A DNA stretch of 49,379 bases, taken from NCBI GenBank assembly GCA_002699185.1, contig PABG01000041.1, forward strand, positions 1 through 49,379, written 5' to 3'. The notes below the pieces were generated by a model that ran no database searches, was not told the DNA's origin, and saw only the letters and a list, made by a program, of their open reading frames with translations. The DNA comes from Gammaproteobacteria bacterium. Its GTDB lineage: Bacteria; Pseudomonadota; Gammaproteobacteria; Thiohalobacterales; Thiohalobacteraceae. Position numbers and translations under genes: made by a program. Numbering within the stretch: position 1 is the first letter of the stretch; every line of letters begins with the position of its first letter. Of this stretch, positions 1 through 49,379 are shown in pieces.

Positions 1-1
1 A

Positions 2-1666
2 CCGCTGCTCAACGGCTTCCTGTCCAAGGAGATGTTCTTCGCCGAGGCGGTCAGCGCCAGCACCTACCTCCAGCTGGGCTGGCTGCTGCCGGCCCTGGTC
101 ACCCTGGCCGGCGTGTTCGCCGTGGCCTACTCCTTCCGCTTCATCCACGACGTCTTCTTCAACGGCGAGCCCATCGATCTGCCGAAGATGCCGCACGAAC
201 CGCCGCGCTGGATGAAGGTGCCGGTGGAGATGCTGGTCGCCCTGTGTCTGCTGGTAGGCATCCTCCCGGGGCTGACCGTGGAGCCGATCCTCACCCTGGC
301 CGCCGGCGGCGTGCTGCAGACCGCGCCGCCGCACTTCGACCTGGCCATCTGGCACGGCGTCAGTCCGGCACTGCTGATGAGCGTGGCCGCACTGGTCGGC
401 GGCGGGCTGGTCTATGCGGCGCGCTATCCGCTGTTCCGGCTGCACGACCGCTGCGAGCCCTGGTGCCAGGCGAAATCCGTATTCGACGCCCTGATGACCG
501 GCCTGTTCGCCACCGCGACCGGGCTGACCCGGGCCCTGGACAGCCGCTCGCTGCCGCGCATGATCGCCCTGTTCGTGGCCTTCGCCGTACTGCTGGGGCT
601 GGCCGGCTGGGTGGGCGGCGGCGGGCCGCTGACCGGCAGCCGCGCGACCCTGCCGGTCGACGGCATCAGCCTGCTGGCCGCCGCCGGCCTGATCGCGGCC
701 GCGCTGGCCACGGTGATCCTGCATCGCCAGCGCCTGGTCGCGCTGGTGCTGATCGGCGCCGTGGGCCTGGTGGTCTCGCTCATCTTCATCAAGTTCTCCG
801 GCCCCGACCTGGCGCTGACCCAGCTGTCGGTGGAGGTGGTCACCATCGTGCTGCTGCTGCTGGCGCTCTACTTCCTGCCCCAGGAGGCGCCGGCGGACTC
901 CTCCGGCCCGCGTCGCGGCCGCGATGCCGTCCTGGCCGTGGCGGCCGGTACCGGCACCGGGCTGCTGGCCTGGGCGGTGCTGACCCGGCCGCTGGAGAGC
1001 ATCTCGGATTATTTCCTCGCCAACAGCGTGCCGGGCGGCGGCGGGCACAACGTGGTCAATGTCATCCTGGTGGATTTCCGCGGCTTCGACACCCTGGGCG
1101 AGATCACGGTGCTGGGCATCGCCGCGCTCGGCATCTACGCCATGCTGGAACACCTGGTCCTGCCCGGCCCGGCCTATGACAGCCGCGGCCGGCCCTGGAA
1201 CTGGGACATGCACCCGGCGGTGATGGCCTCGCTGACGCGGCTGCTGCTGCCGCTGGCGCTGCTGGTCTCGGCCTTCATCTTCCTGCGCGGCCACAACCTG
1301 CCCGGCGGCGGTTTCATCGCCGGGCTGATCACCGCCGTGGCCATCATCATGCAGTACCTGGCCAACGGCGTGGAGTGGACCCAGTCGCGGCTGCCGGCCA
1401 ACATGCACCCGCTGGTCGGACTGGGCCTGCTGGTGGCCACCGCCACCGGACTGGTGAGCCTGATCTACGGCTATCCCTTCCTGACCTCGGCCTACAGCCA
1501 TGTGCACTGGCCGGTGGTCGGGGACTTCGAGATCGCCTCGGCCATCGCCTTCGATCTCGGGGTCTACATGGTGGTGGTGGGCGCAACCCTGCTGATCCTC
1601 ATCCACCTGGGCCTGATGCACAGCGCCAGCCACACGCCGCGCCCGACCGCGGGAGACTATCGCTGA
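2..1666 (+). CDS. mrpA: Na+/H+ antiporter subunit A with fused C-terminal MnhB/MrpB domain (5' truncated by window edge)
   Basis: Frame open from window start (PLLNGFLSKEMFFAEA...); multi-TM MrpA C-terminal half followed by MnhB-like segment (LRGHNLPGGGFIAGLI...); followed by C-G subunits. Confidence 0.9.
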   Translation, partial: PLLNGFLSKEMFFAEAVSASTYLQLGWLLPALVTLAGVFAVAYSFRFIHDVFFNGEPIDLPKMPHEPPRWMKVPVEMLVALCLLVGILPGLTVEPILTLAAGGVLQTAPPHFDLAIWHGVSPALLMSVAALVGGGLVYAARYPLFRLHDRCEPWCQAKSVFDALMTGLFATATGLTRALDSRSLPRMIALFVAFAVLLGLAGWVGGGGPLTGSRATLPVDGISLLAAAGLIAAALATVILHRQRLVALVLIGAVGLVVSLIFIKFSGPDLALTQLSVEVVTIVLLLLALYFLPQEAPADSSGPRRGRDAVLAVAAGTGTGLLAWAVLTRPLESISDYFLANSVPGGGGHNVVNVILVDFRGFDTLGEITVLGIAALGIYAMLEHLVLPGPAYDSRGRPWNWDMHPAVMASLTRLLLPLALLVSAFIFLRGHNLPGGGFIAGLITAVAIIMQYLANGVEWTQSRLPANMHPLVGLGLLVATATGLVSLIYGYPFLTSAYSHVHWPVVGDFEIASAIAFDLGVYMVVVGATLLILIHLGLMHSASHTPRPTAGDYR

Positions 1667-1995
1667 TGGAAGCCCTCGTCGCCGTCATCATCGGGGTCCT
1701 GACCGCCTGCGGGGTGTATCTCAGCCTGCGCCGGCGCAGCTTTCCGGTGGTGCTGGGCATCACCCTGCTGTCCTATGCCGTGAACCTGTTCCTGTTCGCC
1801 ATGGGCCGGCTGACCATCGGCCAGCCGGCCGTCATTGATGCAGCCGCAACCGGTTACACCGATCCGCTGCCACAGGCGCTGGTGCTGACCGCCATCGTCA
1901 TCAGCTTCGCCATGACCGCCTTCGTCATCATGCTCGCGCTCAAGGCCCGCGCCGAGCTGGGCGACGACCGCGTCGACGGGAACCGGTCGACATGA
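1666..1995 (+). CDS. mrpC: Na+/H+ antiporter subunit C (MrpC/MnhC, NuoK-like)
   Basis: ATG at 1666 overlaps the TGA of the previous gene; MEALVAVIIGVLTACGVYLSLRRRSFPVVLGITLLSYAVNL; part of 1375..1995 ORF. Confidence 0.9.
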   Translation: MEALVAVIIGVLTACGVYLSLRRRSFPVVLGITLLSYAVNLFLFAMGRLTIGQPAVIDAAATGYTDPLPQALVLTAIVISFAMTAFVIMLALKARAELGDDRVDGNRST

Positions 1996-3503
1996 TGCAG
2001 CATCTGGTCATCGCGCCCGTCCTGCTGCCGCTGCTGGCCGGTATCGCCCTGCTGCTGCTGCGGCCGCTGCCCATCGGCTGGCGCCGGGTGCTGAGTATTC
2101 TCGCGGTACTGGCCCAGGTCGGGCTGGCGCTGCTGCTGCTCGCGCGCATTGCTGACGGCAGCATCCTCACCTATGCCCTGGGCGATTGGCCGGCACCCTA
2201 TGGCATTGTGCTGGTGGCCGACCGGCTGGCCGCGGGCATGCTGCTGATCACCGCCCTGCTGGGCCTGCTGGCCCTGCTCCATGCGAGCCGGGGCACCGAC
2301 CTGGAAGGCCGGCATTTCCATGTGCTGTTCCAGCTGCAGCTGTTTGGTCTGAACGGGGCCTTCCTCACCGGCGACCTGTTCAACCTGTTCGTCTTCTTCG
2401 AGATCCTGCTGCTGGCCTCCTACGGCCTGCTGCTGCATGGCGGCGGGCCGGAGCGCACCCGCGCCGGGCTGCACTTCGTGGTCATCAACCTGGCCGGCTC
2501 CACCCTGTTCCTGTTCGCGGTCGGCACCCTCTATGGCGTGCTCGGCACCCTCAACATGGCCGACCTGGCCCGACGCATGGCCCAGGTCGGGCCGGCCGAA
2601 CTGGGCCTGGTCCAGGCGGCCGGACTGCTGCTGTTCGGGGTGTTCGCGCTCAAGGCCGCGCTGGTGCCGCTGTACCTGTGGCTGCCCGCCGCCTATGCCG
2701 GCACCAGCGCGCCGGTGGCGGCCCTGTTCGCGGTCATGACCAAGGTCGGGGTCTACAGCATCGTACGCCTGGACACCCTGATCTTCGGCACGCAGGCCGG
2801 TGACAGTGCTCACCTGCTGGGCGACTGGCTGCTGCCGCTGGCCCTGGTCACGCTGGCCCTCGGCATGGCCGGGGTGGTGGCCAGCACCGGCCTGCGCCAG
2901 CAGACCGCCTACCTGGTCGTGGCCTCGGTCGGCACCCTGCTCACCGCCGCCGGACTGGGCACGGCCGACGGGCTGGCCGCCGGCCTCTACTACCTGCCGC
3001 ACACCACCTTCGCCGCCGGCGCCCTGTTCCTGCTGGCCGACGGCATCGCCCGCCGCCGCGGCGAGCTGGCCGACCGCTTCGCCCCGGACGGCAGCATGAG
3101 CCATCCGCGCCTGCTGGGCGGGCTGTTCTTCATCACCGCCGTGCTGATCGCCGGCCTGCCGCCGCTGTCGGGCTTCCTGGCCAAGTTCCTCATCCTGCGC
3201 GCGGCCCTGCCGCATCCGGACCTGGCCTGGATAATGACGGTGGTGCTGGTGACCAGCCTGCTGGCGGTGATCGCCCTGGCCCGCAGCGGCAGTGTGCTGT
3301 TCTACCGCGCACGGGTGGTCAATGCGCCTGCGGGCGAGCGTCTGCTGCCGGAACTGGCACCCGCCACCGCGCTGCTGCTGCTGTGCCTGGGACTGGTCCT
3401 CTGGGCCGGGCCGGTGCATGAGTACAGCCTGCGCACGGCCCAGCAGCTGTACCACCCGCAGATCTACATCGACGCCGTGCTGGGCCGGGAGGTCGCACCA
3501 TGA
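1992..3503 (+). CDS. mrpD: Na+/H+ antiporter subunit D (MrpD/MnhD)
   Basis: 503-aa multi-TM protein with proton-antiporter family motifs; 4-nt overlap with mrpC. Confidence 0.92.
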   Translation: MMQHLVIAPVLLPLLAGIALLLLRPLPIGWRRVLSILAVLAQVGLALLLLARIADGSILTYALGDWPAPYGIVLVADRLAAGMLLITALLGLLALLHASRGTDLEGRHFHVLFQLQLFGLNGAFLTGDLFNLFVFFEILLLASYGLLLHGGGPERTRAGLHFVVINLAGSTLFLFAVGTLYGVLGTLNMADLARRMAQVGPAELGLVQAAGLLLFGVFALKAALVPLYLWLPAAYAGTSAPVAALFAVMTKVGVYSIVRLDTLIFGTQAGDSAHLLGDWLLPLALVTLALGMAGVVASTGLRQQTAYLVVASVGTLLTAAGLGTADGLAAGLYYLPHTTFAAGALFLLADGIARRRGELADRFAPDGSMSHPRLLGGLFFITAVLIAGLPPLSGFLAKFLILRAALPHPDLAWIMTVVLVTSLLAVIALARSGSVLFYRARVVNAPAGERLLPELAPATALLLLCLGLVLWAGPVHEYSLRTAQQLYHPQIYIDAVLGREVAP

Positions 3504-3991
3504 TCCAGCGTCTGCTGCCGCATCCTCTGCTCACCCCCATCCTGGCCCTGATATGGATGCTGCTGGCGAACGAATTCAGCGCCGGGCACGCGCTGCTGGG
3601 CCTGCTGCTGGGCTGGGCCATCCCCATCTTCACCCTGCGTTTCTGGCCGGAGCAGACCCGCATCCGCCGGCCGCTGACCCTGCTGCGCTTCATCGCCGTG
3701 GTGCTGTATGACATCCTCATCGCCAACCTGGCTGTGGCGAAGCTGATCGTCAGCCGCCCCCGCCGCCTGCAGCCGGCCTTCCTGGAGGTGCCGCTGGACG
3801 TACGCTCGGACCTGGCCATCAGCCTGCTGGCCAACACCATCTCGCTCACCCCGGGCACGGTCTCCGCCGAACTCTCGCCCGAGCGCGACCGGCTGCTGGT
3901 GCACGCCCTGCATGCGACCGATACCGAGGCCCTGGTGGCGACCATCAAGACGCGCTACGAGGCACCGCTGAAGGAGGTCTTCGAGGAATGA
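3500..3991 (+). CDS. mrpE: Na+/H+ antiporter subunit E (MrpE/MnhE)
   Basis: Size, position and MnhE-like sequence; 4-nt overlap with mrpD. Confidence 0.88.
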   Translation: MIQRLLPHPLLTPILALIWMLLANEFSAGHALLGLLLGWAIPIFTLRFWPEQTRIRRPLTLLRFIAVVLYDILIANLAVAKLIVSRPRRLQPAFLEVPLDVRSDLAISLLANTISLTPGTVSAELSPERDRLLVHALHATDTEALVATIKTRYEAPLKEVFEE

Positions 3992-4257
3992 TCGACACCG
4001 CGCTCACCATCGCCTTCACCCTGGTCGGGCTGGCCGTGGCGTTGAGCCTGTGGCGGCTGCTGCGCGGCCCGGACGCGCCGGACCGGATACTGGCACTGGA
4101 CACCCTGTATGTGAACACCATCGCCCTGCTGGTGCTGTTCGGCATCCAGATCGACAGCAATATCTACTTCGAGGCGGCCCTGCTGATCGCCCTGATGGGC
4201 TTCGTGGGAACGGTCGCGCTGTGCAAGTACCTGCTGCGCGGGGACATCATCGAGTGA
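3988..4257 (+). CDS. mrpF: Na+/H+ antiporter subunit F (MrpF/MnhF)
   Basis: 89 aa, RLLRGPDAPDRILALDTLYVNTIALLVLFGI typical MrpF. Confidence 0.9.
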   Translation: MIDTALTIAFTLVGLAVALSLWRLLRGPDAPDRILALDTLYVNTIALLVLFGIQIDSNIYFEAALLIALMGFVGTVALCKYLLRGDIIE

Positions 4258-4262
4258 ACGTC

Positions 4263-4583
4263 ATGCTGGAATACGTGCTTGCATTTCTGATCATCGCCGG
4301 CGGCGCCTTCACCTTCATCGGCTCGCTGGGCCTGGCCCGGCTGCGCGATTTCTACAGCCGTCTGCACGGCCCGACCAAGGCCACCACCCTGGGCGTGGGC
4401 TGCGTGCTGATCGCCTCGGCGGTGTATTTCAGCCAGGGCGATCAACCCAGCCTGCACGAGATCCTGATCACCCTGTTCCTGTTCATCACCGCGCCGGTCA
4501 GCGCCCACCTGCTGGCCAAGGCGGCGCTGCATCTGAAGCTGACCTCGGTGGCGCGGCGGCCGGAGTCGGAAAACCTGGAGTGA
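4263..4583 (+). CDS. mrpG: Na+/H+ antiporter subunit G (MrpG/MnhG)
   Basis: MLEYVLAFLIIAGGAFTFIGSLGLARLRDFYSRLHGPTKATTLG; internal ATG in ORF 4050..4583. Confidence 0.88.
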   Translation: MLEYVLAFLIIAGGAFTFIGSLGLARLRDFYSRLHGPTKATTLGVGCVLIASAVYFSQGDQPSLHEILITLFLFITAPVSAHLLAKAALHLKLTSVARRPESENLE

Positions 4584-4616
4584 TCGGCGCCGGCCGGGAT
4601 GCCGGACACCGGGACC

Positions 4617-5597
4617 TCAGTCGTCGATCTCGATGCTGATATCGCGATGCAGCTTATCGTTCTTGATCAGATCCGCCAGGCGCACGGGGCGTCTGGTCTC
4701 AACCTCGATCTCAAGATTGCCGCCCTTTTCGATGAAGCCCTGCAGAGCCTCGATGCTGTCTTCGTCCAGGTCACCCGCTGTCACCTGCTGCTTCATCTGC
4801 GGATTGACGCCGACATGCATTCCCGCCTTGACGGCTTCGAACGGGACCTCTTTCTCGTTCAGGGCAGTGGCATAGTTGTATGAACCCAGGGCGGACAGAT
4901 GCGCCATGCGTTCGAAGGCGCCATAGTCCTCAAGCCCGGCGCGGGCGCCGACCAGTTCGATACGGCCGAACTCGGCCAACAGCTGCTCGGGCGCGAAGAT
5001 AGCGGCCTGGATCTGTTTTTCAGGATCGATCTCGAACAGCGGCCGGGTTCGCTGCAGCCTGAGTTCGATTTCATTACGGGCAAGGTTCTCCGCATCCAGT
5101 TCCACCGTCAGAGTGAGCTTTTCGTCATCGCGCTCGTAGGCATACCCCACTGCGCCGTCGAGCCGGGTCTCCTTTATACCCAGGGTGCGCGCCAGCCTGA
5201 GCGGCTCGGCCAGCATCTGGTAGAGCACATTCTCCTGGATCTGATCGGGCCCGGGATCGGTGACGAGTCCGTAGCCGCTGAAGCGGATGTGCTTGCGGTT
5301 TTCATCACGGGCGCCGGCGATTTCCACCCTGTCCAGTCGGCCGGTGATCCGCTGCTGCTGATCGCCGAATTCCATCAGGACAATGTTCAGATCCACCTCC
5401 TTCAGCGCGATACTGTCCGACAGCGGCGAGTAGGAGGCGTCGTCATAGCGGATGGCATCGGTGAGGTCCTTGTCGTAGAGGAAATCCTCGAAGGCCTCCA
5501 CCCCCCGGGCCGAGGCATAGAAATAGCCGCCGGCCAGCACGATGACCAGCCCGGCCGCGACACCATAGATCAGGTTCCTGTTATTGAGTGCGCTCAT
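4617..5597 (-). CDS. uncharacterised single-TM-anchored periplasmic protein (326 aa)
   Basis: N-terminal hydrophobic helix (YGVAAGLVIVLAGGYFYA) then soluble, probably beta-rich region; 10-nt gap to upstream gene. Confidence 0.75.
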   Translation of the reverse strand: MSALNNRNLIYGVAAGLVIVLAGGYFYASARGVEAFEDFLYDKDLTDAIRYDDASYSPLSDSIALKEVDLNIVLMEFGDQQQRITGRLDRVEIAGARDENRKHIRFSGYGLVTDPGPDQIQENVLYQMLAEPLRLARTLGIKETRLDGAVGYAYERDDEKLTLTVELDAENLARNEIELRLQRTRPLFEIDPEKQIQAAIFAPEQLLAEFGRIELVGARAGLEDYGAFERMAHLSALGSYNYATALNEKEVPFEAVKAGMHVGVNPQMKQQVTAGDLDEDSIEALQGFIEKGGNLEIEVETRRPVRLADLIKNDKLHRDISIEIDD

Positions 5598-5607
5598 GGC
5601 TGTGTCC

Positions 5608-7521
5608 TCAGGGATTGGCGGCCAGGTTGAATTCCATGTCCTCGTCCTCGTACCAGGCCTTCATCATGTCCTCGACCTCCATTTCCTCAAGGCATTTGTC
5701 CGTCGTGCAGGCCACGGCCTGATCCACGGCAATCTCGAATACCGGCCGGCCCTTGGCGTCGAACTCGAACCCGAATTCAGGCTCCATGCGGATCAGCATC
5801 CAGCCATCCAGTTCCACGCCGCTGGCATTGTGGCTGACCTGCATGGCATAGGGCGCCTCGATCTCGCCAGCGTCGGCCTCGACCAGCAGATACAGCGGTC
5901 CGGGCAGGCGCACCCGGCCGGCGTCCACCTGAGTCAGATACTGAGCCGGATGGGCAAGCGCCAGCGCCCCGCCCAGGGCGCTGCCGTGGTAGGCGCGGGT
6001 GCTGGTGAAATCGATGCGATGCCGTGCCAGCTGCTCCCTCGCCAGCTGCAGCGTGGCGTAGAACCGCACCCGGTCGTAGGGTGAGGCGTTCGCCAGTTCC
6101 TGATACTGCCTGTCCAGGCTGGACTGGTGCTGCGCCCGCAACTGGGCCAGACGCTGGCGCTCCATCTCCTCACGTCTGCGCTCGGCCTCGGCAAAGGCCG
6201 CGCGCTTGGCCGCGAAGTCGGTATCGACCTGCACCATCCAGGGCGTGCCGCGCTGGCGCAGGGCGCGCCCGGCCTTGTGGAAGGCGGTGTCGGGGTTCCG
6301 GGCATTGAGATTCTTCTGATAGTCGGCGGTCGGCGTCAGGGAGAAGCTGTCGGTGATGACGAAGCTGACCTGACCGAACTGGTTGGTATTGCTGTAGCCG
6401 AAGAAATCCCGGTATATCGCCGTGATCGACTGCGCCAGCGTCGTGGCGGCGGGATCGGCCTTGAGCGCGTCATTGTCGGTGAGGACGATGATGGGGGTGT
6501 TCTCCAGACGCCAGACCTGGTTGTTGCCATTCACATAAGTGGCGAAATAATGCGCCCGCAGTTCCGGGTCCTGTCCCAGCCAGACCAGCAGCTTGTCCGA
6601 GGTGAAGGAGCGGTTCCAGCGGTCCGTGGTGGTGGTCCTGTTGCGGGCCACCACCTGGCGCGGCAGGCCACGGTCGAGATTGAAGCCGTCGACCCAGTAG
6701 CCGTTCAGCGAGGCGAAGGGCTGTTTCTGGCCCTCGTAGTAGAAGCGGGCCTGAGTCGGGCGGTTCTTCACCCTGGAGTGGACATAGCCATTGATGCAGT
6801 CATACTCCCGCGTCATTTCGAAGCTCGGCCCGAATTGGGCCTGGATATCGAAGAAGGCGCGGATGCGGCAGCCGTCGGTGCGGCTGGTGATTTCCTGCGC
6901 CTTCCCGGTCTCGCCGCTGACGCGGAGCAGGCCGCCGGGCTTCCAGCCGGCGATCTCCAGCGCCGGCGGCGCGGCCGGCACCGCTTCGGTCACTGCCTCA
7001 GCTTCGGCGGCAGGCGTGGTCACGGATGCGGGTGCCGGTGCGGATGCGGGCGCGGGTGCAGGAGCGGATGGCGTGGTTGCCGGGGAATCGGGGGTGGATG
7101 CAGCCGCCGCGGCGGGCGGGACGGAGGCCGGCTCGGAGGGCGGCTCGGATCCGGGGACCGCCGCGGCCGGCGGTGACACCGGTATCTGCTGAGCGATCCA
7201 GCCGTTGCCGCGCTCGGCCCGGCCGGTCCAGACGGCCCTGTCCCCGGCCCGGCCCTCGATGCTCATGGTCTGTGCCTCGGTGCACTCACGCACCAGCACG
7301 TGCCCGAGCTTCTGCAGAATATCCAGATATTCCCCGGTCGCGAACCTGCCGGCGTCGCCGGCACTGACCTGCATCCGGACGTCCTCCCGGCACCAGGGCT
7401 CGCCCAGCGCGGTAAAGGACATGTCCAGCGATTTACTGTGAGCGAAAACCTTGTCGGCATGCGCCGGCGCTATCATGCAACTGGCAAATGCGGCTGCCAG
7501 AACCCGCCGTTGATACTTCAT
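5608..7521 (-). CDS. uncharacterised secreted protein with Pro/Ala-rich linker (637 aa)
   Basis: Signal peptide MKYQRRVLAAAFASCMIAPAHA; Ala/Pro/Ser low-complexity linker; charged coiled-coil-like stretch; acidic C terminus; 9-nt gap to upstream gene. Confidence 0.78.
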   Translation of the reverse strand: MKYQRRVLAAAFASCMIAPAHADKVFAHSKSLDMSFTALGEPWCREDVRMQVSAGDAGRFATGEYLDILQKLGHVLVRECTEAQTMSIEGRAGDRAVWTGRAERGNGWIAQQIPVSPPAAAVPGSEPPSEPASVPPAAAAASTPDSPATTPSAPAPAPASAPAPASVTTPAAEAEAVTEAVPAAPPALEIAGWKPGGLLRVSGETGKAQEITSRTDGCRIRAFFDIQAQFGPSFEMTREYDCINGYVHSRVKNRPTQARFYYEGQKQPFASLNGYWVDGFNLDRGLPRQVVARNRTTTTDRWNRSFTSDKLLVWLGQDPELRAHYFATYVNGNNQVWRLENTPIIVLTDNDALKADPAATTLAQSITAIYRDFFGYSNTNQFGQVSFVITDSFSLTPTADYQKNLNARNPDTAFHKAGRALRQRGTPWMVQVDTDFAAKRAAFAEAERRREEMERQRLAQLRAQHQSSLDRQYQELANASPYDRVRFYATLQLAREQLARHRIDFTSTRAYHGSALGGALALAHPAQYLTQVDAGRVRLPGPLYLLVEADAGEIEAPYAMQVSHNASGVELDGWMLIRMEPEFGFEFDAKGRPVFEIAVDQAVACTTDKCLEEMEVEDMMKAWYEDEDMEFNLAANP

Positions 7522-7530
7522 GCCGCCTCC

Positions 7531-8370
7531 TCAGCCCAGTTCCCAGACGCCGTCGGGCTTCTGGCAGGCCTGGGTGGTTTCCTGCTCCGTTCCCTTGTCG
7601 GTATTGACGCTGATCTCGACCTCGCGGCACCCGCGCTGGGCGGTGACGGTGGAGGTGGAGGTCTCCACCGCATCCAGGTCGATGCCGGCGAAGCCCTCCT
7701 GCTTCGGCAGGGTCTCGACCTGCTCGCTGTCCAGGTCGATCCCCCTGGCCTGGGCGGCTTCCACCGGGTTGTAGGGCTGGACATAGTCCCCGTGGACATA
7801 GCCCATGGTCACGCCCTGCTTGGCCAGCATCAGCCAGCCGTTGTCGGTGCGTCCCGCCGAGGTGACCACGTCGCCGGTATCCAGCGTGGTGATGATGCCG
7901 TAGCGGGTACCGGGACCGGCCCGCACCCGCAGCGCGGAGGTGGTTTCATACTGTCGGTTTTCCAGCTTGATGCTGGGCACGGCTTCAACCGTGCTCAGGC
8001 GCTTGATCTGCTTCGGCTCGCTCTGGTAACTGATCTCGCCGGTCTTGATCTCGGCCGAAGCACCGCTGCGGTCGCTGTTCCAGCTGGCCACGCCGGCGTT
8101 TTCCTGCTCCAGGGCCTCCACCGTCGAGGCGGCCAGGGCCTTGCGGTCCTGCTCGTCCAGGTGCCGGCCGATGGCCCGGCCGGCATAATAGCCCGCCGCA
8201 CCCCCGATGGCCGCACCCAGCCACTTGTTGTCGCCGGCCACGGCCGCGCCCAGCACGGCGCCGCCGATCGCACCCAGGGTCGCGCCCCAGTCTTCCTTGG
8301 AGGGATTGCTCTGACAGCCGGCGGCCAGCGCCACGGCCAGAAGGGATGGAACCAGTGTCTTGGTCTGCAT
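7531..8370 (-). CDS. glycine-zipper lipoprotein with SH3-like domain
   Basis: Lipobox-like LAAGCQ; GATLGAIGGAVLGAAVAG...GAAIGGAAGYYAGRAIG glycine zipper; LRVRAGPGTRYGIITTLDTGDVV SH3-like segment. Confidence 0.82.
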   Translation of the reverse strand: MQTKTLVPSLLAVALAAGCQSNPSKEDWGATLGAIGGAVLGAAVAGDNKWLGAAIGGAAGYYAGRAIGRHLDEQDRKALAASTVEALEQENAGVASWNSDRSGASAEIKTGEISYQSEPKQIKRLSTVEAVPSIKLENRQYETTSALRVRAGPGTRYGIITTLDTGDVVTSAGRTDNGWLMLAKQGVTMGYVHGDYVQPYNPVEAAQARGIDLDSEQVETLPKQEGFAGIDLDAVETSTSTVTAQRGCREVEISVNTDKGTEQETTQACQKPDGVWELG

Positions 8371-8647
8371 GAGTTCAACCTCAGATATTTATTGTTTTCC
8401 ATCGGTTGCGGCGGACAGCCGCCATCTGAAGATCCACTCAATACTTATAGCACGCGGCTCCCCATTCACAAGTCAGCATTTGCTTACATGAACTGTACCG
8501 CCACCACCCGGATTCGATGGCCACGGCAAACCACGGCTGAACTGGGAACCCTGCCTCCCGGGGTGCCCTGCAGCTGGAGCAGCGGGAATCCTTGCTGTTC
8601 AGGAGAATGGGCAGGGCTGGCGCGGGTGGCCGGTACAGGGACGGCGA

Positions 8648-9124
8648 TTACAGGTCGGAAAGCTGATTCGAGGTACGACGCAGGTTGTAGCTGACGGTCC
8701 TGGCCAGATGACGCAGGATCTTCACCCCCACATGGGGCTCGGCCGCGATGATGGCATCCAGTCCCTGGCGGTCCAGCACCGTGACCGAGGCGGGCGACCG
8801 CGCCCGGATGGTGGCGGAACGCGGCAGACCGTCGAGCAGGGCCATTTCACCGATGGCCGTACCGGCACTGAAGCGGGACACGATCTTTTCGTTGTTGTTG
8901 AAGTCTTTCTTGACGGCTTCCAGCTGTCCATCGGTGACAAAGGCGGCAAAATCGCTCTGGTCGCCTTCGGCGAACAGAACATCGCCGGCATCCAGTTCAA
9001 TGGTACCGATGTAGGGGTCGATCTTCCTGAGATCGTCCTCATTGAGCGCCCGGAACAACGGCGTGTGATCAATGCCATCCACGACAGCACCCTCCCTGCG
9101 AATCCCCGGCCGGAAGCCGTTCAT
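8648..9124 (-). CDS. cyclic nucleotide-binding domain protein
   Basis: LFAEGDQSDFAAFVTDGQLEAV...GTAIGEMALLDGLPRSATIRARSP cNMP-binding signature. Confidence 0.85.
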   Translation of the reverse strand: MNGFRPGIRREGAVVDGIDHTPLFRALNEDDLRKIDPYIGTIELDAGDVLFAEGDQSDFAAFVTDGQLEAVKKDFNNNEKIVSRFSAGTAIGEMALLDGLPRSATIRARSPASVTVLDRQGLDAIIAAEPHVGVKILRHLARTVSYNLRRTSNQLSDL

Positions 9125-9165
9125 CAGTCATAACGGCCGCCGCGCGGCCTTTCTGAAGCTTCCGC

Positions 9166-10296
9166 TCAGGGTCGCAGGCGGTAGATCCGACCGCTGTCGG
9201 TGGAGAGATAGAGCCAGCCTTCGGGGCTTTCGGCCAGGGCGCGGATGCGTTCATTGAGATCCTGCAGCAGGCGCTCCTCGCCGGCGGGGTTGCCGTCGGC
9301 ATCCAGACTGACGCGGTTGAGATGGCGCAGCTTGAGCGCACCCGCGAGCAGGTCGCCCTGCCACTCGGGGAAGGCCCGACCGGAATAGAGCAACAGGCTG
9401 CCGGGGGCGATGGAGGGGATGTAGACCTTGACCGGATCCGTCATGCCCGGCTTGCTCGTGGCCTCGCCGACATCGACCGGCCCCCAGTATTCCTGGCCGT
9501 GCGAGACCACCGGCCAGCCGTAGTTGGCGCCGCGCTCGACCAGGTTGATCTCGTCGCCGCCGCGCGGGCCGTGCTCGATCAGCCACAGGCGTTCATGTTC
9601 GCTGTCATAGACCAGCCCCTGCGGATTGCGGTGGCCGTAGCTCCAGATCTCGGGCAGGGCGTTTTTGCGGCCGACAAAGGGGTTGTCCTCCGGCACACTG
9701 CCATCGAGGTTCAGGCGCAGCACGCTGCCGGCGTGAGTGGTCAGATCCTGGCCGTTGGGGCGCACGCCGCGGTCGCCGATGCCGAAGAACAGGTGCCCGC
9801 TGCCGTCGAAGGCGATGCGGCTGCCGAAGTGGCGGGTGGTGTCGCTGCGCGATTGCGTGACAATCAGTTCCTGCCAGTCCACCAGCCGGTCACCGCTGAG
9901 GCGCGCCCGCGCCAGGGCGGTCGCCCCCTGGCCGTCCACCGGTTTGGCGTAGGTGAAATAGATCCAGCCGGTCTCGGCATGGTCCGGCGCCAGGGCGATG
10001 TCCAGCAGTCCGCCCTGCCCCTCGGCATAGACCTCGGGCACGCCATCCAGATAGCTCACCTCGCCGCTGGCGGTATCCAGCCGCCCAACCCGGCCCGCAC
10101 GCTCGGTGAACAGCAGGGTACCGGCATCCTGGAATACCATGCCCCAGGGGATGCCCAGCCCTTCGGCCACGGGTTCCGGACGCCGGTCGGCCGCGGCCGC
10201 AGCGCTCAACCCGGCCGCCGTCAGCAGCCAGCCGAGCAACAGCGCCCTGAGCCAATGCATACGGCTTGGGTCTATGAGCTTCATCCTGTCCTCCAT
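9166..10296 (-). CDS. PQQ-dependent sugar dehydrogenase (soluble aldose dehydrogenase family)
   Basis: GLGIPWGMVFQDAGTLLFTERAGRV...YGHRNPQGLVYD...WLIEHGPRGGDEINLVERGANYGWPVVSHGQEY. Confidence 0.9.
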   Translation of the reverse strand: MEDRMKLIDPSRMHWLRALLLGWLLTAAGLSAAAAADRRPEPVAEGLGIPWGMVFQDAGTLLFTERAGRVGRLDTASGEVSYLDGVPEVYAEGQGGLLDIALAPDHAETGWIYFTYAKPVDGQGATALARARLSGDRLVDWQELIVTQSRSDTTRHFGSRIAFDGSGHLFFGIGDRGVRPNGQDLTTHAGSVLRLNLDGSVPEDNPFVGRKNALPEIWSYGHRNPQGLVYDSEHERLWLIEHGPRGGDEINLVERGANYGWPVVSHGQEYWGPVDVGEATSKPGMTDPVKVYIPSIAPGSLLLYSGRAFPEWQGDLLAGALKLRHLNRVSLDADGNPAGEERLLQDLNERIRALAESPEGWLYLSTDSGRIYRLRP

Positions 10297-11330
10297 CAGT
10301 TACAGCCGCTGCCTGTGGTGGCGGCCTGGGCCGGGACCGCGGGCGCCTGCATCGCCGGCAGGTCGGCCCGCATCAGGCGATTGGTGTCGGTGCCGAACCA
10401 GAGGGCGTGATGTGTGGTGTCATACACCATGTGGCGCACCGCGCCGGCACCGCCGGGAATGGGGCTGACGCCGAAGAAGCGCTCGCTGTCCGGATCGAAT
10501 CCCACCAGGCGGTTGGGATCGGGATGAGTCTCCACAAACCAGATGCGGCCGGCGGCGTCGGCGGCCATGGCATAGGGACCGGCCTGCTGCGCCGGACTGT
10601 GACGCCACTCCTTGAAGCCGCCGGTCAACGGCTGGTAGCGTCCCAGATAGCCCTCGGCGTAATCGACATACCAGACGCCGCAGGCGTTGACGGCCAGGCG
10701 CCGCGGCCGGGCCTCCTTGCGCGGCAGTTCGATCTCCGTCAGTTGCATGTCGGGCGTGATCCTCGCCAGCTTGTGCGTCCCGAACAGTGCGACCCAGACA
10801 GTGTCCTGGGCATCAATGAGGATGCCGTAGGGCCGTGCCTTCGGCGTCGGCACATCGACATACCGGATTTCGCCGCTGGCGCGGTCATAGCGTCCGATCT
10901 GGTTGGCCCACTGGGCGGTGAACCAGAGCCGGCCCTGTGAGTCCTCATACAGGGTATGCGGATCCTTGAGCTGCCCCTGCGGCATGTCGATACGCTCGAT
11001 CTCGCCTCTCTCCGGATCGATCCGACCCAGATGGGCATCCCGGTTGCCGGCGTACCAGATCTCCTGGTCGCGGGTGATATAGACGGTGTGCGGACCGGCC
11101 CCCTCCGGGAGATCATAACGCCTGAAGCTTTCCGTCTCCGGGTCGAACACGGCCGCATAGTCGCCGGTCTGGCCGACGAACCAGACCCGGCCGTCAGCGG
11201 CCAGCGCCGGGTCCCGCGGCCGGGTATTGGGCCATTCCACCTGCCAGTGCTCGATCCCGATCGATGCCTCCTGTGCCTGGACCGGCACCAGCATCAGGCC
11301 CAGCACGAAACCCAGCAGCATGCGTATCAT
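10296..11330 (-). CDS. virginiamycin B lyase-like / streptogramin lyase-fold beta-propeller protein
   Basis: Repeated propeller blades (GRVWFVGQTGDYAAVFDPET, QEIWYAGNRDAHLGRIDPE, GRLWFTAQWANQIGRYD); signal peptide; start/stop overlap with the PQQ gene. Confidence 0.82.
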   Translation of the reverse strand: MIRMLLGFVLGLMLVPVQAQEASIGIEHWQVEWPNTRPRDPALAADGRVWFVGQTGDYAAVFDPETESFRRYDLPEGAGPHTVYITRDQEIWYAGNRDAHLGRIDPERGEIERIDMPQGQLKDPHTLYEDSQGRLWFTAQWANQIGRYDRASGEIRYVDVPTPKARPYGILIDAQDTVWVALFGTHKLARITPDMQLTEIELPRKEARPRRLAVNACGVWYVDYAEGYLGRYQPLTGGFKEWRHSPAQQAGPYAMAADAAGRIWFVETHPDPNRLVGFDPDSERFFGVSPIPGGAGAVRHMVYDTTHHALWFGTDTNRLMRADLPAMQAPAVPAQAATTGSGCN

Positions 11331-11380
11331 GAAGTCCCCCGCTCGGTTATTGCTGTTGATTTGGAAACCTCTGATTTATT

Positions 11381-11476
11381 CGTCATTGCGAGGCGCGTAG
11401 CGCCGTGGCAATCTCCAACCGGTTAATTCTGCTACACGCGTTTACCTCGCTTTGTATATGGGTACTCGCAATGACG
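11381..11476. repeat. Family A palindromic doublet, copy A1 (right arm diverged)
   Basis: cgtcattgcgaggcgcgtagcgccgtggcaatctcc ... actcgcaatgacg. Confidence 0.8.
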
Positions 11477-11550
11477 AGACCAAATGAATTAATCAGAGGT
11501 TGCTTGGGATAAAGGACACTCCCGGGCCGGACGGGTTCCTGAATCCCGCC

Positions 11551-12063
11551 TTACTCGATTTTGAGATAGGCAAAGCCCTGCTGTTGCAGTTCAGCGATAC
11601 GCACCACGCCCGAACGGACCATTTCGACCCCTTGGTACAACTCGTCTTCGGACAGGCCGATTTCGGAACGTGTGATGTCGCACAGTTCCAGCTTCACGCC
11701 ATGCACGTCGGCCAGGCTGCGCAGCCGGCCGCGCAGATTCTCGCGCCGTTCGCGCAATGCGGCGTCCGCCGCGAACGGGGTCCCGGCCAGCGCGTCATCC
11801 GTGAGGAAGCGGATGCCGTGGGCGACGAAGACGATGCGCACGTCATAATCGCGCAGATCGCTCTTGTAGGTGGTGATCATGTTGTTGATGCTGGTCAGCA
11901 TCGCACTGAAACGGCGCGGATCGGAATAATCGGCGTGATAGACCACCTTCGCCTCGGCGTGGACAGCAGTCGCGGGTAGCAAGCCGCCGGTGACGGCGAG
12001 CAACAGGGCCACCAGCCACACCATCGCCATGCCTTTACGGGAACAACTGCTCACTGCGGCCAT
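11551..12063 (-). CDS. secreted DsrE/DsrF-like family protein
   Basis: Signal peptide then KVVYHADYSDPRRFSAMLTSINNMITTYKSDLRDYDVRIVFVAHGIRFL; start chosen at 12063 inside ORF 11551..12186. Confidence 0.75.
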   Translation of the reverse strand: MAAVSSCSRKGMAMVWLVALLLAVTGGLLPATAVHAEAKVVYHADYSDPRRFSAMLTSINNMITTYKSDLRDYDVRIVFVAHGIRFLTDDALAGTPFAADAALRERRENLRGRLRSLADVHGVKLELCDITRSEIGLSEDELYQGVEMVRSGVVRIAELQQQGFAYLKIE

Positions 12064-12205
12064 GACACACCTCCTGAATCGTATGACTTCAGTAGCAGTG
12101 TAGCAGTCGTCGGCGGGAGTGCAGTCCCGACTGCGGTTGACCGGGCGCACCGAAGCCGCCAGGCATAGCACGCTCCTACAGGTCAATCACGACCAGGAAT
12201 CGGGA

Positions 12206-14341
12206 TCAGAACGCCGGCTCGAGCATGCGCAGGCGCAGGTCCTCGCGCGAGTCGGTGAGCAGGCGCTGGATGGCCCCGCCCGGCATGGGACGGCTGAACA
12301 GGAACCCCTGGGCCTCGTGGCAGCCGTGCTCGCGCAGGAAGGCCAGCTGCTCGTAGGTCTCCACGCCCTCGGCCATGACCCGCATATCCAGGGTCTGGCC
12401 CAGGGTGATGACGGTGCGGGCGATGGCCGCGCCGTCGGGCTTGTGGATGTCGCGCACGAAGGACTGATCCAGCTTGATCTTGTTGATGGGGAAGCGGGTG
12501 AGATAGCTCAGCGAGGAATAGCCGGTACCGAAATCGTCCACCGACACCTCCACGCCCAGTTCGCGCAGCCGGCGCAGCGTATCGATGGTGGTATCGGCGT
12601 CGCGCATGATCAGGCTTTCGGTCAGCTCGATCTCCAGCAGCTGCGGATCCACGCCGCTGGACTGCAGGGCGTTCATGATCGATTCCAGCAGATGCCGGTG
12701 ACGGAACTGCACCGGCGAGATGTTCACCGCCACCCGCACCGGCGGCAGCCCGGCCGCCTGCCATTCCACCACCTGGCGGCAGGCCTCCTGCAGCACCCAC
12801 TGGCCGATGTCCATGATCAGGCCGGTGCTCTCGGCCACCGGGATGAACTCGGCCGGCGAGATGGGCCCGCGCTCGCGCTGGTTCCAGCGCAACAGGGCCT
12901 CGACTCCGATCACCTGGCCGGTCTCGATGCACAGCTGGGGCTGGAAATGCAGGCTGAACTCGTCGCGCTGCAGCGCCAGGCGCAGGTCGCGCTCGATGGT
13001 CGCACGCCGCTGGACGATGCGGTTGAGCTCGGCGACATAGAATTGAAACCGGTTGCGGCCCTCGCGCTTGGCCTTGTACATGGCCAGATCGGCGTTCTTG
13101 AGCAGCTCATCGGCGTTGTGGTGATCGTCGAAGGGATACAGGGTCACGCCGATGCTGATGGCGGAATGGATCTCGTGGTTGTCGATGATGATCGGCTGGC
13201 TGACGGTATCGACAATGCGCTCGGCCAGTTCGGCGGCATCCTCCACCGAATGCATGCTGGTCTGGATCACGCCGAACTCGTCGCCGCCGAAGCGGGCCAC
13301 AGTATCGGTCTCGCGGGTACAGGCCACGATGCGCGCCGAGACCTCCCTGAGCAGGCGATCTCCCACGGCGTGGCCGAGGGTGTCGTTGACGTCCTTGAAA
13401 TTGTCCATGTCCAGGAACATCACCGCGATCAGGGTCTCGGAGCGGCGCGCCTGGGCCATGGACTGCAGCAGCCGGTCGCGGAACAGGGCCCGGTTGGGCA
13501 GACCGGTGAGCATGTCATAGTGGGCCAGATACTGGGCCTGGTAGGCAGCATCGGAGCGGCGGCTGCTGTCGCGCGCCACGATCAGCACCGAACGGATCTG
13601 GCCGTGGGCGTCGAACAGCGGCGAGCAGCGCGCCTCCACCCGCATCGGCTCGCCGCGGGCGTCGTGAATGTCGAATTCGTAGTTGACCGGTTCGCCGCTG
13701 ACGGCACGCCGCGCCAGCAGCACGAAGCGCTTCTGGTGGTGCGGCGCGATGTAGTGCATCAGGCTGTTGCCGATGACCTCGTTGGCATCCCGGCAACTCA
13801 GCAGTCCCAATCCGGCCGGATTGATCTCGATGATGCGGCCCTCGGCATCCACCACCAGCACCCCTTCCATGTCGGTCTCGACCAGTCGCCGCAGCAGCTG
13901 CTCGCGCTCGTGCAGCCGGGTCTGGATTTCACGCCGCTCGGTCACATCGAGCCACGCCCCCTTGACCTGGCAGCGACCGTCGACCTCCGGGTCGCAGACC
14001 CGGCGATGATCGCGAATCCAGCGATAACCCGTATTACGGAATCGGAAGCGGTACTCGGCGTAGATTTCCCTGCGCTTGCCCAGGCGGGCGAAACTGACCT
14101 GCACCCGCTCGAGGTCATCGGGATGGATGTGCTGGCTCCACCAGGCGGGGTCCCGGGCCTCCTGCGGGCGGTAACCGGTCAGGGCCCAGAGGTTGCTGCT
14201 CACCCAGTCCACTTCCAGCGACTGGGTTCCGGGATTGTGGCTGCCACTGTAGAGGACAGCGGGAGAGGCCTGTAGTAAGGTATCGAGCTGGGAAAAATCC
14301 GCGGCGATACGGGTTTCAGGCACCTGGGTGGAATCTGGCAT
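12206..14341 (-). CDS. PAS-GGDEF-EAL cyclic-di-GMP signalling protein
   Basis: RFGGDEFGV and VEALLRW motifs intact; two PAS-like N-terminal segments; start MPDSTQ at 14341 inside ORF to 14497. Confidence 0.93.
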
Positions 14342-14627
14342 TATCTCGGACCCGAAGCTGTGAGCTGGCTGGACACTGGTCCCTGTCCGTTCTGTTCTTA
14401 TTTGATGCGGATCGGTCCAGACCGCCCCGCCGCGATTCTCGCTGCCGTGACCGGACCCTCCATGGCAGACAGCGCCCGGCCGGCCCTCTTCCGTCAATTT
14501 GTCGACTTGTCAGGGGAAACCTTTACCGGGAATTTACCCTCCGTGGCGCCAACCCCGTACCGAGACTTTTCCCATCGCCGGAATTAGAGGACAATAGGCA
14601 TATTTCTCATTAGCTTATCCAGGTTTT

Positions 14628-16105
<1,478 letters not shown>

Positions 16106-16120
16106 GCGGCGGCCAAGGGG

Positions 16121-17014
16121 ATGGAGAAGATGAAGAGCCCTCACAGCGGTCGTCGTGGACCCTATCTGCTGCTGTCCGCCCTGCTGCTGCTCGGCGGCTG
16201 TTCCATGAATCAGCTGGTGGTGCGCTCCTCGATGGGGCTGATGGAGCAGAGCATCCGCGCCATGCACCGCGAGACCGATCTGGAACTGGCCCGCGCAGCC
16301 ATGCCCGCCAATCTCAAGATGCTGGAAGGCATGATCGCCGCCGACCCCGGCAATGCCCGGCTGCAGCTGTATGCCGCCGAGGGCTACTACGGCTACAGCT
16401 TTGCCTTCGTCGAGCGCAGCGATCCGCAGCGCGCCGCCGGACTGTATGCGCGCTGCCGCGACTACGCCGCCGGCGCGCTGGAACGCACGGGATTCACTCA
16501 TGACCTGACCGACACGCCGCTGCGCGAACTCGAATCGGCCCTGCAGCAGGCAGGAGCGGCCCAGGTACCGGCCCTGTTCTGGACCGCCTCCTGCTGGGCC
16601 AAGCACATCGACCTCAACCGTGACGACCCCCGCAGCATCGCCCGCCTGGGCCGGGCCGCGGCCCTGATGCAGCGCGTACTGGAACTCGATCCGGACTACT
16701 ACCACGGCGGTCCGCATCTGTTCTTCGGCGTCTATTACGGCAGCCGCCCGCCCATGCTGGGCGGCGATCCCGGGCGCGCGCAGGAACACTTCAGCGCGGC
16801 CCGGGCCGTCAGCGGCGGCCGGATGCTGCTGGGCGAGGTGCTGCAGGCCGAATTCCTCGACCGCCAGCGCATGGACCGCGAGGCCTTTCATGAACGGCTC
16901 AGCGGGGTGTTGAACACAGCGGTTGCCGACGACCCCGCACCGCTGGCCTTCGCCAATCAGGTCGCGCGCGAACGCGCCCGCTGGCTGCTGACGCAGGAGG
17001 ACGCATGGTTCTGA
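16121..17014 (+). CDS. TRAP transporter TatT-component family lipoprotein
   Basis: Lipobox LLGGCS; MNQLVVRSSMGLMEQSIRAMHRETDLELARAAMPANLKMLEG; TPR-like; upstream of dctP-like gene. Confidence 0.82.
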   Translation: MEKMKSPHSGRRGPYLLLSALLLLGGCSMNQLVVRSSMGLMEQSIRAMHRETDLELARAAMPANLKMLEGMIAADPGNARLQLYAAEGYYGYSFAFVERSDPQRAAGLYARCRDYAAGALERTGFTHDLTDTPLRELESALQQAGAAQVPALFWTASCWAKHIDLNRDDPRSIARLGRAAALMQRVLELDPDYYHGGPHLFFGVYYGSRPPMLGGDPGRAQEHFSAARAVSGGRMLLGEVLQAEFLDRQRMDREAFHERLSGVLNTAVADDPAPLAFANQVARERARWLLTQEDAWF

Positions 17015-17090
17015 TGAACCGGACACGGAGCCTGCGGACAAAGGCACTGCCGATGTATTCACAGAAGGCTTCCCTGTACCCGTCATCCCG

Positions 17091-17185
17091 GTGCAGCGCC
17101 TGCGCCGGACGCGATCCGGTACCGGGATCCCGTGGGTTATCCAACGATGGCGGGATGCTGGATCCCGGCCTGCGCCGGGATGACG
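17091..17185. repeat. Family G inverted repeat between tatT-like gene and dctP
   Basis: cgtcatcccggtgcagcgcctgcgcc ... ggatcccggcctgcgccgggatgacg. Confidence 0.82.
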
Positions 17186-17193
17186 GTTTGTTG

Positions 17194-18237
17194 ATGAAGC
17201 TCATGACGGCAATGCTTGTGCTGTTCCTGGCAATGACCACCGCCAATTCCGTCCAGGCCGCCGACCACACCCTGAAATTCGCCACCCTGGCCCCGCCCGG
17301 CTCGACCTGGATGAACCTGCTGGAGGACTGGGGCCGGGAGGTCGAGCGCCGCAGCGAGGGCCGGCTGGAACTCAAGTTCTACCCCGGCGGCGTGCAGGGC
17401 GACGAACCGGACGTGCTGCGCAAGATCCGCTACCGCCAGCTCGACGGCGCCGCCTTCACCGGCTACGGCATCGGCAGCATCCATTCGCCGGCGCGGGTGC
17501 TGGAGTTCCCGTTTCTGTTCGACAGCTACGAGGAAATCGATCATGTCCGCACTGAACTCATGCCGGAGATCGAGGCCGGTTTCCGCGACAACGGCTATGA
17601 ACTGCTGGGGTGGATGGAGGTCGGCTTCGTCTATTTCTTCTCCCAGCAGCGCATCGAGGATTTCGAGGACCTGAAGGAGCGGCGCATCTGGCTGTGGCAG
17701 GGCGACCCGCTCGGTCAGGCCATGTTCGCCGCCGGCGATCTGGCCCCGGTGCCGCTGTCCATCACCGACGTCTACACCAGCCTGTCCACCGGCCTGATCG
17801 ACACCGTCTACTGCACGCCGCTCGCGGCCATCGCCCTGCAGTGGCACACCCGGCTCGACTACATGAGCCGGCTGCCCATGGCCAACGGCATCGGCGCCCT
17901 GGTGGTGGCCCGCCGCTTCTTCGATCAGTTGCCCCCCGACCTGCAGCAGCTGCTGCGCGAGACCGGCGCGGAGGCCAGCCGCGAGTTGATCCGCGCCACC
18001 CGCGAGGACAATGCCACCAGTCTGGAGGTGTTGCGCGAGGAAGGCATGGAGTTCGTCATGCCGCCGGAATCGCTGGATCGCGATGCCCTGCTGGAGATGC
18101 GCGACCAGGCCGCGGCGCAACTGACCGAGGACAGCTACATCCCGCGCTCGCTGTATGAACGGACCCGGGAACTGCTGACCGAGTACCGGTCAGCCCCGGC
18201 CGAAGGCACCACGGCCACCCACAGCGCCCATGACTGA
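17194..18237 (+). CDS. dctP: TRAP transporter substrate-binding protein (DctP family)
   Basis: TLKFATLAPPGSTWMNLLEDWGREVERRSEGRLELKFYPGGVQGDEPDVLRKIR; start placed at MKLMTAMLVLFLAM; the 5' extension of the listed ORF is repeat DNA. Confidence 0.93.
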   Translation: MKLMTAMLVLFLAMTTANSVQAADHTLKFATLAPPGSTWMNLLEDWGREVERRSEGRLELKFYPGGVQGDEPDVLRKIRYRQLDGAAFTGYGIGSIHSPARVLEFPFLFDSYEEIDHVRTELMPEIEAGFRDNGYELLGWMEVGFVYFFSQQRIEDFEDLKERRIWLWQGDPLGQAMFAAGDLAPVPLSITDVYTSLSTGLIDTVYCTPLAAIALQWHTRLDYMSRLPMANGIGALVVARRFFDQLPPDLQQLLRETGAEASRELIRATREDNATSLEVLREEGMEFVMPPESLDRDALLEMRDQAAAQLTEDSYIPRSLYERTRELLTEYRSAPAEGTTATHSAHD

Positions 18238-18715
18238 AGCCTTGCAGCGGCTGCGCCGCCTGCTGGTCGGCTTCGAGACCGGCATGGCCGGGCTCAGCCT
18301 GCTGCTGCTGATCCTGCTGACCCTGGGCCAGATCATTGCCCGCAACTTCTTCGACACCGGCCTGCCGGCGGCCGACAGCCTGACCCGTCACCTGGTACTG
18401 TATGTCACCTTCTTCGGCGCCGCCCTGGCCGCCGACGGCGACCGCCACATCAAGATCGACGTGGTCTGCGCCTGGCTGGCCAGCCCCTGGCGGTCACGCC
18501 TGTTCCGTCCGCTGCAGGCACTTGGCGCCCTGATCTGCCTGCTGCTGTTCCAGGCCGCGCTGCGCTTCTGGCGTGACGAATGGCAGTACGCCGCCGATCA
18601 CGAGCGCTGGCAGGTGCTGCTCAACCTGATCATTCCGGTGGGCTTCGGCCTGTTGTGCCTGCATTTCCTGCTCGGTCTGCTGCTGGGCGAGCGCCGCACG
18701 GAGCCGCGACTGTGA
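18230..18715 (+). CDS. dctQ: TRAP transporter small permease (DctQ family)
   Basis: ~4 TM, GQIIARNFFDTGLPAADSLTRHLVLYVTFFGAALAA. Confidence 0.9.
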   Translation: MTEALQRLRRLLVGFETGMAGLSLLLLILLTLGQIIARNFFDTGLPAADSLTRHLVLYVTFFGAALAADGDRHIKIDVVCAWLASPWRSRLFRPLQALGALICLLLFQAALRFWRDEWQYAADHERWQVLLNLIIPVGFGLLCLHFLLGLLLGERRTEPRL

Positions 18716-19977
18716 CACCGGCGGTAATCATCGCACTGGTGCTGCTCGCAGCCCTGGGACTGCCGCTGTTCGTGGTGCTCGGGGCCGGCGGTCTCTATGC
18801 CACCCACCGGATGGAACTGGATCCGGTGGTGCTGATCGTGGAATTGAACCGCCTGGCCAGCTCACCCAACCTCACCGCCATCCCCATGTTCACCTTCGCC
18901 GGCGTGGCGCTGGCCGCCGGCGGCGCGCCGCAGCGTCTGATCCGGCTGTTCAACGCCCTGTTCGGCTGGCTGCCCGGCGGCCTGGCGGCGGTCGCGCTCA
19001 CCGCCTGCGCCTTTTTCACCGCCTTCTCCGGCGCCTCAGGCGTGACCATCCTGGCGCTGGGCGGGCTGCTCTATCCCATGCTCAGCTGCCAGGGCTACCG
19101 CGAGCGCTTCTGTCTGGGACTGCTGACCTCCTCCGGCTCGCTGGGCCTGCTGTTTCCACCGAGCCTCGCCATCCTGCTCTACGGCATCGTCGCCGGGGTG
19201 AACATCGACGAGTTGTTCCTGGCCGGCATCGTGCCGGGCACCCTGCTGCTGGTAATGCTGCTGCTCTACAGCATGTTCATGGGCTGCAAGTGCACCGTGC
19301 CGCGCCAGGCCTTTTCGGTACCGGAGCTGGCGCGCGCCGTGCGCGCCGGCGTCTGGGACATCCTGCTGCCGGTGGGCATCGTGGTGGGTATCTTCGGCGG
19401 CTATGTCACGGTCAACGAGGCCGCCGCCTGCACCGCCGCCTATGTGCTGCTGCTGGAATGCCTCATCTTCCGCAACATCAATCTGCCGCATCAGCTGCCG
19501 CTGCTGCTGCGCGACACCAGCCTGCTGGTGGGAAGCATCCTGATCATCCTGGCCGCGGCCATGGGCCTGACCAACCTGCTCATCGACGCCCAGGTGCCGA
19601 TGCAGCTGCTGGCCTGGGTGAAGACGCATGTGGATTCGCCGCTGGAGTTCCTGCTGCTGCTGAACCTGTTCCTGCTGATCGTGGGCGCGATGATGGACAT
19701 CTTCTCGGCCATCGTGGTCATCACGCCGTTGCTGCTGCCGCTGGCGGCCCAGTTCGGCATCCATCCGGTGCACCTGGGCATCATCATGCTGGCCAACCTG
19801 GAGATCGGCTACAGCACCCCGCCGGTGGGCATCAACCTGTTCATCGCCAGCCAGCGCTTCGGCAAGCCGATCCTGCTGCTGTTCCGCGCCGCCCTGCCCT
19901 TTCTGGCCATCATGCTGGTGTGGCTGCTGATCGTCACCTATAACCCGGGGCTGTCGCTGTGGTGGCAGGAAGGGTGA
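18712..19977 (+). CDS. dctM: TRAP transporter large permease (DctM family)
   Basis: GTG start at 18712 overlapping dctQ stop; GVTILALGGLLYPML...SSGSLGLLFPPSLAILLYGIVAGVNIDELFLAGIVPG. Confidence 0.93.
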   Translation: MTPAVIIALVLLAALGLPLFVVLGAGGLYATHRMELDPVVLIVELNRLASSPNLTAIPMFTFAGVALAAGGAPQRLIRLFNALFGWLPGGLAAVALTACAFFTAFSGASGVTILALGGLLYPMLSCQGYRERFCLGLLTSSGSLGLLFPPSLAILLYGIVAGVNIDELFLAGIVPGTLLLVMLLLYSMFMGCKCTVPRQAFSVPELARAVRAGVWDILLPVGIVVGIFGGYVTVNEAAACTAAYVLLLECLIFRNINLPHQLPLLLRDTSLLVGSILIILAAAMGLTNLLIDAQVPMQLLAWVKTHVDSPLEFLLLLNLFLLIVGAMMDIFSAIVVITPLLLPLAAQFGIHPVHLGIIMLANLEIGYSTPPVGINLFIASQRFGKPILLLFRAALPFLAIMLVWLLIVTYNPGLSLWWQEG

Positions 19978-19990
19978 TCAATACCACTGT

Positions 19991-20074
19991 GTAGGTCGGG
20001 TTAGCCCGCCAGGGCGTAACCCGACGTGGTTCTCCGCCGGGGTGTCGGGTTACGCTGCCGCTAACCCGACCTAC
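19991..20074. repeat. Family B doublet, copy B1
   Basis: gtaggtcgggttagcccgccagggcgtaacccgac ... gtcgggttacgctgccgctaacccgacctac. Confidence 0.88.
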
Positions 20075-20223
20075 ATATCTACGCTATTCACGAAATAGAC
20101 GTTATCAATAGAATGTCACGACAATTTTACCGTCCTGCGCCCATATCCCCAGGCATGGGGCGTTTTTTCCCGGGCCGGCTTCAGGTATCTTTCCGACCAG
20201 GAATCCATTAGGGAATACCCATT

Positions 20224-20583
20224 ATGAAAGCCCTGCTGATCGTGGCCCACGGCAGCCGCCGCGCCGCCTCCAACGACGAAGTCCGCGAACTGACCGCGCG
20301 CATCCGCGACCTGGCCGGCACGCGCTTCGGCCAGGTCGACTGCGCCTTCCTGGAACTGGCCGAACCCTCCATCCCGGATGGGATCGAGTGCTGCGTGCGC
20401 AACGGCGCCGACGAGGTGGTGGTACTGCCCTATTTCCTGTCCGCCGGCCGTCATGTCATCAGCGACATCCCCGGCGAGGTGGAAGGCAAGCAGCAGCAGT
20501 ATCCCGACGTCAACATCCACATCGTCCCCTACCTGGGCTCGGCCGAGAGCATCCCCGAACTGATGCTGCAGCTCGCGTCCTGA
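20224..20583 (+). CDS. cbiX: short CbiX-type sirohydrochlorin chelatase
   Basis: MKALLIVAHGSRRAASNDEVRELT...FLELAEPSIPDGIECCVRNGADEVVVLPYFLSAGRHV. Confidence 0.88.
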   Translation: MKALLIVAHGSRRAASNDEVRELTARIRDLAGTRFGQVDCAFLELAEPSIPDGIECCVRNGADEVVVLPYFLSAGRHVISDIPGEVEGKQQQYPDVNIHIVPYLGSAESIPELMLQLAS

Positions 20584-20604
20584 ACCTTGGAGCTCGGCGC
20601 TGTA

Positions 20605-20878
20605 AACACAGAGGGCGCAGAGGCGCGGAGACGCTGAGAAACATAACAAGGATTGCGTGGCTGGAATTTCATGCGAAAGCCCGGGCCTGCGCCGACACAG
20701 GCTGCGGCCGCAATCCAGAGACCGCCGCGGCATCTGGATCCCGGCTTTCGCCGGGATGACGGCCTTCGGACACGGGCCTGCCGGCTGGACTGGTTGACCT
20801 GCTTTCCCCGAAACAGTGCGATGAACCTGATCAAACCCGGATTCCTTTGCGTCTCCGCGCCTCTGCGCCCTCTGCGTT
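20605..20878. repeat. Family F inverted repeat with nested family G fragment
   Basis: aacacagagggcgcagaggcgcggagacgc ... gcgtctccgcgcctctgcgccctctgcgtt; inner tggatcccggctttcgccgggatgacgg. Confidence 0.85.
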
Positions 20879-20900
20879 GATCTCACCCAGGCCCAGACAT

Positions 20901-21677
20901 CTACCGGTCGAAATAGCCGAACACGTCCTTCAGGATCTCCGTGGTCCGAGCCACCGGCTGTTCGCGGATGCGCTTCTCCTCCTCCGCCAGCTTCAGGAAC
21001 AGGCCGTCCAGGGTCCGGTTGGTGACATAGGCATCCAGGTCGAGGCTATCCTCGGCGACGAACGATTCCAGAAAGCCGGCGCGGGAGACGAACTGCTTGT
21101 AGCGCGCGGTCACCCCGACCCGATCCATGTTCTCGCTCACGATCGGACGGATCACCTCGGCCAGCTGCGCCGATGAATGCTCCTGGAAATAGCGGGTCGC
21201 GGCATCGTCCCCGCCCTGGACGATGCCCCGCGCATCGCTGACCGACATGCCCTTGATGGTATCGATCAGGATGTCGGTCGTCTGCGGGACGGACTGTTCC
21301 GCGGCACGGTTCATCGATTCGATGAAGGCATCCGCATAGCGGTCCTGCCCCAGCCGGCGCAGCAGCGACTCGGCCGTCTGCAGTTCCTGCGGCAGCGGAA
21401 TGCGCACCGCCTGATCCTGCAGAAAGCCGCCCTGCCGGCCGAGCGTGTCCACGGCCCGCCGGACCCCGACCTGCAGCGCATCCAGCACGGCCCGGGTCAT
21501 GGCCGCGGCGTCCGGCGCCCCCGCGGCGGATTCCGCGGCCGTTTCCGTCTCCACCTCCTGCTCGCCGCCGCCCAGCACCCCCTTCAGCATGTCCTGCCAG
21601 CCGGCCTGCGCCGGTGTAATGAGCAGGGCCGCGGCCATGACAACGGCGAGACGGTGGCGCAGCAATGATCGATTCAT
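20901..21677 (-). CDS. DUF4197 domain-containing protein
   Basis: Signal peptide; LLRRLGQDRYADAFIESMNRAAEQSVPQ...GGDDAATRYFQEHSSAQL...FVTNRTLDGLFLKLAEEEKRIREQPVARTTEILKDVFG style. Confidence 0.83.
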   Translation of the reverse strand: MNRSLLRHRLAVVMAAALLITPAQAGWQDMLKGVLGGGEQEVETETAAESAAGAPDAAAMTRAVLDALQVGVRRAVDTLGRQGGFLQDQAVRIPLPQELQTAESLLRRLGQDRYADAFIESMNRAAEQSVPQTTDILIDTIKGMSVSDARGIVQGGDDAATRYFQEHSSAQLAEVIRPIVSENMDRVGVTARYKQFVSRAGFLESFVAEDSLDLDAYVTNRTLDGLFLKLAEEEKRIREQPVARTTEILKDVFGYFDR

Positions 21678-21868
21678 CTCACTTCCCTCCCGGTCGGAAC
21701 GATCTGAAAACCCCGAGTATAGTTCGCAGGCCGGGATAAGCGCAGCGTTCCCGGCAAGCCCGATTGATGCCGGAAACAGGCCTTGCGGCCCTTATTCCGG
21801 CCTACGGGAGCAGACGGAGCCCAACCCGCCTTAACGCCGGCACGGACGCTTGCTGTATAATCCCCGCC

Positions 21869-22363
21869 ATGACTGAACTTCCCTTCTGGCAACGCAAGCC
21901 CCTGGACGAAATGACCCGCGCGGAATGGGAATCCCTCTGCGACGGCTGCGGCCTGTGCTGCCTGATCAAGTTCGAGGACATCGACACCGGCGAGTTGATC
22001 TACTCCAACATCGTCTGCCGTCACTTCGACGACCAGACCTCGCTGTGCCAGTGCTATGAAACACGCTCGCAGAAGGTGCCGGACTGCTGGACCCTCACCC
22101 CGGAGAACATCCACGAACTGACCTGGCTGCCCGAGACCTGCGCCTACCGCCTGCTGCGTGACGGCGAGGACCTGGCCTGGTGGCACCCGCTGGTCTCGGG
22201 CGACCCGAATACCGTGCACGAGGCCGGCATCGGCATCCGTCACAACTGCATCAGCGAAGAGCATGTGCATGTCGACGACTGGCAGACCTTCTTCGACGAG
22301 ATGACCGCCGAGGAAGAAGAAGACACGCCGGATCAGCCGGACGCCTCGAACAGCCGCGAATGA
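21869..22363 (+). CDS. ycgN: YcgN family cysteine-cluster protein (UPF0260)
   Basis: FWQRKPLDEMTRAEWESLCDGCGLCCLIKFED...CRHFDDQTSLCQCYETR. Confidence 0.92.
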   Translation: MTELPFWQRKPLDEMTRAEWESLCDGCGLCCLIKFEDIDTGELIYSNIVCRHFDDQTSLCQCYETRSQKVPDCWTLTPENIHELTWLPETCAYRLLRDGEDLAWWHPLVSGDPNTVHEAGIGIRHNCISEEHVHVDDWQTFFDEMTAEEEEDTPDQPDASNSRE

Positions 22364-23112
22364 GCGAGGAGCGGGACAGCCTGTTCGCCGGCGAACACTC
22401 CATGATCGTCGACTTCGCCTTCGACGAGCGCGTGGCCGCCGTCTTCCCCGACATGATCCGCCGCTCGGTGCCGGGCTACAGCGAGATCGTCACCCTGACC
22501 GGGCTGTTCGGGCAGCGCTACGCCACGCCCGGCTCCAGCATCTACGATCTCGGCTGCTCCCTGGGGGCCACCACCCTGGCCCTGCGCCGGCAGATCCCGC
22601 ATGCCGACTGCCGCATCATCAGCGTGGACAACGCCGAGGCCATGACCGCACAGTGCCGCGAGCATGTGGAGGCCGATCCCGGCACGATCCCGGTGGAGGT
22701 GCGCTGCGCCGACATCCGCGAGGTCCCGATCGAGGACGCCTCACTGGTGGTGTTGAATTTCACCCTGCAGTTCCTGCCGCCGGACGAGCGCCTGCCGCTG
22801 CTGGAGCGCATTCACGCCGGACTGCGCGACGATGGCGTGCTGGTGGTGTCGGAGAAGCTCGACTTCGCCAACGATCTCAGCCAGACCTTTCACACCGACC
22901 TGCACCTGGCCTTCAAGCGCGCCAACGGCTACTCGGACCTGGAGATCAGCCGCAAGCGCAGCGCGCTGGAGCGGGTACTGGTCCCCGACACCCTGGAACA
23001 GCACCGCGAACGGCTGCAGTGGGCGGGCTTTCGCTGGATCGAGCCCTGGTTCCAGTGCTTCAATTTCGCTTCGCTGGTGGCCTTCAAGCGGCGGCCGGAT
23101 CTGCCTGAATGA
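22360..23112 (+). CDS. cmoA: carboxy-S-adenosyl-L-methionine synthase
   Basis: DFAFDERVAAVFPDMIRRSVPGYSEIVTLTGLFGQRYATPGSSIYDLGCSLGATTLALR; ATGA overlap with ycgN. Confidence 0.95.
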   Translation: MSEERDSLFAGEHSMIVDFAFDERVAAVFPDMIRRSVPGYSEIVTLTGLFGQRYATPGSSIYDLGCSLGATTLALRRQIPHADCRIISVDNAEAMTAQCREHVEADPGTIPVEVRCADIREVPIEDASLVVLNFTLQFLPPDERLPLLERIHAGLRDDGVLVVSEKLDFANDLSQTFHTDLHLAFKRANGYSDLEISRKRSALERVLVPDTLEQHRERLQWAGFRWIEPWFQCFNFASLVAFKRRPDLPE

Positions 23113-23116
23113 ATCA

Positions 23117-23312
23117 ATGGCCACGGAAAACACGGAAAGCACGGACATTTCATTATTGTGCCCCTCTCCCCTTCGGGGGAGAGGGGTTGGGGTGAGGGGC
23201 CAAGGTGAAATCGCATTGCCTGTTTTCATCTACCCCCTCTCCCTGGCCCTCTCCCCCGAAGGGGGAGAGGGGAAAATAAAATGTCCGTGCTTTCCGTGTT
23301 TTCCGTGGCCAT
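23117..23312. repeat. Family E inverted repeat (perfect 34-bp arms) with nested family D purine/pyrimidine repeat pair
   Basis: atggccacggaaaacacggaaagcacggacattt at 23117-23150 and its reverse complement at 23279-23312; inner cccctctccccttcgggggagagggg (23161-) and ccctctcccccgaagggggagagggg (to 23272). Confidence 0.9.
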
Positions 23313-24303
23313 GAATTCAAAACCCTTCACCCTCGACCTCACCCCCCTGAACACCGCCCTGCAGGACACCCCACTGGCCGCCTGGGCCGAAGCCCTGCCG
23401 GTCACGCTGGCAGCGAAGCTGGACCCCGACAGCCACGGCGACCTGCCGGCCTGGCAGGCCGCACTCGCCGCCCTGCCCGACATCCGCGCCCGGGATGTCG
23501 ATCTGAACGCCCCCACCATCCGCATCGGCGCGGCGGACGAAATCGACGCCGCTACCCGGGATCGCATCGAGACTGCACTGCGCCAACTGCATCCCTGGCG
23601 CAAGGGGCCGTTCGACATCTTCGGCATTCATATCGACACCGAATGGCGCTCGGACTGGAAGTGGGACCGCATCGCGCCGCATCTCGCGCCGCTGGCGGGA
23701 CGGCGGGTCCTGGACGTGGGCAGCGGCAACGGCTACTTCGCCCTGCGCATGGCCGGGGCGGGTGCCGCCCTGGTGGTGGCCATCGATCCCATGCGCCTGT
23801 TCCTGATGCAGTTCGAGGCGCTGCGCCGGTTCCACGATACGGGCCGGGCCTGCGTGCTGCCGCTCGGCATCGAGGACTTCCCCGAGCGCAGTGAATGTTT
23901 CGATACGGTCTTCTCCATGGGCGTGCTCTATCATCGCCGCTCGCCGCTGGATCACCTGATCCAGCTGCGCGAGGCCCTGCGCCCCGGCGGCGAACTGGTG
24001 CTGGAGACCCTGGTCATCCCCGGCAATGCCGGGCGGGTGCTGGTCCCGGACGGGCGCTATGCGCGCATGCGCAATGTCTGGTTCATCCCCACGGTGGCGG
24101 AACTGGAGCGCTGGCTGGCCCGCTGCGGCCTGCGCGACATCCGCTGCGTCGACGAGGGGCCCACCACACCGGAGGAGCAGCGCAGCACCGACTGGATGCG
24201 CTTCGAGTCGCTGGCCCAGTCCCTGGACCCGGCCGACCCGACCCGCACCGTCGAGGGCCACCCCGCCCCGCGCCGGGCGGTGCTCCTCGCCCGGCGCGGG
24301 TGA
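23281..24303 (+). CDS. cmoB: tRNA U34 carboxymethyltransferase (start 23281 or 23311)
   Basis: WRKGPFDIFGIHIDTEWRSDWKWDRIAPHLAPLAGRRVLDVGSGNGYFALRM; start ambiguity because the 5' end lies in a repeat. Confidence 0.94.
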   Translation: MSVLSVFSVAMNSKPFTLDLTPLNTALQDTPLAAWAEALPVTLAAKLDPDSHGDLPAWQAALAALPDIRARDVDLNAPTIRIGAADEIDAATRDRIETALRQLHPWRKGPFDIFGIHIDTEWRSDWKWDRIAPHLAPLAGRRVLDVGSGNGYFALRMAGAGAALVVAIDPMRLFLMQFEALRRFHDTGRACVLPLGIEDFPERSECFDTVFSMGVLYHRRSPLDHLIQLREALRPGGELVLETLVIPGNAGRVLVPDGRYARMRNVWFIPTVAELERWLARCGLRDIRCVDEGPTTPEEQRSTDWMRFESLAQSLDPADPTRTVEGHPAPRRAVLLARRG

Positions 24304-24316
24304 CGTAGTGAAAATA

Positions 24317-24439
24317 GCCACGGAAAACACGGAAAGCACGGACATTTGATGATCATTGCCCGGCGCATCGCGCCAAGGCAATGGAATGATATTTTTGGCA
24401 TTTGATTTTTTCCGTGCTTTCCGTGTTTTCCGTGGCCAT
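24317..24439. repeat. Family E inverted repeat, second copy, with a different inner hairpin
   Basis: gccacggaaaacacggaaagcacggacattt ... tccgtgctttccgtgttttccgtggccat. Confidence 0.9.
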
Positions 24440-24494
24440 ATTTTGATGCCGCCACCATGACCCACGCCCGCGTTTGTGGGACAATTCGCCCCGC

Positions 24495-27400
24495 ATGAAC
24501 CGGAACACCGCCCCGGCGCCGGCGCCGGACAAACCGTTCGACCCCCGTCATCCGCCCCTGCCGGAGGCCGGCGCGTGCCTGCGCTGGAGCCGGCTGTTCG
24601 GCGACAGCCTGGCGCTGGCGGTGACCGCCGCCGCCCGGGAGTACGCCGGGCCGGTCGTGCTGGTCACCCCGGACATGCCGCAACTCGAGCAGCTGCAGGC
24701 GCAGCTGACCTGGTTCAGTGACGGCGCGCTGGAACTGCTCAGCTTCCCGGACTGGGAGACCCTGCCCTACGACGCCTTCTCCCCACACCAGGACATCATC
24801 TCCCAGCGCATCGAGACCCTGTACCGGCTGCCGGAGTTCCGCCGGGGCGTGCTGATCCTGCCGGTCTCCACCCTGATGCAGCGGGTCGCGCCGCTGAGCT
24901 ACATCCAGGGCCGCGGCCTGTCGGTGAAGGTCGGCGAACGGCTGGACGTCGATGCCATGCGCAGCCGCTTCGAACAGGCCGGCTACACCTGCGTGGCCCA
25001 GGTCATGGAACACGGCGAGTTCGCGGTGCGCGGCTCGCTGCTGGACATCTACCCCATGGGCAGCGAGCTGCCCTACCGGCTGGATCTGTTCGACGACGAG
25101 GTCGAGAGCATCCGCACCTTCGACCCGGACAGCCAGCGCTCCATCGAGAAGGTCGAGTCCATCCATCTGCTGCCGGCGCGCGAGTTCCCCTTCGACCCCG
25201 ACGCCATCAGCCGCTTCCGTCAGGCCTGGCGGGCGCGCTTCGAGGGCGATCCGCAGCGCAGTGCCGTCTACCGCGACGTCAGCCAGGGCATCAGCCCCAA
25301 CGGCATCGAGTACTATCTGCCGCTGTTCTTCGAGCAGACTGCCAGCCTGCCGGACTACCTGCCTGACGACTGCCTGTTCCTGCAGCTGCCCGGCTGCGAC
25401 GCCGCCGCGCAGGACTTCTGGCAGCAACTCGAGGCCCGGCACGACCAGTACCGCCACGACCTCGAACGCCCGGTGCTGGAGCCGGACCAACTCTATCTGG
25501 GGCTGGATGAGCTCGAGCGGCACCTGGCCGCCAGCCGCCGGGTGGAGGTCCTGCGTTTCGACGAAGGCGAAACGCAGGCGGTCAACTTCGCCACCTGCGG
25601 CCTGCCCGATGTCTCGCTCAAGCCGCGCGCGGCGCAGCCGGCCGAACAGCTCACGCGTTTTCTCGATCAGCATCCGGGCCGGGTGCTGATCACCGCCGAG
25701 TCCGCCGGCCGCCGCGAGCATCTGCTCGACAGCCTGCGCGACAACGGCCTGCGCCCGCAGGCGGTCGAGGGCTGGCAGGCCTTTCTCGACGGCGACATCG
25801 AACTGGGCATCGGCGTGGCCCCGCTGGAACAGGGCCTGCGACTGGAGGACGGCGCGCTCGCCCTGCTCACCGAGACCCAGCTGCTGGGCCGGCGTGCCAG
25901 CCAGGTCAGCCGGCGCAAGCCGGCGCGCGACCCCGAGGCCATCATCCGGGATCTTACCGATCTGGCCATCGGCGCCCCGGTGGTGCATGAGGAGTTGGGC
26001 GTGGGCCGCTACCTCGGCCTGCAGAAGCTCACCGCCGGCGGCCTGGAAAACGAATTCCTCACCCTGGAGTACGCCGGCGGCGACAAGCTCTATGTGCCGG
26101 TCAACTCGCTGCACCTGATCAGCCGCTACACCGGCAGCTCGCCCGAGGCCGCCCCCCTGCACAAGCTGGGTACCGACCAGTGGGCGAAGGCCAGGCGCAA
26201 GGCCGCCGAGAAGGCCCGCGACGTGGCCGCCGAACTGCTCGACATCTATGCCCGCCGCGCCGCCCGCCAGGGCCACAGTTTCGACATTCACAGCGACGAG
26301 TACCGCCAGTTCGCCGCCGCCTTCCCGTTCGAGGAGACCCCGGACCAGGAGCAGGCCATCGAGGCGGTGCTGGCCGACATGGCCGCACCGCAGCCGATGG
26401 ACCGGGTGGTGTGCGGCGACGTCGGCTTCGGCAAGACCGAGGTCGCCATGCGCGCCGCCTTCGTCGCCGCCACCAGCGGCCGGCAGGTCGCCCTGCTGGT
26501 GCCCACCACCCTGCTGGCGCAGCAGCACTACGAGAACTTCCGCGACCGCATGGCCGACTGGCCCATCCGCATCGAGGCGCTGTCGCGCTTCCGCTCCGGC
26601 AAGCAGCAGGAGGCGATCCTGCAGCAACTCAGTGACGGCAAGGTCGATATCGTCATCGGCACCCACAAGCTGCTGCAGGAGAATGTGAAGTTCAAGCAAC
26701 TCGGGCTGGTGATCGTGGACGAGGAACACCGTTTCGGCGTGCGCCAGAAGGAACGCCTCAAGGCGCTGCGCGCCGAGGTGGACATGCTGACCCTGACCGC
26801 CACACCGATCCCGCGCACCCTGAACATGTCCCTGGCGGGACTGCGCGATCTGTCCATCATCGCCACTCCACCGGCCCAGCGCCTGGCGGTGAAGACCTTC
26901 GTCGGCGAGTGGAACGGCCAGACCATCCGCGAGGCCTGCCTGCGCGAGATCAAGCGCGGCGGCCAGGTCTACTTCCTGCACAACCAGGTGGAGACCATCG
27001 ACAAGGTCGCGCGCGAACTGGCCGAACTGGTGCCCGAGGCCGGCATCGCCATCGGCCACGGCCAGATGCGCGAGCGCGACCTGGAACAGGTGATGCTGGA
27101 TTTCTACCACCGGCGCTTCAATCTGCTGGTGTGCACCACCATCATCGAGAGCGGCATCGACATACCCACCGCCAACACCATCATCATCAACCGCGCCGAC
27201 AAGCTCGGCCTGGCCCAGCTGCACCAGCTGCGCGGCCGGGTCGGGCGCTCGCACCATCGCGCCTACGCCTACCTGGTCACGCCGCCGGCACGGGCCATGA
27301 CCGCCGACGCGGTCAAACGCCTGGAGGCCATCGCCTCGCTGGAGGAACTGGGCGCGGGCTTCTCACTTTCCACCCACGACCTGGAGATCCGCGGCGCCGG

Positions 27401-27977
27401 CGAACTGTTGGGCGACGAGCAGAGCGGGCAGATCCAGGAGATCGGCTTCAGCCTCTACACCGAACTGCTGGAGCGCGCCGTGGCAAGCCTCAAGGCCGGG
27501 AAGGAACCGCAGCTGGAACGGCCGCTGGAGCATGGGGCGGAGATCGACCTGCGCATCCCCGCCCTGATCCCGGACGACTATGTCCCCGACGTGCATGGCC
27601 GCCTGATCCTGTACAAGCGCATCGCCAACTGCCGCACGGAAGACGAACTGCGCGAGCTGCAGGTGGAGCTGATCGACCGCTTCGGCCTGCTGCCGCCGCA
27701 GGTGAAGAACCTGTTCGCCATCACCCGGCTCAAGCTCAGGGCCCTGCCGCTGGGCATCCGCAAGATCGACGCCGGCGAGACCGCCGGCCGCTTCGAGTTC
27801 ACTGAACAGCCGCAGGTCGATGCCGCGCGCATCGTGCAGCTGGTGCAGACCGCACCTGAGAACTACCGCCTGGACGGGGTGGAGAAGCTGCGATTCAATC
27901 TGGACATGCCCGATGCCGAGACCCGGCTGGAGACCGTGGCCCGGCTGCTGGACGAGATCAGCCCCGAGGCCGCCTGA
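24495..27977 (+). CDS. mfd: transcription-repair coupling factor
   Basis: 1160-aa UvrB-homology + CarD-RID + helicase (VCGDVGFGKTEVAMRAAF, DEEHRFGV, LTATPIPRTL). Confidence 0.97.
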   Translation: MNRNTAPAPAPDKPFDPRHPPLPEAGACLRWSRLFGDSLALAVTAAAREYAGPVVLVTPDMPQLEQLQAQLTWFSDGALELLSFPDWETLPYDAFSPHQDIISQRIETLYRLPEFRRGVLILPVSTLMQRVAPLSYIQGRGLSVKVGERLDVDAMRSRFEQAGYTCVAQVMEHGEFAVRGSLLDIYPMGSELPYRLDLFDDEVESIRTFDPDSQRSIEKVESIHLLPAREFPFDPDAISRFRQAWRARFEGDPQRSAVYRDVSQGISPNGIEYYLPLFFEQTASLPDYLPDDCLFLQLPGCDAAAQDFWQQLEARHDQYRHDLERPVLEPDQLYLGLDELERHLAASRRVEVLRFDEGETQAVNFATCGLPDVSLKPRAAQPAEQLTRFLDQHPGRVLITAESAGRREHLLDSLRDNGLRPQAVEGWQAFLDGDIELGIGVAPLEQGLRLEDGALALLTETQLLGRRASQVSRRKPARDPEAIIRDLTDLAIGAPVVHEELGVGRYLGLQKLTAGGLENEFLTLEYAGGDKLYVPVNSLHLISRYTGSSPEAAPLHKLGTDQWAKARRKAAEKARDVAAELLDIYARRAARQGHSFDIHSDEYRQFAAAFPFEETPDQEQAIEAVLADMAAPQPMDRVVCGDVGFGKTEVAMRAAFVAATSGRQVALLVPTTLLAQQHYENFRDRMADWPIRIEALSRFRSGKQQEAILQQLSDGKVDIVIGTHKLLQENVKFKQLGLVIVDEEHRFGVRQKERLKALRAEVDMLTLTATPIPRTLNMSLAGLRDLSIIATPPAQRLAVKTFVGEWNGQTIREACLREIKRGGQVYFLHNQVETIDKVARELAELVPEAGIAIGHGQMRERDLEQVMLDFYHRRFNLLVCTTIIESGIDIPTANTIIINRADKLGLAQLHQLRGRVGRSHHRAYAYLVTPPARAMTADAVKRLEAIASLEELGAGFSLSTHDLEIRGAGELLGDEQSGQIQEIGFSLYTELLERAVASLKAGKEPQLERPLEHGAEIDLRIPALIPDDYVPDVHGRLILYKRIANCRTEDELRELQVELIDRFGLLPPQVKNLFAITRLKLRALPLGIRKIDAGETAGRFEFTEQPQVDAARIVQLVQTAPENYRLDGVEKLRFNLDMPDAETRLETVARLLDEISPEAA

Positions 27978-28004
27978 AAAAGGCCAACTGAATCCTGATA
28001 GTCC

Positions 28005-28090
28005 CGTCATTGCGAGCGAAGCGCGGCAATCTCGTAACGCATCAGCAAACAGTTTAGGATTGCCGCGGCGCTCCGCGCCTCGCAATGACG
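28005..28090. repeat. Family A doublet, copy A2
   Basis: cgtcattgcgagcgaagcgcggcaatctcg ... attgccgcggcgctccgcgcctcgcaatgacg. Confidence 0.88.
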
Positions 28091-28110
28091 AGTAAACCAG
28101 AGGCTTATTT

Positions 28111-28860
28111 ATGTTACTGCATCGCCTGCTCCTGGCCGCACTTGCCCTGCTGATGACCGCTGCCGCACCGGCCGCCGACCAGTACGACGTGGAAATCATC
28201 GTCTATGCCAGCCTGGAGCCGGACACCGGCGAGGAATACTGGCCGGCACTGGAATCCGGCCCCGACCTCGCCTCGGCCTGGTACTTCGACCACACCCCGG
28301 CGCTGCAGCCGCTGCCGCGCAAGGCCTACCGGCTCGACGCCATCGCCGGCGCCCTGGCACGCTCCAGACAGTATCGTCCCCTGCTCCACTTCGCCTGGCG
28401 TCAGCCGGGCTGGGAGCGCGATGCCGCCCTGCCGGTGCGCGTCAACATCCCCATCGGTGCCAACCTGCCGGTGTACCCGGAAAGCCATCCCCTGCGCGCA
28501 CCCGGCACCGTCACAGCGCCTTCCGGCCTGTCACCCGAATCCGCCCTCAGAGGAGAAATGCAGCTGCTGGAAGGCACGCTCATGGTCTACCGCTCACGCT
28601 ACCTGCACCTGGTGGCGGATCTGGTCTATCAGGAACGCCTGGGACCGTCAGCGGACAGCAGCCCGTACGCAGAGGACGGCGGCGTCGTCTACCAGCCGAT
28701 CCGGATGCAGCAGTCGCGCCGCATGCGCAGCAACGAACTGCACTACCTGGATCATCCACGGCTGGGGGTGATCGCACGGATCACACCGGTTGAGGCAGCG
28801 GAACCATCAGAAAATGCAGCAAATACCGCAGAACCCCCGGACGCCTCCCCTACAGAGTAG
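28111..28860 (+). CDS. CsiV-like periplasmic protein downstream of mfd
   Basis: Signal peptide; YDVEIIVYASLEPDTGEEYWP...; gene order mfd-csiV. Confidence 0.7.
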   Translation: MLLHRLLLAALALLMTAAAPAADQYDVEIIVYASLEPDTGEEYWPALESGPDLASAWYFDHTPALQPLPRKAYRLDAIAGALARSRQYRPLLHFAWRQPGWERDAALPVRVNIPIGANLPVYPESHPLRAPGTVTAPSGLSPESALRGEMQLLEGTLMVYRSRYLHLVADLVYQERLGPSADSSPYAEDGGVVYQPIRMQQSRRMRSNELHYLDHPRLGVIARITPVEAAEPSENAANTAEPPDASPTE

Positions 28861-28893
28861 TCCGCAGTCGACCAGAAGCGGCCTCTCATTCCC

Positions 28894-29297
28894 CGTCATT
28901 GCGAGGAGCGCAGCGACGTGGCAATCTCCTTCAGAAAAAAACTTCCTCAAAAAGATCCCGCCATTGCGGGTTTTCATTTTCAATCAACGCAACCTTCGCT
29001 TTTCTCAGCCTGGCCTTTAATTGCTTCTCTCTTTCAATGGCCAGGTCCATCGTTTGAAAAACTCAAAGCAGACCAGTCGCGTCACATTGTATTTTGCAGT
29101 AAATCCTTTGACTGCTTTGTTTTTGTGTTCCCATATGCGTTTTGACAGATTACTGGTGACGCCAATATACAGCGTGCCATTCGGCCGGTTGCACAGGATA
29201 TAAACAGCGGGTTGTTTTCCATTTCGCCATCCTTGACGATGATTGTTCAGCTGCACCTTTGGGAGATTGCCACGTCGCTGCGCTCCTCGCAATGACG
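28894..29297. mobile_element. 404-bp unit: perfect 36-bp terminal inverted repeats bracketing the GIY-YIG gene (repeat family A, copy A3)
   Basis: CGTCATTGCGAGGAGCGCAGCGACGTGGCAATCTCC at 28894-28929; exact reverse complement at 29262-29297. Confidence 0.75.
28931..29230 (-). pseudogene. GIY-YIG nuclease family gene, frameshifted
   Basis: VYILCNRPNGTLYIGVTSNLSKRIWEHKNKAVKGFTAKYNVTRLVCFEFF in ORF 29017..29292; remainder (MDLAIEREKQLKARLRKAKVALIENENPQWRDLFEEVFF*) in another frame; shift near 29053-29055; possible second shift near 29215-29218 hiding an MAKWK start. Confidence 0.85.
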
Positions 29298-29390
29298 TGA
29301 CACTTTTAACGTCCGTTAAGTGCCGTATGCTGCCCCCTTACCCTCCCCGCTGGCCCGCATTCAATAGCGAGCATCCGGTGAAATTACCCC

Positions 29391-30959
<1,569 letters not shown>

Positions 30960-30965
30960 GGGGAG

Positions 30966-31430
30966 CTAGAGCGCCTTCACCTTGTCCAGCACCTCCTGCG
31001 CATGGCCCTCGGCGCTGACGCCATAGAGCGCATGGCGGAGGGCACCGGCCTTGTCGATGATGAAGGTCGAGCGCACGATGCCCATCTTCTTCTCGCCGCC
31101 CTTGGCCTTTTCCTGCCAGACGCCGTACTGCTCGCACACCCTGCCATCGGGGTCGGACAGCAGCTTCACGGTCAGACCGTACTTGTCGCGGAAGGCGGCA
31201 TGGCTGCCGCAGTCGTCGCGGCTGATGCCGAGGACCACCGTGTCGGCGGCGTCGAACTGGTCCTGCAGGGCGGTGAAGTCCTGCGCCTCGATGGTGCAGC
31301 CGGGGGTGTCGTCCTTGGGGTAGAAGTAGATCACGACGTTCTTCTCGCCCTTGAATCCGGACAGCCGAACCTGTTCGCCGTCGGTCTCCTCCAGGCTGAA
31401 GTCGGGGACGGTGTCGCCGGGGTTGAGCAT
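30966..31430 (-). CDS. bcp: thioredoxin-dependent thiol peroxidase (BCP-type peroxiredoxin)
   Basis: VIYFYPKDDTPGCTIEAQDFTALQDQF. Confidence 0.94.
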   Translation of the reverse strand: MLNPGDTVPDFSLEETDGEQVRLSGFKGEKNVVIYFYPKDDTPGCTIEAQDFTALQDQFDAADTVVLGISRDDCGSHAAFRDKYGLTVKLLSDPDGRVCEQYGVWQEKAKGGEKKMGIVRSTFIIDKAGALRHALYGVSAEGHAQEVLDKVKAL

Positions 31431-31500
31431 GGGGGCAGTCTCCTTAACTTTATGACATCGTCATTCCCGCGAAGGCGGGAATCCAGAATATCGCGAGCAT

Positions 31501-31643
31501 GTCGGGTTACGCTGCGCTAACCCGACCTACATGCTTTAAGACGTCGTCATTCCCGCATCCAGCACGTAGGTTGGGTTAGGTGCGCAGCGCCGTAACCCAA
31601 CATGCCGCGGACTGTCGGGTTACGCTACGCTAACCCGACCTAC
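31501..31643. repeat. Family B: half copy (31501-31530) plus doublet B2 (31566-31643), interspersed with family G fragments
   Basis: gtcgggttacgctgcgctaacccgacctac; gtaggttgggttaggtgcgcagcgccgtaacccaac ... gtcgggttacgctacgctaacccgacctac. Confidence 0.85.
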
Positions 31644-31658
31644 ATGATAGACAATCCA

Positions 31659-32405
31659 CTACAGTGACGGTATCACCGCCTCCAGCAGGCCGCGCACCTT
31701 GGTCATGGCATTCTTCAGATGCACCTCGATCTCCTCCATGGTGATGTGGCCGTCGCCCTCGCCGCGGCCGGCGGCCCAGTTGGCCACCACGGCACAGGAG
31801 GCATAGCACATGCCCTTCTCCGCCGCCAGGGCGGCCTCGGGCATGCCGGTCATGCCGACCATGTCGCAGCCGTCGCGCTCCAGCCGGTCGATCTCGGCTG
31901 CGGTCTCCAGACGCGGGCCCTGGGTGGCGCCGTAGGTACCGCGCTCGATGGCGGTGATGCCCTCGCGGCGCGCGGTCTCGATCAGCTTGCGGCGCAACTC
32001 GACGCAGTAGGGATAGGTGAAGTCGATATGGGTGACGGCGCTGTCATCGTCGTCGAAGAAGGTGTTCTCCCGGCCCCAGGTGTAGTCGATGATCTGGTCC
32101 GGAAAGGCCAGGGTCGCCGGCACCATGCCGCGGGTGATGCCGCCCACGGCGGCCACGGCGATGATGTCCTCGATGCCGATGTGATGCAGCGCCCAGATGT
32201 TGGCGCGGTAATTGACCTGGTGCGGCGGGATGGTGTGGCCCGAGCCGTGGCGCGGCAGGAACACCACCTGGGTGCCGCTGATATGGCCGTGGGTGAGCGG
32301 TCCGGACGGCTCGCCGTAGGGCGTCTGCAGCACCTCGCGGCGCTCGATCTCCAGATTCCTGAGCTTGTCCAGCCCGGTGCCGCCGATAATTGCCAGTTTT
32401 GCCAT
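31659..32405 (-). CDS. S-methyl-5'-thioinosine phosphorylase / MTA phosphorylase family
   Basis: LAIIGGTGLDKL...VFLPRHGSGHTIPPHQVNYRANIWAL...GPRLETAAEIDRLERDGCDMVGMTGMPEA. Confidence 0.92.
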   Translation of the reverse strand: MAKLAIIGGTGLDKLRNLEIERREVLQTPYGEPSGPLTHGHISGTQVVFLPRHGSGHTIPPHQVNYRANIWALHHIGIEDIIAVAAVGGITRGMVPATLAFPDQIIDYTWGRENTFFDDDDSAVTHIDFTYPYCVELRRKLIETARREGITAIERGTYGATQGPRLETAAEIDRLERDGCDMVGMTGMPEAALAAEKGMCYASCAVVANWAAGRGEGDGHITMEEIEVHLKNAMTKVRGLLEAVIPSL

Positions 32406-32426
32406 GAAGAGGGGTTCCTTGTTGCC

Positions 32427-32981
32427 TTATTCATCCACGGCGTAGATCGCCGGCAGGTTGCGGTGATAACCGTGATAGTCCATGCCGCAGCCGAACACAT
32501 AGCGGTCCTCGACCTGCAGCCCGGTGAAATCCGCCTCGACCCCGTCGACGCAGCGGTCATGACGTTTCTGCACCAGCACCGCGCTGTAGACCGCCGCGGC
32601 CCCTTCCTGCAGGCAGAAGTCCTTGATCGCCTCCAGGGTCAGGCCCTCATCGAGGATATCGTCCAGGATCAGCACGGTGCGGTCCCTGAGCGGGAAGTTG
32701 GGGCGGTTGATCCAGTACAGCTCTCCGCCCTTGGTGCGGCCGCGGTAGCGGGTCGCATGCACATAATCCAGCTGCAGAGGGAAATTCAGACGCGGCAGCA
32801 GCTGCCCGGCCAGCACGATGGCGCCGGTCATGACGCTGATCACCAGCGGATTGGCATCCTGCATGCGTTCGGTGATGGCCGCGGCCATGGTATCCAGGCT
32901 GTTCTGCACGACCTCGGCGCTGTGCACGCACTCGGCGCGCTCCAGCACCCGGCGGGCTTCGGTGGGGGTGATGTCGGTCAT
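32427..32981 (-). CDS. hpt: hypoxanthine-guanine phosphoribosyltransferase family
   Basis: VLILDDILDEGLTLEAIKDFC PRPP-binding motif. Confidence 0.9.
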   Translation of the reverse strand: MTDITPTEARRVLERAECVHSAEVVQNSLDTMAAAITERMQDANPLVISVMTGAIVLAGQLLPRLNFPLQLDYVHATRYRGRTKGGELYWINRPNFPLRDRTVLILDDILDEGLTLEAIKDFCLQEGAAAVYSAVLVQKRHDRCVDGVEADFTGLQVEDRYVFGCGMDYHGYHRNLPAIYAVDE

Positions 32982-33021
32982 TGGTCAGCTTTTGATTCCG
33001 GTGCTTCGGGTTGTATCCCGG

Positions 33022-33103
33022 GTAGGATGGGTGGAGGCGCCGGGCGCCGTAACCCATCGGGTATCGAACGACGATGGGTTGCGCTTCGCTTCACCCATCC
33101 TAC
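33022..33103. repeat. Family C doublet, copy C1
   Basis: gtaggatgggtggaggcgccgggcgccgtaacccatc ... gatgggttgcgcttcgcttcacccatcctac. Confidence 0.88.
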
Positions 33104-33111
33104 GGTTTTTA

Positions 33112-34056
33112 TCATTCCAGGAGCCGCTTGATCTGGTCGCCGGCCCGTTCGGCGACCTTGTAGCCTTCCTCGATCGCCTCGGTCGCGCGATGAAACTCCA
33201 GCAGCCGGATCTGGGACAGGCGCGGCGTCAGCAGCACATCCGGCGGGTCCCCCGCCATGCGTGCGCGGGTGATGCGCACCTGCATAATGTAAACACTTTG
33301 CGCCAGCACGTCGACCAGCGAGGGCGGCGCGTTCTCCTCGCGCTGGAAATAGCTTTTCCACTGCTCCATGGGCGCATGAAACAGGGCCTGGAACATGCCC
33401 TGCCAGTCACCCTTGCGCAACATTCTGCCCCAGGCCTTCTCCGCCGACGCATCCTCTTCGGCGGGCAGCGAGCGGGGTGGGTTGCCGGTACGCCGGCCGA
33501 GGATGTCGGAGTTCAGATCCACCGCGATGATGCGCTCGGCGCCAAGCGCCCGGCACAGCGACACCGGCACCGGATTGACCAGGCCGCCGTCGACCAGCCA
33601 GCGGCCGTCGCGCTCCACCGGTGTGAACAGGCCCGGCAGTGCGATGGAGGCGCGCATGGCGTCCATCAGCGACCCGGACTGCAGCCATACCTCCTGGCCG
33701 TTGGAGAGTTCCGTGGCCACGGCGGCAAAGGGCCGGTCGAGTTTTTCGATCTCGGCGTCCTTCAACCGGTCGCGGAAGAAGTCCATCAGTTTGGTACCCT
33801 GGAGCAGGCCGCCGGTGAAGGTCACGTCCAGGTAGCGGATGATGTCCTGCCATTCCAGCTGTTCCAGCCATTCGCGCAGGGTGTCGAGCTGGCCGGCGGC
33901 CTCGGCGCCGCCGACGATGGAACCGATGGAAGTGCCGCAGATCACATCCACATCGATGCCCTCGTCCTTGAGGTACTGGATGACGCCGATATGCGCCCAG
34001 CCGCGCGCAGCGCCGCCGCCCAGGGCCAGGCCGATGCGCGGGCGACGCCGGCTCAC
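33112..34056 (-). CDS. patatin-like phospholipase (RssA-like)
   Basis: GLALGGGAARGWAHIGVIQYL, GTSIG nucleophile elbow, VDGGLVNPVPVS. Confidence 0.92.
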   Translation of the reverse strand: MSRRRPRIGLALGGGAARGWAHIGVIQYLKDEGIDVDVICGTSIGSIVGGAEAAGQLDTLREWLEQLEWQDIIRYLDVTFTGGLLQGTKLMDFFRDRLKDAEIEKLDRPFAAVATELSNGQEVWLQSGSLMDAMRASIALPGLFTPVERDGRWLVDGGLVNPVPVSLCRALGAERIIAVDLNSDILGRRTGNPPRSLPAEEDASAEKAWGRMLRKGDWQGMFQALFHAPMEQWKSYFQREENAPPSLVDVLAQSVYIMQVRITRARMAGDPPDVLLTPRLSQIRLLEFHRATEAIEEGYKVAERAGDQIKRLLE

Positions 34057-35207
34057 TGGCCACCCGCCGGGGCCGGGGCCGCGTCATCGTCGGGCGCCTC
34101 CCCTTCACCATCACGCGCGAGCAGCACCCGCTCCGGCACGTGCAGGGTACGGGTCGGGTAGGCGATCTCGGCACCGTGGCTGGCGATGATATCGGCGATC
34201 TTCAGCAGGATCTCGTGTTTGACGCGGTGGAACTCGGTCCAGACCGTGGTATGGGTGAAGGTGTAGACCATGAAGTCGATGGACGAGGCATTGAAGGCGT
34301 TGAAGTAGACCATCAGCGTCTGGGAGTCATCAATCTCTTCATGCGTCTGCAGCATCTCCCGCACCTCGTCGGTGATGGCATGCATCTTGTCCATGTCGTC
34401 GTAGCGGATGCCGATGGTCTCGTAGATGCGGCGGTGGCTCATGCGCCGGGGATTCTCCACGATGATGCTGGTGAAGACCGAATTGGGTACGTACAGCGGC
34501 CGCTTGTCGAAGGTGCGGATGGTGGTGATGCGCCAGCCGATGTCCTCCACGATGCCTTCGATCTCGCGATCCGGCGAGCGGATCCAGTCGCCGACGTTGA
34601 AGGGGCGGTCCAGATACACCAGCATGGCGCCGAAGAAGTTGGCCAGCATGTCCTTGGCGGCGAAACCCACCGCGATGCCGCCGATACCACCGAAGGCCAG
34701 CACACCGGAGATGCTGAAACCCAGCGTCTGCAGCACCACCAGGAAGGCGGTGATGATGACCGTGGCGCGCAGCAGCTTGCCGATGGCGTCCAGGGTGGTG
34801 CGGTCGTAGGGCTTGTCATCGGTCGCGTGCTGCTGCAGCACATTCTTCTGGACGTTGTTGATGAGGCGCAGCAGAAACCAGGCAATGACCGCGATCACGC
34901 CGACGTCGCGTATCGGGTCCACGGCGGTGAAGATGGGGGTATCCGTCTTGGCGTGGATGATCTCGGCGGCGAAGGCGATGCCGATGATCCAGATCAGCAC
35001 CCGCACCGGCTTGCGCGCCGACTCGGCCAGGGCATCGTCCCAGGTGTTGCGGGTCTTCTGAAAGCGTGCATACAGACGATCGAGCAGCTTGCCGGCGACA
35101 TAGCTCAGCAGCAGCGAGACAAAGACGATGATGAACACCTGGTAGATCCAGGTGTTTTCGGTGCTCCAGGCGTACAGCGGCCGTATGTATTCGATGAAGT
35201 TTTCCAT
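34053..35207 (-). CDS. MscS-family mechanosensitive ion channel
   Basis: GGIGGIAVGFAAKDMLANFFGAMLVYLDRPFNVGDWIRSPDREIEGIVEDIGWRITTIRTFDKRPLYVPNS. Confidence 0.93.
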   Translation of the reverse strand: MENFIEYIRPLYAWSTENTWIYQVFIIVFVSLLLSYVAGKLLDRLYARFQKTRNTWDDALAESARKPVRVLIWIIGIAFAAEIIHAKTDTPIFTAVDPIRDVGVIAVIAWFLLRLINNVQKNVLQQHATDDKPYDRTTLDAIGKLLRATVIITAFLVVLQTLGFSISGVLAFGGIGGIAVGFAAKDMLANFFGAMLVYLDRPFNVGDWIRSPDREIEGIVEDIGWRITTIRTFDKRPLYVPNSVFTSIIVENPRRMSHRRIYETIGIRYDDMDKMHAITDEVREMLQTHEEIDDSQTLMVYFNAFNASSIDFMVYTFTHTTVWTEFHRVKHEILLKIADIIASHGAEIAYPTRTLHVPERVLLARDGEGEAPDDDAAPAPAGGQ

Positions 35208-35243
35208 GCGGATTATGTTATCTCACAGCGGTTCAGATGACCC

Positions 35244-35329
35244 CGTCATTGCGAGGCGCTATGCGCCGCGGCAATCTCGGAACAGAGGATCATGCGGCCG
35301 GAGATTGCCACGCTTCGCTCGCAATGACG
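35244..35329. repeat. Family A doublet, copy A4
   Basis: cgtcattgcgaggcgctatgcgccgcggcaatctc ... gagattgccacgcttcgctcgcaatgacg. Confidence 0.88.
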
Positions 35330-35356
35330 AGAAATTATTTGCGTTATTCCAGTATC

Positions 35357-35430
35357 GTAGGTCGGATTAGCGCAGCGTAATCCGACATGGCTCGGCGTCG
35401 GATTACGCCCTTCGGGCTAATCCGACCTAC
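35357..35430. repeat. Family B doublet, copy B3 (GGATTA variant)
   Basis: gtaggtcggattagcgcagcgtaatccgac ... gtcggattacgcccttcgggctaatccgacctac. Confidence 0.88.
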
Positions 35431-35446
35431 AAGGCTCGGAGCTGCG

Positions 35447-36496
35447 TTATTCCAGATCCATATCCAGCAGCGGCTCGCTGTCATAGCCCTGCACCGCCGC
35501 CACCGCCTCGCGCCAGCGCGGGGATTGCCGCAGCTGTTCAGGCGTGACCGCCTTGCGGCCGTGCAGCCGGATCAGCCGGGCCTGCGAGGCCGGATTCTCG
35601 TAGCCCTCCAGCGCCTCGACCACGGCCCGCGCCTCCTGCGGGCGGTTGCAGACCAGGATCATGTCGCAGCCGGCATTCAGCGCACTGCGGGCCCGCGCCA
35701 CCATGTCGCCGGCGCGCTCGGCGGCGACCATCCCGAGATCGTCGCTGAAGATCACCCCCTGGAACCGCAGCTGCCGGCGCAGGTAGTCCTGCAGCCAGAA
35801 ACCGGAGAACCCGGCCAGGTCGGCGTCGATCCGGGGATAGAGCACATGGGCGACCATGATCCCGGCCAGCCCCTGGTGAATCAAGCGCTCGAAGGGCAGC
35901 AGATCCTCGAGTTCCAGATCGGCCAGTTCGCGCTCGTCCACCGGCAGATCCAGATGGGAATCGGCCTCCACCCCGCCGTGGCCGGGATAGTGCTTGCCCA
36001 CGGCCGCCATGCCTGCGCTCTGCATGCCCTTCTGGTAGGCATGCGCCAGTTCGGCCACGGTCTCCGGCCGGCGGTGGAAGGCGCGGTCGCCGATCACCGA
36101 ACTGCGGCGGCGGTCGATGTCCAGCACCGGCGCGAAACTCAGGTCCACGCCAACGGCGCGCAGTTCGCTGGCCATCAGCCAGCCGGTGGTCTCGGCCAGC
36201 GCCAGGGCACGGTTGCGGTCCTCGTCATAGACCCGGCCCAGTTCGGCCACCGGCGGCAGCCGGGTGAAGCCGTCGCGAAAACGCTGCACCCGCCCGCCTT
36301 CCTGGTCCACGGCGATGAGCAGCCGCGGATCGCGCAACTCGTGCAGTTCGGCGATCAGGGCATACAGTTGCTCCGGCGAGGCGTAGTTGCGGCTGAACAG
36401 AATCACTCCGCCGACCTCGGGCCGGCACAGCAGTTCACGCTCCGCCGCGCTCGGCCGCGAGCCCTCGATGTCCAGCATGACCGGTCCCAGTGACAT
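35447..36496 (-). CDS. nagZ: beta-N-acetylhexosaminidase
   Basis: VGGVILFSRNYASPEQL, VDQEGGRVQRFRDGFTRLP, GKHYPGHGGVEADSHLDLPVDER. Confidence 0.95.
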   Translation of the reverse strand: MSLGPVMLDIEGSRPSAAERELLCRPEVGGVILFSRNYASPEQLYALIAELHELRDPRLLIAVDQEGGRVQRFRDGFTRLPPVAELGRVYDEDRNRALALAETTGWLMASELRAVGVDLSFAPVLDIDRRRSSVIGDRAFHRRPETVAELAHAYQKGMQSAGMAAVGKHYPGHGGVEADSHLDLPVDERELADLELEDLLPFERLIHQGLAGIMVAHVLYPRIDADLAGFSGFWLQDYLRRQLRFQGVIFSDDLGMVAAERAGDMVARARSALNAGCDMILVCNRPQEARAVVEALEGYENPASQARLIRLHGRKAVTPEQLRQSPRWREAVAAVQGYDSEPLLDMDLE

Positions 36497-36516
36497 TCAG
36501 TGCCTCGTTATTTCCA

Positions 36517-36595
36517 GTAGGTCGGGTTAGCCCGAAGGGCGTAACCCGACGTTCCCGCCGTGCGTGTCGGGTTACGCTGCGCTAACCCGACCTAC
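36517..36595. repeat. Family B doublet, copy B4, followed by a family C end fragment (36601-36613)
   Basis: gtaggtcgggttagcccgaagggcgtaacccgac ... gtcgggttacgctgcgctaacccgacctac; then tccacccatcctac. Confidence 0.88.
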
Positions 36596-36656
36596 AAGGC
36601 TCCACCCATCCTACGCTTCGAAAGCTTATTTTCCGTATGCTGCAAAGGCCATCATA

Positions 36657-37448
36657 TCAACGCAGCCGCACATCCATCCGGTCGCGCAGCCGATCCCCCA
36701 GCAGGTTCACCGCCAGTACCACCAGCAGCATGGCCGTGCCGGGCACCAGCACCATGTGCGGTGCGACCAGCAGGTAACGGGTGCCATCGCGGATCATGCT
36801 GCCCCAGGAGGCCGCCGGCGGCTGCACCCCCAGCCCCAGGAAGGACAGCCCGGCCTCGGCGATCACGATCGAGGCCACGCCGAAGGTCGCCTCCACGATC
36901 AGGGGCGCGCTCAGCAGCGGGATCAGGTGCCGCAGAATGATCCGGCGCCGCCGGCTGCCCAGGGCGATGGCCGCGACCACATGCTCGCGCTGTTTGAGCG
37001 ACAGCACCTGGGCCCTGGCCAGACGGGCGAAGCCCACCCACCCCACCAGGCTGAGCGCAATGACCACATTGCCGATCCCCGGCCCCAGTATACCGGCAAG
37101 CGCGATGGCCAGCAGGATACCCGGAAAGGCGAGAAAAATGTCGATCACATGGACGATCATCCGGTCCGTCCAGCCCCCCAGATAGCCGCTGACGCTGCCG
37201 ATCAGGGTACCGGCCACGGCCGACAGGCTCACCACCCACAGCGCCACCCAGAAGGAGGTGCGGGCACCGGCGATCACCCGGTCCAGCAGCGGGCGGCCCA
37301 GGTCGTCGTAGCCCAGGCCGCCGGCCTCCCAGGGCGGGGCCAGGATCAGTTCCAGCTGGATGCGGTCGGGCTCGAGCGCGTCCATCCCGGCCAGCAGCGC
37401 CGCCAACGCCCACAGCAGCAGGATCAGCAGGGGAAGACGCTGCCCCAT
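36657..37448 (-). CDS. peptide ABC transporter permease (DppC-like)
   Basis: YDDLGRPLLDRVIAGARTSFWVALWVV..., EATFGVASIVIAEAGLSFLGLGVQPPAASWGSMI. Confidence 0.92.
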   Translation of the reverse strand: MGQRLPLLILLLWALAALLAGMDALEPDRIQLELILAPPWEAGGLGYDDLGRPLLDRVIAGARTSFWVALWVVSLSAVAGTLIGSVSGYLGGWTDRMIVHVIDIFLAFPGILLAIALAGILGPGIGNVVIALSLVGWVGFARLARAQVLSLKQREHVVAAIALGSRRRRIILRHLIPLLSAPLIVEATFGVASIVIAEAGLSFLGLGVQPPAASWGSMIRDGTRYLLVAPHMVLVPGTAMLLVVLAVNLLGDRLRDRMDVRLR

Positions 37449-38374
37449 CAGTCCGCCCCCAGCCGGATGCGCGGATCGATCCCGGCGTAGAGCAGATCGG
37501 TCAGGGCATTGACCAGTACATAGCTCAGGCTGATCAGCAGGACGCAGGCCTGCACCAACGGATAGTCGCGGCCCTGGATGGCCTCGATGGTCAGCGAGCC
37601 CAGGCCGGGCCAGCCGAACACCACCTCGGTGATCACCGCCCCGGCCAGCAGGGTGCCCAGCTGCAGCCCCAGCACCGTGATCACCGGCAGCAGCGCGTTG
37701 GGCAGGGCATGGCGGGTCAGCACCTGGCGCGTGGACAGGCCTCTGGCATAGGCACTGCGGATGAAGTCCTCGCCCAGCACCTCCAACACGCTGCTGCGCA
37801 CCATGCGCGAGAGCACTGCCGCCAGCGACAGGCCCAGGGTCAGCGCCGGCAGGATCAGCGCACCGGGCGCGTCGCGGCCGCTGACCGGCAGCCAGCCCAG
37901 GCCGACCGCGAACAGCAGGATCAGCAGCGGCCCCAGCCAGAAGTTGGGAATGGACACCCCCAGCAGCGAGAAGGCCATCGCGCCCCGGTCCCAGCCGCTG
38001 TTGCGGCGCACCGCCGCCAGCAGCCCCAGCGGCAGCGCCAGCAACAGGGTGAAGGCCAGTGCCGCCAGCGCCAGTTCCAGGGTGGCGGGGATGCGTTCGG
38101 CCAGCAGCTCGGTGATCGGCCGGCGCTGCTGCAGCGACTGCCCCAGGTCCCCCTGGACCAGCCCGCCCAGGTAGTCGCCCAGTTGCACGGCCAGCGGCCG
38201 GTCCAGTCCCAGTTGATGGCGCAGCGCCTCGCGATCGGCCGCCGTGGCCGCCTCACCCAGCATCACGTCCACCGGATCACCGGGGATGAGATGGATCAGC
38301 AGGAACACCAGTACCACCACGCCCAGCACCACGATGGCGGTGCTGAGCAGGCGGCGGGTCAGTTCAGCGAACAT
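37448..38374 (-). CDS. peptide ABC transporter permease (DppB-like)
   Basis: VVVLVFLLIHLIPGDPVDVMLGEAATAADREALRHQLGLDRPL; EDFIRSAYARGLSTRQVLTRHALPNALLPV. Confidence 0.93.
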   Translation of the reverse strand: MFAELTRRLLSTAIVVLGVVVLVFLLIHLIPGDPVDVMLGEAATAADREALRHQLGLDRPLAVQLGDYLGGLVQGDLGQSLQQRRPITELLAERIPATLELALAALAFTLLLALPLGLLAAVRRNSGWDRGAMAFSLLGVSIPNFWLGPLLILLFAVGLGWLPVSGRDAPGALILPALTLGLSLAAVLSRMVRSSVLEVLGEDFIRSAYARGLSTRQVLTRHALPNALLPVITVLGLQLGTLLAGAVITEVVFGWPGLGSLTIEAIQGRDYPLVQACVLLISLSYVLVNALTDLLYAGIDPRIRLGAD

Positions 38375-38432
38375 GCATATTCTTATGCCTCATGGCACTT
38401 CCGAATAATCCGTCATTGCGATACCCAGACCT

Positions 38433-38513
38433 GTAGGTCGGGTTAGCGCAGCGTAACCCGACACAACCGCGGTATTTTGTCGGGTTACGCCCCGCCGGGC
38501 TAACCCGACCTAC
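38433..38513. repeat. Family B doublet, copy B5, between a family A half site (38411-38420) and family C copy C3
   Basis: gtaggtcgggttagcgcagcgtaacccgac ... gtcgggttacgccccgccgggctaacccgacctac. Confidence 0.88.
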
Positions 38514-38515
38514 GC

Positions 38516-38600
38516 GTAGGATGGGTGGAGGCGCATAGCGCCAAAACCCATCACACCAGACCTTGCAACGATGGGTTGCGCTTCGCTCCACCCATCCTAC
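38516..38600. repeat. Family C doublet, copy C3
   Basis: gtaggatgggtggaggcgcatagcgccaaaacccatc ... gatgggttgcgcttcgctccacccatcctac. Confidence 0.88.
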
Positions 38601-39091
38601 CGGATCAGCACCGGCATTCCCGTATCCACCTGATCGAACAGCTCCACCAGATCGACATTGCGCATGCGGATGCAGCCGTGCGAGGCCGGCACGCCCATGG
38701 GTTCGCTGTCCGGACAGCCGTGGATGTAGATATAGCGGCGCAGGGTGTCGACCGCGCCGCCGCGGTTACGGCCGGGTTCCAGGCCGGTCAGCCACAGGAT
38801 GCGGGTCAGGATCCAGTCCCGCCCCGGCGCGTCCGCCGCCAGTGCCGCGCTGTAGATCTCGCCGGTCGGCCGGCGGCCGACGAATACGGTATTGAGCGGG
38901 CAGCCGGCACCGATGCGGATGCGGATGCGGTGCCAGCCGCGCGGGGTGCAGCCGCTGCCGTCGCGCTCGCCCGGCCCGGCCGCACCGGTCGACACCGGAT
39001 ATTCCAGCCGGGGCTCCCCCTGCTCGATCAGCTGCAGGCGCTGATCGTCCAGCATGATCCGCAGGTAGCGTTGCGGCGGCGTCTGTGTCAT
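38597..39091 (-). CDS. L,D-transpeptidase (YkuD fold)
   Basis: YIYIHGCPDSEPMGVPASHGCIRMRNVDLVELFD catalytic motif; 4-nt overlap with upstream gene. Confidence 0.93.
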   Translation of the reverse strand: MTQTPPQRYLRIMLDDQRLQLIEQGEPRLEYPVSTGAAGPGERDGSGCTPRGWHRIRIRIGAGCPLNTVFVGRRPTGEIYSAALAADAPGRDWILTRILWLTGLEPGRNRGGAVDTLRRYIYIHGCPDSEPMGVPASHGCIRMRNVDLVELFDQVDTGMPVLIR

Positions 39092-40569
39092 CTGCGCTGC
39101 ACCTCGAGCAGCCCGTCATAATTGCCGTGCAGGTTCAGGCGGTAACCGTGGATATCCGCCCGCGCGGCGCAGACATGGTCCTCGTACCACAGCGGGACAT
39201 ACGGCAGGGTCTCCAGCAGCCGCGCCTGGATGCGCCGATAATACGTGACCTGCGCGGTCTGTGTCTGCGCCGCCTCGGCCGACTCGATCCAGGCATCGAT
39301 CCGCGCATCCCGATAGCGGCCGCGGTTGGCGCCACCGGGCGGGAGCGAGGCGCTGTGGAACACATGACGGAAGATGTCCGGTGTCCTGATGCCCACCCAC
39401 ATCAGGCTGTAGAGCTGGAAGCGCCCGGCCTTGATGTCGCCGTAGAAGGTGCCCCAGTCGTAGCTCTGCAGTCTGAGCCGGATGCCGACGCGGGCCAGCT
39501 GGTCCTGCAACACGGTGGCGATGCGCAGCCGCAGGGGATCGCTCGAGGTCTTGTAGCTGAGTTCCAGCGGCCGCTGCGGCCCGTAACCGAGTTCGCCCAG
39601 CAATGCCCGGGCCCGGTCCGGATCGTAGTCCACCCCGTCCAGTTCCGGGTGCCCGGCCCAATGCCCGGGCGGCAGCAGCGCCCCGGCCGGCCGCGCCGCC
39701 CCGGCCAGCAGATGCTCGATGATGGCGCCACGGTCGATGGCGTGGGCCAGGGCCCGCCGCAGGCGCGGGTCGCCGGTCTGCGCATCCTCGAGATTGAAAC
39801 CGATATAACTGAAATTCGAGCCGCGATGGCGTTCGATCCGGATACCCTCGCGCCCGTCCAGGTAACGGATCAGTTCGGCCGGCAGGTCGTTCTGGATGAT
39901 GTCCAGTTCACCGCGCCGCAGCTTGAGCACCCGCACCGTCGGGTCCTTCACCTGCTGGACGACCAGCTGCTGGCCATCGCGGCGCCGGCGCAGCCACAGC
40001 TGGCCGTCGCCGCCCCGCTCGATCAGTTCCAGCGGACCGCTGCCGATCGGCGCACGCTGAAAATCATGCCCCTGCGCCAGCAGCCGGGCCGGCACGATGC
40101 CGATGACCAGGTAGCCGGGGAACAGCCGGTCGGGACGGTTCAGCTGAAACTCGATCGTGTCGGTATCCACGGCTTCGACCTGCTCGATCAGACTGAGCAG
40201 GCCGCGGTGCGGCGAGCCTGTGGCCGGATCCAGCACCGCCCGGTAGGTGGCCACCACGTCGGCGGCGTTCAGGGGTTGGCCGTCATGGAAGGGCGCGCGT
40301 CCCGGGTCGAGATGAAAGCGGTAACGGGTCGGCGTCAGGCGCTCCCAGCGGGCCAGTTCCGGCACCGGCTGCTGCTGCGCGTCGAAATCGACCAGGGAGC
40401 GGTAGAGCAGCCGGTTGACGCGCGCGGAGGCGGCATCGGTGGCGTGCAGCGGATCCAGGTTGGCGGGCCGTCCGGCGATACCGAGCCGGATCAGTTCCGG
40501 GTCCGGCGACTGACACGCCGACGACAGCAGGACCGCTGTCAGCAGCAGCAGGAGGCGCCACCGTCTCAT
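39088..40569 (-). CDS. peptide ABC transporter substrate-binding lipoprotein (family 5)
   Basis: Lipobox LLSSAC; NLDPLHATDAASARVNRLLYRSLVDFD; AHAIDRGAIIEHLLAG. Confidence 0.92.
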   Translation of the reverse strand: MRRWRLLLLLTAVLLSSACQSPDPELIRLGIAGRPANLDPLHATDAASARVNRLLYRSLVDFDAQQQPVPELARWERLTPTRYRFHLDPGRAPFHDGQPLNAADVVATYRAVLDPATGSPHRGLLSLIEQVEAVDTDTIEFQLNRPDRLFPGYLVIGIVPARLLAQGHDFQRAPIGSGPLELIERGGDGQLWLRRRRDGQQLVVQQVKDPTVRVLKLRRGELDIIQNDLPAELIRYLDGREGIRIERHRGSNFSYIGFNLEDAQTGDPRLRRALAHAIDRGAIIEHLLAGAARPAGALLPPGHWAGHPELDGVDYDPDRARALLGELGYGPQRPLELSYKTSSDPLRLRIATVLQDQLARVGIRLRLQSYDWGTFYGDIKAGRFQLYSLMWVGIRTPDIFRHVFHSASLPPGGANRGRYRDARIDAWIESAEAAQTQTAQVTYYRRIQARLLETLPYVPLWYEDHVCAARADIHGYRLNLHGNYDGLLEVQRR

Positions 40570-40575
40570 GCCGCT

Positions 40576-41061
40576 TCAGTCCCAACTCGGCCAGGGGTGT
40601 TCCGCCAGATAGACGTTGTAGTAGCGTGGATCGTCGGAGACATCGGCCCCGGCCCAGTCCGGCAGCGTGAACGCCTCGTCCTCGGCCTGCAGCTCGATCT
40701 CGGCCACCACCAGCCCGGCGTTGTCGCCCTCGAACACATCCACCTCCCACACATGCCCGGCCACCGGGACATGGTAACGGGTCTTCTCCACCAGTCGGCC
40801 CAGGGAAAGCCGGTCCAGCATCTCCTCCGCCTCGGCCAGCGGGATGGCGTATTCGTACTCCAGCCGCCGCACGCCCAGCTCGGCGCTCTTGATATTGAGC
40901 CAGGCCTTGTCACCCGCGGTGCGCACCCGTACCGAGGCCTTGACGTCGGACTCGCCGATCACCCGGGTCAGATAGCCCTGACGGTAGCGCACGCCGGCAT
41001 CGGCCTGTTCACGCCAGGCGTCGGAGGTGACCAGGAATTTGCGTTCGATTTCGATAGCCAT
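40576..41061 (-). CDS. CYTH-domain protein (triphosphate tunnel metalloenzyme family)
   Basis: MAIEIERKFLV; VRVRTAGDKAWLNIKSAELGVRRLEYEYAIPLAEAEEML. Confidence 0.92.
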   Translation of the reverse strand: MAIEIERKFLVTSDAWREQADAGVRYRQGYLTRVIGESDVKASVRVRTAGDKAWLNIKSAELGVRRLEYEYAIPLAEAEEMLDRLSLGRLVEKTRYHVPVAGHVWEVDVFEGDNAGLVVAEIELQAEDEAFTLPDWAGADVSDDPRYYNVYLAEHPWPSWD

Positions 41062-41110
41062 ATTGATGCAGCTTTCAGATGTCGGGGTCTCTCTGCGTCA
41101 GCAGGCAATA

Positions 41111-41288
41111 ACGCAAAGGTCGCAAAGGCGCAGAGAACGCAATTTGTCCGTCATTGCGAGCGCAGCGTGGCAATCTCGTAATGTGGAGGTCTCCGGTGAG
41201 AGATTGCCGCGGCGCTTCGCGCCTCGCAATGACGGAACAATAATAATCCTCGCTTTCTCTGGGTCTCTGCGTCCTCTGCGTTTGCGTC
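41111..41288. repeat. Family F inverted repeat enclosing family A copy A5
   Basis: acgcaaaggtcgcaaaggcgcagagaacgc ... tctctgcgtcctctgcgtttgcgt. Confidence 0.82.
41149..41234. repeat. Family A doublet, copy A5, nested inside family F repeat
   Basis: cgtcattgcgagcgcagcgtggcaatctcg ... gagattgccgcggcgcttcgcgcctcgcaatgacg. Confidence 0.88.
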
Positions 41289-41310
41289 ACCCAGGTATCA
41301 AGTGACCGCC

Positions 41311-41571
41311 TCAAGACTCCCCGGCCGCCGCCCGGATGGCCCGCGCCAGTTCGGCCAGCGCCGGGTCGGCCGGCGGCTGGCGGCCCATGAGGATTTCCAG
41401 CAGCACCTGATCCGGATATTCCAGCAGCTGTTCCAGCCGGGCCAGGGCCGCCGGCTCCAGTTCGGCATAGTGCGCCTCGACGTAGGCCAGCAGCATCAGG
41501 TCAAGCTCGCGCATGCCGCGTCGGCACTGCCACTTCAGCCGCGCGCGGCGGTTGTCGGATTCCGTCATCAC
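41311..41571 (-). CDS. sdhE: SdhE-family FAD assembly factor
   Basis: RRARLKWQCRRGMRELDLMLLAYVEAHYAELEPAALARLEQLLEYPDQVLLEILMG. Confidence 0.93.
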   Translation of the reverse strand: MMTESDNRRARLKWQCRRGMRELDLMLLAYVEAHYAELEPAALARLEQLLEYPDQVLLEILMGRQPPADPALAELARAIRAAAGES

Positions 41572-41583
41572 TCTACCGTTGCG

Positions 41584-41665
41584 CAGGATGGGTGAAGGCG
41601 CACGGCGCCGTAACCCATCGACTGGCAGGGCGATGATGGGTTGCGCTTCGCTCCACCCATCCTAC
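41584..41665. repeat. Family C doublet, copy C4, between sdhB and sdhE
   Basis: caggatgggtgaaggcgcacggcgccgtaacccatc ... gatgggttgcgcttcgctccacccatcctac. Confidence 0.88.
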
Positions 41666-41696
41666 CTGCTTCCGTGTGATTCAACGGCCATGAGAA

Positions 41697-42398
41697 CTAC
41701 AACGACCGTTTGAGCATGAGTTCCTTGATGTGGCCGATGGCGCGAGTGGGGTTCAACCCCTTGGGACAGACCTCCACGCAGTTCATGATGGTGTGGCAGC
41801 GAAACAGCTTGAAGGGCCCGTCCAGGGCGTCCAGGCGCTCGTCGGTCGCCTGGTCGCGGCTGTCGGCGAGGAAACGCCAGGATTGCAGCAGCGCAGCCGG
41901 ACCCAGGAACTTGTCCGGGTTCCACCAGAAGGATGGGCAGGAGGTCGAACAGCAGGCGCAGAGGATGCACTCGTACAGGCCGTCCAGCCGTTCGCGCTCC
42001 GCCGGGCTCTGGAGCCGTTCGACCTCGGGCTCGGGGTCCTCGTTGATCAGCCAGGGTCTGGCCGCGCGGTACTGCTGATAGAAGGGCTCCAGATCCACGA
42101 TCAGGTCGCGCACCACCGGCATCCCCGGCAGCGGCCGCAGCGTCACCGGCTGCCTGAGTTCCTTGAGGGGTGTGATGCAGGCCAGGCCGTTGCGGCCGTT
42201 GATGTTCATGGCGTCCGAACCGCACACCCCCTCCTGACAGGAGCGGCGGAAGCTGAGGGTATCGTCCTGCGCCTTCAGTAACAGCAGGGCATCGAGCAGC
42301 ATCATGCCGGGCCTGACCTCCGACTCCGGGAGATCGAAGTCCTGCATCCAGGGCTTGCCGTCGGTATCCGGATTGTAGCGATAAATGGAAAATCGCAT
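41697..42398 (-). CDS. sdhB: succinate dehydrogenase iron-sulfur subunit
   Basis: [23 protein letters not shown]...FRRSCQEGVCGSDAMNINGRNGLACITPL; start inside ORF 41697..43001. Confidence 0.95.
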   Translation of the reverse strand: MRFSIYRYNPDTDGKPWMQDFDLPESEVRPGMMLLDALLLLKAQDDTLSFRRSCQEGVCGSDAMNINGRNGLACITPLKELRQPVTLRPLPGMPVVRDLIVDLEPFYQQYRAARPWLINEDPEPEVERLQSPAERERLDGLYECILCACCSTSCPSFWWNPDKFLGPAALLQSWRFLADSRDQATDERLDALDGPFKLFRCHTIMNCVEVCPKGLNPTRAIGHIKELMLKRSL

Positions 42399-44164
42399 CA
42401 GTAGACGCGCTCCTTGGGCGGAAAGGTGTCGACGCTCAGCGGTTTGATGCGTACCGGTTTGAAGTCCACCCGCTGATCCTGCTTGTAGAACAGTGAATGC
42501 TTGAGCCAGTGGTTGTCGTCGCGCTCGGGGTGATCGATGCGCGAATGCGCGCCGCGGCTCTCGCGTCGCTCCAGCGCCGAGCACACGGTGGCCAGTGCCA
42601 CGTCCATCAGGTTCTCCAGTTCCAGCGCCTCGATGCGGGCCGTGTTGAAGACCTTGCTGTGATCGTCGATGCCGGCATCGGCCAGGCGCGTCTGCAGGGC
42701 CAGCACCCGGTCCACGCCTTCGCGCAGTACCTCCTCGGTGCGGAAGACGCCGCAGTAATCCTCCATCGTCCTCTGCAGTTCGCTGCGAATGCTGCTGACC
42801 CGCTCGCCCCCGGCCGGCCGGTCCCAGCGGGCCAGTCGCTCCAGCGCCCGGTCCACGCTGTCCTGATTGAGCGGGCGGTGGTAGCGGTGCTCGGCCAGGA
42901 ACTCGATGATGTGGTTGGCCGCGGCGCGGCCGAACACCAGGATGTCCAGCAGCGAGTTGCCGCCCAGGCGGTTGGCGCCGTGCACCGACACGCAGGCGCA
43001 CTCGCCGGCGGCGTACAGGCCCTGCACCGGCTCCTCCGGCCCGTGGTGCTCGGGGGCGACCACCTGGCCGGTACGATTGGTCGGAATCCCGCCCATGGTG
43101 TAGTGCGCGGTGGGATAGACCGGGATGGGTTCGTGCGCCGGGTCGATGTGCAGGAAGGTCTTCACCGTATCGCGGATACCGGGCAGGCGCTTGGCCACCA
43201 CCTCCTCGCCCAGGTGATCCAGCTTGAGCAGCACATGGTCCTTGTCGGGGCCGCAGCCGCGGCCTTCGCGCACCTCGGTGGCGATGGCCCGGCTGACCAC
43301 GTCACGGCTGGCCAGATCCTTCACCCTGGGCGCATAGCGCTCCATGAAGCGTTCGCCGTCGCCGTTGAGCAGGTAGCCGCCCTCCCCGCGCGCGCCCTCG
43401 GTGATCAGCATGCCCTTGCCGGCGATCCCGGTGGGATGGAACTGGAAGAACTCCATGTCCTGCAGCGGAATGCCGGCGCGCAGGGCCATGGCCATGCCGT
43501 CGCCGGTGTTGATCAGGGCATTGGTGTTGGTGCGGAACAGCTGCCCGGCTCCGCCGGTGGCCAGCAGCGTGGTCTTGGCCTCGATGATAATGGGCTCACC
43601 GGTGGCGATGTCCAAGGCCACCGCACCCAGCACGGCGCCCTCCTCCGGATCCTGGATCAGATCGAGGGCGAAATATTCGTCGAAGAAATGGGTACGGGCA
43701 CGAATGTTCTGCTGATACAGCGAATGCAGGATGGCATGTCCGGTGCGGTCGGCCGCGGCACAGGTGCGCGCGGCCTGCTCGCCGCCGAAGTTGCGGCTCT
43801 GGCCGCCGAAGGCGCGCTGGTAGATACGGCCGTTGTCCAGCCGCGAGAAGGGCACGCCCATGTGGTCGAGTTCGTAGACCACCCTTGGGGCGGCGCGGCA
43901 CATGTACTCGATGGCATCCTGGTCGCCCAGGTAGTCGCTGCCCTTGACGGTATCGAACATGTGCCAGTGCCAGTTGTCCGGCAGCACATTGGCCAGCGCG
44001 GCGTTGACCCCGCCCTGGGCGGCCACAGTGTGCGAACGGGTGGGAAAGACCTTGGACACCACCGCCACATGGGCCTCGGCCCTTGAGAGCTGCAGCGCCG
44101 CCCGCAGACCGCCGCCACCGGCACCGATGATCAGGGCATCGAATTTGCGCACAGGAAGATTCAT
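42398..44164 (-). CDS. sdhA: succinate dehydrogenase flavoprotein subunit
   Basis: [45 protein letters not shown]; start inside ORF 42398..44785. Confidence 0.96.
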
Positions 44165-44502
44165 TGTCCCACCACCGAAAACACCACCCGCAGCGACCAC
44201 AGCCCGGTCCCGCCCAACACCAGTGCGACCAGCGCCATCAGACTCACCCGCACGCCGGTATGGCGCACATAGTCCATGATCACGTCGCGCACCCCGACCC
44301 AGGCATGGATCAGCAGGGTGACGATGAACAGGGCCGTGGCCAGGTTGGGCAGCGGCGCGGCGAGCCAGGCCTGCCACTGGGCGTGGCTGTGCAACGGCTG
44401 CCACAGGAACCAGACCCCGGTCACCAGGATATAGAGGGCGATATAGGCGGCCGTGAAGCGCTGCAGCAGCCAGGCCCGCAGGCCGTGCGCCTGACGGCTC
44501 AC
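44161..44502 (-). CDS. sdhD: succinate dehydrogenase membrane anchor subunit
   Basis: [20 protein letters not shown]...[14 protein letters not shown]. Confidence 0.92.
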
Positions 44503-44876
44503 AGCAGCCCCCCGACGAACAGCAGCGCGGCCAGCGGCGCGGCCAGGGTCGCCACCCAGGCCATGCGCCGGGCCGACGTCCGTTCCATGCCCAGGTCCAG
44601 ATCCAGCAACAGGAAGCGGATGCCGGCGAACAGGTGGTGAAAGACGATCCAGGCCAGCACCAGCAGTGCCACCTGCCCGGCCGCACCCTCGAGCCAGCCG
44701 GCAGCGCGCGCGTAACCGGCCGGACCGCGCAGCGACAGTTCCAGCAGCCAGGCGGCCATGGGCAACAGCAGGAAAAGCAGCACACCGGTCAGGCGGTGCA
44801 GGATGGAGGTCACTGCGCCGATGGGCTGACGGATCAGCAGCAGGTTGAGGAATCTGGGGCGTGCGTCGTGAGGCAT
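44499..44876 (-). CDS. sdhC: succinate dehydrogenase cytochrome b556 subunit
   Basis: [39 protein letters not shown]...[14 protein letters not shown]. Confidence 0.93.
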
Positions 44877-44973
44877 GGATTGCAACTTTTTGGGAAATTT
44901 ATAGCATTGCACCCTGGAAATTGCCATAAGAGTATCATTAAGGGATCTCTGACTTAGAATGGCACTTGGTTAG

Positions 44974-45076
44974 CGTCATTGCGAGCACCCAGAGGGCATA
45001 AACGAAGCGTGGCAATCTCGTACTGCAGAATCAATCGGTTGGAGATTGCCACGTCGCTTCGCTCCTCGCAATGACG
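44974..45076. repeat. Family A doublet, copy A6
   Basis: cgtcattgcgagcacccagagggcataaacgaagcgtggcaatctcg ... ggagattgccacgtcgcttcgctcctcgcaatgacg. Confidence 0.88.
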
Positions 45077-45227
45077 TAATTAACCAGAGGTTCCTTAATC
45101 CGCCACGGTGCGCCAGACTGCGGGATTCATGCCGGATTTCCCTGCATTCCCTGCCTGAGATTGACGGCGACGCGCGGGAAATGATACTCAACGAGGCTGT
45201 CCATCAGGCCGCGGAGCGGATGCGATC

Positions 45228-46283
45228 ATGAAACAGCAGTGGAAGAATTTTCTCGAGGCCAATGGCGCCGAGTTCGACGACAACGGCGTGGTGACCAGCT
45301 TCGGCAGCCCCCGGCGCGAACTGAGCGTGGCCCTGACCGGCAATGTCTTCGCCGATCTGTCGGACATCGCCGTCATCGCTGCCCACGGCAGAGACGTCCA
45401 GTCCTTCCTCCAGGGCCAGTTCAGCAACGACATCACCAATGTCAGCGCCTCGCGCAGCCAGCTGTCCTCCTACTGTACGCCCAAGGGCCGGATGCTGGCC
45501 AATTTCCGGCTGTTCGCGCGCGACGACGGCGTCTATATCGCCCTGCCCGCGGCGCTCAGCGAAACCTTCCTGCAACGGCTGCGCATGTTCGTGCTGATGG
45601 CGGACGTCACCCTGGAAGACGTCAGCGAGAACTTCATTCACCTGGGGGTGTCAGGTCCCGATGCCGCTTCCGAACTGGAAGCCATACTGGGCGAGGTGCC
45701 GCAATCAGTCGACGATGCCCTGACCCGGGACGGCTGCACCCTGATCCGCACGCCGGGCATGCATCCCCGCTTCGAGGTCTTCGGCTCGCTCGACTGCATG
45801 CAGAAACTGTGGGAGGCGCTCAATGTGCGCTGCGCCCCCGTCGGCCAGCCCGCCTGGGGGCTGCTGCGGGTGATGGCCGGCGTGCCTATGATCCAGCCGG
45901 GGACCAGCGAGGCCTTCGTGCCGCAGATGGCCAACATGGAACTGGTCAACGGCGTCAACTTCAAGAAGGGCTGTTACCCGGGCCAGGAAGTGGTGGCGCG
46001 CATGCAGTATCTGGGCAAGCTCAAGCGCCGCATGTACCTCGGCCGGATCGCCATGGAACCGCCGCCGGAACCCGGCACTGAACTGTTCACTGCGGACCGG
46101 CCCGATCAGAGCGTGGGCCGCATCGTCGAAGCCTATCCGCACCCCGATGGCGGCTGCATGGCGCTGGCGGTGACGCAGATCGAGAGCATGCGTCAGGGGG
46201 AGGTGCGCCTGGGCGCGGCCGACGGGCCGCTGTTCGAGCCGGCCGAACTGCCCTACGACCTGCCGGAGATCGCTTCCGGCTGA
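45228..46283 (+). CDS. ygfZ: folate-binding tRNA-modifying/Fe-S protein YgfZ
   Basis: FLQGQFSNDITNVSASRSQLSSYCTPKGRMLANFRLF; ELVNGVNFKKGCYPGQEVVARMQYLGKLKRRMY. Confidence 0.95.
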   Translation: MKQQWKNFLEANGAEFDDNGVVTSFGSPRRELSVALTGNVFADLSDIAVIAAHGRDVQSFLQGQFSNDITNVSASRSQLSSYCTPKGRMLANFRLFARDDGVYIALPAALSETFLQRLRMFVLMADVTLEDVSENFIHLGVSGPDAASELEAILGEVPQSVDDALTRDGCTLIRTPGMHPRFEVFGSLDCMQKLWEALNVRCAPVGQPAWGLLRVMAGVPMIQPGTSEAFVPQMANMELVNGVNFKKGCYPGQEVVARMQYLGKLKRRMYLGRIAMEPPPEPGTELFTADRPDQSVGRIVEAYPHPDGGCMALAVTQIESMRQGEVRLGAADGPLFEPAELPYDLPEIASG

Positions 46284-46292
46284 GGCGGAAAT

Positions 46293-46439
46293 AACGCAGA
46301 GGTCGCAAAGGCGCGGAGGCGCAAAGGAGTATTATCGCCGTGTCGCCTCGCTACGCTCGCGACAAGAACAACCCAAGAGTTGGCACTTTTACAATTATGA
46401 GTAACTCTGCGTCTCCGCGCCTCTGCGGCCTCTGCGTTG
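46293..46439. repeat. Family F inverted repeat
   Basis: aacgcagaggtcgcaaaggcgcggaggcgc ... gcgtctccgcgcctctgcggcctctgcgtt. Confidence 0.87.
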
Positions 46440-46468
46440 CATGTCGCAGACGTTCAGCGAGGATCGCC

Positions 46469-48400
46469 CTACTCCAGCCAGCCGTGGTGGCGGATCTTCG
46501 CCTCCAGTTCATCCGGCGGCATCGCGTGTCCGAAATGGAAGCCCTGGGCGATGTCGCAGCCCAGGGCCTTGAGCCGGTTCAGTACGCGGGCATTCTCCAC
46601 GCCCTCGGCCACCACCGACAGGCCCAGGTTGTGGGCCAGATCGATGGTGGAATGCACGATCACCAGGTCATCGGGGTTGTGTTCCATTTCGATGACGAAG
46701 GAACGGTCGATCTTGAGTTCGCTGACAGGCAGGCGCTTGAGCCGGCTGAGCGAGGAATGGCCGGTGCCGAAATCGTCAATCGAGAAGGACACGCCGCGGC
46801 GCTGCAGCCGCAGCAGGGTCTGGCTCAGCCGGCCGTAGTCGCTCAGGAACAGATTCTCCGTGATCTCCAGCATCAACCGGCCTTCCAGCCCCCACCTGTC
46901 CAGCAGGGTTTCGAGTTCGTCCGGGAAGGCCGGATTGAGCAGGCTGTGCACGGACAGGTTGACCGAGACCGTGAAATCATAACCCTGGTCACGCCAGCGC
47001 GCGGCCTGCTCCACCGCCGTGGACAACGCCCATTGATTGAAGGCCGAGATCAACCGCGACTGCTCGAGGGAATGCACGAAGGCGGTGGGTGAGATCAGGC
47101 CGCGTTCGGGCTGCGGCCAGCGGGCCAGAGCCTCCACACCGACCAGCCGGCCGCTGCGGATATCCAGCTTGGGCTGGTACTCCAGCCGGAACTGCTGTTC
47201 ATTGAGCGCGCGGCGCAGATCCCCGAGCAGGATCAGCTGCTGCGGACTGTAGCTGTCGTCGCTGGCATCGTACACCGCCAGGCTCTGCTTGCTGGACTTG
47301 GCCTGATACATGGCCATGTCGGCGTGACGCAGCAGGGTGGTCATGTCCCGGCCGTGGTCGGGGTAAACCGCGATGCCGATGCTCGCCGTCATGGACAGGC
47401 TGTGACCGTCGAGTTCGAAACTCGAGTCCAGCGACCGCAGCAGGCTGCCGGCAATCTCGGCGGCCTTGGCCTCGTCGGCATTGGGCAGCAGCAGACCGAA
47501 TTCATCCCCGCCCAGGCGCCCGACGGTGTCGGAGTAGCGGGTAATCTCGCCGAAGCGCTCGCTGACCAGCTTGAGCAGGCGGTCGCCGAATTCGTGGCCG
47601 AAGGTGTCATTGACCTCCTTGAACTGGTCCAGGTCGAGCAGCAGGATGGCCAGCGGCTGGGCGATCACGCCGGCCACGGTCAGCCCCTGCTGGATGCGGT
47701 CGCGGAACAGGGTGCGGTTGGGCAGTCCGGTCAGTTCGTCGTACAGCGACAGGTATTCCAGTTCGCGGTTGGCCGTGACCAGGGCCTCGTTGAGTTGCTG
47801 CAGCTGCTGCTGATAGCGCTCGGCATCCTGGCGGGCGTGTTCCAGCTTCTCGAAGGCCAGGGCGTTTTCCAACGCCACCACGACCTGGGAGGCGAACAGA
47901 CTGAGCAGGTTCAGATCGGCCCGGGTGAAATCCTCGCCGTCGAGCTTGCGCAGGCCGGCCAGGCCGCCGAGGAAGGTGCCCTTGCCGATCAGCGGCACCA
48001 TCAGGACGGTGCCCGCGCGCGCCTCCCAGTGGGTGCGTTCATTCTCGTCCAGTTCATCCAGCACACCGCGCCACCAGGGCTTCTTGTTGCGCCAGACCCA
48101 GCCGCAGATCCCCTGATTGATGGGCAGGCTCTCGCCCACGGCTTCCTGAGCATATTCCCCGGAACCGGCCTCGTAGGTGTAGTGGGTGCGTTCGGCATTG
48201 AGCACCGGGACCAGAACGGTCTCGGCCTGGATGATCTCACGGGCCCGGTCGGCGATCAGCTGCAGTACCAGAGCCGGATCCCGCTCACGGCCCACGGCCA
48301 GGGCGGTTTCCTTCAGCAGTTCGAGTTCGTATTCCCGCTGGCGCAGGCTGTTGCGCAGCGCCTCGGTTTCCGGGTCCGAGCGCCGGGTCGGGTTTCCCAT
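46469..48400 (-). CDS. GAF-GGDEF-EAL cyclic-di-GMP signalling protein
   Basis: RLGGDEFGLLLP; VEALARWPQPERG; IDDFGTGHSSLSRLKRLPVSELKID; N-terminal GAF-like region. Confidence 0.94.
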   Translation of the reverse strand: MGNPTRRSDPETEALRNSLRQREYELELLKETALAVGRERDPALVLQLIADRAREIIQAETVLVPVLNAERTHYTYEAGSGEYAQEAVGESLPINQGICGWVWRNKKPWWRGVLDELDENERTHWEARAGTVLMVPLIGKGTFLGGLAGLRKLDGEDFTRADLNLLSLFASQVVVALENALAFEKLEHARQDAERYQQQLQQLNEALVTANRELEYLSLYDELTGLPNRTLFRDRIQQGLTVAGVIAQPLAILLLDLDQFKEVNDTFGHEFGDRLLKLVSERFGEITRYSDTVGRLGGDEFGLLLPNADEAKAAEIAGSLLRSLDSSFELDGHSLSMTASIGIAVYPDHGRDMTTLLRHADMAMYQAKSSKQSLAVYDASDDSYSPQQLILLGDLRRALNEQQFRLEYQPKLDIRSGRLVGVEALARWPQPERGLISPTAFVHSLEQSRLISAFNQWALSTAVEQAARWRDQGYDFTVSVNLSVHSLLNPAFPDELETLLDRWGLEGRLMLEITENLFLSDYGRLSQTLLRLQRRGVSFSIDDFGTGHSSLSRLKRLPVSELKIDRSFVIEMEHNPDDLVIVHSTIDLAHNLGLSVVAEGVENARVLNRLKALGCDIAQGFHFGHAMPPDELEAKIRHHGWLE

Positions 48401-48570
48401 GAGGCAACCTGTCGTTGTAATTGTAAGCGGCGAAACTTTAACGAAAGTGTTTCGAATATAAGGTATCTATTTATTATTCCTTTAAAAATACCTCTCCTGT
48501 CCCGTATAAGGCCAGATTGCACGGGGGCTGTCAAGTTCTGACGTGAGGCGTTGGACGTGAAATGAACGCG

Positions 48571-48652
48571 TTGGATGGGTGAAGCGCAGCGCAACCCATC
48601 GTGGCGCGGTCAATCGATGGGTTACGGCGTCATACGCCTTCACCCATCCTAC
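48571..48652. repeat. Family C doublet, copy C5
   Basis: ttggatgggtgaagcgcagcgcaacccatc ... gatgggttacggcgtcatacgccttcacccatcctac. Confidence 0.88.
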
Positions 48653-48661
48653 ACAATATTC

Positions 48662-49378
48662 TCACTCCCCCGCTTTCCGCATATGCGGAAACAGCAGCAC
48701 GTCGCGAATGGAGGGCGAATCGGTGAACAACATCACCAGACGGTCGATGCCGATGCCCTCGCCGGCGGTGGGCGGCATGCCGTGTTCCAGCGCGGCAACG
48801 TAATCGGCATCGAAGTGCATGGCCTCCTCGTCGCCGGCCTCCTTCTCCTGGACCTGCTGGCGGAAGCGCTCGGCCTGGTCCTCGGCGTCGTTGAGCTCGG
48901 AGAAGCCGTTGGCGATCTCGCGTCCGCCGACGAAGAACTCGAAGCGGTCGGTGACAAAGGGATCGGCATCGCTGCGGCGGGCCAGCGGCGAGACCTCGGT
49001 GGGATAGGCAGTGATGAAGGTCGGGTCCTTGAGCCGGTGCTCGACCGTCTTCTCGAAGATCTCGATCTGCACCTTGCCCAGGCCGTAGCTGGGCTTCAGG
49101 GGAATCCCCAGAGCCTCGGCGACCTTGCGCGCCTCCTCCAGATTCGTGATCCGGGCCTCGCTGATGTCCGGATTGAAGTGCAGAATGGATTCCTTGACCG
49201 TCATCCGCGCGAAGGGTCGGGAGAAATCATAGCTCTCGCCCTGGTACTCGATCTGCTGGGTACCCAGGATATCGCGCGCCATCTCGCGCAGCAGGGTCTC
49301 GGTCAGATCCATCAGATCGTGGTAGTCGGCATAGGCCTGGTAGAACTCCAGCATGGTGAACTCGGGGTTGTGGCGCGT
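48662..49378 (-). CDS. lysS: lysyl-tRNA synthetase, C-terminal part (5' end beyond window)
   Basis: [25 protein letters not shown]...[35 protein letters not shown]. Confidence 0.95.
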
Positions 49379-49379
49379 G

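Follow-up and report, generated by a model that had tools for sequence, protein, structure and literature searches.

A probable IS5-type MITE with a REP dimer upstream of csiV, and a putative ribosome-binding site in its terminal repeat

The gap between mfd and csiV in the window, i.e., the whole 49,379-nt stretch of DNA analysed, is filled by a repeat copy, A2, whose right outer arm holds a GAGG close to the csiV start codon. We consider it probable that an IS5-type MITE with a REP dimer inserted at csiV and that the GAGG of its end is now the csiV ribosome-binding site. According to this explanation, A2 would be a 130-bp non-autonomous element composed of a head-to-head pair of CGTC REPs inside IS5-family terminal inverted repeats (TIRs). 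It would have inserted between the two genes in the ancestor of the window's genome (G000) and of its relative G002. The distance from the mfd stop to csiV, formerly a few nucleotides, would thereby have grown to 133 nt, and ribosomes would now dock at the GAGG that is conserved in the right terminal repeat and lies 7 nt ahead of the start. The sequence comparisons show the insertion, the identity of the repeat ends, the spacing, and its recurrence elsewhere, whereas use of the GAGG by ribosomes is inferred. Passive reuse of the element end is the likely route, because start codons follow such ends at about chance frequency.

The mfd–csiV junction and the anatomy of A2

The window is contig C41 of a 2.9-Mb draft genome that is 79% complete, and it was compared with two syntenic genomes of the same genus, G001 and G002. 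On the forward strand, mfd (transcription-repair coupling factor; Pfam TRCF, CarD_TRCF_RID, MFD_D3, UvrB_inter, and DEAD) extends from 24474 to 27977, with its stop codon TGA at 27975–27977. It is followed on the same strand by csiV (28111–28860), encoding a peptidoglycan-binding protein of the CsiV family (PF10972, 129 bits), whose start codon aligns with those of the G001 and G002 orthologues. In Vibrio cholerae, CsiV is a periplasmic protein required for PBP1A-dependent cell wall synthesis (PMC4063736).

The gap between the two genes is 133 nt in both the window's genome and G002 and is filled by A2, while the site is empty in G001 (GCCGCCTGAGGAAAACCATG), where 8 nt separate the genes and a GAGG formed by the mfd stop (TGAGGAAAACCATG) lies 6 nt from the ATG (TGAGG-N6-ATG). 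Comparison of csiV gives 82% for G001 versus 89% for G002, which makes G001 the more distant relative, so that the insertion most likely occurred on the branch common to G000 and G002. Because A2 widened the gap, the old GAGG site is now far from csiV. Most other genomes with a readable junction have their closest in-frame csiV start at −4 to +8 nt, often in ATGA overlaps; the exceptions were G006 (+55), G024 (+16), and G029, which has a long gap and no certain start. The first-pass annotation had regarded the motif in repeat-free csiV leaders as evidence against its proposal; this AGAGG is absent from the leaders of G001 and of other members of the family, which are closely coupled to mfd.

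A2 as a whole (27978–28107) is a composite of 27, 86, and 17 bp, and its 130-bp length is matched by the complete copies C55:14409-14538 and C82:2-131 and by one in a fetched G002 segment (19083-19212), which has CTGA on both sides. The left outer arm (27978–28004) is strongly diverged, with 6 of 17 positions agreeing with the TIR consensus at both offsets (17 and 27); besides the G002 orthologue, its best match among all arms is the left arm of C55:2465, another degenerate 130-bp copy, with 18 of 27 positions in register. The core (28005–28090) is a head-to-head dimer of CGTC-type REP units with the arms CGTCATTGCGAG and CTCGCAATGACG, for which a strong hairpin is predicted, and its right flank reads AGTAAACCAGAGGCTTATTT. 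This flank, the right outer arm (28091–28107, reverse strand), is a diverged IS5-type TIR that agrees with the 17-nt outer consensus at 12 of 17 positions at offset 17, and it shares AAACCAGAGGCT without any change with the L186 TIR, after which CTAG follows. A candidate left target-site copy, CTGA (27974–27977), directly adjoins the 130-bp unit and overlaps the mfd stop, and a candidate right copy, the diverged TTTA (28108–28111), is proposed from its position; the csiV ATG would begin at its final A. With the left repeat barely recognisable, CTGA and TTTA mismatched, and the G001 empty site diverged, the A2 event is a reconstruction and an exact target duplication at A2 is presumed.

Within the right arm, AGAGG occupies 28099–28103 on the forward strand, directly after the A2 core and 7 nt before the csiV start, as originally annotated. 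Its GAGG is the only Shine-Dalgarno (SD) candidate near csiV. It is a purine-rich anti-SD match inside the 5–9 nt range expected of such sites, and the csiV ORF offers just one candidate start in frame, with GAGG at a normal spacing. The anti-SD duplex energy is −5.8 kcal/mol for the A2 end, compared with −6.1 at the native site of G001 and −6.5 for an end of consensus sequence; the site is thus moderate, as 5% of random 20-mers from the window reach −6.9 kcal/mol, a stronger value. When the leader RNA is folded alone, the GAGG is mostly paired, with an unpaired probability of 0.09–0.25 in G000 and 0.01–0.14 in G002. The claim that the motif supplies the csiV SD stands as regards the location of AGAGG in the outer part of A2, while its use by the ribosome is suggested by its position. 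Searches at the locus returned no Rfam family up to E = 1, and neither a promoter nor a terminator was found inside the A2 insertion.

Element ends and repeat family A

The first-pass annotation had suspected that the element extends beyond its REP-like core and had proposed a comparison of flanks to define its ends; these were set by empty sites in a same-genus relative, and the extension proved real. A6 (44942–45094) is a composite MITE with TTAA at 44938–44941 and 45095–45098, and its site is empty in G001, which gives the ends as TTAA, GGGATCTCTG...CAGAGGTTCC, TTAA. In sequence, the window and G002 read ATCATTAA followed by GGGATCTCTGACTTAG...AATTAACCAGAGGTTCC and TTAATCC, versus ATCATTAATCC in G001. 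The element ends four bases past CAGAGG, and TTAA is duplicated. A1 (11364–11503), which is complete and carries an outer repeat on each side, is likewise a composite MITE, and its site is empty in G002. The A1 and A6 empty sites place the outer repeats in inserted DNA, which identifies the outer motif as the element's terminal inverted repeat. For most other copies the empty-site comparison with G002 was uninformative, because several repeat families have remodelled the intergenic DNA of the genus. Inverted copies of CACGGAAAACACGGAAAGCACGGA, a repeat found between genes at many places in the genus, flank genes at window positions 23110–23319 and 24314–24454. The window also contains scattered copies of two more palindromic families, GTCGGGTTACGC...AACCCGACCTAC and GTAGGATGGGT...ACCCATC, at 31494–31644, 36517–36596, 38432–38513, 33019–33104, 41579–41665, and 48570–48656.

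CAGAGG constitutes the inner part of an IS5-family TIR (GGAACCTCTGATTTATT / AATAAATCAGAGGTTCC). Besides the TTAA pair of A6, YTAR duplications in the element family include CTAG on both sides of L189 and TTAA on both sides of C125, and the outer repeat has YTAR neighbours in 19 of 37 relatives. Targets of the CTAG or TTAA type are consistent with IS5-type elements. In G006 and the genome of L177, pairs of the repeat 1.19 kb apart enclose a single transposase gene; the TIRs are common to MITEs and full IS elements in L183, L167, and L177, and the transposase encoded in L183 belongs to the IS5 family (NF033581, 354 bits; DDE_Tnp_1, 111 bits). The 130 bp of A2 are too short to encode a transposase. 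The draft genome of the window itself (79% complete) yielded no intact IS with matching ends; five PF01609 transposase matches there were considered as a source and set aside, having no such ends nearby.

Nearly all genome copies of family A were taken and 45 nt were read outward from each arm. Exact CGTCATTGCGAG arms number 152 in the window's genome, and both arms follow the pattern CGTC-ATTGC...GCAAT with the CGTC ends outward. A AACCTCTGATTTATT-like outer sequence lies beyond approximately 23 of 196 arms (about 12%), either at 17 nt, where it abuts the arm, or at a distance of 27 nt on the opposite side. Arms flanked by a second kind of outer sequence, GAATGGCACTTAnTTAAG, are about equally numerous, and most core copies carry neither. 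Among 312 core arms of three same-genus genomes, the 17-nt outer consensus was matched at 12 or more positions by 22 flanks at offset 17 and 13 at offset 27 and by none at offsets 19–22; the random-sequence rate for such a match is 4.75e-5. As described earlier, A1 has AACCTCTGATTTATT ahead of its left arm in mirrored orientation and AATTAATCAGAGGTTGC past its right arm, and A6 has AATTAACCAGAGGTTCC past its right arm. The motif had been presented as a conserved flank of family A. It does belong to the outer part of the element, as an IS5-type TIR, and recurs in register next to other genomic copies, yet most copies lack it; we therefore rejected it as a universal feature of family A, and it marks a subfamily. 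Enrichment of CAGAGG by itself in the window was likewise rejected (25 found versus 36 expected).

Several other repeats were observed in this context. An unrelated interspersed repeat, CGCAGAGGCGCGGAGACGC, also contains CAGAGG (20588–20895 and 46405–46439), and the interspersed repeat CGCAGAGGCGCGGAGACGCAGAG, located at 20588–20641, 20842–20895, 46405–46439, and 41249–41283 of the window, includes CAGAGG too and can be mistaken for the outer motif. A3 (28894–29297) is an expanded copy, also present in G002, whose two arms are 100% complementary over 36 nt and are separated by 332 nt of other DNA. The GAATGGCACTTAnTTAAG terminal repeat builds elements of about 134 bp, as in C110:4654-4884 (L089), C82:2161-2294 (L067), and G002 263894-264027 and 558893-559026, with interiors made of CGTC REP dimers of two different types; a full-length element matching these ends was not found. 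Given two REP types inside the same ends, the ends and interiors of REP-dimer elements appear to be exchangeable.

Alternative readings of the csiV leader

The chief competing explanation takes GAGG as the ancestral SD of csiV itself, with the repeat inserted just upstream and the likeness to an IS5 end coincidental. It can draw on G001, which also has a GAGG at 6 nt from the ATG with a similar duplex energy, and on the mismatch between CTGA and TTTA at A2. Three observations lead us to judge it unlikely: the flank agrees with the terminal repeat at 12 of 17 positions in exact register, its AAACCAGAGGCT is found again in the genuine terminal repeat of L186, and the 130-bp total fits complete copies. 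Moreover, the G001 GAGG is made by the mfd stop, which stayed to the left of the insertion. An ancestral SD would lead one to expect AGAGGCTTA before csiV in intermediate genomes with an empty site, and AGAGGCTTATTTATG at an empty csiV site free of the repeat would strengthen the case for it. The proposal that only the REP-like core is mobile and that the 20-nt flank is ordinary intergenic DNA agrees with the lack of a recognisable outer repeat in most core copies; it is nevertheless extremely improbable, as the A1 and A6 empty sites put the outer repeats in inserted DNA and at least 39 nt of non-core A2 flank are missing from G001, where the genes are only 8 nt apart.

Translation of csiV could also depend mainly on ribosomes arriving from mfd, or on another start or structure, in which case AGAGG would be incidental and the hairpin core would mainly affect mRNA processing or stability. 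The pairing of GAGG in isolated folds, the strong hairpin predicted between mfd and csiV, and the finding of no terminator-like site that would separate their transcripts are in line with this, while the single in-frame start candidate with its normally spaced GAGG counts against it. Direct re-initiation across 133 nt and a strong hairpin is unlikely, which further weakens this option, and we regard it as quite improbable.

Spacing at other loci and comparison with known systems

The reading we prefer, reuse of a MITE end as the csiV ribosome-binding site, conforms to a simple geometry. GAGG is set back 4 nt from the end of the element, and another 4 nt come from the target copy. A start codon right after the target copy thus has GAGG at 8 nt, and one using the last A of the target copy has it at 7 nt, as at A2. 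The 8-nt arrangement is found in the window's genome at a secretin gene (PF00263), where the element C3:26981-27183 ends in CAGAGGTTCC followed by CCAG and ATG, with GAGG 8 nt ahead of the first ATG. The site in G001 is empty (CACTAGATGG, at CTAG) and its best anti-SD match reaches only −3.3 kcal/mol; the original secretin start may be a second ATG, in frame and 12 nt further on. A scan of 369 genomes from the class gave 610 occurrences (the sum of per-genome counts) of the exact end followed by YTAR, in 77 genomes, and the reversed control gave none. ATG directly followed the target copy in 13 of the 610 (2.1%, versus 1/64 or about 9.5 expected), and the YTAATG form followed the exact end in 18 cases. 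Selection for, or targeting of, start codons was considered and is unsupported, the 13 of 610 being close to chance. In relatives, the exact end, target, and ATG coincide at the starts of rhlB, ftsB, and a CopD-domain gene; the rhlB case is present in two related genomes, with TTAA on both sides at L267. The 7-nt form was found in G220 at a purH-like gene and a TetR gene. In this genome, which has about 97 exact ends, three 162-bp elements (L295, L296, and L297) end exactly at long ORFs in the 7-nt form, namely the purH-like gene, another ORF, and the TetR regulator.

When compared to known systems, the A2 core corresponds to the CGTC REPs of Di Nocera et al. 2013 (PMC3733652) in its CGTC tag followed by AT at stem positions 1–2 of the palindrome, its short tail near CCA, and its head-to-head dimer, the main form described there; family A shares their high copy number and intergenic location. 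No dedicated transposase is reported for CGTC REPs, and movement by various transposases has been suggested (PMC3733652). The same study describes one case, in H. neapolitanus, of dimers within a longer palindrome; here, in contrast, one subset of dimers is enclosed by IS5-type ends with duplicated targets, and a second terminal repeat encloses another subset. With IS5-family IS and MITEs the elements share the terminal repeat GGAACCTCTGATT, 4-bp YTAR target copies, and full-length relatives of about 1.19 kb with an IS5-family transposase, but their interior is a REP dimer instead of a shortened transposase gene. QMITE2 of Coxiella burnetii, in the parts of its descriptions available to us (PMC5896051, PMC10969869), is likewise a MITE containing a REP, and its truncated copies devoid of ends look like plain REPs; it differs in its GTAG-type REP, its 7–11-nt direct repeats, and its location mainly in 3′ UTRs and intergenic regions, and those same parts contain no mention of an SD role. 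GTAG REPs that give a TAG stop to adjacent genes (PMC3733652) offer another case of an element end becoming a neighbour's translation signal, with a stop codon supplied there versus a ribosome-binding site here. Our literature search found no report naming an IS or MITE end as an SD donor, and a 2024 MITE review (PMC10969869) does not contain the words.

A broader interpretation, in which outward GAGG at both IS5-type ends, placed so that it always falls 7–8 nt from a start codon next to the 4-bp target copy, would be a maintained property, the elements would act as mobile ribosome-binding sites that land before genes without silencing them, and CGTC REP dimers would spread as cargo in such ends and in at least one other end type, seems rather doubtful to us. 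For the 2013 question of how CGTC REPs move without a transposase of their own (PMC3733652), the ends described here provide an answer at the sequence level: at least some would travel inside IS5-type ends. The empty sites also show how the end of a mobile element could become the ribosome-binding site of a gene, following a simple geometric rule with several independent cases that are open to reporter tests.
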